Assembly: GCA_028753945.1 (NCBI GenBank)
Contig: JAPNXP010000015.1
Coordinates: forward strand, 3,348,001-3,412,000
Source of the DNA: Hexactinellida sp. DTS-2022
Lineage: Eukaryota > Porifera > Hexactinellida
DNA length: 64,000 nucleotides
Direction: 5' to 3'
Part shown: positions 1 to 64,000 of the stretch, piece after piece
How the letters are laid out: the number at the start of each line of letters is the position of its first letter
How positions within the stretch are numbered: the first letter of the stretch is position 1
Notes under the pieces: generated by a model
Told to the model about the DNA's origin: nothing
The model's database searches: none
The model's input: the letters and a program-made list of their open reading frames with translations, nothing else
Translations under genes and position numbers: made by a program

Positions 1-1
1 T

Positions 2-757
2 CCACCCTCGAATACTGGGATCGAAATTTCCTTTGGTTATGCGAAAATGGACAAGTACTCTTCGCAAACAACGATTGTCCCAAGCGTAAGCCATTTTGCC
101 ACATTAGAACTCACGAATGACCTTGATAGCGAAAAATACAGCGAGCCTTATAAAATCAAATTCCCAATCCCAAATAATATTTCCAAAACTGCCATTTTAC
201 GTGTTGTGTATCAGAATGGAGTAATAACTGAAGATATCACGGATAGCATTTTACATGATTTCAATCTTAAGTCGCATACAGGTTCAATTGACGCTACTGG
301 GAATGGAACCTATATCATTTTGGGCGTAGAAGGGTCGCCATCAACGTTAACTTGTTATGTTGCAAACGATATTACAAGCGTTCGTCCCTTGTACGTACAT
401 CTGTGGTTGAAAAGAGTTAACGGATTCGCGAATTGGAGGGAAATTTGGTGTTGCATTTCTTGTAAGGAAGAGTTACTGATAAGACCACCTATCAGAGAAG
501 CATGGCCAATTAGTAAAATAGTCTTAAATACGAGATACAATGATAAAATCGAGTTTTCTTTACTGCCAAAGAGGAAAGATCTAGCTCCATCAATTGAGCC
601 AGAAATGAGGTATGAATTCAACCTAACTGAAACACAAGGGGTGTTCAACTTTGTACACATTCTAAATTTAGATTTAGTGGGGAATGAAAGTATTTTCAAA
701 ATACAAAACCAAGAAAATATAATGGAAAAAGAAATACAATTCGGAAAATTATTATAA
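2..757 (+). CDS. 3' end of an unrecognised protein (partial at window edge)
   Basis: The frame is open from the first bases of the window and ends with TAA at 755-757. The first ATG is at 47 (236 residues from there), but the frame continues upstream without a stop, so the start may lie outside the window. The product has no hydrophobic segment long enough for a membrane helix. It looks like alternating beta-strand sequence with several tryptophans near the middle (LWLKRVNGFANW, REIWCCISCKEE) and a basic-acidic tail. I do not recognise the family and give no function. It shares the plus strand with the phosphatase gene 1.5 kb downstream but there is no other link. Confidence 0.55.
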   Translation, partial: PPSNTGIEISFGYAKMDKYSSQTTIVPSVSHFATLELTNDLDSEKYSEPYKIKFPIPNNISKTAILRVVYQNGVITEDITDSILHDFNLKSHTGSIDATGNGTYIILGVEGSPSTLTCYVANDITSVRPLYVHLWLKRVNGFANWREIWCCISCKEELLIRPPIREAWPISKIVLNTRYNDKIEFSLLPKRKDLAPSIEPEMRYEFNLTETQGVFNFVHILNLDLVGNESIFKIQNQENIMEKEIQFGKLL

Positions 758-2276
758 AGTATAATTCTAAACAAAGAAAAATAACTTATTTTTCTATATA
801 ATTTTTGCTCTCTACCTTCATATTGAATTCTAATTATTTGTATTTTTCTATTTTTGGATAATTCCTTGTACAATTTGTATTGAATTAGTAGATAAATTAC
901 TGTACAGCTACTAAGACAATATTATTAAACATTATTTTTGAAATTAACTACGAGTTGATAATTATCACTATAAATACTGGGGTTTCCCATTGACTCAACC
1001 ACATACATGTCCGGTAACATAATAGCATCACTGTCTTTCAGAAATATGAAATAATGACTCAATACAGAGATACAAATAAACAAGTTCCAAATTTGAATAC
1101 AAACCATTGTAGCTAAATCTATTCATTTACAAACTAAGTTATATTTAATACTTCCACTAATTCTTGGCTTCTTTATGTCTGTGAGTAGCTAAATATAGAA
1201 GATGATGTAATGTGAAATAAAGAAGCTATTGAATAAACCATACTATGCCTTTTGAAAAGCTATTGCATGATGTAGTATTCAAACATTTAGCTAGCGTATA
1301 TAAAAGAAGGTACACTATATTATTGTAGGGAATTATATGCTAAAAATCGAATTTGAACGTTCGGAAAAAAGATCTTGAAAGACACCAAAAGGGATAAAAC
1401 CTTTAGAGAAGTTTGAAGTGTGAGTTATATAAATACCAATATTTTTACACGTAAATTACAGAGTACAAAGAATATATACTTTTCTTCTTATTCCGAAATC
1501 CATTTATTTATGTTTAGGATAATTTGATCTAATTAGGTTTGATACACCAGAGTAGATTACCTAATGACATAGTAACTGAGCATGGAATCCAGGGGCATGA
1601 TTCTCACCAAAACATAATTTAAAAAAAAATTTGAGCCCCCTAATTGTGGCATATCTGTGGTATTCTTGGGTTCAAAAATACCTAAGACCCCTGGTGAGCT
1701 AGTAACGCCACTAGAAATAAAATAAAATGATAAATCATTGTATTCCACTCCACACAGTTGCAGTTGAAATTTTCGTAATAAATGTTTTGTTTTTGAATTG
1801 TTTTATTTATTGGTGAATATATTTAGTCAAAGGATCAAGAAATTCCTTTGAATATTGGAATGATGAAATTTGTCATAATTATAATTGCAAACTTCCAATT
1901 ATTGCAGTAAATTTGCTTGAATTCAAACTCGATTCCATAGGATGAAATATGAAATCTGTAATTCTTGCTGATCATGTTGTGTCATCATCAAATATCTTAC
2001 CAAAATATGAGTTTACAAGGCCTTAATTTTACAATTTTCATATATATATTTGTTGAATTACACAACTCTTCTTTAGACCTGAGAATCTAGTTCAGCTAAC
2101 ATAAAACAGCCTGAAAAGGAGGCAGTAAAGAGTGAACAGCTTTAAATTGCTAATGGAAAGTGTTGCATATACAAAAACGATAAAAGAGGATAATATCTTT
2201 GGTGAAGTTCAGCTAGAAAAGTTTGCATATATTTGGACATATTTGGATTACTTTTCAAAAGGATATTGTTAGAAGA
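758..2276. other. Intergenic, AT-rich, no supported gene
   Basis: Holds only short open frames. A 60-codon minus-strand frame at 925-1107 begins with a hydrophobic stretch but has no supporting context. A minus-strand frame at 1557-1748 overlaps A-rich low-complexity sequence. The promoter and 5' UTR of the phosphatase gene presumably lie in the last few hundred bases; I see no clear core element. Confidence 0.5.
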
Positions 2277-5200
2277 ATGTTGAAAAATCCTCTGGTAATG
2301 AACAGTATACCAAGAAATGAAATTGGTCTATGTAACAATAACCAAATTCCGTTGATTCAAATAAAAGATGTTGCTGAGAAAATAAAATCTGGTGAGTTTA
2401 AAAATAATTTTGTTACTATCCCAGGTGTTTATACCATGCAACGTGTTAATCGTGATATATGTAAGCAGTCTAAGCATGTGTAATACTTTTATTGATTACG
2501 AACTTAGTTTTCCTACTGATTGGGCTTTCGTAGATGATATTTGGAGCATGCTTGATTCTAATTTATTTTTGGATACTTGGAATACTTAATAGGATAAATT
2601 GAAACTCTAAGTTAGTAAGCGGTGATGAAATAGTATTGGTAAATCCGTAAATGTATAATGATTAGTCAAATTTGCTGAGGGAAACACTTTAAATTCTCTT
2701 AATTTAGATACAGAACTGATACTGATAGATTGCAGGAATGAAAACGAGTTCTCACAAAGTCACGTGAAAAAGGCTGTTTTACTGAACAATAATCCGCTAA
2801 TGGTAAAGCGATTTTTAAAAGGTACAAAGCAGTTATCTGACCTTTTATTGGTGTCTGAAAATGCGAATGAGATTGTAGAGAAAATGGGGAAAACACTTAC
2901 AATATTTTATGATGGAGGGAGTATACAAGGAAGCATGAAAGATATTCTACACCATTTGGTTACGAAGAAGAATTTGAATGTAAAAGCGATGGAAGGTATA
3001 TAAGATAACAATTTAATCTGCAAGGTTAATCAAGTAATACAATACAACATATCAACTTTGTATAAATTTAACTACATTAGACATAACACGCCTCCATGTA
3101 ACTAATAACCTGATATCTCGAATAAGGAGTGCGTCCCATAGTTTTGACTATGTTTTATTTATAAATATTCTACCAACTTGGTAAATATCTGGAAATTCTC
3201 GTCAAAACATGAAATACCAAAGATCGGCTTTTCGTAAAACAATTTGGAATACTTTGTATATTCCATAATGGGTTACTTTATCTCGGTGAACATCTTTTCG
3301 ATGTAATAACTCTGCTTCGCAAAGATGAATTTTGACGTCAAAAAATGCTATTGCCAGTGTCTGAAATTTAATTAGAAAAGGTGTTGGCCAATAAATAATT
3401 ATTCCATTATTCATATTGAATGACCTATAAATAGCTTAGATCACAAGTTTAGCGATTCGTTAATACAACAACAAGCTATTTTTGGTACCATACTCACTGA
3501 TATCTAAGTATTATTAAATTATTAAATTAATTGATTTTAAAATATAATAAATTGCAAACCACAATGTACACAATATCAGAAAGTTATGTTGCGATAGAAT
3601 AATATTTATAAGTCACACTCTGACTGATGACTGTCTAATTCTCGAATAATGAGTCATAGTATCAGCTCGAGGTTTCTCAATCTTGTTTAAAGTAAATTTT
3701 TTGACAAAAATTAGTTTCGAACGAATTATAAAATTTCCACCAATTATGTCTCTCTATACGAAATTATATTTTGGTGAAAAAAGAATTTCCTTCCTATGTA
3801 AGCAATTTTCAAGGATTGTTATTAAACATTTACAGTACAACCTAGTTAGTAGGAACACCAAGGGACTGTCTAAATGTGTTTTCCTTATCCGGAATATGTA
3901 TTAAGCGGTGTCAATTTGTATTGAAAAGGCTTTGAAGGGGATTGAAATAATGTTCGTATTAACCGTGTTCGTAATTACGAAGTTCTACTGTATCTTATAC
4001 TTAGGTGGTTTTCAAGAATTTAGCAGTACGTATCAAGATTTGTGTACTGACGTGTGTCAGGAATCGCGAGACAATGGAGATAACCTGTTAATATATTGTA
4101 ATGTGATCTCTACGGCAGAATGGGAAAAAGCACCGCCAGCCAAAATACTCCCACACTTAGTAAGTTTATAAAGTTACAAGATTGTTACAAGGTTTATTAT
4201 CTTTCCACTAGGTATTAGGTAATGTATATGATGCAGATAATAAGCATGTTCTACTTAGTTTGAATGTTGGTTATATCATCAATGTATCGGAGCATATTTC
4301 TTTCAAGTTCGAAAATGATTTCACTTATTTTCGAGTTCCTGCGAAAGATAACACAGGAGCTAATCTGACAACTTATTTCAACGGGGCTTTTGAATTCATT
4401 GGTAAGCAAATCGCTGATATTATTTTTAAGAAAGGAGGGACTTATATATCGACTTTTCTAATATAATTTCCTATAGCACTTGCAAGCTATTTTTGGCAAA
4501 TTAATAAAGTGAATTTTTAACATCATAAATTCACCTTTGTCAAGCTGGGTTTTTATATTAAAAGGTGTTGCGTGAAATATAAGTAAGCCCTTAAAAAGAT
4601 CAGTGTATTTATTTTGTGGACAATAGTTTTAAATAATTCTTTTCTTTTAGAAAGAGCACGAACAGCTGGCTCTGTTGTATTTATTCACTGTCATGCTGGC
4701 ATTTCCCGATCCGTTTCAATCACCATAGCTTATATGATAAAGTACTACAAAATGGGACTCTACCAAGCGTACAACTTTATCAAAGCTAGAAGACCCTGTG
4801 TGGCTCCTAATCTCAACTTTATGGGACAACTGCTTGCGTTCGAGAAACAAGTAAGGAACCGACAAATTACTTTAGATTATCAACAAGTAATTTTGTATAT
4901 ATCATAGCGGTTTATATAACCTTGTATATGATTACCTTTAATAATGGAAAACACAGAAAAATTTGCAATTTAATCCTGGGGGAATAAAAATTGGTATATG
5001 TTTCTATTATTATTTATTACCTTGACATGTGAGAATTTATTCTGTTAATTCCAATTACCCTGATCTGTTACCAAGGTTCGCGAGGAAGAGCTTAAAACGC
5101 CTGTGCAGCATAAACAGATGGACGCGCCAAATGTTGGAGATAGCAGCTCTCTGCTTTCTAAACTGATTACCATTCCATCCATGGTTAATTCCAGTTTGGA

Positions 5201-5549
5201 CGAAGACTATGTGACAATGGATGAAACGCCAAAGCTGGAAGATACCAGTTTCTGTTCAGTATTTGAATCAAGTGAGAAACTCAATTTAAATGCACCGAAG
5301 ACTAAACATGTTCCGCCACAATTCACGCCTTATGCACCTGGTAGTAAATACCAGAGCCATCCTATACAGGTGTATTTGACTCAAAGCGAATGGAATGATT
5401 TAGAAATAGTTGGTAAATCCATATTAACGACTAGACAGGACACACCACATCCAATGACTGGACATAGACGGGGTTCTGTTGCAAAAATGGTTAACACATT
5501 TGAGCACCAGTTGCAAACCTCGTCGAATCCAAATTTTGACTATTATTAA
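2277..5549 (+). CDS. Dual-specificity (MAP-kinase-type) phosphatase, six exons
   Basis: Exons at 2277-2391, 2708-2995, 4005-4159, 4212-4401, 4651-4850 and 5076-5549 join in frame (phases 1,1,0,1,0), all with GT-AG introns, to give about 473 residues. Exons 1-2 encode a rhodanese-like (CH2) domain (DTELILIDCRNENEFSQSHV across the junction), which in MKPs binds MAP kinases. Exons 3-5 encode the catalytic domain: PAKDNTGANL carries the general-acid Asp, and HCHAGISRS is the Cys-x5-Arg active site. Exon 6 is a low-complexity Ser/Thr/Pro tail of about 158 residues, reminiscent of the long tails of DUSP8/16. I start at the first ATG in the open frame (2277); the frame upstream has no ATG. The predicted role is dephosphorylation of Thr and Tyr of MAP kinases. 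The exact subfamily is not decided. Introns 2 and 4 carry transposon-derived repeats. Confidence 0.9.
3325..3413 (-). repeat. Dispersed repeat family C, copy 1 (in DUSP intron 2)
   Basis: Read on the minus strand this matches the copies at 4470, 6769, 10861 (minus), 39545 and 46412. Shared blocks include GGCCAACACCTTTTCTAAT, a TTTCAG-CAC block, and a TCAAAATTCA-CTTTGCGAAGC block. There is no clear terminal inverted repeat and no coding capacity. Confidence 0.6.
3833..3990. mobile_element. TA-flanked MITE, family B copy 1 (DUSP intron 2)
   Basis: 158 bp, starting CAGTACAACC and ending GGTTCTACTG-like (AGTTCTACTG), flanked by TA on both sides (3831-3832, 3991-3992). The inverted ends and interior match the copy at 44750-44923, read in reverse, including the TTGTATTGAAAAGGCTTTGA block. 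This is typical of Tc1/mariner-type non-autonomous elements. Its right end lies 14 bases before exon 3 of the phosphatase gene. Confidence 0.8.
4470..4592 (+). repeat. Dispersed repeat family C, copy 2 (DUSP intron 4)
   Basis: Shares with the copy at 6769-6872 the blocks ATTTTTAACATCA, CACCTTTG-CAAGC-GGG, TTTTTATATT and a final AAGTAAGCCC. It lies wholly inside the 249-base intron between exons 4 and 5. It is non-coding and has no visible inverted ends. Confidence 0.65.
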
Positions 5550-6372
5550 TTACTGATTTATACTTTGACACTAGTTTAACTTTTTTACTTCACACACTAA
5601 TAGCTATATAAGCTATCACACACACATATACACACGAACACACACAATATACTCCATTCGTTACACTCAGTTCTCGCAGTGTATCCTGCTGTATTAGTGT
5701 GGCAGATTAAGCTTTTTATTTAGAATTAACCTTAGAACTTAATATTGTAATTTTAACTTATTAAAAAATGTTGTTGTTGATTTCATTAATGTTTTTTCAT
5801 GAGTCGTATTTAACTACTCATAAATTGATCTAGCGGGATATAAATATAATTAATAATTAATCGTTAAATAACTAAACAGTGTACATACAAAATTCTCTTG
5901 GATTGTCCTTTATATTAATGAGTAATTCAATAGTCTATAAACCATATAGAAAGCAATCATTTCACCTTACAAAACAAATTCTCCTTATAATCCATAGTAA
6001 TTTGTCTGTGACAAAGTTATTATAATAAATTCAGATTAATATAGAAATCCCTGCTTATAACGAATTTACAATTCCCATTAATTTCCTTATAGAAAGATAT
6101 TTCAATGAATAATCAGATTTAATTCAGTTCGGAAAAGTTAAAATTAAAACTTGTCCAACTCTGTTGCTACAAACTTAAAAATACAAGAATAAAAGTATAA
6201 AACGCTAGCTATGTCTATATATAGTATAAACTGGGTAAAGTATAATCGGTTCGCTTGATTGGAGTCGTGTATTACGTGCTTATGTGTTGGGATTGATAAG
6301 GCCATTCAATGGTGAAGTGGTAATGGCTGCATTTACTTTCATCAAATTAAAAAGATTGAATTACAGTAATGT
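5550..6372. other. Intergenic between convergent DUSP and TGF-beta genes
   Basis: AT-rich sequence holding both 3' UTRs. There is a short CA-rich microsatellite-like stretch at about 5615-5650. Nothing else is recognised. Confidence 0.5.
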
Positions 6373-9212
6373 CTAGCGACAACCACAATTTCCAACTATA
6401 GCGTCCCTGTAGCTCTTTATTGATGTGACTGGAATCCTATCTATTATGTTGGACAATAGAATGTACAGGTTTTTGTACGAAGCTGGTACGCACTTGGCGT
6501 AGCGTGGTCTGTGTTGCATTTGTGCAATTGTATTCATAATCTGTGCGTGTGTTGTACCGTTATGGTGGTTTATTAATTTGAATGGACAATAGCCTTGGCA
6601 ATAACCGAAATTAAATACTGTTGGGAAAACGTATGAATAGCTTCCTTTCCTCATCATTTTCAAAAACTCCCTCACTCTCATCTAGAAATAGGTGTATATA
6701 ATGCAATTAATTAAATTAACAACTGTGTTTATTTGTAAAATAAATCGGAATTACCTACATATATCAGCCAACAGTTTTCTAATGTAATTTCCAGGTAATT
6801 TTTAAAACATCAAATTTAACATTTGCGAAGCCGGGTTTTTATATTGTAATGTGTTGGTGGTTTATAAGTGAGCCCGAATAATTTAGCATAAAAACACGCA
6901 TATATGTAATGTATGTGCAAAACGCAGCTTTTACTTGTGAAAAAATAATAATGCTAAAATTAGTTATTTAGTAAAGTTAAATGTATGAATACATAGTATC
7001 TCATGAATTAATGGGTATTGGATTAATATTGTACAAACAATTAAAATATTAGTCCCAATACTCTGTCTGCTAATAATTATCTATGAACCACTGAAAACGA
7101 ATCAGATAATATGGGTGTATAAAGTATATTTAATTTCCGTCTGAATGTCAAATTAGAAAAATGCGTAATAATGCATCTGGTGTACGATCTCTAGTTTGTA
7201 GACAAAATATAATTGAGTTATATGCTTACTACGGCTAGTTTAGATTAAAAGAATTACGAATTTACATTCATTTTTACGGTATAGGGATATCATTACTATT
7301 AGAAATCTAAATTTGCATTAAATTTTGGCGTTATGGGATTATTAATTGGAATATTGCAAAGCAGAAATAATATTTGATCAGAAAATTCTTAAATGACAAT
7401 GATAATAAGCCATTCATATTTGCAATATGTATTGCAGTTCCTATACATTAAATTTTATGTCACTTTTGTGTTACTACTGACAATCGAATAAGAATTTAGC
7501 GTAATTTTCACAGTTAATATATAAAGATTTATTATTATCGTACAACTTACACTTTTGGAAATTCGTCTGCAAGATGAGGAGCCAGCTTGTCTCACATCTC
7601 TCCTATTAGAAAACCCATCGTCTTCAAACTGTGTCGATACCTGGTTACTGTAGGCGGCAGATGGTATGTAGCGCATGCTTACGTCACGAGGTTCCACATG
7701 TTTGACTAAATGGCTGTCATAAAGCGCGAGTAATGGGAGATGGGATGGTGCGTACTTTGAATTGAAAATCTGCTTGGTTATGTGAATCAAATGCGATGAA
7801 GTTTTTATGGAGAATTTAAGTGTGTTTTTCAATTGGTTTTTATTAATTGTTTGCAGGTTTAACATTAAATTAGTTATATCGAATACGGCCCAGTTATACT
7901 GGGTTGGTCTGTTGTTGTGATCTGTTATTTGACAGGTGACCTTGGTGCTATCTTTGAACTGAATAGATTGTTGGTTTTCTGATATTAGTTCGATGTTTAT
8001 AAAATAAGGCTTTTGTTCTCTGTTTAGACATTTGTACCAAACGCGAAGTTCAGCGCGCTCAAATGTAAAGTTTAAAAACACATTCGAGTAGAGTGGGGGG
8101 AAAGTTAAGATGTTCTGAGTGTTGGTTTGTGAGTCTATATTAAAAACAGTCGTAAATTATTCGATTTCGCCATAATATAATCTATAGTATATTTCTTGTG
8201 GGAAGCGAGTATATTTTACATGTAAACTTGTTACATTTCAAATTATTGACACAGCTTTCGATAGCATATAAACGTAGCCATCAGTAAACATTAATTACAC
8301 GTTAACATAATTTGTTCATGTTAATTAGAGAAGCTATTCATATGCGATTTGTATTAATTGTAGGAACAAATTTTGATCTACTATCCTGTTGATATCGGTT
8401 TAGGTTCAAAAGACATTTATTACATCAATAATATATTAATATCAGTACGTGTTCTACGCAAGTGATTAGAAAATGATTTATAACAGTACACAGCTATGAG
8501 TCCGGTAAATCGCTGGATCACATATATTGTAGGTGGTTGCAATATTATACTAATATCATATTAGTTTACAAAGATAATGTGTCTATTTAATGCATTAATC
8601 ATTATCATACGGTTAAATATGCCTGGATAATATTTAATTATCAAAAACAGTTTTTGATTAGTATTTTTTCTTAAAATTGATGGAGTGCAAGTTAAATTAC
8701 TGACACAACTAAATTCAATAAATTGCAAGAAATGTTATTAAATTAACTAAAGTGCATTAGATGTTAAAAAGATAGCGTAGTTATAGTTAGGAAATTGTAG
8801 AGCAGATTTGCTCTGCATTCTCTAACTTAATTAACAAAATAATTAAAGAATTGAATGTCACTAACCCTACAACATATTTTAAAAGAATAGACGATGACAT
8901 TAATAAATATTAACATATTTCAATAATAAACTTACCAACAAAAGAGCCTTTAAAAACTTGCATTGATGGTTCGATATCCCAAAAGTTATCGTTTACAGAA
9001 AGTTGATGATAAAAATTCCTTAAAAATGGTGGGATAAATGAAACGGTTTGTTCTCGCAAAAGACTCGTTGATTTTGTTGTAAATACATTTGAATTACGAA
9101 CATTTGTTGGGTTATCACGTAATTCTGATACACGTGTTAGAATAGCCGCTTCAAATGATGGTTTGAAGAAAATCATGGAAAGAAACGAAAGATAATAAAT
9201 AATAAATTTCAT
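6373..9212 (-). CDS. TGF-beta/BMP-family secreted ligand, three exons
   Basis: Exons on the minus strand at 9212-8936, 8134-7551 and 6681-6373 join with GT-AG introns to encode 389 residues, a usual family length. The start is the ATG at 9212, followed by a signal peptide (MKFIIYYLSFLSMIFF). Exons 1-2 encode the propeptide (ILTFPPLYSN, FERAELRVWYK, WAVFDITNLM). A furin-type site RDVR lies at residues 271-274. The mature domain (275-389) has knot cysteines C281, C315 and C319 (CQGYC), C351 (KCVP), and C386 and C388 (CGCR at the C terminus). The usual CCVP pair is KCVP, so the cysteine that links the dimer in most members is missing, as in GDF9, BMP15 and Lefty. The predicted role is a morphogen-type ligand for serine/threonine-kinase receptors. 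The subfamily is unclear because the mature domain is divergent. The introns are 801 and 869 bp. Confidence 0.9.
6769..6872 (+). repeat. Dispersed repeat family C, copy 3 (TGF-beta intron 2)
   Basis: Contains GCCAACAGTTTTCTAATGTA, AACATTTGCGAAGCCGGG and TTTTTATATTG, shared with the other family C copies. It lies in the second intron of the ligand gene. Confidence 0.65.
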
Positions 9213-10860
9213 TTTTAAACAGAAGACAATATAAATTGATTGACAATAAGAATCCACAGCTATTGTGAATATAAATACTTATTGAAACTTATGATATAAT
9301 GTCTATTCAAGTTGAATGGTACAAATTGTACGGACTGAGCCTAAATAATTTGAATTTACCTATACCCACCAAATGAATAAATGAATAGAATACAACTAGC
9401 GAATGCACATATTTATAGTTGTTGCCTGCAAAACATATTTAAACTACAGTTAATTAATTAGATGTGGGTATTACTCATTATTATTGCCATATATATATAA
9501 AATGCTATCCAAATAAGTTAATTATGATGAGAGATACAAGGTAAGTTAAAGATGGTAAAGGTATATTGGGTTGTTTATCAAAATAAAGTACCTTAAAACA
9601 TTCAAATTACACTACAAGATTCAAATGTTATATGAATAAAGGGGACTTTACATTTATCTATGCTTTAACGTCGGATACAAACAGTGGGATGTAGTCTAGA
9701 ATTATTTTCTTAAAATACGATACAACAACATTCCGTGATCACTGATCAGAGTATTAAGTGCGCCTCAAAATGGAGGTGTTACTTTTGTATTTATCAGCTT
9801 TTATAAATTCACATAATAATTCACATAATTTTGCATCCGAGAAATGTCAAATTAATATTTTGGACATACTCATTATTATGGCATTTCTGCCATTTAATTA
9901 AAGCTAAAACCAACAACTTTTGAGCTAGAATACATAAAATACATATTATGAATATTATTTCAGAGAAATTGTTTGTAGTAAATAAGAGTGCACCACAGTG
10001 TTCGCACTCCGCAAAATAGTGGCGAACAACTTATGTATTTATTTTTTCTAAGCTTTATGTAGCATAAATGGAACAACCTTATTTAATTAGTATATTGAAG
10101 CAGAAAAGTTATCTAACTTGTTAATCGTTTCACATTAGATAAATAATTAATTATGCGAAAGTAGAGGATTAGTGTCATCAATTAATGATTTAATATTTAA
10201 GTGATAAAAGCATTTTCGAGAATACAAGTACGTATGTAAATTATAATTTTATCAAACTACCAAGTATTCTCAAATAAAACGGCACTGTTTGCATCTAGTC
10301 TACTTGGCTAAGATAATAATTTGACATGTAGACTCTAAAATACTAAGCCAACATTTAAAAATGCACCTGGATTTTGGGGGATGTGATTTGTAAGAATAGA
10401 ATCAGATTAAGCGGAGACTGATAATCCAAAGTATTATCGCATTCTTAAAAGATTAAAAAATTGTTAGATATTTCATCCCACCTCGTAGACTACTAGGATA
10501 AGTGACTGATACAAACGGATTTATAAAGTGTGTGTTAATTTCATAATGTAGAGTTAAACGCTACGGGGTTTACATTAAAAGATTCCCATTAATTGACAAG
10601 TTTTTACATAGAAACTAGTGATAAGCGCTAATTTGAAAATTATTAATTAAATTATAAATATTCCATTTGTAAAGCTGATGATTTTAATGTATCTAAACTG
10701 CAACATGTAACTTGTCTCATTAACATGGGAAATAACAATATTTATCTCCAGAGCTTTATTTAGTGACAGCATAATAAATATGAAAAATATAATTTAATTT
10801 ATCTCTAGAGTCGAGTATTTAGTATCTTGTAAGAAATATTAACTGAAATAAATGAAATAG

Positions 10861-10951
10861 GGGCTTACTTATATATTAAAACCGTGCTTCGCAAAGTTGA
10901 TTTTGGTGTAAAAAACTGACCATAGCAGTGCCTGAAAATTACATTATAAAA
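10861..10951 (-). repeat. Dispersed repeat family C, copy 4
   Basis: On the minus strand it reads CAACTTTGCGAAGCACGG, then TTAATATATAAGTAAGCCCC, matching the ends of the copies at 4470 and 6769. Confidence 0.6.
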
Positions 10952-11988
10952 TTATAAAAATTACATCACCCAATTATCTGCAATGTCAAGTGATACACTA
11001 ATTAGGGACACGATATAAACAGAGACTGACATTAACCGAATGTGAATAACCAAATTCTGAGCAGACAAAACCGTGTAAGCATGCAAGTATAACGGATTAA
11101 AACGTGTGTTTTATTATTCTGAAACCACATTTTATATAGCTTTAACAATAATCCTATAATTATGAATCAATTAGCCTATAGTCCTAGACCATTGTTGCAA
11201 TAATTTATATAATTGTAAAGCGCGGAAACGATCAGAGCCATCGGGGATTACCAAATGTTCAGAACACATCTGTGAAACTTAATGTTATAATAATTTGGTT
11301 TACCCTGCTTAGACAAACAAATTATGTGCAATGTAAGATTGTAATAAATATAGAAAGGAAGTTTAATGGAGGCACAAGGATAATCATAATTATATCTTAT
11401 ATAATGACACAGATGGCCAAAGTTAATATTTTTCCGGGATAAGATAGGCTATCACAAAAAATGAGCATAATGGATGTTAAAACTTGTGTAGACCAGAGCA
11501 CAACAATAACCCATGTAATCTGTCTATTGGAAGCTAACGTTTACATGAATATTAATCCCCCACACCAGATAGTATGTCTGTCGACTAACAAAATACTTCT
11601 TTAACCTATTTTGAGCTAGCACAATTATATTAGACAAAATTAACAGCACAACTGTGCTATAAGATGATACTACAGATTGCCATTTGAGACAAATTTTGAA
11701 AGTATAAAATAATTTGGGGGTTGGGCAGTTTTAACATGTGATACTACATGAGATATATCTTAATGAATACTCATTTGCAATCTTATGCAAATGTAACTTG
11801 CAAGTACATGATAAAATTTTAGATATTTACTTCTATTAAGATTCCATCCCACAATTAGTAGAGCTCAAATATAATGATATATTATACTACATATGTAAGT
11901 TAGTACATATTATGTCATACAGAACCTGTATTAATCAGCAGTATTATATTTCACAAAGAAATTTATGTTTAAATAAAATTTACTGAAA

Positions 11989-12273
11989 TTAGTGGTAAAT
12001 TCTCTTGAATTCACCTACATTATAGGTCCTTCGTCTAAACATATGTTTAAGACTAAATAAATACGTTTTCGCCGATCTCAACAGTTTGGTTTTCAAAAAT
12101 AGATCAATATTCATAACATTCATGTGTAACTGAATAGAAATGGGATCAGCAGTGTTAATTTTATATTGGATCGACTGCCCTAATCCACAATTTTTCCAAA
12201 TTTTTTTATTTAAATTAATTGGAACCCAATCAATTCTGGTGCTCAAATGAATTGATGAATAATAGGAGAGCAT
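11989..12273 (-). CDS. Hypothetical ORF of 94 codons, possibly an exon
   Basis: Starts with ATG at 12273. It is the only frame of this size in 3.7 kb of AT-rich DNA. The product has a WVPINLNKKIWKN stretch and a basic FRRRTYN near its end. This vaguely resembles the middle of TGF-beta propeptides followed by a basic site, but no cysteine-knot exon is visible downstream. A donor-like GGTGAA follows the basic stretch. It could be an orphan exon, a decayed paralogue of the neighbouring ligand or a chance frame. Low confidence. Confidence 0.2.
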   Translation of the reverse strand: MLSYYSSIHLSTRIDWVPINLNKKIWKNCGLGQSIQYKINTADPISIQLHMNVMNIDLFLKTKLLRSAKTYLFSLKHMFRRRTYNVGEFKRIYH

Positions 12274-12896
12274 AATTAAATTAGATATTTATCAGGCGTA
12301 TTTAGGATGCAAATTTTTAAAATTAATTTAGTTACCCAATTGCCCAACTAGCCTGTTCCAGAAATATAATTACAACATTGTTGAGGGTGTATACTGGTCT
12401 CAAATCACATAACCAGAAAATATGTAATTAATTAAATTAACATACTATATCAATATGTAAATATACATTCACATATATGAGATAATTTCTACTTTGTGCT
12501 ATGGTGCACTACGTACTCCTGGGATAAATAATTATAATAATTATATGACATATTAAGAGGTGTATCTATATAGAAAATAATGGATTTTATGAGTTCATTA
12601 ATTGTACTCATTTAAGGGGAACACTACTAAAGTGATCAACCACTGTTAGACTTTATTTTTATGTTTCATTAGCGTTATGTATGAAGGCGGGTAATTGGAT
12701 AATTACTATATAAACCGAGTTACGCCTTGAAGTTAGTGCTATGAGAGTCCATAGACTCTGTATTAATTGAAACATGATTATATATCGTTCTAAATATGTA
12801 AGGGCGTATTTATAGACAAATGTATACTATTACAGTCATTCAATGTCCATCAAATTTGCATTTAATTTCAAACTATCAAATAACTACTGAGAAAAA

Positions 12897-13220
12897 CTAG
12901 GTTGTCGAGTCTTCGTATTTGGCTAATTCAGCTTCTAAATATGTCACACGTTCCTCTAGAAACCGGTTTCTTTTCTCTAACTCAAGGAAGCGATTACTGT
13001 CACTTGTTTCACTTATAATTTCAGGATTCTGACTGATTTTGAGACGTTGTTGCATTTTATTGAATCTTTCATTTATGCTAAGTTTCTCTTTGGGAATGAC
13101 AATAGTAGTCACAATAGTCTTTTGAAGGTAGGTTAACAATTCGTCCTCGCATTTAGCTCGATCATACCAAATGGGTTCTAGGAAATCTATAAGTTTTGCT
13201 GGCAAAGGGACTAGAGACAT
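12897..13220 (-). CDS. Small coiled-coil protein, unrecognised
   Basis: 107 residues starting at ATG 13220. The first half is mixed (MSLVPLPAKLIDFLEPIWYD) and the last third is a clear short coiled coil (RFLELEKRNRFLEERVTYLE) ending in AKYEDSTT. It has no signal peptide or membrane helix. It lies 195 bases downstream of the TMC gene on the same strand. I do not recognise the family. The heptad pattern and position in a gene-dense strand make it likely real, though it could be the last exon of a longer gene. Confidence 0.5.
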   Translation of the reverse strand: MSLVPLPAKLIDFLEPIWYDRAKCEDELLTYLQKTIVTTIVIPKEKLSINERFNKMQQRLKISQNPEIISETSDSNRFLELEKRNRFLEERVTYLEAELAKYEDSTT

Positions 13221-13415
13221 GCCACTAGAACTTGAATACGAAAATAAGCAAAATTATTAAAAAGGAAAACATTTACAAATGAATACATATTAACATTAAA
13301 TATCGAATAATAACACAGTACAGGGAAAAAAGAAATTCACATAATTGCTACATCAATAAACATCCTAATCGACAATTAAATTAATATTAACTATCACATT
13401 AATAACTTGGTTGTA

Positions 13416-16253
13416 TTATTTCTGTTTCTTCTCAGTACGTTCATAGATGCCTTCTATATCTGAAGCTTGCTTACGACGATCGACCAATTTTTCCCTTTCA
13501 TTAGTGCCCAACCAGGAAACCCTCGCTCCAGCGGTTGCTGAACCGAGAGAAGTCGCGATTGTACTCAAACGATCGCGAAATTGAAACTCATATTCGACCT
13601 CGTTATCATAGTGCATCTGTAGAATATCGTTATGAAGCTGACGAAGACTATCGGCCTGATTGAATATCACAACGAGTTGATCACAGTAATACTGTTTATC
13701 AGCAGATTCAACACCCAATCGATGACGTAACGACTTAACATTCCTCTTATAAGACCCCACTATAATATACTGTGCATAAGCAAGCAGTAATAACATAGTT
13801 ATAATGGAATAAGTAACGCCAGGGCTTTTAATTAATTCGACTAAATTTTTAGCTGCTGTAGTCTGAAAATGTATTTCAATCGGTCCAACGAATGTATTGA
13901 AATCTCGAAACGGCCCACATCCATTCGATGGGTTTAAATTAATCAAGATATATAGTATAGCGGCGATACAGGAGAAATATATCAGTATTAGCAGAATTAT
14001 GTAGAATAAATTATTTCGAGCGGATCGATAAAGGCCGCGAGATGATGGGCTACAGAACCAAACACAACTGTACTTTTTAACATAGAATAGAACAAAGAAT
14101 GTTACGGTTGATATCAATGGTAGGAATGGACAGAAGAATACCCCCAATATCATTAGGGCTTGTGCGTATATCAAGTCTAGAACGCTTTTTGCTATGTAAA
14201 ACTCGGGAGCAGAAGTGGCGAGTTTCGCGAGGAGATTGAGATACTTTTTGATGTGTTTTTTCTTGATGCGCTTGGAAGCTCTGGCCCATAACTTTGGGCC
14301 AATACGGTGAAGAATGAATCGAGAAATCTCAGGGAAAAGTGTGGTGAAAATCGCGAAAACAAAATTGGTGATTGCCAAACGATAAAATTCTTGTCCGAAA
14401 TAAGTTTCCCAACAACTGAATGTTTCACACTGAAATGAATCAATACTGAGATTAGTACCGAGAGGAATATTGATAAATTTAGCGAGCTCTTGTGGATCAA
14501 AAGTAGTTTGATCAGGTGATGAATCGTCAACACCTGCTTGGATGAAAAGATAGCTCACGAAAAGTGTCATGGTTAATACGATTAGAGAAGCGAGTCGAAT
14601 TAGAACAGAACGAACCAAAGTCATTTTCAGCTCATTACTCTGTAAACGGAATCTCTCATAACGTGCGAAAAACGGGAAAATGAACTGCAACACGAAATTA
14701 AGAATGACAATTGTGAATGAGTTTATTATACCGGGAATATTTATACCGAGTGGCTGTAGGTATTTCGCTTGTATTGTGTTCGGACAGCGATTAGCTAAGG
14801 CCCATAAAGTTGAGAATACTATAATAACGCCAGATATAGAGAGGAGTAGAAATGTTAGAATATTGAAGAAAATCCGCAGAAATATTACAACAAGCCAGTT
14901 CTTCCAAGTGCGACGGATAGTTCTCCCGATTTGTTCGTCGATTTCTTCCTTCAGATCTGTTGCTATAGAGTGATGACGTAATCTGGCTGCTTTCTCATTG
15001 GTGATACCATAGTCCCACGCGCCGAAAACGTGGTTACAAATCTCAGCAGAAGTCTGACCACCTAGAGTACCGTAAGACTCGCGAAATGCAACACCTAGCT
15101 TGTAAATAAGCGCGATTAGTAAAATTAGAAAGATAACAAGGACAGTGAACAGATAAGCATACGGCATTTGGTATTGTAAAATCGCATTTTCAGGATCATC
15201 CCTGTTGAAAACCGCGATTATTTCATTAGTATAGCTGCCATAGAATAGCTCTGTGTTTTCAAACCAACTGTCACCTGTCACCAATCCGAGAATATCATTT
15301 TCGAATGTGAAATTATTTCGAGCTGACAAGGTCGCGTTTCGGCGATGTAACCCATAATTAAACAAGAGCTGCGGAATTATAACAAACAGTGTAATTATCA
15401 AGAACATCACGAGATTAATCAGAAATAAGAAGCGAAGGAAAATAAAATAGGAAACTACAGAAGTACCGAATATGCTCTCAACGTGTTTCATTTCGCTACC
15501 CCACAAGGACAAGGATTTGATATTATTCAATTTACTCTTGAATCGTTCGAAATGAATGTAGCGTGCTGTGTACCAAAATCCATGCTCGGAAGCCTGACGT
15601 TTTATTTCATTGCGTTTTAGTAAAGCAGTTGCCCGTCGGTCACGTACGTGTTTAGGAATCCTAAGAGACTCAGCTGGGATATTTCGCGGGGAAATACTCT
15701 GCTCGCCAGTATTAATACCTGTGTCCATTTCGTTCGCAGCTTGCCATCCAAACTCAACGTTATCATTCTCAAAGACAACCGGAGAAGTACCAATTACAGG
15801 GACGGAAATAGGTATTTGTGGCCTGTTCGAATGAGTGCGTCTAATCTTAGTTTTCCTCAAACCCTTCTGACTCGCCTCACGCTTAATTGTAAGGATTTTT
15901 TTATTAAACTCGCGTTCTGAAATCATTCCCTTATCATCAACACTACAAAACTCTTCCATCATTCCTACAATCCTACATTCATGCAACAACATTTTGCTTG
16001 GTGCGTTATCAATAATAACATCACTCGTGATAGGCCATATACTATCAGAACTTATTTTCGGATCAACTCTATTATTATGCGGGGGCTCACTACCAATGAA
16101 GACATCCAAATCGCTTACAGATTCAATATACCCACCGGGAACTTGTGTTAATTCTATGTCATCGGTAGTGGTTTGGATATGAGAATGGGCAACTGGCGTT
16201 TTATCTGTATTAAGCAGGTGTAAGTCAATTGGTTTTTCTGTTTTTTGTGCCAT
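13416..16253 (-). CDS. Transmembrane channel-like (TMC) protein
   Basis: 945 residues in a single exon. The TMC-family signature CWETYFGQEFYRL lies around residue 613, followed by a helix-rich segment (FVFAIFTTLFPEISRF). A hydrophilic N terminus of about 260 residues precedes the first membrane helix (SYFIFLRFLFLINLVMFLII). Further hydrophobic stretches follow at about 360-385, 455-500, 510-540, 570-590, 635-660, 700-745, 770-800 and 830-860, fitting the 10-helix TMC/anoctamin-like fold. TMC proteins are ion channels or channel regulators linked to mechanosensation, pH and excitability. The C-terminal tail is charged. The exact paralogue group is not assigned. An intronless gene of this length is unusual for the family. 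Confidence 0.93.
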   Translation of the reverse strand: MAQKTEKPIDLHLLNTDKTPVAHSHIQTTTDDIELTQVPGGYIESVSDLDVFIGSEPPHNNRVDPKISSDSIWPITSDVIIDNAPSKMLLHECRIVGMMEEFCSVDDKGMISEREFNKKILTIKREASQKGLRKTKIRRTHSNRPQIPISVPVIGTSPVVFENDNVEFGWQAANEMDTGINTGEQSISPRNIPAESLRIPKHVRDRRATALLKRNEIKRQASEHGFWYTARYIHFERFKSKLNNIKSLSLWGSEMKHVESIFGTSVVSYFIFLRFLFLINLVMFLIITLFVIIPQLLFNYGLHRRNATLSARNNFTFENDILGLVTGDSWFENTELFYGSYTNEIIAVFNRDDPENAILQYQMPYAYLFTVLVIFLILLIALIYKLGVAFRESYGTLGGQTSAEICNHVFGAWDYGITNEKAARLRHHSIATDLKEEIDEQIGRTIRRTWKNWLVVIFLRIFFNILTFLLLSISGVIIVFSTLWALANRCPNTIQAKYLQPLGINIPGIINSFTIVILNFVLQFIFPFFARYERFRLQSNELKMTLVRSVLIRLASLIVLTMTLFVSYLFIQAGVDDSSPDQTTFDPQELAKFINIPLGTNLSIDSFQCETFSCWETYFGQEFYRLAITNFVFAIFTTLFPEISRFILHRIGPKLWARASKRIKKKHIKKYLNLLAKLATSAPEFYIAKSVLDLIYAQALMILGVFFCPFLPLISTVTFFVLFYVKKYSCVWFCSPSSRGLYRSARNNLFYIILLILIYFSCIAAILYILINLNPSNGCGPFRDFNTFVGPIEIHFQTTAAKNLVELIKSPGVTYSIITMLLLLAYAQYIIVGSYKRNVKSLRHRLGVESADKQYYCDQLVVIFNQADSLRQLHNDILQMHYDNEVEYEFQFRDRLSTIATSLGSATAGARVSWLGTNEREKLVDRRKQASDIEGIYERTEKKQK

Positions 16254-16525
16254 ATAGAATTGATGAATTCTAATTATATTTTATCATAAATACTATTAAT
16301 ATCTGCCTACGTTACTTATGAATACATTTTATGGTTTTAAAAGGTCAGGGACTGGAATTATATGATTAGGTATATGATATTCGTAAATAAATAACAGGCA
16401 TACCATTGGTATATTAATTCCCAGAATATTCAAAACAGATGATATATATTTACATATTAAATCGTATAATTTGGATTTGTGTAAGGAAAACCTACCACTA
16501 ATTATATAATTTACTGAAATGTCAA

Positions 16526-17164
16526 TTAAGTTGTAATAATGGCTTGCTTATTGTCGAATATCTGTGTGAGATAGTTGACAAGAACCCGTTGGCTTTGTTC
16601 CAGCATAGAGCGTAACTGGTTCCCACCCTGATTAAGTAAGCTAATAACCTGTCCTTGTAACAGTTCCTTTTCAGGGAGCCTTGCCAATGCCTTTAGTTGC
16701 TCATTGCCGAGCAATTTACCCTCATAAACAGCACCTAGTAAAACGAAATTTGATTGTTTGCTCACAGTTTTTAAGAATTTCTGTGGTATACATGTATTAC
16801 TGTACATAGTGATCGTTTTGCTAACAAAGAATGGGACAATTGGCTTGTACTTAGTTTGACTGAGATAGGTTTGAGAAGTTATGTTTGGGAAAATAGTGAG
16901 TTTTATTCCCGCTTCTGATAAATCTCTTCTCAATTGAGCCCAGCCATCAGAAACCTTGTCGTGATAATGGTAGAAAGCAACAAGTGAATTTTCATCTAGA
17001 GCTTTCTGTAACTTTGCAGCCATTAATATTTCTTGAATACTAAACGAACTTTTCGAAATTAGAAAAGGTTCCTTCCTATATTTGCTACAGGATATGAACG
17101 AGAATGCTCGCTTTATGGAACAACGTGGTATGGGCAGTTTAGACGCTCGTTTGAGGATATTCAT
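16526..17164 (-). CDS. MRPL10: Mitochondrial large-subunit ribosomal protein uL10m
   Basis: 212 residues, single exon. The N terminus is basic and poor in acidic residues (MNILKRASKLPIPRC), as expected of a mitochondrial targeting peptide. The uL10-type core shows the conserved pattern of a helix-strand start (ENSLVAFYHYHDKVSDGW), a central LRRDLSEAGIKLTIFPN and a C-terminal LLQGQVISLLNQGGNQLR resembling human MRPL10. The protein anchors the L7/L12 stalk of the mitoribosome. It starts 142 bases downstream of the MFSD8 gene on the same strand. Confidence 0.85.
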   Translation of the reverse strand: MNILKRASKLPIPRCSIKRAFSFISCSKYRKEPFLISKSSFSIQEILMAAKLQKALDENSLVAFYHYHDKVSDGWAQLRRDLSEAGIKLTIFPNITSQTYLSQTKYKPIVPFFVSKTITMYSNTCIPQKFLKTVSKQSNFVLLGAVYEGKLLGNEQLKALARLPEKELLQGQVISLLNQGGNQLRSMLEQSQRVLVNYLTQIFDNKQAIITT

Positions 17165-17305
17165 TTCAGATTCTAGTAAATAGACAATATTTTTAAGCAG
17201 TTAATTAAGTAGTATAAAAGATAAATCACTCAAATTTTACAAACAAAATATTCAAATCCAAAATACACAAATAAAAACATCCTTAAAAGTCAAGAAATAA
17301 AAAAA

Positions 17306-18904
17306 TTAATTCCTTTTAAAAGCAGGGAATCTCCGTGAAAAAGATACCAATCTTTTAAAAAACAACAAATCCAATAAAACCGCTAAAACAACAACCCCTA
17401 CAATAACCGCATACGTTATCTGAGGGCCTGAGTACACGTAGAGATGCGTCAGAGACACAGGACCCACTATACGTGCTAAAGCTCCGGTAGAGGTAAACAG
17501 ACCCATCATAAATCCAGGTGGGTGTGGACCTAATATTTTAGAAAAAATCGTCATCAGCAGAATGCCACCCATTGGGAAAGCAATCGAGAATATAATCGGT
17601 GCCAACCAGAACTGAAACTCGCGGAGTTTTGGCACTGACATGCACCAAATCTGTCTTTGATAATCACAGCCTACAACCTCTGTTGAGTTAGCCACAAAAG
17701 AATTGTTAAAACGTATTAATTCAGGTTTAATTAATGGGAAATCACCAGGCCATGGAATTAATATGTAAATCGCTATAGAGAGCATGAGTAGAGATATCAA
17801 GTGGAGACTTCGCTCCTGGAAATATTTAACTAAGTACTTTACAGAAGTTATCGCAATCAGTGCTAGAATACCATTAATAGCGAAAATAATATTGTTATAC
17901 AGAATAGCTTTTTGATTTGTCCACGCAAACTCATCCATCGAATAAGGAGTAATTAATGTCTCAAAAGAAGTCCATACTAGGGAGAAAAATAGAATTTGGA
18001 TCATACAAACCATAATCGCAATCTTATCGAATGGTGGAACTTTAATTTCATCTTGAACATCATTTATTAATGGTGTTTCTTCGTTAATGTTAGAAACCGT
18101 AGGTTTGGCTGGAGAATTAACATTAATTTCTTTAAACCAGATGAAGAATATTAAATTCACAATGCTTAATATAGCACATAGATATCCAGGACAAGTGTAT
18201 AGGTTTATTGCGAGTTGTATATATGGAATGGTATAACCTGGGTAGCCAAGTGGCTGGAATATAAAACCAATCACAGGACCGATTAGGAAACCAACAGACC
18301 GCATTGCGCTAAGGTTAGCCAAGGCATTTGTACGCTCATCTTCTGTGGTAGAAGCGGATATGAATGCACGCATTACTGAAGCGCTACCGAAAGCAAATCC
18401 TATTGAAAACCGCGAGACGAGAACTATATATATCGCGATTGGTGGTGAGAATAGGTGAGCGTATGAGTATAAAATGCTGAAAATGATTGAAATGAATAAC
18501 GCGAAAATAAATGTTTCCCTCGCATTGCGATAATGGAACCATAAACCGAAGAATGAGGCTGATAGTAGCTGACCAATCGAGAACGAAGTAATTACCAAAC
18601 CGTAGAACCCCTTATCTACATTGTGATTCAATGTTCTGAGGTATGGATAGACATTGGTGATAACAATTGTAAAACTAATTGCATATAAGAACATTGTTAG
18701 ATAGATCAAACGAATCGACCACCATTTATTAGTTCTCGTAACGACAGTTGGGAAGTAATTATCATCCGCAGATTTGATTAGGTTATTAATTCGTGTATAT
18801 TCTCCAGATGGGAAAGTTGAATTTAATTTGGGGATTTCGTCTCCAACCTGATGGGAAATGCGTGGGGTACAATTAACTCCATTGTTCTGCTGAACTGTAT
18901 TCAT
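17306..18904 (-). CDS. MFSD8: Lysosomal major-facilitator protein, MFSD8/CLN7-like
   Basis: 532 residues, single exon. It begins the membrane domain with WWSIRLIYLTMFLYAISFTI and YGLVITSFSIGQLLSASFFG, closely similar in pattern to mammalian MFSD8 (CLN7), a lysosomal chloride-channel/transporter-type MFS protein mutated in neuronal ceroid lipofuscinosis. Twelve hydrophobic segments are visible with a central hydrophilic loop (INEETPLINDVQDEI) that could contain an acidic dileucine-type sorting signal. A luminal loop carries NXS/T sites (RFNNSFVANSTE). The assignment rests on the N-terminal half. Another lysosomal MFSD-type member is the main alternative. Confidence 0.82.
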   Translation of the reverse strand: MNTVQQNNGVNCTPRISHQVGDEIPKLNSTFPSGEYTRINNLIKSADDNYFPTVVTRTNKWWSIRLIYLTMFLYAISFTIVITNVYPYLRTLNHNVDKGFYGLVITSFSIGQLLSASFFGLWFHYRNARETFIFALFISIIFSILYSYAHLFSPPIAIYIVLVSRFSIGFAFGSASVMRAFISASTTEDERTNALANLSAMRSVGFLIGPVIGFIFQPLGYPGYTIPYIQLAINLYTCPGYLCAILSIVNLIFFIWFKEINVNSPAKPTVSNINEETPLINDVQDEIKVPPFDKIAIMVCMIQILFFSLVWTSFETLITPYSMDEFAWTNQKAILYNNIIFAINGILALIAITSVKYLVKYFQERSLHLISLLMLSIAIYILIPWPGDFPLIKPELIRFNNSFVANSTEVVGCDYQRQIWCMSVPKLREFQFWLAPIIFSIAFPMGGILLMTIFSKILGPHPPGFMMGLFTSTGALARIVGPVSLTHLYVYSGPQITYAVIVGVVVLAVLLDLLFFKRLVSFSRRFPAFKRN

Positions 18905-19127
18905 AATTATTAAATTACAAACTTGTAGGTGTTGTTATTATAATATTATGGCGTTCTAAATTAAGTAAATATGTTTATTAAAAGCATTCTGTTTTATTAC
19001 ACGTATATATTAAGTTTTACAGCCCCAAATTAACAATTAGAGAGATAACGTTAATTCTATCACGAGTAGCACGCAACAAATACATTAACAATTGAGTAAT
19101 AATATACTAAATAGATTAGCATACTTA

Positions 19128-21152
19128 TTATAATGAGAATACTTGAGTTGAAAGTTGTGCTAATTCTTGTACCATTGACACCAATTCACTAGCAGGTACT
19201 CGATGAATTGGGGAGTGAGGCTCATTTGCTATAGATTCGAAAGTGTTATGTTCATTGCGTGAAGTATAAATAGGAGTGTTATTAATCTCGGTAATTTGAG
19301 GCGAGAATTCTATCACTGATTTTGAATGGTGTTTTTCTGAATGAATTTGTGGCAGTGTGGGTTGTATTACTTTCTGTGATGACGCAATAGTTTGGACAGA
19401 TAATGAGAGTATTTTCTTTTCAGCTTCCACTGCTTGTAAGTGTAGCTTAATTTCCTGGAGTCTCCTGGTGAGATCTTGGTTCTCAAGTTTCATGTTTCCG
19501 AGAGCTAATTCTTTCTCTTCGCGTGCATTGTTGTGAGCTGTGTTCAGCTGGCTTTGTAAATTGGCGTAGTTTTCATGGACTTCTCTCAATCTGTTTTCTA
19601 ATTCATTTAGAGACTCGCTATGTTTCTCCTGTAGATCTTGAAGGATGGCTTTTCTATCCTGATCATGCTGTCGGTTTGTTTCAATTAAATTTGATTTTAA
19701 TTCTGTAATCTTGAGCTCTGCCTCTCTACCCGATTCCTGGAATTTTTCTAAATCATTCCGGAAAGCTTCGTTTTCCCTGGAGAGTTGGCTGTTTACTAAA
19801 CTTACTTGTTCGATCTGACTCAGTAATTCCTCTTTTTCAAAAGCAGAATCTTCTCTAAGTTGCTTCAATTCTCGCTTAGTTATTTCAGAATTTTCTCGCA
19901 ATTTATTTCGCAGAATAGTTCGCTCTCTCACCAATAATTGAATTTCGTTTGCCAGTGTACCACGTGTGAGCGATAATATAACTTCATTGTTCGTATCCAC
20001 ATTGGCGAGTACTGAGTCAGGAAAACAGGTTTGAACCGCAAATTCGCGAGTTGGTCTCAAACGAAATTTACTGTGTCTGAGGTAATCAACCAAAAAAACC
20101 ATTCTCTCCGAAAGGAATGAAATTCTATGTTGTAGTAGAGACATAATACCAGTTTGCTTATCGCAAAAATTATCAAGTTGATGTGAAAAACGAGTCAATT
20201 GTGATAAAGAATTCTCATTTGAGTCTGTGAATATATTAACAAGGTTTTGGTGTAAATTAATGGCATCCGATAACTGATTATTTTTTCCTTTCATAATGGT
20301 TATGTCTTGGTTGAGACTAGCCACCTGCGCTGATATATCACTGATACACAATTTTTGTAGCTCTGATTCATTTTGGTGAAAATTTAGCTTATTCTGGAGC
20401 TGATTTGTTTCTAAATTAAATTGTTTAGAGAGAGCATTTGTTTCGATTTGATTCATTTTCCCGTGCATTAATAATTCAAATACTTTTTCTCTCCAAGTGG
20501 TTAATAGGTTGCCTACGCTATCATTTGGGTCTTGTAGGGAATTTCTTTCATGTAGTTTTATTATGTCTTGTAATGCTTCTAACCTTAAGACAAGGAATTG
20601 TATCTGGTTACCTTCATGTTCTAATTGCTTACTTAGCTCTGTAATTGTGTTTTTATATTTCTGCTCTCGATCAGGGTAACTTACAATTGATGACATAGAT
20701 TGTTTCAAACGAGAGTTTTCTTCCTTTTCATGATACAAATGCTGTTCCATTTCATGTTTTTCTGTTTCATGCTCTGATAATAAGTTTTCTAATTCGTGTA
20801 CTTTTGTAGTGGCAACCTCGTTTTCTTCTTGAATACGAATGATTATGTTTGTATGTTGTATTTCCAACTCATTTTTATCATTTGAAACTATTATTTCCTT
20901 ATCATTTTCTAATTTTTTAAGAGTTTGAATTTCAGTTAAATTATGTGTTATTTGTTCGTTAAGTCGGCGTATTTGTATGGAATATCTAAGTTCAGTTTGG
21001 TTGAGTTCAGAGGCTAGAGTGTCAATTTGTTCTTTCAATTCAGCAGTATTTGTTTGTGGATCGTTATCATCAGATGAGAATGGGATAAGTGATGGGGTTT
21101 GCCTTTCTTCCCGTGATGGAGAGGGTTTGAAAAACGAGGGTGGTCGCAACAT
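19128..21152 (-). CDS. CCHCR1: Long coiled-coil protein, probably CCHCR1
   Basis: 674 residues, single exon, almost entirely heptad-patterned coiled coil after a Pro/Ser-rich head (MLRPPSFFKPSPSREER). Features matching coiled-coil alpha-helical rod protein 1 are EALQDIIKLHE followed by LLTTWREKVFELLMHGK, QVASLNQD, a mid-protein RISFLSERMVFLVDYLRHSK, LVRERTILRNKL, and a short C-terminal helix (ASELVSMVQELAQLS). CCHCR1 is a centriolar-satellite/P-body scaffold in vertebrates. The domain order fits over the whole length, but coiled coils mislead easily, so the symbol is probable rather than certain. Confidence 0.7.
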   Translation of the reverse strand: MLRPPSFFKPSPSREERQTPSLIPFSSDDNDPQTNTAELKEQIDTLASELNQTELRYSIQIRRLNEQITHNLTEIQTLKKLENDKEIIVSNDKNELEIQHTNIIIRIQEENEVATTKVHELENLLSEHETEKHEMEQHLYHEKEENSRLKQSMSSIVSYPDREQKYKNTITELSKQLEHEGNQIQFLVLRLEALQDIIKLHERNSLQDPNDSVGNLLTTWREKVFELLMHGKMNQIETNALSKQFNLETNQLQNKLNFHQNESELQKLCISDISAQVASLNQDITIMKGKNNQLSDAINLHQNLVNIFTDSNENSLSQLTRFSHQLDNFCDKQTGIMSLLQHRISFLSERMVFLVDYLRHSKFRLRPTREFAVQTCFPDSVLANVDTNNEVILSLTRGTLANEIQLLVRERTILRNKLRENSEITKRELKQLREDSAFEKEELLSQIEQVSLVNSQLSRENEAFRNDLEKFQESGREAELKITELKSNLIETNRQHDQDRKAILQDLQEKHSESLNELENRLREVHENYANLQSQLNTAHNNAREEKELALGNMKLENQDLTRRLQEIKLHLQAVEAEKKILSLSVQTIASSQKVIQPTLPQIHSEKHHSKSVIEFSPQITEINNTPIYTSRNEHNTFESIANEPHSPIHRVPASELVSMVQELAQLSTQVFSL

Positions 21153-21409
21153 TTGCTAATCAGAAATTCACTTTAAATAGTATTTCTAAAAAAAATCGTG
21201 ATTCTTTTGCCCAACTATTTTAATGCATTTTGTAATAAATCGAGCTAAATATTAAATGCTATATGCTATTAACTAAAGACGATTTATTGTATAGAAAATA
21301 TAAAAGGTAAGGTCATTATTCAATTCATCATTCGAAATAACAAAATTAATAATTCTCTCACAAGAATGCTCTCCTCAAGCTCTCAACTTTGAATTAAATC
21401 TAATACGAA

Positions 21410-21706
21410 TTATGGTTGCGATTTAGATTGCATTGCTTCCTTCCGAGTGGCCTCTTGTAGCATGGCAGGATCTATCTCACCAGGGGGCAGGTGGATATAC
21501 CGCACAACCGAACCGCGAATAAAACAGTTTTTAATTGAGAGGAACTGTGGATATTTATCTGGATCGGGCACAGTTATATTGTCTAACTTTACGTTGAGGA
21601 ATTGGTCGACTGAAGTGAGTGTACCTTGGATTAAGAGATTGTTTTTAAGTTCCACTGTGATTTCTTTTCCCACAAGTGTTTTGAAAAATGTGTGAAATAA
21701 AGGCAT
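21410..21706 (-). CDS. LSM2: U6 snRNA-associated Sm-like protein LSm2
   Basis: 98 residues, single exon. Sm1 motif: VGKEITVELKNNLLIQGTL with DQFLNVKLDN. Sm2 motif: FIRGSVVRYIHLP. The long inter-motif loop PDPDKYPQFLSIKNC is diagnostic of LSm2. The length equals the family norm (about 95). It is part of the nuclear LSm2-8 ring that binds the U6 snRNA 3' end and of the cytoplasmic LSm1-7 decapping ring. The start at MPLFHTFFKTL aligns with the usual M-LFYSFFK N terminus. Confidence 0.96.
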   Translation of the reverse strand: MPLFHTFFKTLVGKEITVELKNNLLIQGTLTSVDQFLNVKLDNITVPDPDKYPQFLSIKNCFIRGSVVRYIHLPPGEIDPAMLQEATRKEAMQSKSQP

Positions 21707-22176
21707 ACTAACCTGAGTAACTAATTTCCTAAAAATAATGAAATTCTTCAGTTATACTACCCCTTCGGTCCTGGTTAGTCATTTTAATTCAACTACAACA
21801 ACAACAACAAATAATAGTAGTAAATCTGTACTCAGCATTTTGCTATCATGTAAAATTTTCACCAATTTGTTTATCTATTTTCCCAAAAACAACTATTCAT
21901 AGTAGATATTTGTAAACATTAAATTCGTAATCGGGCACTTATTTATTTTATTATACCGTTGGAAGCTAGCTTCCAAGTTCCTCTTGAATTTCACTAATCT
22001 ATGAACAACAAGACATCATTTTGTAAACAACAATAATAAATATTCATATTATAATATATCGAATATTGCATACAAAATTGAAGAATTAAGTTTCAACTGC
22101 AATTAAACACAATACGTACTAAAGTAAACAAATATAATTAGAAGTAAACAAATATAATTACAAATAAATGTATACA
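21707..22176. other. Intergenic, LSM2 5' side
   Basis: 470 bases upstream of LSM2 and downstream of MAN2B1. It includes a short ACA-rich trinucleotide run at about 21794-21810 and a near-duplicate GTAAACAAATATAATTA at about 22124-22160. No gene was seen. Confidence 0.45.
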
Positions 22177-25107
22177 CTATTTGTTCCATTTGTAGCTAGC
22201 ACTAAATGTCCTAATCTCCATAGGCCTTATTTCAATACTCAGTTCATCTCCCTTTGGAGGGTCATAAACCTGAGACCAGTCTTTCGAGTTTTGACCGTTA
22301 TTAGTCGCGAAATGTAGCCGCGAAATATCAGATAGTTTAACATTAGCACCCAGGCCTAACTCTACAACAGATATGATTGTAAAGTCCTTGAATATATTAT
22401 TTAGAGAGAGCGAAACAGTAGAATTATCTTCTGTATCTTCATACATGTGTTCCAAACGTAACAACAGAGTGTTATCAGAAGAATTATCGTGTGAGAATGT
22501 AAGCAAATGTATTTGTTGAGGCAGCTCAGCTGTTAAAGCTGAATATTCAAACATTTGCAGTCCACTCTTCGTCTGCTCAATATCCCCACTGAATGCTATA
22601 CTAGGTGACATCATTATTTCCTCACCTAACGATCTATGTCGCGTGTCTAAAACCGGTTTCAATATGAGATAATGTTTCCCGCGAATTATCAAGCCATCAC
22701 CGAACTGTCCCGTCTCATTAATAGGCTCACCCACACCTCGCCTGTCATCAACAAGCGTTCTCCTATGCACCATTAATTCCACACAACCGTCTGAAATACT
22801 CGCACCGCCCTGAGAGCGATCGTTTAGAATTACAAACTGTACACCTTTTGTTTGATCAACTAACGCAATGCGACTGTTGACAGGATAGTAGTTACCCGCT
22901 GTCGGCTCGGTTTGGTTTAATTTCCAAGTCGGTCTAAAGTTCCGCACTCGTTTCTGCATGCTACGCCCGTTCGCATCTGTGTACCACATACCTTGCGTTT
23001 CTAGCGTGGTACAGTAGCGAGATATTATCTCCTTACCAAGACCGTCTTTGAAAGGGATTGGACCTATTGTGTACTCGAATTCTACATAGTCATGTCCCTC
23101 GAATATACGTACCACCTGACTAACCCAGTTTGAATAGGTTTGTCTAACTTCGGTTACTATTTTACCTTCGTAATTAGAGAAAGTCGGTTTATTAGAGACG
23201 GTGAAAATATTACTTGAATTTGGCCGGAAAATGTAAGCACCAGAAGCTTGTTGGCTGTGTTTGTTGTTTCCAGTACTAGAGTTATACCAGAAGAAGTTCT
23301 GACTAACTTCTAAGGAAACTCCGCTTGTTAGATCACTCACGGATATTAGTTTGCCATCAGAAAATGTGACAGACATTTTATCATTCTTCATTATGAAAGA
23401 TTTAGAAGTTTGTTGTTTCGGTTTATAAATTTTTCTTGCTTTTCCCGCTTGTTTCAGTTCAAAACGTGTATACCCCATAGGCGGTAACTGTGCTATGAAA
23501 TTCAATTCATATTCCGCAGAACCCAACTTAGCAGCTAAAGATTTGGTGGCAGCAGAGACAGGGAATATATCTAGCTTAACATTATTCCTTTTTACATCTG
23601 TGAGCGTATAACCACTGTTATCCTTAACAGGGAGTCTAATGGGAATATTCCTAGCACGCGCCATTGGGTTGTACACTACAAACCAATAAGAAGAAGAATC
23701 CTGTATATGTACACAGGTAGATATGTTCAGATACTCACAGAATACGAACCTAAGCACTATAGTAGACGGCCCGTTTATAAGCGAATTCAAAGCTCCTTTC
23801 ATTAACGTTTGACACGAATCCTGTCCTATATGCAGTCTCAATGCATAGTCATCTGCTACGTGTTGTTTCTCAGTCCCAGACACAGCATCATGATGCTGCG
23901 CTACTCCCATAGCCTCTGCTAGCACTCTACTACCTGAACCCACCACTGGTTCGTAGAGATTTATACCGTACACAGGACGGTTAGCTAGGAACTCAAGGTG
24001 TCGACAGGATTGTAGGAATGCGTTTAGTTCTCGCACGTATCCTTTAAGCGCGGGTCTGGAAGTGAAATAGCCGGTCCAGAAACAGCTGGGACAATCCGCG
24101 TATGGGAAGAAATCATCGGTTTTAACCGTCCATTTTAAATTCGCGTCATAAAGTGCTTTTGTGAATTTAGAGGGTGTAGAGTAGAACGCTTTCACTCGCG
24201 AATCCTTGTTAACATATTTCATTAGCTTGTCCATGTTCTGGTACCAAATCCTAGCATTCATGTACTGGAAATCGGAACCCATAGTTAGCATTATGTCGTT
24301 GGTACGATGATGTTTCGCCTGCTCAAGGGTTAAATTTAGAAACAGTTTCACTCTCTCTTCGACGTTATTATCAAACAGCTCGGGATCATCTTGTATAGGG
24401 GGATCGCGACAGCCTATATCATAGCAGAACGAATCAGGAGGGCCATATTTAGTTTGGTAGAGCACACCGGTGAATATATTAGAGTTGGTGCCTAAAGTGT
24501 GTGAACCTTGCCACACCATTTGTAGTTCCTGCGCTTTTTCTCTTGCTTTGTAGTCTTGGTAGTCAATCCGCGCGAAAAAGAAGGAATCAAAACCGATCAT
24601 TGCATGGATACTCGCCTGTTCTGCGGAATGTCCGAACGGGTCGATATGCCAGGCCACAGTGGGGCGTGCGGCCTCACCGAATTCATCGCGAATAAATCTC
24701 AATCCTAACGACATTTGGTCGATAATGGCATTGTAATGCGTGCCCGCTTCATCATTCATGCACCAACCGCCATTAATGAACTCAAGCTGGCCAGTACTAA
24801 CAAGCTTTCTCACGTTAGTACGCATTATTTCATCTTGTTCCCTCCACCAACGCATAAAGAATGCAATTTCTACATAGATAAAGTGACGAGTGGAATCCAA
24901 CAACAATTCAGTTATGACCGAATCGAGAATATACCTCACGCCAGCCACTTGAATGCTCTCATTCGCTCCGTAGAAATACTGGTCGATAGTTTTAAGCCAG
25001 CCTACGTCATCGTGTGTATGCGGGACAAAGTGTATATTAACTTGTCCATCTCCAGTGGCAATATTAACCACGAATGCCAGTAACAAGAATATAACGCAAT
25101 GTTTCAT
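22177..25107 (-). CDS. MAN2B1: Lysosomal alpha-mannosidase, glycoside hydrolase family 38
   Basis: 976 residues, single exon, with a signal peptide (MKHCVIFLLLAFVVNIATG). The catalytic domain begins at once: HTHDDVGW supplies zinc ligands H32 and D34; AWHIDPFGHS supplies the nucleophile Asp (D156), also a zinc ligand; AQHHDAVSGT supplies the fourth ligand. The alpha-mannosidase middle and C-terminal beta-domains follow, with many NXS/T glycosylation sites. The length is close to mammalian MAN2B1 (about 1011). The role is lysosomal hydrolysis of alpha-linked mannose from N-glycan remnants. The lysosomal type (not Golgi) is supported by the cleavable signal peptide directly before the catalytic domain and by the lack of a stem. 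Confidence 0.95.
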   Translation of the reverse strand: MKHCVIFLLLAFVVNIATGDGQVNIHFVPHTHDDVGWLKTIDQYFYGANESIQVAGVRYILDSVITELLLDSTRHFIYVEIAFFMRWWREQDEIMRTNVRKLVSTGQLEFINGGWCMNDEAGTHYNAIIDQMSLGLRFIRDEFGEAARPTVAWHIDPFGHSAEQASIHAMIGFDSFFFARIDYQDYKAREKAQELQMVWQGSHTLGTNSNIFTGVLYQTKYGPPDSFCYDIGCRDPPIQDDPELFDNNVEERVKLFLNLTLEQAKHHRTNDIMLTMGSDFQYMNARIWYQNMDKLMKYVNKDSRVKAFYSTPSKFTKALYDANLKWTVKTDDFFPYADCPSCFWTGYFTSRPALKGYVRELNAFLQSCRHLEFLANRPVYGINLYEPVVGSGSRVLAEAMGVAQHHDAVSGTEKQHVADDYALRLHIGQDSCQTLMKGALNSLINGPSTIVLRFVFCEYLNISTCVHIQDSSSYWFVVYNPMARARNIPIRLPVKDNSGYTLTDVKRNNVKLDIFPVSAATKSLAAKLGSAEYELNFIAQLPPMGYTRFELKQAGKARKIYKPKQQTSKSFIMKNDKMSVTFSDGKLISVSDLTSGVSLEVSQNFFWYNSSTGNNKHSQQASGAYIFRPNSSNIFTVSNKPTFSNYEGKIVTEVRQTYSNWVSQVVRIFEGHDYVEFEYTIGPIPFKDGLGKEIISRYCTTLETQGMWYTDANGRSMQKRVRNFRPTWKLNQTEPTAGNYYPVNSRIALVDQTKGVQFVILNDRSQGGASISDGCVELMVHRRTLVDDRRGVGEPINETGQFGDGLIIRGKHYLILKPVLDTRHRSLGEEIMMSPSIAFSGDIEQTKSGLQMFEYSALTAELPQQIHLLTFSHDNSSDNTLLLRLEHMYEDTEDNSTVSLSLNNIFKDFTIISVVELGLGANVKLSDISRLHFATNNGQNSKDWSQVYDPPKGDELSIEIRPMEIRTFSASYKWNK

Positions 25108-25581
25108 TCCTCTGACAAACTAGCTTTATAATTAGAGAAGTTAAAAAAGTGTTTCAATTAATGAATTAATTATTAATATGTCACTAACTCGTGGGGATGT
25201 ATAGCGAAGATAAAAGTTATAATAACATAGGTTATAAGGGTATTTAGCAATGGATGTTATATGGCTCAACAAGTGGCTCGACAAATTGCTCAACAAGTTG
25301 CTCAATAACCAGAACTTATATTTCAAAAGGTTTTGTTTTTTTGTTCGAATTGATGGAGGAACTGGTAGGAGTTATAAACATGAAATTTGGTAGGGGTGGC
25401 TTATCTTGAAACAAGATTAAACATGTAAGAAAAATATCAAGATTTATCTCCCAAATTGTCACAAACCTTACTAAACAGTACCAATAGTATAATGATGTAA
25501 ATATCATGAATTGATGTGCGTGGAGTGTAAATATTGATAAATAATATAGTAAATACAGTAATAGAGATTACCTAAAGGTAT
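25108..25581. other. Intergenic with a small tandem repeat
   Basis: Promoter side of MAN2B1 and 3' side of CFAP61. At 25262-25310 there are about four imperfect copies of a 12-base unit (CAAGTTGCTCAA-like). The short minus-strand frames here (25141-25326, 25316-25507) have no supporting features. Confidence 0.45.
25262..25310. repeat. Short tandem repeat, 12-base unit
   Basis: About four imperfect copies of CTCAACAAGTGG, CTCGACAAATTG, CTCAACAAGTTG and CTCAATAACC. Confidence 0.6.
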
Positions 25582-28500
25582 TTATAAAGCGAGATTACTG
25601 TCCATACCGTGATTGCCTTTCGCGTACATTGGCAGGTGATAGAAGTTGTAGTTTAAATAATTCATCAGGTGTTTCCGTATTGTATCACGTGTCTGGGATT
25701 TCTCATACACTTGTTGGAGCTCCTTCATGTGAAGGTCTGTCATTTTCCAGTCTTTCGCTAAGACTTGGTGGACTTTATCTTGGAACGTATTTTCTGTGTC
25801 GGCATTAAGTGGTTGGGTTGCAAGAATCTGTTGTAATTCTTGTTTAAAATCTTCAAAACGGTCGTGAAAAACCGCGAGCAGAGAAGCTTCACGGAAAAAC
25901 TTAAAGAAATCGGTTATTTTACGTTTTTTGAACCGCGAATGCATGTTGTTCAATAGTTTCTCATGTATACCGTATAGAGCAATAATATTCTCCATTTCGA
26001 AGCTATTATTCGCCAAACAAGTGACCTGTGTTATATAACCAAATTCGTCCAATACAACTCTGAAATACCCGGAATCTTCTGCGGTTGTTACCAACTCTTT
26101 TAGAGGATTATACCTCGATTTATCCTCTGTTTTCAACTCGTCTGGAATAGGCTTGAAAATATCCAGATAGTAAGTAGACCCGGGTAATATGCACTGAATT
26201 ATTTTCGGTTTTGTAAATGTAGGAATCAGGTTTTGATCCTGTGTCTCAATAGGTTCTGCTTGAAGAGGGTCAAAGTTCTTTAAAACTTCAATCGCGAGTT
26301 TTTCACCGATTTCTCGACTGTTGTAATATTTTAGGCGCCAAGGATCACAATAATAACGCCTACTGAATTTTGTTAATGGCCCAGCTGCGTAAATTGACGG
26401 ATCATTCGTGTGAAAAGCGCGATCGATCACCAAACGTCCGTCATATACAAGGCATGCATCATTCATTGCTTTGAAAGCACACAAATTCACATCTTTCTCA
26501 CACAAATACACAAATATAGAATAACCAAAGGACAGTATCTCCTTTTCCTCTCCTATACCAGTCTCCACAATAACATTCCAAGAGTTCACCTCGGTATCCA
26601 TACAAACAAACTCCTTAAAAACAGCATTAATAACCTGTACACCCATTTGACTGCAAATTTCATCCATCTTCTTCTGAATGAACTTATTATTGAACGCATT
26701 ACCATTGTGTTTGTGTGGCGGAACTATAAACCTAATTCTGCCAGGCAGAATTCCATGCTCCAATACGAAATTTAAAATCGCATAACTCTCAATGGTATTT
26801 CCATATAGAACAATAAGTGAGTCTGAATCTGTTAATGGCCCTAATTGTTTTTCCAGCTGTTTCAAATCCTGTGCGTCGTTACAAGTTAATACAGGGTTTG
26901 TTACGTCACAATTCGGTGGCAACTGATATTGTTCACCACAACATAGAATTAAATTATCGTACGGTATACTCACATGGCTGCAGGTGGTTAAAGATTTACT
27001 TTCTCTGTCGATTTTAATAATCTCACCAACCACAATATTAACTACTGATCCTATACAGGTATCAACAAGTTCGTATGCCTGAATACATTGGTTATTCAAT
27101 AGCTGTTGATCTCTATGTGAGGGCAAACCTTTTCTAGAAACGAGTGTGATGTTATTGAATGTAAGATGCGACGAGTTGTAAAGTAGAAATTGTAGAAATG
27201 AGAGAGATACATCACTGGAGCCTACAACAACGATACGGTGGTTCACAGCTATTTTAGGCTCAAGTGTTAGTTTCCGGTTGAAATGGTACAACACACAGGG
27301 ATCCTGTTCAACAGTTATTTTAACAGAAGGAGAGTTATCACCTAAGTTATCATTCGGGTATATTATCTGTCTACGGGGCCTAACTGGTATCATGGCATTA
27401 ATGGCGGATAAAGCTGAATGGGAATCGTTATTCTTAATAGAATACGATGGGTAAAGCGGGTAATATAAACATGTTTTGTGTGATTGTCTTAATACCTCTT
27501 TAAGGATGAATTTAACGTGTCTATGGAAAACTGGGTTTATAATGCAGAAGTGTAAGTGACCGTGTTCATGTTGTTTATGGTAGTTGTAGTATATGAATTC
27601 TTCAATGTTGAATCTCGCACGTATATATTCAATTTCATGTTCTGTTCTTATAACGACAGCGCCAACCACTTGTGTGAGACATTTCGCGATAAAGAAGTAC
27701 AATGGTAATGCGCCTTGCGCAACTGGATCACAGTTTTGTGTTAAAAACCGCGAGAGATCTTCTAAAACACGTTCAGAAACATTCAAACCTGAAACTAAAA
27801 GCTTAACTCCTTCTGAATCGGATTCGCATGCTAAACTCACTGAAATGAAATCAAGAATTGAGCCTTTATGCAGAACATACAATTCGTGGTCGAAAGCCAT
27901 CCCTGGGTGTGGGTGAACTCGCGAAAACCCCTGTTGCAATAGCGGATGTTCTGGCACGAAATGCGGCTGTGTCAACACACAATAATCGTGTGTCGGCCAC
28001 AACTTAAACACGGACGGTAAAAAGTCGAGAGCTCTACTCTCAAACTTTTCATCCAAACAGAATAACTGTACAGAAAGTGCAGTCGGTTTCCCTTTGAAAA
28101 CACTGAGTCTCTCCCTGGCTCTATCCTTCTTCTCCACAATACTCTGAGTTAGCAAGGACTTCCTGCTTCGGTCTGAGGGCTCCTGGGTCCGTATTGTGCT
28201 CTGACTGCTAACTAGTGAGGTGCCCTCTGCCACGAATGATAGGCTAGCCTTAGTAGCTTGATCCACAGCAGTAGATTCCTAATATTAAGAGTAAAAATCT
28301 TTAGTTAATTCAATAGGATTGTATGTGGTCGTTCAAACGTTATAGTACGCTTTAAGTTGACCTATGTGTGACATTCCATCAATTTTTTTTAATGGTCAAA
28401 AGTGTGTGTAATTTTTGAGATTGTTCGTTACTTACGTTAGAACATGAACAGCACTTATAAGTCAGTTAGCTCACCTCGTATGTCCCTGTCTCAGACCCTG

Positions 28501-29842
28501 AGTCCAGAGAGACAGCTGACTCTCTCTCGCTGAGTCTGTTCAGCTCCCTGCTCTGCACCAGCTGACTGGCCAGAGACTTAGCGAGGCTCTGTTTAGACTC
28601 CTGAGATACGCTCCCTTTCTTCCCGCCCTGTATGCTGCTCTCAGATCCTGTCCCAGATCCTGTCCCAGATCCTGTCCCAGACTCCAGTTCTACTTCTCTA
28701 ACCTCGTCTTCAGGCGACGGCTTCCTCAATCCATGGTACGACTCAAGCATGAAGTTATCCTCCAACACCTCCACATTAATGCTACTGCTTATCCCCAGAA
28801 ACCCCACAGCGCGTCCCTCTACCTCAGCGACTAGAGACGACTTCTCGGGACCCCCGGTGACCAGCTCAGCGATGAAGTACTCCCCGTAAGTGGAGTGCAG
28901 CTGTTCTGTGTGACGTAGGAAGAGAGGGGAGAGATCGTCTGAGTCCTCTTCTCGCGCTTCTCGCACGTGGAGAGTAGGCAGTAGTTGGTGCCGCTCTGAG
29001 AGGTATATGTCTATGTTAGATTCCGCGCGTGTGTCTACTGCTTCCTCTGGAACTTCTGCGGCTTTTGCCACCTCTTCTGCGGATTTTGTCACCTCTTCTA
29101 GCACCTCAGGTTCCTGTTCAAACACCTCTCTCTCTGATTGTAAGCTCGGGTTAGAATCTGTTCCCTCATCACCAGTCTGAATAGGAGTATCTATAATAGG
29201 AATATCTGTCGTTTGAATATCAGCTGTATCAATTGCCTCGGTAGACTCAATTTCCTCTGCTATTTGTATCTTATCTATTCGCGTGAAGAACTGTGTGTAT
29301 AGGGATATAATGTGTTTGCCCTTGGGGAGTAGAAAGAACACATATTGCACAGAGGGCACCAAGTCGTAAGCTGTCCTCAGACACTCCCTCAGAGCCTCGT
29401 TCTTGATAACATCTTGGTACAGGAACAAACCCAGGAATAGCGAGTTGTAGGGGGTAGCCTTACCCCTCAGCTCGGGACAAGCCGCTATGAGCCAACCCTC
29501 CCAACTAGCGGAGTCTGCTCCGGGGATATTGTGCGGATAGTCGAAGAAAGCCGCGTGTGCGCACAGCCCCCCGTGCGGAAACGAGAGCGAGAGAGACAGA
29601 TTCGCGTGCTCCAACACGCGCAGTATGTCACAGCGGGGTCCGTAGTACGCCTGGGCCTGAGGACTGAGCAGCTTCTGAATAAGCTCTGCGTCGGAGGGCT
29701 CGGAGCGACGTATCTCCACGTGCTCAGCTCTGCTCTCTCTGCCAGGGGCGAGCAGGGGGGAGAAGGGACTAGCCGTCATGGTGGGGAGCGTAACCGCACT
29801 CCCGTCTAGGCCGGCAGTGTCTACGCGAGATACCGGGTGCAT
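25582..29842 (-). CDS. CFAP61: Cilia- and flagella-associated protein 61, two exons
   Basis: Exon 1 29842-28475 (phase 0, donor GTGAGC) and exon 2 28278-25582 (acceptor TATTAG) give about 1354 residues, a little longer than vertebrate CFAP61. Exon 1 carries two N-acetyltransferase-like segments (VEIRRSEPSDAELIQKLL; LHVREAREEDSDDLSPLF) separated by a low-complexity acidic linker. Exon 2 contains a Rossmann-type FAD/NAD fold: HRIVVVGSSDVSLSFLQFL, YDNLILCCGEQYQLPP, DPSIYAAGPLTKFSRRYY. CFAP61 assembles the calmodulin/spoke-associated complex at radial spoke 3 of motile cilia. Exon 1 is visibly GC-richer than its neighbours and includes a tandem 12-base repeat encoding a Gly-Ser-Gly-Thr run. The intron holds a PIF-like MITE. 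Confidence 0.92.
28325..28440. mobile_element. PIF/Harbinger-like MITE, copy H3 (CFAP61 intron)
   Basis: Left end TGGTCGTTCAAACGTTATAG matches the inverted ends of the copies at 30121-30254 and 47997-48143. The interior shares the TGTGTGACATTCCATC and AAAAGTGTGTG blocks with the 47997 copy. The right end is degenerate (GTTACTTACGTT). Confidence 0.6.
28646..28682. repeat. Tandem 12-base repeat inside CFAP61 exon 1
   Basis: Three perfect 12-base units (GATCCTGTCCCA) followed by a diverged one, coding in frame for repeated Gly-Thr-Gly-Ser on the minus strand. In-frame repeat length change would not break the protein. Confidence 0.85.
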
Positions 29843-30386
29843 TATAGAATAGCTAGTATGAGGAAATACTCACTATGTATGCAGTGTAATCTGTTTATAA
29901 CGGCCAGTTAGAATAGGAATAAATTCATTTGTTTATAACGGCCATTTTTGGCCAGTCCCTTGAATGGATGTTATAGACAGGTTCTAGTTTAACACGATAC
30001 AACTCCATGACATATTATTATTTGCCAATTGAGCAATCGCATTATGGAAACCACACTATAGTAACTTGGACAAACAATGGATATTTACCGAATTCTGGGA
30101 ATGAAGCCCTTACCAATTAAGGGGCCGTTCAAACGTTACGAAATGCAAAATAACGCTTTTTTAACCATTTTCAAAGACAAAAGGATGGTCTGTCATAACT
30201 CATAAGTACACATTGGTTATCCCTTGGAGAGTTACGTAACGTTTGAACGGCACCTACCAGCGCATAAAGCAAGAATAACATTTCCAATTCTAGCTTGATA
30301 TAACGGGTGTGATTAGCCGTATAAACTAACTTTAGAGCAAAAATTGAGAATAAAATAAATCATCTAATTAAAATTTTCCAGATAAG
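29843..30386. other. Intergenic between SUZ12 and CFAP61
   Basis: Contains the 5' side of CFAP61, a pair of direct repeats GTTTATAACGGCCA at about 29891 and 29931, and the complete PIF-like MITE at 30121-30254. No gene was seen. Confidence 0.5.
30121..30254. mobile_element. PIF/Harbinger-like MITE, copy H1
   Basis: 134 bp with near-perfect terminal inverted repeats of about 20 bases: left GGGGCCGTTCAAACGTTACG, right end reading GGTGCCGTTCAAACGTTACG on the other strand. The left flank is TAA; the right flank begins TAC. It is non-coding. The related copy at 47997 has matching TAA flanks, which suggests the 3-base target duplications of the PIF/Harbinger group. Confidence 0.8.
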
Positions 30387-32447
30387 TTAACTGTCAGTTA
30401 TTTCGGTAATTATAGATAAAGAGTTTTGTATTTCATCTAAAGTAATCAAGCCCTGATCAGATAGTTGAATGAGATGCGCTAAAAAGTTATTTGTAAGTGA
30501 TTTTTCGCGGATAATTTTCGCGTGTGTTTCCGCAAATGTAATGCATGCTTCTGCTATGTGACAATCGCCGACGATTTTTGACTGAATAACGTGTATATTC
30601 CATAACTTCATTATTTCTTTCTCTTGTTGATTCACATCAGTGAAATCGTTTATTAATTTCGTTGTTTGAGACAAAAGCCATTGATTATTATCGTCTTCTG
30701 AATCAGAATTAATTTCACTTGGGAGAATAGGATGACAAGTCCGTGAGTGAAAAAAAACGCGATCCATACCTAAATATTGTTGGCTATCATTATCGTAGGA
30801 AGTGATAAATTTCGCGATATCCTCTTTCCTCTCCACCCCTACTGGTGAGATATGTATTAAACTGCTGTACGGTTTTCTACGAATCGGGCCATATCTCCAA
30901 AGGGCTACTCCTTGCCTTCCTAACTCTTTCGGATCTCCCGAAAAAGAACCATCGTATTCACTGTTAACTCTCACGTCAACAACGGTTATACTATCGGAAG
31001 GAATGTACTTAAATTCAAGCCGCGGGTGAGTTGAATTGAGGTGTTGTAACAAGCTGAAATCGCGTGGACATACAATAGAACAAAGTGGGCACTCAAATCT
31101 AGAGTTTTGTTGAGTTTGTTGGTAAGTGTTGCTTTCGTATATGAAATTATATATCGTTGGTGTGTTTGTTATTGGGTCTATTTGTTCGCTTATAACTTGT
31201 TTGGTGGTGAATTTGGAATGTTTACGTATAGCGCGTTTAAGAGGGGTCGAAAAGTCGGTTAAATTTCGCGTAGTGGGTGCCTCGTGTGTCCAATAGAGAT
31301 TGAAACAAAGCGAATAACGAATAAAGTTCGTAGATTCTCTTTCATCAGAATATTCGTTTTCTGGCAAAGAAAAGTATATTTCGTATTTTCCCTTTTTTAA
31401 AAGACAATATTCACTTTTATTATTAAACAATCTCAGTTCTACGACATTGTTAAAGGATTTGGGACAAAGACTTAGTATCTTTTCAAGCAAAATATCTGTT
31501 TTCTGTTTGCCAAAGTTCTCCTTTCCTTTCGAGGCGGATTTGTTTTGTTTACTAACTCGCGGAGGTTTAGGGGAGTTTTTAGGACTACTAGCAATAACCG
31601 GCTTTTTATTCGTAGCTCGAGTGCGGTTATTAGCATAGGTGGTGGTGGAAAGTTTCGTTCTTTTCTGACTAGAATTTGGTTCTATATGTTTCCGCTTTTT
31701 GTAATTGGATTTTAATTTCTGCGTTGTTGCTTTCCCTGATTCAAACTTGGTTTTCTGTTTCGAATTAAGAGTTGGTGAATGGTCTATTCCAGCTGTTCCA
31801 TGTTTCCCACTTGACTTCACTACGGGTGAATTGGAATGTTGTAAACTAGTCTCGTTTTGATCGCAATAGAGATCTTCTAAAGAGTTTGCTTTTTTTATTG
31901 AGAATATCAGAGTTGTCTGTTGGAGGAGAGCGACTGAGTGAGATTTAATTTGCGTGAAAGGAAGAGTTATTAGCGGCGTTTCTCTGACACAATTAGAACT
32001 GTTCTGGGGTGGGAAAGAAAAGTTTTCTAAAGGAATAATTTCAAATTTAGCAGGTGATAATATTGGCCGTTTTAATTCAACAGTTAACTGCCAAACATCA
32101 CTCATTTGGTGATCGGATTGATTTGTAGCTGAAAAGTTATTAATTTCAATCTTCAAAGACGAATCAGAATTTATCTCCTTTTCGGTAACTTCGTTTTCGC
32201 TGAGACAGGAATCTATAATTTCAGCTAAGTTGAACTTTGACCTCGAAGTGACAGTTCTCGGGTTGTCATCTTTTTTTCGCATGTACGAAAGATTTCGGTT
32301 TAGAAAAATCGGTTGTTCCAAATATCGTTCTCTCAACACGCGATATATTTGCGCTGGCTTTTCAAACGAGTTTAAGAACTGTTCATAGTCTTTCTGTAAA
32401 TGTACGTGTAGCTTAGAATTAACATTATTGCTACCGGGAAACTCCAT
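30387..32447 (-). CDS. SUZ12: Polycomb repressive complex 2 subunit SUZ12
   Basis: 686 residues, single exon. Around residues 445-475 is a C2H2 zinc finger (CPLCSIVCPRDFSLLQHL then H-x4-H-type spacing). The C terminus is a VEFS box: DRVFFHSRTCHPILPSE, an acidic SDSEDDNNQWL, then DVNQQEKEIMKLWNIHV and a helical end. The N-terminal half has the SUZ12 pattern FEIIPLENFSFPP and a long basic low-complexity linker (KKPVIASSPKNSPKPPR). SUZ12 holds EZH2 and EED together and is required for H3K27 methylation. The overall order and length (human 739) agree well. The linker is lineage-specific. Confidence 0.93.
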   Translation of the reverse strand: MEFPGSNNVNSKLHVHLQKDYEQFLNSFEKPAQIYRVLRERYLEQPIFLNRNLSYMRKKDDNPRTVTSRSKFNLAEIIDSCLSENEVTEKEINSDSSLKIEINNFSATNQSDHQMSDVWQLTVELKRPILSPAKFEIIPLENFSFPPQNSSNCVRETPLITLPFTQIKSHSVALLQQTTLIFSIKKANSLEDLYCDQNETSLQHSNSPVVKSSGKHGTAGIDHSPTLNSKQKTKFESGKATTQKLKSNYKKRKHIEPNSSQKRTKLSTTTYANNRTRATNKKPVIASSPKNSPKPPRVSKQNKSASKGKENFGKQKTDILLEKILSLCPKSFNNVVELRLFNNKSEYCLLKKGKYEIYFSLPENEYSDERESTNFIRYSLCFNLYWTHEAPTTRNLTDFSTPLKRAIRKHSKFTTKQVISEQIDPITNTPTIYNFIYESNTYQQTQQNSRFECPLCSIVCPRDFSLLQHLNSTHPRLEFKYIPSDSITVVDVRVNSEYDGSFSGDPKELGRQGVALWRYGPIRRKPYSSLIHISPVGVERKEDIAKFITSYDNDSQQYLGMDRVFFHSRTCHPILPSEINSDSEDDNNQWLLSQTTKLINDFTDVNQQEKEIMKLWNIHVIQSKIVGDCHIAEACITFAETHAKIIREKSLTNNFLAHLIQLSDQGLITLDEIQNSLSIITEITDS

Positions 32448-32840
32448 TACTCAAGCGATTGTTTGAAATATAATTCCAAATGCTAATTTTTGAATCTAAA
32501 AATTGATATTTTGATTGTTAAACTACTACAGTAGAATTCGGTTATAACTTACACCCTCGGGAATGGAAATAAGTACAGTGGTATTCGCCTAATAGCAAGT
32601 CGCATTTTGCACGAAAATTGCTTGGTAGTTGGCGAACTTGCTATTAGAGGAACAAAATTAACAAAAAATACTAACCGAGTTTACTCTACATAGAAATACA
32701 TACTAACCTACAAACTAACCCAGGTATGTTAAAATCGAGTCAACTTTATATCAAAACTCAAATCTAATAATATATATAAATGAATGAATAAATAAATGAA
32801 TAAATAAAATGTTCACAAACAACGAACCTCAAACGATACG
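32448..32840. other. Intergenic between CYP4-type P450 and SUZ12
   Basis: AT-rich with a degenerate hairpin-forming repeat at 32576-32655. Tandem AATGAATAAATGAATAAAT near 32780-32805 lies near the expected P450 poly(A) site. Confidence 0.45.
32576..32655. mobile_element. Degenerate TA-flanked MITE
   Basis: Begins CAGTGGTATTCGCCTAATAG after TA. The right part reads CTCTAATAGCAAGTTCGCC on the opposite strand, so the arms are imperfect inverted copies. The right terminus is eroded. Confidence 0.45.
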
Positions 32841-35492
32841 CTAAATCGTCGTTATAACTAATTTCATAGGAAATTTCGGTTTTAGCAAAATATTATAATC
32901 AAACTCTATTTCTTTCGGAAAATCTGACGGCAGTGCAAGCTTAAAACGTGTTAAAATTCGCGCGACAACAAAATTCAATTCGTGGAGAGCCATATTTTGT
33001 CCGATACAATTCCTAGGACCAGCTGAAAACGGAATATAGCTGAAAAGAGGAATCTTATCAATATTCTCAGCCGAAAACCGGTACGGGTTAAATTCATCCG
33101 GTTTGTCCCATAAATCTGCATGCTTTTGCATCTGGTATATCCCTATGGTTACGAATAAGCCCGTAGGAATGTTGTACTCGCCTAGCTTAGAGGGTTTACT
33201 GGGACACCGCGAAACTCCCATGACTGGTGGGAATAAGCGCAGTGACTCCTTAACACACATTGGTAGGAACTTTAGAGAAGAAATTATCTGTCTGGTTAGT
33301 GCGGGCTTTCCTTCTGAAACTATAAAAGAGATTTAAATATAATTCTGTTTCCTATTGCAACAGCTCAAAATTTTATTCTAATATAATATCTAATAGCTAG
33401 CGAAATATAATACCGACAATTCGATTCACAAATAAACCCCATCTTATGTATCAAAACACCGTGTATCGAATCCTTATCTGTTTTTGGTAAATTTTCTTCT
33501 TTTCTAATTTATTTATATACATTTTGGGGGTGTTTTTGTAAGCGAAAATTTAACCTTAAGCATATCTAGTATCAAACTATTATTGTCCCAACAATTAATG
33601 TCCATTACCCTGTATAACTTCCTGTCTGCACATCTCCTGGTACCTGGCGTGCTTAGCCAGCAGATACAGAGTCCATATCAGCGCTGAGGCGGTGGTGTCG
33701 TGTCCCTCGAATACGAACGTATCGACTTCGTCTCTTATCTCCAAGTCTGTCAGAGAGGTGCCTGTGATGGGGTCACTCGCGTGTAGGAGGATGTCAAGGA
33801 AATCTCTGGGGGAAATTAAAAAGATCCAAGATAGTGATTTCAATACTGGGTCACTAACATGGAATTATTCAGGAGCGCGAGACGCTCCTTTTGGAGCATG
33901 ATTTTTGGGAAATTTGAATTTAGGAGCGCGAAAATTTAAAGTCCTCTCCTATACCGTAACATTAATTTGTGATTTAGGCGTATGAAAATTGGATCAGACC
34001 AGGATTAGGAGAATATTTACAAATGGCTGTATAATATCCTGGTCACTATAGTGTAGCATATCGGCACAGTATATACGCGTATTACATATTAGAAGAAATA
34101 GATGGAGTAAATAAATATTTGGTCTTATATGTATGTTCGCCTTATCCGGAATTCGTACTAAACAATATCATTTGTATTGAAAAGGCGTTAAATGGGACTG
34201 AAAAGTGTGAGATTCTACTATATAGTATAAGTTAATTTACGAATTATACAACTTAGAAAAAACAAATAGAATTATGCATTAACAGATTCTATTTATGCTA
34301 TTGAAATTATTTGTTTATCAGTATTTTCTAGCAAATAAGGTTGCAAATAGGCGAATAACTAATAAGTTCTCTTGAAGCCTGCAAATCATTTCCTAATGGC
34401 ACGATTTGATACTACGAGAACGAGAACACAGTTCTAACACAACAATGTTAAATGTGAGATAATATTTACTTAATAAAATCGCAATTGTATTAATTTTATT
34501 TCTTTTTCTAAGTCATTTCTGTAAACATTTTTTGCTTTCATCATTTCCGTCTTATTAATGTTTTACATGTAAATATAACCAGTCCGTAGCAACAAGAGTA
34601 GAGCTAAAATATGTCGAATAAAATTTTAAAATAATTACCTATTTTTGCTATTGCATTGAGTGTTCCCATCAGAAATTTGACGTTTCCTTTCAAGAATAAT
34701 ATCGTATGTAAACTGCTTCGCTCGTTTACAAGTTTCATAAAACTCAATTCCAAGCTGCGTTCTTTCAAATATAAAATTAAAATAGTACTTGGCAGGATTT
34801 CTGAATCGAGTTTGTAGCATGCTAGTTAGTCCAGCTATGTCCCTAACATATTGGAGTTCTTCACGTTTAATCTGACAATCAGTTTTTACCGAACAAATAC
34901 ACTGTAGTAGAATATCAAGTGTTAAATAGGGAATCCACTCTTGTAATATAATATGTCCTTTCTCCGATAATTCAGTGTTCCAGAGATCTAGCATTAAATC
35001 AACACACTCTGTATATACGTCAAAGAATCCATCGAGTATTTCGTAGTGAAATGCTGGTGTCAACAATTTTCTGTGTTTAAACCATTTGTCACCTTTCGAT
35101 GTTAGCAACCCATCTCCTACCCACCCACGTAATAAGTCATAAGCCGGGTGCTTTGGGTAATTATCGTTAATAATGGTTTTAACTGTGTCTGGGTGACAGC
35201 ACATTAACTGGTTGAATGGACCAACTGCAAAACGACAAACTTTCGGGGATTTATCCACCCATTTCCTTCTGAAAGCTAGAACCTGTGTGAAGTCATTGGT
35301 CGACTCTTGTGAGTCTATGGAGTTCCCGTGTATAAAGCTGTGTATTGGGGGGCCAGGGATGGAACGCACGTAGGAAAAGTTCTGTAAGAGTTTCACAAGT
35401 TTGTATAAGAAATATGATACGAAAGAAATGAGAGCTGTAATCACAATGACTGTCACTGCCATAGCTAAGGAATTAAGATAATCGTACAGCAT
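32841..35492 (-). CDS. Cytochrome P450, CYP4-like, three exons
   Basis: Exons 35492-34639, 33805-33609 and 33313-32841 join in frame (phases 2 and 1) to 507 residues, the usual microsomal P450 length. The N terminus has a membrane anchor ([20 protein letters not shown]) and the proline hinge SIPGPP. Exon 2 carries the I-helix [13 protein letters not shown]. Exon 3 carries the K-helix ESLRLFPP and the heme-binding [10 protein letters not shown] with its Cys near residue 452. The sequence around the I-helix and ESLRLFPP follows the CYP4 clan (fatty-acid or eicosanoid omega-hydroxylases); the substrate cannot be inferred. Intron 1 (833 bp) is filled with repeats, and a GC-rich hAT-like element lies 84 bases before the start codon. 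Confidence 0.9.
33862..34051 (+). repeat. Dispersed repeat family D, copy 1 (CYP4 intron 1)
   Basis: Matches 51151-51321 over about 170 bases, including GACGCTCCTTTTGGAG, TTTAGGAGCGCGAAAATTT, CTCTCCTATACCGTAACATT and AAAATTGGATCAGACCAGGA. It has a small palindrome at its left end, no clear terminal inverted repeats and no ORF. Confidence 0.75.
34128..34235. mobile_element. Family B MITE fragment (CYP4 intron 1)
   Basis: The block from TTCGCCTTATCCGGAATTCG through TTTGTATTGAAAAGGCGTTA to a terminal GATTCTACTATA matches the interiors of the complete copies at 3833 and 44750. The left end is missing. Confidence 0.65.
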
Positions 35493-35576
35493 GGGTGATT
35501 AAATAAATATGTTACGCTTATTAAATGAAATGAAATTAATTTTGGTTGAATTTCATTATCTAATGTCAGAAATGGT

Positions 35577-35732
35577 CATGGGCGGCGCGGCCGCACCCCG
35601 CACGGGTGATTCACCCGCGGGCCCCTCAACCGATTACAAAGGGGGCCCCCTTGTTCAGGCCCCCCGGGGCCCTGGACAAAGGGGACTAGTAGGTCGATCA
35701 CCCGGGGGCCCCCAAAAGCCGCGCCGCCTCTG
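35577..35732. mobile_element. hAT-type MITE, GC-rich, with 8-bp target duplication
   Basis: 156 bp of strikingly GC-rich DNA in an AT-rich setting. Ends are CATGGGCGGCGCGGC and, on the other strand, CAGAGGCGGCGCGGC (13 of 15 identical). The element is flanked by the perfect 8-base direct repeat GAAATGGT (35569-35576 and 35733-35740). CAGRG-type ends plus 8-base duplications are the hAT hallmark. It has no coding capacity. It lies upstream of the P450 start codon. Confidence 0.85.
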
Positions 35733-35873
35733 GAAATGGTGTATGCAGCAATATATTTAGGCGCCATGGAATTTCGCGTGTAGGTTAAATAAATAGATAA
35801 GAATTACATAAATAATTTCAATATAATCATAAATTGATAATAAATATAATCTATAATTTACAAAATGCTATCT

Positions 35874-35941
35874 ACCCGAAATCAGATCAGATTCTAACGG
35901 ACATAATGTCTTTGCATTAGAACCATCATTTTTATACGAGT
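35874..35941 (-). promoter_or_regulatory. SECIS element (form 2) in selenoprotein 3' UTR
   Basis: On the minus strand, 21 bases after the stop codon, an AUGA (35929-35926) and a UGAU (35889-35886) form the expected non-Watson-Crick quartet. Between them is a 10-pair helix (GGUUCUAAUG with CGUUAGAAUC, two G-U wobbles), then an unpaired AAA on the 5' side and a 4-pair minihelix GACA-UUA-UGUC, which is the form 2 apical layout. Below the core an ACUCG/CGGGU helix closes the structure after an internal loop. SECIS elements recruit SBP2 and the Sec elongation factor to recode UGA. Confidence 0.88.
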
Positions 35942-35950
35942 ATACTAGCT

Positions 35951-36223
35951 TCAAGCATTCTTAATCTGATCAATTATTCTAGCCGTATCTTCCTTGGCTG
36001 GATACCTCTCTTCTGCATTTAATCTGTCCCATACAACTTTCCCATTCACTTCCACTATAAAATCCCCATCTACATCATTCGATATTCCGATGATGTTAAC
36101 TTGACTTTTTTTGAGATCTTCAGCTAGATTCGCCTTGAATAAGGAGAATAGAAAGCCAGAGCCTCAGCTCTGACCGTATTTTATTGTCACCTCAACTTTA
36201 TTCACACTCTTGGCGTTTCCCAT
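35951..36223 (-). CDS. SELENOW: SELENOW/Rdx-family selenoprotein (in-frame TGA = Sec)
   Basis: Reading 36223-35951 with the TGA at 36166-36164 as selenocysteine gives 90 residues, the size of selenoprotein W. The product starts with a beta-strand (KVEVTIKYGQSU), then a helix (ANLAEDLKKSQ), a GDFIVEVNGKVVWDRL segment like the SelW GxFEVxVNGKLVxSK region, and a C-terminal helix (TARIIDQIKNA). Similarity on both sides of the TGA, plus a SECIS just downstream, supports readthrough. SelW proteins are thioredoxin-fold redox proteins with a CxxU motif; here the first Cys is Gly (GQSU). The gene is divergent from Frizzled with 539 bases between start codons. It is a family member; orthology to vertebrate SELENOW itself is not proven. 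Confidence 0.88.
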
Positions 36224-36762
36224 TAAAATTGTTGGAAAATAATCACAAATATTTTCTGAGTTATAAATACACCATAAAAACTCAGCCTAATACAGATATT
36301 ATTTGGTTCTCAAATGACAGTTATATGGGGTAGACACAATTACTTATCAGGAGGTTATAAGCAGTAAAGTTGGCTACAGCCTACAAACGAATTAAACTTT
36401 GTACAAAGGTATCCCTAAACAGATCATTTGAACTCGATAATATAATTAGCTAAACATAGATTTTGTATAATATCACAATAGAAACGAATTAGCAATCAAT
36501 TCAGGACTTTTAACAATAATTCAGCGTGTAACTTGAGTGTGGTTAATGTTGATATTATTTGGTAAATTATAATAAGATTATTTCAATGCATTGTCTGACC
36601 AGATAATAATAATAATTCTGTAATTAGAGAATGAATGGTGTGAGAGAGGCAGAATTGAATAGTATTGAGGTTGATACGACGATATATGATAGGCTTGGTT
36701 CACAACTTCAAGGTCTCACGAGAATTATAAATGGGGTTTAGGTTGAATAATTATACAGAATA
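36224..36762. other. Divergent promoter region, selenoprotein and Frizzled
   Basis: 539 bases between two start codons facing away from each other, AT-rich, with no named element recognised. It probably holds both promoters and 5' UTRs. Confidence 0.5.
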
Positions 36763-38496
36763 ATGAAAGGCAACTTTTCTATACTACTACTAATTCTAGT
36801 TAGCAAATTTATAGTGAATTTAAATGGACAAGAGTGCCAACAAATTCGCGTACCAATATGCTCTAATTTAGCAGAATTCCATACAGAAACAACACAAGAT
36901 AACGGACTAAATATTTTTGGTAATCAGGACAATTTACAAGCCATCTTATCACAATATGAATCCCTGATCAACTGTTCACAAGAAATGAAATATTTTGTAT
37001 GCAGCGCATTGCTCCCTTCATGCGAAAATTCACACCTCAAATACCCTTGTAGCTCATTCTGCAAGAGAGTATTATTATCAGAATCTTGTCAAAACGAACT
37101 GAGAGAAATACAATCTCTGAATGGAGTAATTACAAATGGATTCAACAACATATTCAACTGCGATTTATTGCATAATGAGAGCTCGGATGGAAATGTGTGT
37201 GTTAGTTATGGAAATACAGCAACACCAATAACAACAAACACTACATCATCGTTTTGCAAACAGAATATTCACTACAGTAGCTCTTCAAAGCATTTCGCTT
37301 CAATATGGCTCATTATAACTACAGTCCCAACTCTACTAATCCTCCTATTCACTCTACTAACCATCCTACTTAACCTAACTCTCTACGAGTACCCCTTAAG
37401 GCCTGTGCTCTATATGGTGCTAGGCCACCTAACTTTATGCTGTGGAGTGCTATTGAGGTCCGCTATAGGCTACAATATGGCTAGCTGCCAGAAAGGTGAT
37501 ATTATTCGCGGGGAATTCTGGACGGCAGAGCATGCACCCTGCGTTATAATATTCATAATGACATTCTTCGGCATGACGTCATATCTCGTATGGACAGGGA
37601 TTCTCGCTTGTACCTTCTTACTTTCCAAACTATTCCAATGGAGCGACGCGGACATTGCAAAGTTTAATGTTATATTCCACATAATAGGCTGGGGTATACC
37701 TTCAATACAAACGCTAACACTGATCTCGCTAAGAGAAGCACGGGCAGATGAGTTGACTGGGATTTGTTCAGTTAGCGCAGAATCGAACAACGCATATTTA
37801 GCTGGGCTTATCGTTCCTGTGCTTACATATACGCTTTTCAGCGTAACTGGTATACTAGCTAGTGCCGGGGGCATAATAAGGATGTTTAGGAGAATGGGGT
37901 TCTATCAGAGACATTTGGAAAAGCGCGAAATCGTTTGTACACTGATCAGGATGGGGGCGTTCTTACTCGCGTTCACTTCAATATTCGCGATTTTCATCAC
38001 CGCGACTTTATACGAATACATCGCTTATTCTAGCTATTCAGAGGTGTCTTGTAGAGGTGTTAACTGTCGGTACGCTAGTCCTGTAATTGGGATAGTAAGG
38101 TTTACTTGTGTACTAGCAAGTGGATGGGTGATTATTATTTGGATAATCAGACCGAGTACCTTTAATCGCTACAAGAATATAGCAACGAAGATAACCAATA
38201 GGAATTCTAAAACGAAAGTTTCGTTGCCTCAAGTGAGACAGAATGTTATCGACGAATCAACCTACAACATTGGAGAAGTGACCAACCTTGGTGTGAAGGT
38301 TCCTGGGTTTGTAGATATTTCCCCTGCTTATTCATACGAAGATTATTTGTATAGCATGCCAACAACAACAACAGGGTCAACAACAACAATACAGAGTCAA
38401 AATGAAGGTGTGAAACAGCCAACAATCACGAGGTGGGAAATTCCGCAGGGCACATCTATTTGCTCTACAACGTACAAAAGCATTACGACTGTTTAA
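36763..38496 (+). CDS. FZD: Frizzled-family seven-helix receptor
   Basis: 577 residues, single exon. A signal peptide (MKGNFSILLLILVSKFIVNLNG) precedes a cysteine-rich domain with all ten expected cysteines (residues about 23-147). Seven membrane helices then span about 182-465, starting at IWLIITTVPTLLILLFTL. The third intracellular-loop and helix patterns (MFRRMGFYQRHLEKREIVCTLIRMG) are Frizzled-like. After helix 7 the usual KTxxxW Dishevelled-binding motif is replaced by STFNRYK (around residues 463-469), retaining only the Thr. The tail is Thr-rich and has no obvious PDZ ligand. Frizzleds are Wnt receptors; whether this one signals through Dishevelled is doubtful. Smoothened is a less likely alternative given the ten-cysteine CRD. 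Confidence 0.9.
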   Translation: MKGNFSILLLILVSKFIVNLNGQECQQIRVPICSNLAEFHTETTQDNGLNIFGNQDNLQAILSQYESLINCSQEMKYFVCSALLPSCENSHLKYPCSSFCKRVLLSESCQNELREIQSLNGVITNGFNNIFNCDLLHNESSDGNVCVSYGNTATPITTNTTSSFCKQNIHYSSSSKHFASIWLIITTVPTLLILLFTLLTILLNLTLYEYPLRPVLYMVLGHLTLCCGVLLRSAIGYNMASCQKGDIIRGEFWTAEHAPCVIIFIMTFFGMTSYLVWTGILACTFLLSKLFQWSDADIAKFNVIFHIIGWGIPSIQTLTLISLREARADELTGICSVSAESNNAYLAGLIVPVLTYTLFSVTGILASAGGIIRMFRRMGFYQRHLEKREIVCTLIRMGAFLLAFTSIFAIFITATLYEYIAYSSYSEVSCRGVNCRYASPVIGIVRFTCVLASGWVIIIWIIRPSTFNRYKNIATKITNRNSKTKVSLPQVRQNVIDESTYNIGEVTNLGVKVPGFVDISPAYSYEDYLYSMPTTTTGSTTTIQSQNEGVKQPTITRWEIPQGTSICSTTYKSITTV

Positions 38497-38668
38497 CATA
38501 TCCCAATTGTACAGGTTGTATGAAATGTAAATTCTCAATTTTTAGTGTGTACAAAGTTAAATTAATCTGCTATCCCAATTTCATATGTTAAATTAAATAT
38601 TATAAAACTCTATGTAGTAATAAAAAAACTAAAAACAAATTAAAAGAAGCATGCAATCGATAATCTAA

Positions 38669-41600
38669 TTATGTAGTTTGTTCGGTTTGTTCCTTTAGTT
38701 CGCCTTCACGCATGCTTTGTTGTTGTTGTTCCCACATACCCGCGTATAGGCCGTGTTTCTCCAACAATTGTTGGTGGCTGCCTCGCTCCACAATGCGGCC
38801 CTTATCCAGCACTAGGATCTGGTCTGAGTGTATTATGGTTGAGAGGCGGTGTGCGACTATTAGCGTAGTGCGGTTAATGCAAATGTTACTGAGTGAGCTC
38901 TGGATGTGTCGCTCTGTCTTGGTGTCTAGAGCCGAGGTGGCTTCGTCAAGCAGAACAATCCCTAAGCATTAATGCAACTTGTAATAAAACGATTAAAGCA
39001 ACTTATAATAAACAATTAATGCAACTTGTAATAAAACGATTAAAGCAACTTATAATAAAACGATTTATTACAACACACTACTATAACAGTAGACTTAATA
39101 TGGACACGGATAAAGTGGAATAACTGTTTGTATAAAGTTTAACTCCCTAGCCTATACAAATGCATGTAAGTGACTCCGATTAATACGAATTCCGGATAAT
39201 ACGAACAAATCACGAATTCCCCTTGATATTCCTATTCACAAGTCTACTAGAATTCTCATCAGGAGCTAACCTGGAGATTTCAGAATCGTTCTCGCAATAG
39301 CAACTCTCTGCTTTTCTCCCCCACTCAGCCTCAGACCTCGCTCCCCTACAATCGTATCGTAATCACTCGGCATTGATAGGATCTGCTCGTGAATTCCTGC
39401 GGCTTTTGACGCCTCCTCTACCTCTTCGTCATCGGCATCAACGCGGCCGTAGAGTATGTTAAAGTAAATACTCTTATTGAACAGCACCGTATCTTGTGGC
39501 ACAACTCCTGTCAATGTAAATACCAATAAATAAGGAATTACTAATATATCGGCCAACAACTTTGTTAACCAAGCACTTGTAAGGTAATTTTTAGCATCAA
39601 AATTCACTTTGTGAAGCCTTATAAGTAACCCCATAAATAACTGTTATAAAAGAATGAATTTATCTCCAATTAAAGTGATTGCCCTCTAAAAAATTTCTTG
39701 ATTTAATGATTAACAATAACAAACCTATATTTCGACGCAGGGAATGTTGCGAAATAGACTTGATGTCCTGTCCGTCTATTAATATACACCCATTTTGTAT
39801 GTCATAGAATCGGAAGAGGAGACGGACAATTGTAGATTTCCCGCTGCCGGAAGGGCCTACCAAAGCAACCGTACCGCCAGCTGGAATGTTGAATGAAATA
39901 TCTGTAAGAATCTGTTTCTCAGGGTTATACCAAAAGTTTACATTCTTAAACTCCACTTCGTTGTTAATAACAACCAGCTCAGGAGCATTTTCTAAATCCT
40001 ATAATAAAATGAAATAATTTAATTTATTTTCTATACAAACTTATATTAATTTGGGGGAAATTAACCTGTATTTCTTGGTCTGTATCAAACAATTCGAACA
40101 TATTCTCCATATCGATAAAAGCTTGTTGCAGAAACCTATAAGAAGACCCAAAGAAGTTCAATGGGGCGTACAACTGAATCAGATAAGACGTGAACAACAC
40201 GTAATCACCAACAGTCAATTCTCCAATAGAAATCTTATACGCGCATAAAATCGAACCAAAGAAAATCCCTAGCACTTGAATCGAATTCTGAAATGTGTTT
40301 AACACACGAAGTGTCGCATTCGCTATCCACTCTTGTTTATTATACTTGTCAATGGACACACTTATCTGGTCAACTTCAAACTGCTCATTGTTATAATATT
40401 TAACTGTTTCGTAATTCAATAGAGAATCAACACTAAGTGTCTGTATAGTATTGCTCAGTTCGTTCATCGCTCTTCTCCACTGAGTTCTCCATTCAGTTAT
40501 TCCAATGGTTCCCATTATATAAGTCACCATTGTGACCAATACTAGGAATCCGAACCATATATCAAATGCTATTACAAAATAAACCACAGCGATTGCAATA
40601 TCTATTATAGCAGGGGCTATTTGGAATAGAATCCATTGTAGAATGTTTGTTACACTTGAAGTGCCGCGATCTAATATCTTCATAACAGCACCGGTTTTTC
40701 GTCCCAGATGAAAACGCAGTGATAAAGAATGTAAATGATCGAAAAGCCGCATTTGTAGTTTCTTATACGTATACTGTGTAACGCTAATCCATAGAAACCC
40801 GTTTATATTGGTCATCAGCCCTGACCCAGTTCCGCCACTGCCGATAAAAAACGACAACAAACAGTAAACACCGATATAGAACCAGGGAATCTGAATGGAG
40901 AGCGTATTTGCAGTTGAATTTCCCATAAAATTTCCGGCTAGTTCGTTCACAATGTTCTTAGAGTATATCGGTACAAATACCTTGGTTACTCGCACAGTTA
41001 ATAGGATTAGTATAACGGCTAACAATCTCAGTTGTAACAGGAAACTATTTTTAGGCCACACGTACGGGAATAGCATTACAGACTTAGACCATATGCTGGC
41101 GAATGCTGATGCGTTTTTAGGCCCGAATTTTAGACTCGATTTTTGTACCTGCTCACTCGAAGCAGACCCAGTTGTTGTTGTTGTTGTTGTAGCATTACAC
41201 TCCTGTAGATTAATTAAAGGCTCGTCATCCTCCTCCCTGTGACGTGGCTTTCGAGAAATCTTAATGAAAGGCCGGATTACAGAATATAAAAGCAGAGTTA
41301 GTATTATAAATAATTGGATCACGTATATTGCGATTTCAAGGGTAGAAGATTTGTCGTTTTTATGCCACCAAAAAGCGGGATTGGCCCAGCCACCTAGTGC
41401 GAAAATATGTTTCGCGAAACGCACCATTACAAATGATATGAATAGAAAACCGTTTGGCCTTCCTACTTCGTAAACATATCTCTCCTTATACAACAGAATA
41501 GATGCCAAGATCCAGGATATAATGTCAACAATATTACTGACTATAGAGGAAATGTATATTCTATGAGAGTGTGATTGGTAGATAGGAATAGCTATGAGAT

Positions 41601-41880
41601 GTACGATTTCTGTTAGGATAAGAAAATAACAGAGATTAAAGGGAAATGAAAAAGAAAGTCGTTTATATAATGTTAATCTTCGTTTTAAAGGTTTGAGTGA
41701 GTTTTGGAAAAGCACGAATTGAGTTATTCCGAGAAGATACAAGTACAAGAATGGTATCAACGAGAAATTAATATCATAGAAGCAACGAGAAATAACAAGA
41801 CCTGAGTTGGTGTGTGTCCAGAAATGCTGATAAGATTCTCCCTCATAACATAGGGTTATTGAGGTTGTTATATTGGACAT
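38669..41880 (-). CDS. ABCB6: ABC transporter ABCB6-like (mitochondrial/porphyrin type), four exons
   Basis: Exons 41880-40066, 39998-39725, 39507-39271 and 38961-38669 join in frame (phases 0,1,1) to 872 residues (human ABCB6 842). The N terminus holds extra membrane helices before the standard six, an ABCB6/HMT1 hallmark. The transmembrane part includes [20 protein letters not shown] and [15 protein letters not shown]. The ATPase part has Walker [10 protein letters not shown] (653-661), [16 protein letters not shown], Walker [13 protein letters not shown] and the switch-His AHRLST. I start at ATG 41880 because the frame upstream begins with a GTG. ABCB6 exports porphyrins or heavy-metal conjugates across endolysosomal, plasma or mitochondrial outer membranes. 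The last exon is short and easily missed. Introns 2 and 3 contain repeats. Confidence 0.93.
38966..39066. repeat. Tandem repeat, about 24-base unit (ABCB6 intron 3)
   Basis: Four copies of a unit like GCAACTTGTAATAAAACGAT / TAAAGCAACTTATAATAAA, alternating between two sub-variants, beginning a few bases from the splice acceptor of exon 4. Confidence 0.8.
39087..39249. mobile_element. Family B-type MITE, degenerate (ABCB6 intron 3)
   Basis: Starts CAGTAGACTTAATATGGACA. The stretch CCCTAGCCTATACAAAT is shared with the copy at 53179-53316. The right end reads CTAGTAGACTTG on the other strand. The ends are eroded. Confidence 0.6.
39545..39636 (+). repeat. Dispersed repeat family C, copy 5 (ABCB6 intron 2)
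   Basis: Contains TATCGGCCAACAAC, TTTTTAGCATCAAAATTCAC, TTTGTGAAGCC and TTATAAGTAACCCC, in the same order as in the other copies. Confidence 0.65.
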
Positions 41881-41946
41881 TTTGCTACATTTATTAAGCA
41901 CGAATTAAGATCTAGACAATGATATGCTCGGAACAATTTAAATGTA

Positions 41947-42061
41947 CAGTCAACTCTCGTTATAACGAAGTGCTTGGGACCTGTAAATTCCTTCGTTATA
42001 TCTGGATATAAAATTTCCAAAATTTCATTATATCCGACTTCGTTATAACGGGAGTTCACTG
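41947..42061. mobile_element. TA-flanked MITE, family T copy 1
   Basis: 115 bp, start CAGTCAACTCTCGTTATAAC, end TTATAACGGGAGTTCACTG, flanked by TA. Near-identical ends recur at 46997-47293. It lies between ABCB6 and GLE1. Confidence 0.85.
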
Positions 42062-42168
42062 TAGTATTTATAGTTGTTGGTTGTAAAATGAACAGTTTAA
42101 TTAATGAAACAAAATTAAAATATTAATTCAATATCTAAACAGTAGTAGATTATAATGGCTTGTGTGTA

Positions 42169-44097
42169 CTATTTGAAAATATTTTTCTTCCAGAACCCAA
42201 CAGAGAACGCACCATCTGTCTCAGGAATCTGAGTCTTATGATCGTCTAAGTACTTCTGTAGCCTCGCTATAGACGGGTTGTGTTTAGCTGAAGAAACAGA
42301 GCTCAGTCGTTGTATGCAGTCACTACTCGCTAGCTGGATTAGCTTAATGAACTGACTACCGTATACCAATCCCATTCTGTACCCCATGAATTCAAACGCC
42401 TCATGTAGAGCCACGTCAGATACCCCTGGGACAATTGGGCCCTGTAGAATACGCACTAGCCAATCCCAGGCACTAGCTAGTCCGTGGAAATGCGTCTTTA
42501 TAGGAAACACACTGTTAATGCCTTCTATAGGGAACTGCATTATACAGGCGTATAATCTCAGAATCCCTTTGATACGCACTGTGAATTCCTCCAAATTCTC
42601 AAGCTTTCCTTCCTTCCGTCTGTATCCGATGGATAGCAGGTACCGCTCTGTGTCCAGAGGTGCGTCTGGGGAGGGGAACAAGGGGGCCGTGAGGGGACAG
42701 GCTCTGTATAGGGCGGCTATAAGGAGGCGAGCGAGGGACGGGTGGTTAGAACAGAGACAGACAGCCACACAAGCGATAGGGTGAGCTGCTTTCGAGTTTG
42801 ATGATATTTCTTGTTCGCCTTTTTTGATGAGTTTAGCCGTGATGAGGTTAGAGCAGTAGTCGAGTTCATCTTGGGACTCGGCTTTGAATGTGATATTAAG
42901 CGCAGATACTGTTTGTCCACTTAGCAGGGAGTGTAGTAGGTTTATCTTATCCATTAGAGAGTCCATGTCGTGTGAGGAAATAGCATTAATCGTTGTGTTA
43001 GCTATTCGTTTGAAATTAACAATTTTCTCTTTCGACCATTTTTTATCCCAGGCGCTGCATTTTAACTCTAAATCTTCCAATTGTGTTATTAGTTCCTTTG
43101 GTTGGAGTGTGGGAGCTAATTTCGTGGGGCTTTTTAGGTTTGAAAGTTTGAAGAAGTTTCCTGGAAAATCTTGAGGGTTTTTAGAAGGGTTTATTGGTGT
43201 GCTTGTGGTTAATGTCTGAGGCTGAGGTGCTGTATGAATAGACAATTGTTGTTGTAAAAGCATTTGGTGTTGATGTTGTTGTTGTTGCAGTTGTTGTTGT
43301 TGCTGTTGTTGCTGTTGTTGTAGTTGCTGTTGGTGTTTCTGTGTTTCAATATCTGTTTGATGCCTGTTTGAAATTTCGTCGAGTTGTCTTGCATATAAAT
43401 TAACTTTTTCCATTTCAACACACAACTTATCGAATGCATTATCAAGATCGCTAACTTGATTGTAACTACGATTTTCGTATTTCAAAAACTGTTTGTCAAT
43501 TCTATTCCTACATTCACAAGATTCACTGTATATCTGTGTACTTTTCAATGATTCAGGAAAGTTAGAGAGTAAAAGCTTGAATCGATCAAGTTTGTTAGAA
43601 AAGTCTGTAATTTCCTTTGCTAAACTTGAGTATTTATCAACCAAAATGGATTGTTTTCTAAAAGACTCAAGATTACTCATATTTATATTACTTTTTTTCG
43701 CAAATTTTTCTCTTATCTCTTTGATAGATTCACTCTCGTTAACATCAAAATTATCTAAAACATTTCGTCGTGAAATAGGTTTAGGCGCGGTTTTACTTTT
43801 TCTCCTAGTGCTCAGCTGTTCCATCATTTTTAAATGTATCGGTTGAGAAAAGTCATTACTCTCTCCACCAAATAGAGTATCTGTAAAGGAAATAGTAATA
43901 TTGCATAGGGCATTTCTCTGCTGGAAGAGATTATCTTTATTTGAATCAGCTGGTGAGTTTACGTCTGATCTGCAATCTAAGAATTCTTCCTGATCGTTTT
44001 CTTCGGAGATAATCAGCTGATCGAGTATACTGTGTAAACTCTCGTTGATCCTTCCACTTGCATTAAATTCCGTTGTTTGGTATTGAGATTCAATCAT
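42169..44097 (-). CDS. GLE1: mRNA export factor GLE1
   Basis: 642 residues from ATG 44097 (the frame extends a few codons upstream but only with a GTG). The C-terminal half is the GLE1 HEAT-like domain: HPIACVAVCLCSNHPSLA, LLIAALYRACPLTAP, EFTVRIKGILRLYACIM, SAWDWLVRILQGPIVPG and ALHEAFEFMGYRMGLVYG. The N-terminal half is predicted coiled coil with a long Gln-rich run (about residues 265-300) coded by CAG/CAA with interruptions. GLE1 binds IP6 and activates the DEAD-box helicase DDX19 at the nuclear pore during mRNA export, and also acts in translation. The symbol is secure from the C-terminal domain. Confidence 0.92.
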   Translation of the reverse strand: MIESQYQTTEFNASGRINESLHSILDQLIISEENDQEEFLDCRSDVNSPADSNKDNLFQQRNALCNITISFTDTLFGGESNDFSQPIHLKMMEQLSTRRKSKTAPKPISRRNVLDNFDVNESESIKEIREKFAKKSNINMSNLESFRKQSILVDKYSSLAKEITDFSNKLDRFKLLLSNFPESLKSTQIYSESCECRNRIDKQFLKYENRSYNQVSDLDNAFDKLCVEMEKVNLYARQLDEISNRHQTDIETQKHQQQLQQQQQQQQQQLQQQQHQHQMLLQQQLSIHTAPQPQTLTTSTPINPSKNPQDFPGNFFKLSNLKSPTKLAPTLQPKELITQLEDLELKCSAWDKKWSKEKIVNFKRIANTTINAISSHDMDSLMDKINLLHSLLSGQTVSALNITFKAESQDELDYCSNLITAKLIKKGEQEISSNSKAAHPIACVAVCLCSNHPSLARLLIAALYRACPLTAPLFPSPDAPLDTERYLLSIGYRRKEGKLENLEEFTVRIKGILRLYACIMQFPIEGINSVFPIKTHFHGLASAWDWLVRILQGPIVPGVSDVALHEAFEFMGYRMGLVYGSQFIKLIQLASSDCIQRLSSVSSAKHNPSIARLQKYLDDHKTQIPETDGAFSVGFWKKNIFK

Positions 44098-44408
44098 TAT
44101 AAATTCACTCACCACAATATCAAAATTGAAGAAAAATTATCAAAAAATAACTCGTAAAATTACTTATACAAACAAACAACACCAAAATAAATAACATAAA
44201 TTATATGTATATAATATATATTTTCATATTCTCTTAAAAACAATTGTATAAATGAGTACATATAATTATTTCAATCAAAATACACGGCAAATGAGGGATC
44301 AAAATATAGAAGCAGTATCTCAATTGAAATCCAATAATGCATGAAGTTACAATTAACCAAAAAAAAAAAGAGTAACAATCTTGTAAAGATGGAGACTGGG
44401 CTGAACAA

Positions 44409-47400
44409 TCAAGCTTTCTCGTTGGGACCAACATTTCCTTTTGAAGTCAAAGTAACACCGTGGAAATCCTTAATTTGCTCCTGGAACGAAGCGGGTAAAG
44501 AACGAAAGATATTTTTGTGGTGAAGATTATTCGAGATTATCACAAAGACGCATAGCATTTTAAGGCTAGGCTCTAACTCTAAGATGTGCGTGTCATTTAA
44601 ATCTACCAAATAATCGTCACTATTGCCAGTGAAAGTATGCTCGTATTCGTTCTTCTCCATTGTACTGGTTGAAGGAGAGGCCCCTCCGAACATAAATATC
44701 TATAGATACAGTATAAGGTTTTGCTATATATGGCAGATAATCATGGGTACAGTAGAACCTCGTTAGTACGAACACGGTCAATACGAAATTCTGGTTAATA
44801 AGTCAGTATTTCAGTCCTCTTCAAAGCCTTTTCAATATAAATGATATTAGTAAATAAGAATTCCGGATAAAGCGAACGTATTTGGATGGTCCCCTTGGTG
44901 TTCGTACTAACGAGGTTTTACTGTATATATTAAAAGGGATTTAATCGAGTTTTTCATACAAAAAGGACAAATTTTTGATTAATTGAGTTTGAGATCATAA
45001 AAATTAAAAAATATTTAGAAGATAAAAAATATTGAGGTAAGAGAATCCCTGCTGATTGAAACAAAAGACTTGTAAGATAATTTTACTCATATCTGATAAT
45101 TAAATTCACAACGTTGCATAATAAGCTGTGAAATATAAGTGATTAATAATGCAAATTATTTGGAAACAAAAGCCTCAAATTACCTTACAATCCAGTTGCT
45201 AAATTTACTAAGTATAAATAGTTTGATGTAGTCTTTGGATTTATTTGCAAAATAAAACAATATTTCACAGTGATATGGAGAATGCATCAATATATATAAT
45301 TTTCGCGTTTAAATCTGTGAAAACAGGTTTTATAATTATAACATTATCAGCATGCGTGGCAATGATTTTCTGGAGTATATACTTGCTAAACGAGATTCTA
45401 TTAGCGAGAAAAAGGTTGAAGTACTCAATTAAATATATCATCAATGGAAATATAAGTACAATAAAACGCAAATGTAAGACGGATAAATGGAAGAACGCAT
45501 TATTGCTATTGATTTGTATTTCAGAGTCATTGTCTAACCTATTCGCTGGGTTGTCCACTGGAAGCGGATTCAATCTATTCAATAAAACAGAAGGTTGCGT
45601 CAATGGATTCTCAATTGAATCATACCAACTGGTCTTATTTCCAGCCGCTTCAATGCTATTTATGGTAATATCATTCTCGTCGCTTAACATAATTACTGTT
45701 TTCTTCATTGGAATATACTCATACCACACAGAGAAAAACAATATTAAGAAACTCCTGGTATTTCTTTGCATACAAACATGCGTTTTAATTCCAATACTAA
45801 TGATCCCCTATACAGTCGTCTATGGAATGTTCATTTGTATCTGCCTTATGGTAATATTCTCCTACAAATGGATTAAAAATACGCAACGGTTATTGTTATA
45901 CCTGAAATGGCGTTTTGAAGATATGCGAGCTGAATGCCCTTTGAGTGCAAATCAAATTAGAATTATGAGGAAAAGATACAAACGGTTAATCTATATTATA
46001 ATATTCGTACTACAGTCAACAATAGCAAGCTTATTCTTTGATTTTCTCTACCAAATCATAAGGCTATATAGAAATAAATGCACACAGTATTACACACTTC
46101 AATACCTAGATCAACTCTTGACCTCTCAAGAAATTAACATATCCCTTGATACATTGGATGTACTAGTTACGCTAACTTTGGTACCAGTTTCAGGTATCCT
46201 GTTAATACCTTACGTGGCGTATACAATGGGGTATATGGTAAGGATTGTGTGGAAGTGTGTGGCATGCAAGAGAATACGGAGTGATAGCATATTAACCCAA
46301 TCTCTATTGAAGTATTGAGTAATGTATGTAATAAAAGTTTGTATTTTGTAAATATGCTCAATTCTTGTGAATGTATGTTGTAGTAATTAATTAAAAGGAA
46401 AGAGAAGGAATTTCTAATGTAATTTTCAGACCAATTTTTAAATCAGTCGACTCCGCTTAATAGAGCCACCGGTTAATAAATTTCTTCGCTTAATGGGGTA
46501 AAATTTCACAGGATTTATAGGACGGAATGACAGTGGCTTAAAATATTTTCGGTTAATAGATTTCTCTGCTTAATCGGGTCAAAATAACCTGGTCCCGAGG
46601 TTACTCTATTAAGCGAGGCGACTGATTAAAATTCATCTTTAGCCAGTTATATATTACAAATGTATGGCTGATATAAAAGTAAATTAAAGTTACTATATGT
46701 ACTGTATTATAAGCCCTTAAATTAAAGTACTACTGTGTTTACCTTGGAACCGATAAGACAAGTGCCAGCTCTCCGTCTGGCGCGAGGTCGCTTGCCCCAG
46801 GGATTCAAACGTGTCCAATGGTATGTCTCTGTGTTGAATAGAAACAGATCATTAAAATGCTTGTAAGAATTCTTACTTCCACCCCCGAATATAATAATTC
46901 CATTTCTGTACTTTATGGCCGAGTGGCTTCTTCTGCCTTCTGGGGCGACGCCGATTGTTGAAAGCTCTTCCCTACAACATTATACGGTAAACTATACAGT
47001 CAACTCCCGTTATAACGAAGTGCTCGGGACCGTAGTTTCATTTTGTTATAAGCGGAGTTTGTTATAAGCAGAATTATTATAACCGTAGTTCGTTATAACC
47101 GGAGTAAAATCAATAGCTTAGAGGCTATATGGGATTTAAATGACTTCGTTATAAGCGGAATTTAGTACATCCATTTCGTTGTATACGAAGTTTTAATAAT
47201 GTAATAAGATAGAAGGATTTCCGGACCATTGAATGACTTCGTTATAAGCAGGTACTTCGTTATACCTTACTTGGTTATAACGGGAGTTGACTGTACATTC
47301 TATGCAAGCTGTTCCATAGAAATAGTACATAGTTACGGGAATTCCATAGAATAGCTGAATACCTATGGTAATTCCATAGAAATAGCTGAGTACAATAGCT

Positions 47401-48766
47401 AAGCCATGTTGGAATATTTCCGAACATTTTCAATGTATTCAATAGAAACTAAAAGTAAATCTGCTTTTTTCAAAATTAATTTCAGATTTCTAGGAAATTA
47501 AAGTTTCAATGTGGATATGATAATACTCTTAGTAATTAATTAAGCAAACTAACCATAATGCAAGTTCTTTGTTGTAACAGTACATTGTATTATTGTACTT
47601 CCTTGAACCTCCATAGTAAAAGTCAAGGTATTCTCCACCGAAGCAAAATATTTTATTACCAAACGGAGTCAGTGTATGGAAAATTAAATGCATTTTTTCC
47701 ACACACCCGTTTGTAGGGAGTTGTCTCCAAGTTACAGTCTCCATGTCTAGCTCGAATAACTCATTAGAATACCCCATTGTTCGGGAGTAGAAACTCCTTT
47801 CTATGCCCCCGTGTAAATAGGCTAGGTTTCCTTCAGAGCAGCAAGCGTGTGCGTCTCTTTCTAACGGCACGTCTCCTTTGCAGCTAGCGTTAAACCAAAC
47901 ATTGCGAATTATGTCGTAGCATAGCACTAGGTGAGGGGGGCCACCCATCTGAATGTTGAAGCCTCCTAAGAGATAACTTATTAATTATTAACTTAAGGAG
48001 CAGTTAAACGTTATATAACGCTTCCAAGGGAGGGGTAATCAATGTGTGATATGCCATCCTTTTTGTATAAGAAAATGGTAAAAAAAGTGTGTGGTGTATA
48101 ATAATTAGGGGAATTTTAGCTTAAGTAACGTTTGAATGACACTTAATTAAATTGAATAACTGCAAGTAAAATAACATTAGTTATTATACCGTAACAAATT
48201 TTTGCAGGGACTTATCAATAGATATATTTGTAAGCTTATTAAATCTATATTTGTACTCCTATAATGTTGGATTATTCAAATAAAAATTGTTTTTTTCCGA
48301 TCAAATATAACGTCGCAAATAATAACTTACCGATAATAAATATTTTATCTTTAAATGTGACTGCTGTGTGTCCAAACCGTGGATCAGTCTTGGATTCATA
48401 CTCAACAAATTTGTCCGGGCATTTATTATAATCTATCATGTTCGAGCATTCTACTCGCTTTGGATGAGGTTTGTATTCCCAATCGCAGTTGTTGTTAAGC
48501 GGATCCAAACTTTGTATATCCATTGTGACTAATGGATTGGCTCGTTCCATGTCTGTAATTAAGTGTTTGGAACAGTAACCACCGAATGAGTAAATCCGTT
48601 TTGCGAAAGGCGAGTAGAGAGAAGCGTGGTTGACACGGCAGGGGAAATTATTGTACTTTGTAACAAGCCAGTGGTAATTCTGATTGATAGATTCCTGATC
48701 ATTTTCCTTGCTTTTCAAGTCCATGCGATTTAAAGCTGGAATATGTCTAATGAATGGTCCAAACAT
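44409..48766 (-). CDS. KLHDC3: Kelch-repeat protein KLHDC3, four exons
   Basis: Exons 48766-48331, 47965-47554, 46971-46743 and 44699-44409 join in frame (phases 1,2,0) to 455 residues. Kelch blades are seen in each: RVNHASLYSPFAKRIYSFGG, HTAVTFKDKIFIIGG across junction 1, HACCSEGNLAYLHGG, NKIFCFGGEYLDFYYGG, PEGRRSHSAIKYRNGIIIFG, and SKIFMFGGASPS across junction 3. Exon 4 continues with DDYLVDLNDTHILELEPSLK and KMLCVFVIISNNL, matching the conserved KLHDC3 C-terminal tail where the Elongin-binding BC-box lies. KLHDC3 is the CUL2-Elongin substrate receptor for C-degrons ending in -RG or -KG. The last intron (46742-44700, about 2 kb) contains an opposite-strand gene and two repeats. Confidence 0.9.
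44750..44923. mobile_element. Family B MITE, complete copy (KLHDC3 intron 3)
   Basis: 174 bp, start CAGTAGAACCTCGTTAGTAC, end GTACTAACGAGGTTTTACTG, flanked by TA on both sides. The reverse complement matches the copy at 3833-3990 throughout. Confidence 0.88.
45275..46318 (+). CDS. Orphan multi-pass (about seven-helix) membrane protein, nested gene
   Basis: 347 residues from ATG 45275. The frame opens upstream with a TTG, so ATG is chosen. Hydrophobic segments are near residues 14-38 (KTGFIIITLSACVAMIFWSI), 75-95, 120-150, 165-180, 185-200, 250-270 and 295-325. There is a hydrophilic, glycosylation-capable luminal loop (NLFNKTEG) and basic cytosolic loops, a layout like a small G-protein-coupled receptor. 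I see no DRY or NPxxY motif and cannot assign a family. The whole gene lies inside the last intron of KLHDC3 on the opposite strand. It is single-exon, with no sign of decay. Confidence 0.7.
   Translation: MENASIYIIFAFKSVKTGFIIITLSACVAMIFWSIYLLNEILLARKRLKYSIKYIINGNISTIKRKCKTDKWKNALLLLICISESLSNLFAGLSTGSGFNLFNKTEGCVNGFSIESYQLVLFPAASMLFMVISFSSLNIITVFFIGIYSYHTEKNNIKKLLVFLCIQTCVLIPILMIPYTVVYGMFICICLMVIFSYKWIKNTQRLLLYLKWRFEDMRAECPLSANQIRIMRKRYKRLIYIIIFVLQSTIASLFFDFLYQIIRLYRNKCTQYYTLQYLDQLLTSQEINISLDTLDVLVTLTLVPVSGILLIPYVAYTMGYMVRIVWKCVACKRIRSDSILTQSLLKY
46412..46660 (+). repeat. Family C repeat, copy 6, split by a MITE
   Basis: The left part TTCTAATGTAATTTTCAG...AATTTTTAAA stops at 46443 and resumes at 46625 with TAAAATTCATCTTTAGCC, which is the next family C block. 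The 46444-46624 element therefore inserted into an existing repeat. Confidence 0.6.
46444..46624. mobile_element. CAGTCGACTC-type MITE nested in family C repeat
   Basis: 181 bp, start CAGTCGACTCCGCTTAATAG, end TTAAGCGAGGCGACTG. Internal sub-repeats of GGTTAATA/GCTTAATGGGG occur. The flanks are AAAT and ATTA, so a TA duplication is not clean. Confidence 0.75.
46997..47293. mobile_element. TA-flanked MITE, family T copy 2 (KLHDC3 intron 2)
   Basis: 297 bp, start CAGTCAACTCCCGTTATAAC, end TTATAACGGGAGTTGACTG, flanked by TA. The interior is built from repeated CGTTATAA(G/C)CGGA-type units, suggesting internal amplification of the terminal repeat. Confidence 0.85.
47997..48143. mobile_element. 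PIF/Harbinger-like MITE, copy H2 (KLHDC3 intron 1)
   Basis: 147 bp with inverted ends (GGAGCAGTTAAACGTTATAT; right end AGTGTCATTCAAACGTTACT on the other strand), flanked by TAA on both sides. It is related to the copies at 30121 and 28325. Confidence 0.75.
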
Positions 48767-50545
48767 TTTAAATTAGGCAATTTAAAAAATGTTTGAATAT
48801 ATATACACCGTAAATATCAAGAAATATGTGCATATTAAAGAGAGTAGTTGATTGTTCTATTTATTTGATAATCTGAGATATATTCACAATATAAATTGGG
48901 ATTCAAAAATATTTATTTTCTTATATAGTTAGCAACAATTTATAAATATTAAATTCCTGAACAAAGATGGATGTATTTAAGGAATTCACCTGCTGTCAGC
49001 CTTATAATGGGAAATAAGTCCACGCACTAGATAAGCCTAGTTTGAATCTAGGGCCTCTTAATTAAGGGATGCAATATAAGAATGAAGCAACCCAAAAAGC
49101 ATTGACTTCGGCACACAGTGTCCAAACATGCTATTTATAGACATACAATTTAGTGCCACGAGTGGCATTGAAACGAACCTGCTTAGAGAACGCATTAGGT
49201 CAATAGAATCCCAAAATGGTATCGAGAATGTGATTAAATTACGTAATATTTAATTCAATGGAATAGGAATTATGTATAATATTATACGAATTATTGTATT
49301 GGTCCATGTGACAATTCCATTCCATATTGTAGTAGGTCAGATAACGTTTTCAATTAATATTAACAATGTGAACAAAATACAATAATGCGTAAGTTTATAT
49401 TAAGATTGACTAATATTCAATAATGTCGGAAACCTGGCAATTTATGCCTGAATGAGACCATAGGCAAGTCATGATACAAGATTAAGAATGTAGGATCAGC
49501 AATTGTAATCTTAATCCAATAATTAGTTAATAAAATCAAACCCATAATTGCATTCTTTCTTGCTAATCAATAGATTTAATGAATACTGGAATTTAACTGC
49601 ACTAATTTGAGAGAAATAAGAGAGAAAGTACATAGGAACTGTTCAATTTACGTTATGTGGTAGAACGGATTTGTAGATGATCATACAATTTACAAACCGT
49701 AAGATTATAACTTGCAAATTGAAGTGACCGGGAATTGAATTGAATTATCTGTAAATTATCAGTAGTAGTGTTGATCTAGAAAATAAATAAATACATTAAT
49801 ACAGATAATAAATAGAATAAATGTTAAATAGTAACTGTAGTGTACAAGTTAACATCTGGACTATGGATTGAAAATACAGTCGAAACCGGTTTTTTCTAAC
49901 CAATTCTTTGCATGGAAATTAAATAAGAAAAATCCGATAGTTAGAATAAACCGATTGGAAATAGCACAAAAATTTGAATTTCTTACATAGTATTTAGAAT
50001 AAATAGTTAGTTAGAAATACCGATTATTTCGAAAGAAACGGTGTTAGAAAAACCGGTTTCGACTGTATAGCATAAACGGAATGGAATTAGCTTTTATATT
50101 TATACACAAAACTTTACAATCTATTTGTGATAATGATAGAAGCTATTCATAAGGGTAAGTAGACAATTCCTATTATACTTAGACAAACTAATTAGCTAGT
50201 TAAATAGCTGATAGTGATAAGACAATTCCTCTATATAGATAACATTGTTAGGAATGTGCCTGGTAACTAGTATAGAAATGAGAGTGGATTTAAGAGGAAA
50301 TAGAACATCAATGTAAATGAGTTAATTTAACATATTTGATATTTGATATAAGGAAGTAAGATAGTCATACAGGTGTTCCATTTATAATAGAGCGTAGGTT
50401 TATACATAGGTAAGTATAGTCAAAATATCATCAAATAGTCAAATGGCATAATCCTTGATAAATGGTATTATACAACTACATACGTATAGGAAATAATTCC
50501 TATGCATTAAGTGGTTGGTTACAGTAAGGTATTATAGGAATGTAA
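48767..50545. other. Intergenic 1.8 kb, one MITE
   Basis: AT-rich with no supported gene. Contains the complete MITE at 49877-50064. The 5' regulatory region of KLHDC3 and a possible further 3' exon of the neighbouring coiled-coil gene could lie here. Confidence 0.45.
49877..50064. mobile_element. TA-flanked MITE, CAGTCGAAACCGG type
   Basis: 188 bp with long inverted ends: start CAGTCGAAACCGGTTTTTTC, end GAAAAACCGGTTTCGACTG, TA on both sides. Its sequence differs from families B and T although the termini share CAGT. Confidence 0.88.
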
Positions 50546-52012
50546 TTAATTACCTTCAGTAGCTAGCTCTTCTAACTGGTGAGCTATTTTCTGCATTTTA
50601 TAACGTCGTATTTTCTCCTTTCTCTTTTCCTCTCTCGCTCTATCGAACAGTAGACACATCCTCCGTTTCATGTCGATAGCGCGTTGGTATTCATTCGCGT
50701 AATATGCATACACGTCTTTATAGCCTTTGCGGTAGTATAGTTTCTCTTGTTCCAATTGGTAGGCTCGCTCGTTCGCGGTTTTTAGCTCCGAGGAGAGATC
50801 GCGGAGATTCGACCTGAGCCAGCTCATTTGCATTGCGTATTTCTGACTGTACTTCATACGTTTGTGTTCGAGACTGTACTCCAGGCCCTGGTTATCTCTC
50901 AGCACTGAAGATAGGGCCGAGCGGAGCTTTATGACCGCTTGGTACCAGTCTCGGGATCTGTCGTAGAGCTATGTACAGGTAGGGTAAATGTGTAAATCCG
51001 AAACTATATTTTTTCAATGTTACTTGAATTTCAAATATTATTGCGTTTTTGGCATCTTATGTGATGAACCAATTCGACAGTGAAAACTTCAGTAGATCGG
51101 TTCATTATTTCTTAAAGTGTGGGAAAGTATACTGCCGCCTTAACCAAAGGAATTATCCAGGAGCCGAGACGCTCCTTTTGGAGTATGATTTTGGGGAAAT
51201 TTTAATTTAGGAGCGCGAAAATTTGGATTCTCTCCTATACCGTAACATTAATTTATGATTTAGGCGTACGAAAATTGGATCAGACCAGGATTAGGAGCGT
51301 ATTTATAAATGGCTGTTAATAGTACACTGATGTTAATTCATTGTTTGTGTTATAGGTAAGCGTAGGGAGATAATACTGTAGTTAGTTGCATAAATTTTAC
51401 AAAAAAATTGTATGCAAATAATTATAGATAGTAAACTCCGTTTAATTAATCTAATCAAGCACTTAATTAGGTCATCTTTTCCTGGAACAGAATAATGCCA
51501 TAAACTATATAAATATTTTAGGTTAATTGGGTGAACAGCTTAATGGGGTCAAATCTTGCATATTTTTGAATAAAGTCTGGTTTGAATGGTTAAAAATTAA
51601 AAATGCTAATTAACCAATTATTCGATTTGGGAAAAGACTTTGGAGAGTTGATTTTTCTCCAAAAAAAATTAGTTAAATAAGTAAATAAGCTAATTAATAA
51701 ACTAATCAGTTAACCTACATGCTGATTCTCTGCTATAAGGTGTCCGTTTACTCTCCCCATCTCCTGTACGCACTTAATCTTCTGCTTAGTTTCGCCAACA
51801 AGAATGCTCTCCAGTCTCTGCTGGGCCGCGGCAGCTCTCTGGTAGAGCATCAGTCCCGTCTCGCGACTGAGACCGGAAATAGCGCCTGGGGGGGCGTAGT
51901 GGTCTGTGGGGCAATCCTCGTCACTGGGTTGTTCGTCTGGAATGTAGTAGCAGTACTGCTTGCTGTGTCGCTTCTTCTTCTTGGATCTCTTCTTGTCGTC
52001 TTTCTCACTCAT
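50546..52012 (-). CDS. Orphan coiled-coil protein, two exons
   Basis: Exon 1 52012-51719 (donor GTAGGT) and exon 2 50968-50546 (acceptor ACATAG) join in phase 0 to 238 residues. The N terminus is strongly basic (KDDKKRSKKKKRHSK), followed by a Pro/Tyr-rich patch (YYIPDEQPSDEDCPTDHYAP). The rest is predicted helix and coiled coil (SLEHKRMKYSQKYAMQMSWL; NERAYQLEQEKLYYRKGY; REEKRKEKIRRYKMQKI). The stop overlaps a GGTAATTAA that could also serve as a donor, so the gene might continue. I do not recognise the family. The intron carries a family D repeat. Confidence 0.55.
51151..51321 (+). repeat. Dispersed repeat family D, copy 2
   Basis: About 170 bases aligned with 33862-34051; the two differ mainly by scattered substitutions, including GGAGTATGATTTTGGGGAAA in this copy. 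It lies in the intron of the orphan coiled-coil gene. Confidence 0.75.
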
Positions 52013-52244
52013 GTCTGTCGGGCTAATTGTAAGGTTTATAGCAATACAGGGGAACCTGAAAATAACGGGGACATAAGGGTTACATTTTAAAACAATTAAA
52101 TTAATTAATCCTTAGAAATTAACCCATTATTTCGTGGGTTTAATAGGAAAGATCTCAAATAGCGAAAATATAAATCTTTCAAAACTTACATTACGAGCAG
52201 TTCCTATTGAATAAAAACGGAATAAGACAATACAATATATACTA

Positions 52245-53792
52245 TTAGATGTTATCAGTCTTTTGTCTCAACAGATTTTCCCTTCTTACTCGTAGCATCC
52301 AAGCCTCGATAGGAGCTTCACTCGCGGTTTTCAACACCTCGCACTTGTCAGATTCTAGCATAGCCTCTATCTCTGCTTTAACAGACAAAATGCGATCTTT
52401 CGCCACTTTATAAACACATTCCTTTCTGCGAATTCGAAGCAAGAATTCCCTCTCCTCAGATTCTTCTTCTAGAAAAACGCGAAATTCCTCACCGAAAGCT
52501 ATTTGCCTAGCATGGAACAATAATCTCATTACAATATACAGTATCTTATACTGTTTATCCTTATTAGGTGCGGTTGTTTGCACCTCCCATTGCCTCAGCA
52601 ATTTAATTCCGCGACTCCCACAAGCGTCGCCTAAATATTTCCTAACAACTTCTCGCGAAATAACGTTATTCCGCAGTTCCACTAAACTACTGTATTCTTC
52701 TGTCGCGTAATGTATCGTGTCTTTATGCAGGAACAAACTCTCCACCATTCGCGGGTCCCCGGACACCAATAATTCGCAGTACCGGTATAACTCACATAGT
52801 GTGAAATCCGGTTGTTCGGAAGTGCGGTTTTTAATAGTTAGCGGTGGCGGATGGAAGGAGAGACACTTTTCAGTGTCTCCGATGTACACAACGAACATGT
52901 CCAGATCCGAGGTGGCTGTATGCAGATTGTATCTGTGGCTACCGAAGGGACACGCTAGCATAATCCTACCATAGTCACTAACGTGAGTAGTGAGTCTGCT
53001 CCATAGCGCTTCTGGGGATATGGCCAACTCGGTGGAGGATAGCTTGAAAAATACAGGATTCTCGTAACCCAATTTTCGTTCTTCTGTTTTAATAGTGTCT
53101 TGTTCGCATAGTTTTAATTCTGCATCCATTAAGTCGCAAATATTCTTACCTGGAAATGAAGATTATTAAATTCATATACAGTAGACTCTCGTTAATATGA
53201 ACACGGATAAGGCGAAATATCGGTTAAGGCTAACAAGGTTAATTTCCCTAGCCTATACAAATATATGCGAACGATTCGGATAAAAATAAATATCGACGGT
53301 TCCCTGGATTCTACTGTATAACAATATAAATCCTATTGTAATTGTGAAATGGAAATTAGTTGTATGATTACCGATTGTATGTTCGACTTCTTCCAAATTC
53401 CTTCCTTTATTTACAGACTTTACAGACTCCCCATCTCTCATCATAAACTCTTCTGTTTTTGTAAAAGACAATCCATTCCTGAATCTGTCAGTATACGTCA
53501 CGACCCATTCAATCTCGAATGTGTACCACTCTCCCACACCATTCCTATGGACAGCTGTGTCGCTAGGCGCGGTAACTACCCTGGCATATCCCTCCCATCC
53601 CTTACTCCCGTTAACACTGAACAGTAGAATAACAGGACCGGTGTTAAAAGCCGCGAACAGCGTATCACGTGGCTGTTCCTCTATATTTTCGTGCTTTGGG
53701 ACAGCCCAAACGCGGTTTTCTTGACACTTAGTGAGGTTATCAAATGTGTCACATTTCGCGATGAAATACCTAACAAGCACATTCTCAGCCAT
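52245..53792 (-). CDS. YTH-domain / nucleotidyltransferase fusion protein, two exons
   Basis: Exon 1 53792-53372 and exon 2 53149-52245 join in phase 1 to 441 residues. Residues 5-150 form a YTH domain: VRYFIAKCDTFDNL, NRVWAVPKHE (cage Trp W29), GPVILLFSVNGSKGWEGYAR, FEIEWVV (cage Trp W96), and VNKGRNLEEVEHTIGKNICD, the last crossing the splice junction exactly as the YTH C-terminal strand should. From about 160 the protein is a polymerase-beta-type nucleotidyltransferase (COG3541-like): CPFGSHRYNLHTATSDLDMF has the G-S (210-211) and D-x-D (222, 224) catalytic pattern, then YCELLVSGDPRMVESLF and a helical C terminus. YTH domains bind N6-methyladenosine in RNA. An NTase would add or transfer nucleotides. 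Predicted role: m6A-directed RNA tailing or modification. The fusion is new to me. Confidence 0.85.
53179..53316. mobile_element. TA-flanked MITE in the YTH-NTase intron
   Basis: 138 bp, start CAGTAGACTCTCGTTAATAT, end GGATTCTACTG, TA on both sides. It shares CCCTAGCCTATACAAAT with the copy at 39087. It makes up most of the 222-base intron. Confidence 0.8.
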
Positions 53793-54002
53793 AGCCTATA
53801 AATCAGTCTCTAATTATGTACAGTTACAACAGAATGGTACATACACACATATGTTAGTTAGCTACATATAACAAATATAATTTCTGTAATAGTGCATCTA
53901 ATTAGCTAATTTGCACTTTGAATAAACAAATCCATCACACATACTATATTACAATAGAACTGTTGTCTCAGGGAAGGAAGGAAAAGTATAAATAGGTTGA
54001 CT

Positions 54003-55793
54003 TTAATCCGATTTCTTTTTCACATCCAAATCGTTTGCACTCACACCATACTCATTCTTCCGTTTGGGATCCACGCGATAAATCCACCTCTGATATATGA
54101 ATATTATAAACACTATGTCGTCCCTAAAACACCCGATTCTGTAGAGAGTTGGCATTTTAATTACAAACGCGAATAGATCATCAATGAATGTGTTGAGGAA
54201 CTTGTAAGTTAGCATACGCCAAGGCAAATGAGCGACTGATTTCATTTTATAATTTATGAAGAGTTGAGGTGTCATAGCTATGAATCCGAAAGTCAACAGA
54301 AATCCGTATAACATGGATAGAACGAATGAGTACCAACCTCTATGCTCGTTATAAATGAGAGAATAAACGCCGTATCCCGAGAGCAAAGGGAATAGAAGCC
54401 AGGAGAGATATCGGAAAGCCATCTTATCAAACTCTTTTGTCGGAGATTCCGAGTATGAAGGCAGTTCTTTCATTGTTATTTTGGGAATTATACCAAGGAT
54501 CCTTTCTTGTGGGAAAATTTCAAAGCGTACAACTTTTGTGATTTTCCACAAGTCAATAAGCAAGCCTATGCCAGTACCGAACATGATAAGGTAGTTCGAC
54601 TCATTGTCTAGGATGTACAGGAATACTATTGTCGACTGGAAAAGGTTTAGGAAGACAACACGAACACTGAGCCCTACTAGAGTACTGCGACTTTTCCAAA
54701 ACTGGATATCGTTCTTGAAAGCTAAGAACTCAAACACAGTATGGACTAGGGATACTACGATTGTGATGCCGAGAAGAATTGGGTCGGTTTCTATCATCAT
54801 TTCCTTAAGCGTGTCATCTTCTTCCTCAGATTTCTCTTGGAACATTTGCATGTAAGTGTTCTGGTTCTCTAAGGCAGCGTAGAACTGGAATTTCATTAGA
54901 GAGAGCATACCAAAGTTAAGGTGCAATGTTTGATTTTTAACTGTAGAATTAATGGGTTGGTAGTCTCGTTTGAGGTTCCAATAATCGCATGGATACAAAA
55001 TAGGGTAATAGTAATTGTTGTGGAATTCTACATATTTATTGAGAGGAGGTGGGAGTGCGTTTATCGGCCAATTATTGAAGTCGTGTATTAAGTAAATTGT
55101 AAGATTTTCGTGCCAATGAGGTAGTATGATGTCATCCTCTAAATCAGGTGGATTTTCTTGTGTCGGTTTTCCAGTGATGAGGTTAACTTTTTTGTTTACA
55201 ATTAATTTTTTATGTTTTGTTAACTCTTTTACTTTGTAAACAAAATGTGTTGATTTTATCTTTGGCTCGATATCGACAGGGTCTTTATTTATAAACGAAT
55301 TTCTAAGCAAAAACGTGTGAATGAACATACTACCGTTTGAATACAAATGTGAATAATCGGTCTCAATATCCAAATCGATACTCTTTGATAACAACTTTCC
55401 ATCGTTTTTATACATAATTCCTATTTCGCTCCAAATTAGGTTACGAATGGTGTACTCAGACCAACTAATTGAATCTGACAAGTAAATGTAGGTATCGAAA
55501 AGTTCGCCATCAACGAAGAGATTTGTACCAATCATATTCTGTAGACTAGGAGTTTTCGAATTCGGATTATTATTATTTGTTGTTGTTGGTGATTTTCTAA
55601 AGTAAGAAGATACAAAGTATATTATGATGATATTCCATAAAATAGATTTCCAGGAGAATGCACCTCCACCCCTTTGTGGTTGTTGTTGTTGTTGTTGTTG
55701 ATTGTTTACTTCTTGAGTGTTGTCATTTTCATTCTCTATAGCGTCTACACTATTTTCTGTATCTGGATTCGTATTTTCATCTTCCCCACTCAT
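54003..55793 (-). CDS. CLPTM1: Cleft lip and palate transmembrane protein 1 (CLPTM1)
   Basis: 596 residues, single exon. An acidic, then Gln-rich N terminus leads to a first membrane anchor (WKSILWNIIIIYFVSSYF). The large luminal domain has many NXS/T sites and WSEYTIRNLIWSEIGIMYK. The conserved C-terminal multi-pass region includes DPILLGITIVVSLVHTVFEF, LAFKNDIQFWKSRSTLVGLS, FINYKMKSVAHLPWRMLTYK, LNTFIDDLFAFVIKMPTLYR and YQRWIYRVDPKR, which are signature blocks of the family. CLPTM1 proteins reside in the ER and act as lipid scramblases and regulators of receptor export. The tail KKKSD is ER-retrieval-like. Confidence 0.95.
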   Translation of the reverse strand: MSGEDENTNPDTENSVDAIENENDNTQEVNNQQQQQQQPQRGGGAFSWKSILWNIIIIYFVSSYFRKSPTTTNNNNPNSKTPSLQNMIGTNLFVDGELFDTYIYLSDSISWSEYTIRNLIWSEIGIMYKNDGKLLSKSIDLDIETDYSHLYSNGSMFIHTFLLRNSFINKDPVDIEPKIKSTHFVYKVKELTKHKKLIVNKKVNLITGKPTQENPPDLEDDIILPHWHENLTIYLIHDFNNWPINALPPPLNKYVEFHNNYYYPILYPCDYWNLKRDYQPINSTVKNQTLHLNFGMLSLMKFQFYAALENQNTYMQMFQEKSEEEDDTLKEMMIETDPILLGITIVVSLVHTVFEFLAFKNDIQFWKSRSTLVGLSVRVVFLNLFQSTIVFLYILDNESNYLIMFGTGIGLLIDLWKITKVVRFEIFPQERILGIIPKITMKELPSYSESPTKEFDKMAFRYLSWLLFPLLSGYGVYSLIYNEHRGWYSFVLSMLYGFLLTFGFIAMTPQLFINYKMKSVAHLPWRMLTYKFLNTFIDDLFAFVIKMPTLYRIGCFRDDIVFIIFIYQRWIYRVDPKRKNEYGVSANDLDVKKKSD

Positions 55794-56440
55794 TTTCTCT
55801 ATATTTTAAAATATTATAATTTACAATACAATAAACAAGCGAGTTACCTCATAGCTTAGCCTTGGCTCATAATGGGATTTATACAACGGTAAACATACGT
55901 ATTATATAATACTATGGGCTCTCATTCATTAACTAATTAAGTAGCATTGTCTAATACAATAGAATAGAAAGTAATCTTCAATACTGATTCCAAGTGGAAT
56001 TTACTGTTTCATCAAATCTAGCTGTAGCATGCAAGTTGCAAATTTTTGCCAACCCTCAAGATTATACATGAATTTTATACAATTACTATGGTATTCTTCA
56101 AGAAGATAACTCGAGAAAATAATATAAACTATAGAATGTCTATTTTCAAGTATCTAGCAAAGGAATTATAAGAGAAAACCTTTAAAATCCCTAATTCAAA
56201 GATTTTTAGTGTGATAATGGTTGGTATGTAATACAGTGGATATCGGATATAAGAACATGTCGGTTACAAGAACACTATAAGCAGTTCCCGACGATGTTCT
56301 TATATCCGGTATCCACTGTATTCCTACTGAGTATCTAAATATATTGGTTTGCATTGAAATGGTTGCAATATTGATAATTCAGAAACAATTAAAGCATTCA
56401 TCTAATGAAATACAGCAAATAAATAAATGTGTGTGTTCTA
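55794..56440. other. Intergenic with one mini-MITE
   Basis: AT-rich region between SLC22A18-like and CLPTM1 genes containing the 85-base element at 56234-56318. No gene was seen. Confidence 0.5.
56234..56318. mobile_element. Mini-MITE, nearly all inverted repeat
   Basis: 85 bp, TA flanks. Left arm CAGTGGATATCGGATATAAG AACATGTCGG pairs with a right arm ending CTTATATCCGGTATCCACTG, leaving a short loop. It is a potential hairpin over almost its full length. Confidence 0.85.
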
Positions 56441-57631
56441 TCAGGATTTGTTATCCCCATACCCGAGAGAGGAAATATACGCCAACGCCCCCACCTCTAG
56501 CAGAGCTACGCAACAAGCGACCAGACAGTACCCTAGGTATGTGTACAGATAACCACCGATTATCGGTGTCACCATGCCTACAAACCCAATGCCTATAAAG
56601 TTAAGCCCGATCGCGAGACCAGTTGAAGACTCTGGAACTATCTTTGTTAGCATGCTGGTAGAAACGGTGCCAAAAAGCGAATCTGCTGCCGCGAGGGGGA
56701 TAGAGAATATGCAGTACCAAGTAAGGGTAGGGTAGAGTCCTAATAGCAAGTACGAAACGAGTTTAATCAGAACAGAAGATATAATAATGGTAAAGTCCTG
56801 GAATCGTTTAGTCACCATGGATACTACGAATGTTAATATAATTAGTCTAATGACAGCGAGATAGGTCATTAGCCAGCCATATTGATGCGGCTCTAATTGG
56901 AACAGTTCCAGCGAGAAAATAGGAAGCAGCGAACCCCAGATCATCCCAGGAAATCCTGAGAGCAGACATATCATGAATATCGGAATAACGCCAGGAATAG
57001 CCAGCACATGTTTCCACGGAGTCAGATCGAAAATAGACGCGTTTGTTGCGGGCGTTAAACGTGCGTTTTCGGACTTAACGGATGCAGGTACGAAGTATAT
57101 AATGAGTGGCAGAACGCTTAGGGAACCTAAGGTAGCGACTGAGGCAGTGAACTGAGTGGAGTACGAGTGTATTAAGTACCCAGCGGTAAGAGAGCCCGCT
57201 ATGAGCCCAAGGCTGTAGAACGCTCCGAGTCTCGCTAGGGCCCCGGCCCGGGACTTAGTGTCGCTTACGTCAGCTAGCACCATTTGGCAGCCCTGCATGG
57301 CAGCCATGAACATAGCGGCCACACGCGAGATAACTATGTAGTGCACACTGTCGGCTATGGCCAGGAGGAAATAAGTTAAGGTCGTGGATATGAAAGCGAG
57401 TAAAAGCGCTTTTTTAGCGCCGTATATATCACCGAAACGGCCGTAAATAGGGGTGCCTATAAACTGTATTATATTAAACAGCGTTTGTATATACGCGTAG
57501 CCTACTGCGTCTAATCCGAGCTCTTTAACGAGATACGGGAGGACACCGGTTTGCATGTAGAAACATAGACTGTAGTTGAATATGAGAGCGTATATAACTA
57601 TGATTAGCGTAGAGGGCATCCATTGTTGCAT
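56441..57631 (-). CDS. SLC22A18: Major-facilitator transporter, SLC22A18-like
   Basis: 396 residues, single exon, with about ten to twelve membrane helices. The first helices read STLIIVIYALIFNYSLCFYM and a GVLPYLVKELGLDAVGYAYI loop. The MFS signature between helices 2 and 3 is GRFGDIYGAKKALLL. Then SRVAAMFMAAMQGCQMVLAD and the motif SRAGALARLGAFYSLGLIAG resemble vertebrate SLC22A18 (ORCTL2/TSSC5). Its substrate is unknown; the mammalian protein is proposed to move organic cations at the apical or organelle membrane. It is close to but distinct from bacterial-type TetA drug exporters. The subfamily assignment is moderately secure. Confidence 0.78.
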   Translation of the reverse strand: MQQWMPSTLIIVIYALIFNYSLCFYMQTGVLPYLVKELGLDAVGYAYIQTLFNIIQFIGTPIYGRFGDIYGAKKALLLAFISTTLTYFLLAIADSVHYIVISRVAAMFMAAMQGCQMVLADVSDTKSRAGALARLGAFYSLGLIAGSLTAGYLIHSYSTQFTASVATLGSLSVLPLIIYFVPASVKSENARLTPATNASIFDLTPWKHVLAIPGVIPIFMICLLSGFPGMIWGSLLPIFSLELFQLEPHQYGWLMTYLAVIRLIILTFVVSMVTKRFQDFTIIISSVLIKLVSYLLLGLYPTLTWYCIFSIPLAAADSLFGTVSTSMLTKIVPESSTGLAIGLNFIGIGFVGMVTPIIGGYLYTYLGYCLVACCVALLEVGALAYISSLGYGDNKS

Positions 57632-58177
57632 TGTACGTAGAAACAGCTATGTGGATATGGAATGTAAGGTTAATCAATAATTTCCAAATTATTCGTTGTA
57701 CAGTGCACCCTCGCTAGTCCGAACAGAAGATCAAAAACTATTTTTCGTATAAATTTGGGGAAAAAACATTAAATGTATTACTTCACTAATCCGAACGAAT
57801 TCACTTATCGGAACAGAATTTTTTTGAATCGGAACACCTATGTTGGGATTAGCGAGGGTGTACTGTAATTAGTTATGAAAGTTCTGAATTAAATAGAAAG
57901 GAAACAGAATGAATAAAATGTGTTTCTAATTGTTCTGAAAAGTCTAATATGAATAACTAGTAAATAAAACAATCAAACAAACAAGCAAACAAGACAGGGA
58001 CAAGTAAATTGAGTGTTTGTAACAATCTGATCTGCTAAATTCTATATATCATACACAATAAAGAGAAAACACAGAAAAAGTAAATTGACCAAGGATGATA
58101 ATATACAACATGAAACGGTACATAAACTAATGAGCAAGGCTATGGGGGTTCTCTTAGTGCTACTCAAACTTAGAACT
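57632..58177. other. Intergenic with one MITE
   Basis: Between Elongin C and the SLC22A18-like gene. It contains the element at 57701-57865; the rest is AT-rich low-complexity sequence. Confidence 0.5.
57701..57865. mobile_element. TA-flanked MITE, CAGTGCACCCTCG type
   Basis: 165 bp, start CAGTGCACCCTCGCTAGTCC, end GATTAGCGAGGGTGTACTG, TA on both sides. Non-coding. Confidence 0.87.
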
Positions 58178-58519
58178 TCAACAATCTAAGAAGTTGGCAG
58201 CCATGAGTAATTCAAGAGCAATTTCAGGTGCGATGGGAAATTCGGGGATTTCAGTAGAACTGTTCGTATAGCGCACTTTATAGGTGAAGTAGGTGCAAAC
58301 TTTCGCGAGGACGTGAGATGGGATTTCCCGGAATTCGACACGGTCATCTTCGTCATCTAACATCGCGCCAGGACCAGACAGCATAGCTTTGATGGTCGCA
58401 GAGGTGAGAGCGTGTTCCTTCTTTATGTAGAACTCGTGTAGATCGGAGGAAACTAGTTTCACCCACTGATCAGAGCCTACTGGAGGAGCGGTCTCCATGT
58501 TACTGCTTTCCGTAGCCAT
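58178..58519 (-). CDS. ELOC: Elongin C
   Basis: 113 residues from ATG 58519. The Skp1/BTB-like fold has the expected blocks [74 protein letters not shown] and a final [10 protein letters not shown], which equals the family C terminus. It joins Elongin B to bind BC-box proteins in CUL2 and CUL5 ubiquitin ligases (VHL, KLHDC2/3, SOCS) and also belongs to the SIII transcription elongation factor. It is one of the most conserved proteins in the window. Confidence 0.97.
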
Positions 58520-59278
58520 CAATTCTACACCGAGCTAAGCACACGAAGGAATGGACTGAATTATACGGCTGTACTATGTGAATATATATAATTAGGAAAA
58601 TCATTTGACATACTAGCCAACCATAAAAGTAAAGGACTTGAATGGTAATTTTGAACCTTTGTAAATAATTACATGCTTTTATGATAAGAATTACATGTCA
58701 TTTATGATAATAATAGATGTTATTATACTACATATGCAAATGAAGCATACTATATTTTCGGAGTTTTTATAATGCACTCAGGACCTATTATTAAACAATT
58801 GAAATGAGATACTTGATATATATTTAGCCATGCAGGGGTGTGTATGGGTGGATAGATAAGGTGTCTCATACGTTAATGCATTAGCTATTAGTTAACTAAT
58901 GCTACTGGTTTAGATATAATAGTGCCGTCATAGCAAGTTTGTCGTGTAAGTGGTTTGTAGTTAATAGATTTAACGAAATAACGTCATGTGTACATTGTGT
59001 AGGCAGATTATGATTCACGTAAGTGATCAACGAATTAGTTGTCTAGATGGGAAGTTGAGCAATATTGTTTAGTCGAATGCAATAAAATATATCGTTGACC
59101 TAAGCAGGTTTATAAGCTGATTATTCAATTATAAATATTTGCAGAGTTATACATTTGGAAAGGTCAGTTCGACTTAGAATCTGCAAATGCTATATTTTAG
59201 TAAACGTATCCGAATAAGTTAGAGGAAAATCACTTCATTGATTTTATAAGCGATATAAAATAAGACTCATAGATTTAA
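58520..59278. other. Intergenic, promoter side of ELOC
   Basis: 759 bases of AT-rich sequence. An ATGCAAATGA (octamer-like) occurs at about 58733; its significance is unknown. No gene or repeat of the families above was recognised. Confidence 0.4.
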
Positions 59279-60373
59279 TTATGTAACGAACATCTGTTTC
59301 CGATTCGTGAAAGGTGTGAAATAACGCTCAATCGCTTGCTTGTAATCTTCCAATCTGAATTGCTCTAAGACTGGTGCCACAATTCTCCCATCTATCGCCA
59401 TATTACTAATGTTTTCAATCATCTTATAATACTCAGGACTTCCCCCCTTCTCTTCTAACCATCTTGTGTTCCAATATCCCACATATTTAAGGTCCATAAA
59501 TATCAGCTTACCCGCGGGAATCACATTGGGTTCCCGTGACATTGCCCCATAAGTAACTACGGTACCTTTCGCTTCTAAATAAGCACTCAGATCGTTAGTA
59601 CTTTTTCCGCCTACACCATTCAATGCTAGCTTAGCATGACCGTATTTTTTTATAACACTCGCCTTTTCTTTCGGTAATCTAACTTGCTTGTCGCTTAATA
59701 CGATAGTCGCACCTAAATCTTCCAATAATTGTTGAGTGACGTTGAAATCCTCACGCTCGCGAATAACATTAATCGTTTTAACGCCTTTGTACTTTGCCAT
59801 TTGAATAACCATTTGCCCCACAGAACTGTTCGCTGCGTTTTGTATCAAAGTATCACCGACTTTTAAAGGTACGAAATCTTGCAGCATTCTATAGGCAGTG
59901 CAAGGGTTCACTAGTAGCATGGCCGCCAAATGAATAGGGAGAGAATTGGAAACTTTTTGCAAATGCGATTGTGGAGCAAAGAAATGAGATCGCCAAGTGC
60001 CGAGACCGGGAGTAGCCGCGATTACGCGATCTCCTGGCAGCAAACCCGACACATTACAACCGGTTTTTAACACCTCTCCTACGAACTCATTACCAGGAGT
60101 AGCGGGCATTTGTGGCAGAGACATGTAAGTGCCTTCAATTTGGTTTATATCGGATGGGTTTATAGGCGTGGCTAACATATTAACCAACACATCATTGTCT
60201 CTTATGGCACTGGTGTCAATATTCTCTTCAACTAGATTAACTAGGTGACGGGGATTCCCACGTTTTGTGTAGATTAGCTTTTGTGCTATTATACTAGTGT
60301 ACCTTGTGATGGTAACTAAGTGAGTGAATGCGAATGGTTGGGATAAATAGTTTAAGTTGAAACGAGACAACAT
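59279..60373 (-). CDS. MECR: Mitochondrial enoyl-[ACP/CoA] reductase (MECR)
   Basis: 364 residues, single exon (human MECR 373). The N terminus is basic and hydroxylated (MLSRFNLNYLSQPFAF), as a mitochondrial presequence would be. The GroES-like part reads VLVNMLATPINPSDINQIEG with the catalytic-type Tyr in GTYMSLPQMPATPGNEFVG. The nucleotide-binding fold has NAANSSVGQMVIQMAKYKG (glycine-rich loop) and LALNGVGGKST. The C terminus is QAIERYFTPFTNRKQMFV. MECR performs the last step of mitochondrial fatty-acid synthesis, reducing trans-2-enoyl-ACP with NADPH, which feeds lipoic-acid production. There is no zinc-binding site, as expected for the MECR branch of the MDR family. Confidence 0.94.
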   Translation of the reverse strand: MLSRFNLNYLSQPFAFTHLVTITRYTSIIAQKLIYTKRGNPRHLVNLVEENIDTSAIRDNDVLVNMLATPINPSDINQIEGTYMSLPQMPATPGNEFVGEVLKTGCNVSGLLPGDRVIAATPGLGTWRSHFFAPQSHLQKVSNSLPIHLAAMLLVNPCTAYRMLQDFVPLKVGDTLIQNAANSSVGQMVIQMAKYKGVKTINVIREREDFNVTQQLLEDLGATIVLSDKQVRLPKEKASVIKKYGHAKLALNGVGGKSTNDLSAYLEAKGTVVTYGAMSREPNVIPAGKLIFMDLKYVGYWNTRWLEEKGGSPEYYKMIENISNMAIDGRIVAPVLEQFRLEDYKQAIERYFTPFTNRKQMFVT

Positions 60374-60610
60374 TTGTAGCTAAGTGTGTGAAATAAACCA
60401 AAAAATAAACCAAAGCAGTAACATTATAATTTGTCGGCCCAGTAAAATCACGATCAAACATATAAATATCGATGTATGGATAATTTTCAAATTTAGTACA
60501 AGAATTTACAATTACAGAAGTACAATGCTAACATAATTCAACAGTACATGCCAATTTTCTGGGTAGATATATTTGTTAATAATATAAATAAAATTTCTAT
60601 CAAAATCTGT

Positions 60611-62809
60611 CTATTTATCTGTTAATCCTTTCAAAAATTCCACACACCAGTCCATCCCATATTCACATTCGGGTGTAGGTTTCCAGTATAGATAATCAGA
60701 GAATGTATTGTCGATGCTGTCAGGGCCCTTGAGAAAGGGAAACACGAAATCCACGAAACTGGTTAGGTTCGTATAACTGCTTTGAAAAGAGAGGGCTTGT
60801 TGGTGACGTAATAATCCTCTCGAGTTGACAATGAAAATCAAAGATTTCGATATTCCAATCGCTTCGTAAGATTTAACGTCAGTTTGCCTATTACCGTAGC
60901 CGGAGAAAAATGGGTTAGAACCCGAGGGGAAGATTCTTCTCACTTCTTCCAAACACCGAATTTTAAAAACCTCAGGTTTTTTCGCGATCATTTCTTGGTG
61001 AATAGCGCCGAACAGAGAAACCGGCGCCAAGAGAAGCGGGCCGTCTGGAAGGGAGATATTTCTTTGTTTTATGTTCTGTAGCAACGTCCTTGTGGGATTG
61101 GATTGTCCTATTGCTCGAGCTGACAGGTAAATAAACTTATATCCGTTGGCCTCTATTTTACTGTACAAATCTGTAACTCCTTTCTGCGACCAATCTTTGC
61201 CTAAAATCGGTAGAATCTGCCCAAGAGCGTCCGACTTTGTAATTGTACCATCGATATCCGAAACGACAATCTTATCGAAATAGTTCCATAAATATAGTGT
61301 GCAGTCTACTCGACAGGTGCCCTGGTATCGAGTTACGACCGAGAGAGACACCTCGTTAGGTCCCTCCTTTAGCGGGAGGCCGGCTAGCTGCTCTGGCGTC
61401 AACACGTTGGTTGCAGTGGAGGGTAGTAGGAATTCATTCTTCACATTCATTAACGGTTCTTCAATACTGCTTGTCAGTTCAACTGAGCTGTCAAGGTATG
61501 GCTCAGGAATTTTATTTTCGATACTGGTCATTTGTTCAGATTTCTTACTCCAATTGAACCAGGATCTAATCCGAGACTGTTTTTGCTCTCCGTTTAGTTT
61601 GACGATATTCTCAGCTGGGAAAGGCTCATTGAAACAAATCCTGCTCATTAGTATGGAGGCAGCTACTCGCCAGCTGTAGTACTTACCGTTAATACGCACG
61701 ACTAAATTCGGGTCGGCGAGAATGTCTGGACAACTTGAGAACTTCTCAAAAGAAACAGTGTATTTATCGAACAAATCATTTTCGATTCCTTTCTCAGAAT
61801 TCAAACCAGCGCATAGAGACATAGCAACAGGATTATCACAGCTAGAAATCCCAAACGGATGTCTTGTTGGGGGAAAGTAACTTGGTGATACGGTCTGTGA
61901 GTTTTCAGGAGATGACCCTAGGTCCGAGCTGATATCAACTGGCTTGGACTGTGGCGTGTGCACATGTGGTATGACAGGCGAGCTGCTTAGAGCGTCGGGT
62001 GGGGGGGAACAGCTGATCGGAGTTGGAGTCGAAGGGGTGGAACTTGGGTGCAATAACAGTCGCTTTACTTTGCCTATAATCCCATCGTTAGGCGGAGTGT
62101 CTTCTATATTGGCCACGCTTGAAATGGTTTCTATTTCGTTAAACTCGAATTTTTCATTCGAATTATGCTTCCACATCCAAAGATTGTCAGAAAGGAGAGT
62201 CTCATCAGTTGACTCGTATAATTCGCTGTCAGAAATGGATCGAGTCCGACCAACACTGCTAACTGTAGATTGGAAACTCCTGAGGGATGGCGAATGCACA
62301 TTTCTAATTCCGTCTGGTTTATCGCTGGTGAATATATCGTCCAACTGGAAAAGCTCTTCTCCTTGATCAGATTCAATTACAAATAAATCTCTCGCTTCTA
62401 AACCGATTTCTTTCAAAGAATGGTACTCGTATGTATCATTCCCAATGCATTCGTCGTCGCTGTTCGATGAAATAGAATTATTTGGCACAATATTCACAAT
62501 CCTTTTCTCCTCAATGAATAGTGAATCAGCCTTTGTATCACTGTTATCGTATATCATAGCCGTTCCCCATTCATTCAGTCGGACATTCAAATTGTCTATC
62601 ACTTCACCGTTTATACACAACTCAACTTCTTTTTCGCGGCTACGCAACACGCCTAGTTTACCAAAATGTGCGTGTATAGGAGAACTAATTAAGGATCCAT
62701 CTTTTTGTCTCACAACGATGATGTCAATAGCACCGGTTAAATTCGCTCCATTCATATCATTGTAAAAGTTACGAACAGCTCTTCCGGCTTTTATCAAGTA
62801 TCTAGTCAT
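60611..62809 (-). CDS. LPIN: Lipin, phosphatidate phosphatase
   Basis: 732 residues, single exon. The N-LIP domain starts at residue 1 (RYLIKAGRAVRNFYNDMNGA, then LTGAIDIIVVRQKDGS and SPIHAHFGKLGVLRS). A long low-complexity Ser/Pro-rich middle follows. The C-terminal LNS2/HAD domain has the catalytic DIDGT near residue 518 in VVSDIDGTITKSDALGQILP, followed by YLSARAIGQ and a final HAD segment GYGNRQTDVKSYEAIGI. Lipins dephosphorylate phosphatidic acid to diacylglycerol at the ER and act as transcriptional co-regulators. The classical LxxIL co-regulator motif is not obvious. The number of lipin paralogues in this genome is unknown, so no suffix is given. Confidence 0.95.
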   Translation of the reverse strand: MTRYLIKAGRAVRNFYNDMNGANLTGAIDIIVVRQKDGSLISSPIHAHFGKLGVLRSREKEVELCINGEVIDNLNVRLNEWGTAMIYDNSDTKADSLFIEEKRIVNIVPNNSISSNSDDECIGNDTYEYHSLKEIGLEARDLFVIESDQGEELFQLDDIFTSDKPDGIRNVHSPSLRSFQSTVSSVGRTRSISDSELYESTDETLLSDNLWMWKHNSNEKFEFNEIETISSVANIEDTPPNDGIIGKVKRLLLHPSSTPSTPTPISCSPPPDALSSSPVIPHVHTPQSKPVDISSDLGSSPENSQTVSPSYFPPTRHPFGISSCDNPVAMSLCAGLNSEKGIENDLFDKYTVSFEKFSSCPDILADPNLVVRINGKYYSWRVAASILMSRICFNEPFPAENIVKLNGEQKQSRIRSWFNWSKKSEQMTSIENKIPEPYLDSSVELTSSIEEPLMNVKNEFLLPSTATNVLTPEQLAGLPLKEGPNEVSLSVVTRYQGTCRVDCTLYLWNYFDKIVVSDIDGTITKSDALGQILPILGKDWSQKGVTDLYSKIEANGYKFIYLSARAIGQSNPTRTLLQNIKQRNISLPDGPLLLAPVSLFGAIHQEMIAKKPEVFKIRCLEEVRRIFPSGSNPFFSGYGNRQTDVKSYEAIGISKSLIFIVNSRGLLRHQQALSFQSSYTNLTSFVDFVFPFLKGPDSIDNTFSDYLYWKPTPECEYGMDWCVEFLKGLTDK

Positions 62810-63197
62810 AACTGATCAGGTAAATTAGAGAAGTTGGTTTATCTACTATATTTATAAGACTGGAAAGATGTCGTCAATTGTACAATGAACATAGTAGCGT
62901 ACGTAGGCTGGTTGATTCCTGGAAGTGGTCTAATATATTGTTGCGTAGATATAATCTAGGCTAATCCTATATTGTATTACTACTATGAAAGCGTGATGTG
63001 ATAAATCATTATTATTTCAACTTTCTGAATCACACAGTTAACCTATCAAGTCAAATGACTAGTTGATCAACACTATATCAAGTTAGCAAGAATTGAATTA
63101 AATAATCTAATCAAGAAATAATAGAGAAGAAAATCCGGTACTATTTACAACTAAATTTACAATAAGTGAAGCAGGTAACCAAAAATAAACTAAAACT
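62810..63197. other. Intergenic, lipin 5' side
   Basis: 388 bases, AT-rich, between lipin and the next gene's 3' end. No repeat or gene was recognised. Confidence 0.45.
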
Positions 63198-64000
63198 TCA
63201 TTTTAGAAGTGAAAACTGATTTGACAGTTCATTCACTAATTCTTGAAGTTTGGTAAATTTGCTACTAACCTCGTTTACTATCAAACTGTGTTCTGTATCT
63301 ACTTCTGTATTGACACCCACATTTGTAGGCCTTACACTGCCCTTTACAATTCTCCTCGCTAGCTCTACAATAGAACTATACTCCGGATAAGCTCTGGCTA
63401 TTAATTCAGGTGTTAACCCGTCTGTACGTGTTACGAATGTATCCAAATTGTTACGCACCTTTTCACCCAAAGTTTCCTTATTAGCGGGTGTATGTGTAGT
63501 CTTATTAACATTGTATACAATCGGTGAGTTTGGTATGCTCGGTAGTTTCTTTTTCCCCTTTCCACTCCGTGAAAAAGCGCGATTGAGACCCTTATCATTC
63601 CCGACTGAAGCAAGGTTATTCGTGCTTAACGAGAATTGGGAGCTCGAATCGTTGAACTTAATCAGCAGCTTGCTCTCCCCTGCTGGAGACAGGCTAGTCA
63701 GCTGTAACATAGAACTCGCGTTGGAGAGAGGGTGTGAGAATATAGGCTTCATAAACTCCCCTTTATCTTGGTTATTCGAGGGAACTAGAGACTGCATAGA
63801 AGTGGCACGCTCTAATACGGCGGATTTAGAAACCTGGTGTCGCAGCTTAACGCTTAGGCTCGGACTGCCAGTGGGGGTGTGGTCAGAATCGCTCTCAGAA
63901 TTACACAGAGTAGACCGACTCATTGCGATAGCCAGAAGAGAGGTGTCGCCTATAGAACTCGCCAAGGGCTGGCTTACACTCAACACCTCCTTACCAGTAA
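63198..64000 (-). CDS. 3' end of an unrecognised protein (partial at window edge)
   Basis: The frame is open from the window edge to a stop at 63198, giving at least 267 residues. The first ATG inside the frame is at about 63923, so the true start probably lies outside. The segment is Ser-rich and probably disordered, with a basic patch (RAFSRSGKGKKKLPSIPN), and ends with a helical region: LTPELIARAYPEYSSIVELA, ARRIVKGSVRP and a terminal coiled coil (SSKFTKLQELVNELSNQF). This looks like the regulatory tail of a signalling or scaffold protein. I do not recognise it. Confidence 0.6.
   Translation of the reverse strand, partial: TGKEVLSVSQPLASSIGDTSLLAIAMSRSTLCNSESDSDHTPTGSPSLSVKLRHQVSKSAVLERATSMQSLVPSNNQDKGEFMKPIFSHPLSNASSMLQLTSLSPAGESKLLIKFNDSSSQFSLSTNNLASVGNDKGLNRAFSRSGKGKKKLPSIPNSPIVYNVNKTTHTPANKETLGEKVRNNLDTFVTRTDGLTPELIARAYPEYSSIVELARRIVKGSVRPTNVGVNTEVDTEHSLIVNEVSSKFTKLQELVNELSNQFSLLK

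Follow-up and report, generated by a model that had tools for sequence, protein, structure and literature searches.

A spliced glass-sponge gene predicted to fuse a YTH domain with an altered pocket to an RlaP-type nucleotidyltransferase

Two open frames adjoin each other on the minus strand of a glass-sponge contig, between positions 53792 and 52245 of the window, i.e. of the whole stretch of 64,000 nucleotides that was analysed. The locus raises the question whether these frames represent two genes or one, and, in the latter case, what a protein combining a YTH domain and a nucleotidyltransferase might do. According to the original prediction, the frames are joined in phase by a donor at 53371 and an acceptor at 53150. 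Indeed, fusion via this 222-nt GT-AG intron yields an open frame of 441 amino acids, in which the end of exon 1 (..ATCG) is predicted to be joined to the start of exon 2 (GTAAGAATATTTGC..). The features of the gene are as follows:

53372 to 53792, minus strand: exon 1, which from the start codon encodes residues 1-140 plus one base of codon 141; holds most of the YTH domain
53150 to 53371, minus strand: intron of phase 1, GTAATC...TTTCCAG, 222 nt, 32% GC
52245 to 53149, minus strand: exon 2, starting at 53149, with the last YTH helix (placed here by analogy with the P0001 model), the linker, the RlaP nucleotidyltransferase and the stop codon
53124 to 53771, minus strand: YTH domain, spanning residues 8-149 and split by the intron (Pfam PF04146; fold of a homologue)
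52341 to 52967, minus strand: RlaP/COG3541-type nucleotidyltransferase, residues 202-410 (Pfam PF10127; PHROG nucleotidyltransferases)
52899 to 52943, minus strand: nucleotidyltransferase motif G210-S211-x(10)-D222-x-D224, near-invariant in homologues
52806 to 52808, minus strand: D255, candidate third metal-binding carboxylate, Asp in 59 of the 59 homologue rows that have a letter here

The splice sites alone are weak proof of a single gene, since 64 GT/AG pairs between 53792 and 52245 could yield an open fused frame and the pair 53371/53150 is one of these. Homology is decisive: the homologue P0001 of Oopsacas minuta is one annotated protein, which shares 68% identity over 98% of the window protein and matches it across the junction (..AIGKNLCNLL.. 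vs ..TIGKNICDLM..), and hence, as judged from sequence comparison, one spliced gene is confirmed. Moreover, the open frames P0002 and P0003, located on contigs of 563 and 434 kb, differ in the upstream residues directly before GKNIC, a switch that would be expected from an intron at the matching place. In the predicted structure of P0001 the junction falls inside helix 137-167, which starts in the YTH domain, so that exon 1 alone would be devoid of the YTH end while exon 2 alone would start within the domain. In line with the earlier claim that the YTH homology crosses the junction, the spliced protein extends to position 135 of the 135 profile positions (64.2 bits), the unspliced exon 1 to position 129 (60.3 bits). 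Two adjacent genes, or frames falsely joined, are suggested by the two frames of the six-frame data and by the abundance of usable GT/AG pairs. This reading is almost certainly wrong and was rejected on account of the single Oopsacas protein with the same junction and the position of that junction within a YTH helix of the P0001 model; in addition, both domains co-occur in more than half of one set of homologues (see below), and none of six scanned types of poly(A)-type hexamers was found in the 222 bases between the exons (53150 to 53371). The first bases of exon 2, 53149-53142 on the minus strand (GTAAGAAT), resemble a strong splice donor beside the acceptor. As for the surroundings, a CLPTM1 gene (399 bits) is located upstream on the same strand, 210 bases from the fusion gene, and a short lysine-rich predicted protein without Pfam match up to E 0.01 is encoded downstream (51710-52012, minus strand).

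Three homology searches returned 97 distinct proteins. In precomputed annotation, 46 of the 84 homologues from one search carry both Pfam domains, the rest being mostly single-domain pieces. The original remark that no described animal protein of this architecture is known needs to be qualified, as many deposited animal proteins carry both domains. Their sources include Corticium, another sponge, Lingula, Owenia, Lineus, oysters, mussels, scallops and clams, as well as freshwater mussels, gastropods and a chiton. Vertebrates and insects are not represented among the named matches; as the searches depend on shared 5-residue words and are not exhaustive, homologues in these two groups, or in cnidarians and echinoderms, may have escaped them. 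The two-domain records bear titles such as uncharacterized protein, nucleotidyltransferase or YTH domain-containing protein and are mostly uncharacterised. Among the literature matches listed, which cover few subscription papers, there was no description of a YTH domain joined to a nucleotidyltransferase, and a term search of the accessible main text of the Oopsacas genome paper (PMC10280926) found mention of neither. Hence, this is apparently an undescribed yet widely conserved fusion of known parts, for which database records exist.

Beyond the animal proteins, three sequences from short Logan contigs (P0011-13) share 28-31% identity over about 96% of the length. All three score above the cut-off for YTH (35-38 bits) and below the cut-off of 23 for RlaP (22.1, 13 and 18 bits), and one of them, P0013, exceeds the cut-off for NTP_transf_2 (25 bits); their host may be a protist, which is a guess. 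The EukProt protein P0081 contains the nucleotidyltransferase together with an apparent tail of a YTH domain. P0028 represents 350 member sequences; that its 454-aa frame is found on contigs no longer than 1744 bases suggests an origin from cDNA. One of the 97 proteins, P0024, is a fungal YTH protein of the ordinary kind. In a tree of 34 of the 97 proteins plus the window protein, the latter and O. minuta belong to a four-row set with 100/100 support, which points to a glass sponge as the source, and P0011-13 are grouped with 100/100 support at a large distance from the animal sequences; long branches meet in this tree (P0081 with P0011-13) and the program issued a warning. A YTH tree of 17 homologues, P0024, the window protein and two YTH frames from this genome separates 18 fused rows from the 3 others with 79/93 support, a value not starred. 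In the corresponding nucleotidyltransferase tree (21 homologues, the window protein and two copies from contig C18 as outgroup, whose branches measure about 10 changes per column), a single origin of the fusion is neither shown nor rejected (p-AU 0.388). Two peptide patterns from A2 matched 18 stretches of viral contigs and one pattern from alignment A5 matched 2 stretches of prokaryote genome contigs, with 0 confirmed relatives in either case. Since RlaP exists in prokaryotes, its profile matching 3 of 14 control genomes, the prokaryote scan indicates only that close relatives were not met.

As for the YTH half, PF04146 matches the spliced protein at positions 2-135 of 135 with E=1.4e-17 and 64.2 bits (curated cut-off 22.1), and the proposed check by structure prediction, which was run on the Oopsacas homologue P0001, revealed a YTH fold. 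The pocket of a canonical m6A reader is formed by Trp, Trp and Trp/Tyr/Leu, as in W377-W428-L439 of YTHDC1 and W411-W465-W470 of YTHDF1, while N363, N367 and S378 touch the base (PMC6112328). When pocket residues are assigned by sequence offset rather than by coordinates, the window protein retains the first Trp, is devoid of the second Trp in the loop and features Trp89 at -7, and thus departs from the Trp/Trp/Trp-Tyr-Leu set of canonical m6A readers. The same pattern prevails in alignment A5, which comprises 66 of the 97 proteins, excludes the window protein and offers 54 rows with a readable YTH part. Here, the first Trp is present in 54/54 rows and the second loop Trp in a single one (P0012), whereas the position -7 relative to Trp95 is aromatic in 51 rows and the other 3 have Phe at -8. 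Position 66 is Trp in 53 of the 54 rows and Phe in YTHDC2, CPSF30 and the YTHDC1-like protein of this genome. Some aromatic residue occurs between -20 and -9 in 17/54 rows, with no common place besides -15 in P0011-13 (Y/W/Y). The place of N367 is, by offset, Asn19 in the window protein, which counts for base recognition by this protein and against full loss; among 53 homologue rows it is Ser in 38, Ala in 7, Asp and Gly in 2 each, and Asn, Gln, Pro and Val in 1 each. The loop between the YTH strands, in which the canonical second Trp would reside, spans 26-215 residues in the A5 homologues and is long in molluscs.

These comparisons characterize the family as one with a predicted YTH fold and a modified pocket, for which the label m6A reader is not justified yet. 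The original prediction of one enzyme that finds m6A RNA and tails it accordingly stands with regard to the single gene and its YTH and COG3541/RlaP-type halves; the m6A-finding part is at odds with the missing second pocket Trp in the window protein and in 53 of 54 rows. That the protein is nevertheless a canonical m6A reader, which tails or repairs m6A-bearing RNA, is rather unlikely. The YTH homology and fold, the first Trp together with an aromatic residue at -7 or -8 in every row, the Asn of the window protein at the N367 place, the possible full pocket of P0011-13 with Y/W/Y at -15 and the MT-A70 exons of the genome would agree with such a role; besides the lost Trp, it is opposed by the Ser or Ala at the N367 equivalent in 45 of 53 rows, given that Mmi1, which does not bind m6A, has Ala for that Asn among other changes (PMC6112328).

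The second half of the protein matches RlaP (PF10127) with E=1.2e-12 and 48.5 bits, above the curated cut-off of 23, and the predicted G-S-x(10)-D-x-D motif was recovered as GSHRYNLHTATSDLD. In the 62 nucleotidyltransferase rows of A5, G is found in 62, S in 61, the first D in 61 and the second D in 62, while the third D is present in 59/59. Because these catalytic-type residues are near-invariant, an active enzyme is to be expected from the alignment. Viral nucleotidyltransferases gave modest TM-scores against the predicted fold, and the solved structures among the matches listed comprised only YTH chains and none for the nucleotidyltransferase half. NCBIfam matches were at chance level only, and PADLOC, searched up to E 0.1, matched at just 18 bits for a REase_II model and 12 bits for PDC-M05A, with no further matches. 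The name RlaP reportedly goes back to a paper of 2016. RlaP is described as acting alongside RNA ligases, its predicted role being the restoration of nucleotides prior to ligation (PMC7824862).

Genome-wide searches covered 112 Mb in 18 contigs. The sole other RlaP frame found, L002 (C18:1658205-1659557), comprises 633 aa with two copies, is 26% identical to the fusion protein in each matched stretch and has no YTH domain on its contig in the YTH search. Judged by eye, its first copy is devoid of the G-S motif and the second retains G-S and D-x-D, which implies that inert copies occur in this genome. From this one might suppose that the nucleotidyltransferase half of the fusion protein is catalytically inert as well and that the protein serves as scaffold or decoy, a highly improbable reading in view of near-invariant catalytic-type residues in 62 homologue rows, including three divergent Logan rows. 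On the other hand, Pol-beta nucleotidyltransferases also modify proteins or small molecules. Such enzymes within the superfamily lend some plausibility to an AMPylation-like or second-messenger-producing activity, with the YTH half as an RNA-sensing switch, and cGAS is mentioned as a CD-NTase (PMC12098830); this alternative is improbable, as RlaP and phage nucleotidyltransferases came out as the nearest families and as PADLOC yielded only the two low-scoring models given above.

Regarding possible partners, RtcB (515 bits) and four exon matches above the cut-off for the RNA_ligase family (PF09414) were found, none linked to the fusion gene. By eye, L012 (C1:8988196), L013 (C7:423395) and L018 (C6:3881790) appear RNA-ligase-like, and L018 resembles a T4 Rnl2-type ligase; a PF09414 match on C12 was discarded as RNA ligase since it reads as DNA ligase IV-like by eye. 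PF17720 (RLIG1) had no match in the genome, although its control matched nowhere either. MT-A70 exons gave 3 matches, and the genome also seems to harbour, by eye, a YTHDC1-like protein whose loop looks canonical as well as YTHDF-like exons. With RtcB, the RNA_ligase-family exons and the MT-A70 exons, the genome thus offers candidate ligation partners and m6A-type writers, none of them linked to the fusion gene.

Taking up the question raised by the locus, we favour, with a probability of about 0.5, a spliced glass-sponge gene for a two-domain enzyme working on RNA ends. In this scheme, the YTH half would capture single-stranded RNA in a rebuilt pocket, in which one Trp is retained, the second aromatic wall would be displaced by one residue and the canonical second Trp is lost; the bound base may be m6A or a differently modified adenine, or the RNA may be unmodified. 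The RNA thus held might allow the RlaP half to add one or a few nucleotides at the 3' end, either to repair the RNA ahead of ligation or to provide it with a tail that marks its fate, nucleotide addition at RNA ends by RlaP being itself a prediction (PMC7824862). More tentatively, and with the odds somewhat against it, the family may be an old eukaryotic one whose rebuilt YTH pocket reads modified or damaged adenine and steers a phage-type repair nucleotidyltransferase to extend the RNA, and which predates the split of sponges and spiralians and perhaps animals.

Known animal YTH readers act via recruited partners or, in the case of YTHDC2, via a helicase. A natural, conserved fusion of YTH and nucleotidyltransferase would provide RNA reading with a built-in enzymatic outcome and would also show that phage-type RNA-repair parts were long retained in animals. 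If reading by the rebuilt pocket holds true, it would constitute a direct wire from RNA-modification reading to RNA end repair or tailing, and the homologues in oysters, mussels and scallops offer tractable animals for testing.

Among known systems, RlaP (PF10127, COG3541), the RNA-ligase-associated Pol-beta nucleotidyltransferase of phages and bacteria, shares the profile and the G-S-x(10)-D-x-D motif, and phage nucleotidyltransferases match the sponge protein in sequence and predicted fold; the sponge protein differs in being fused to YTH, in residing in an animal genome and in having no adjoining ligase gene. YTHDC2 provides the top structural match for the YTH fold and likewise ties YTH to an RNA enzyme, although the partner is a helicase there and a nucleotidyltransferase here, and the sponge protein is without the canonical second pocket Trp. 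Of the solved YTH domains, that of CPSF30-L (Arabidopsis 5zuu; Toxoplasma 7ng2) gave the strongest profile match (E 1.8e-15), and it shares Trp-Ala at the first pocket Trp; in contrast, its loop has a Trp and a Tyr at -8, with a pocket role suggested by offset, and it carries zinc fingers instead of a nucleotidyltransferase (PMC7641849). Mmi1 shares the fold and, like most homologues, has no Asn at the N367 place, where the window protein has one, and it binds unmodified RNA through another surface (PMC6112328). The coral eTudor-YTH and DCD-YTH proteins are also unusual eukaryotic YTH fusions, for which no nucleotidyltransferase is recorded, this word stem being absent from the accessible text of PMC7641849. 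Finally, the YTH-APOBEC1 protein of DART-seq (PMC11469752, PMC9220071) similarly couples YTH with an RNA-acting enzyme; it is an engineered fusion with a deaminase, whereas the sponge gene represents a natural fusion with a nucleotidyltransferase.
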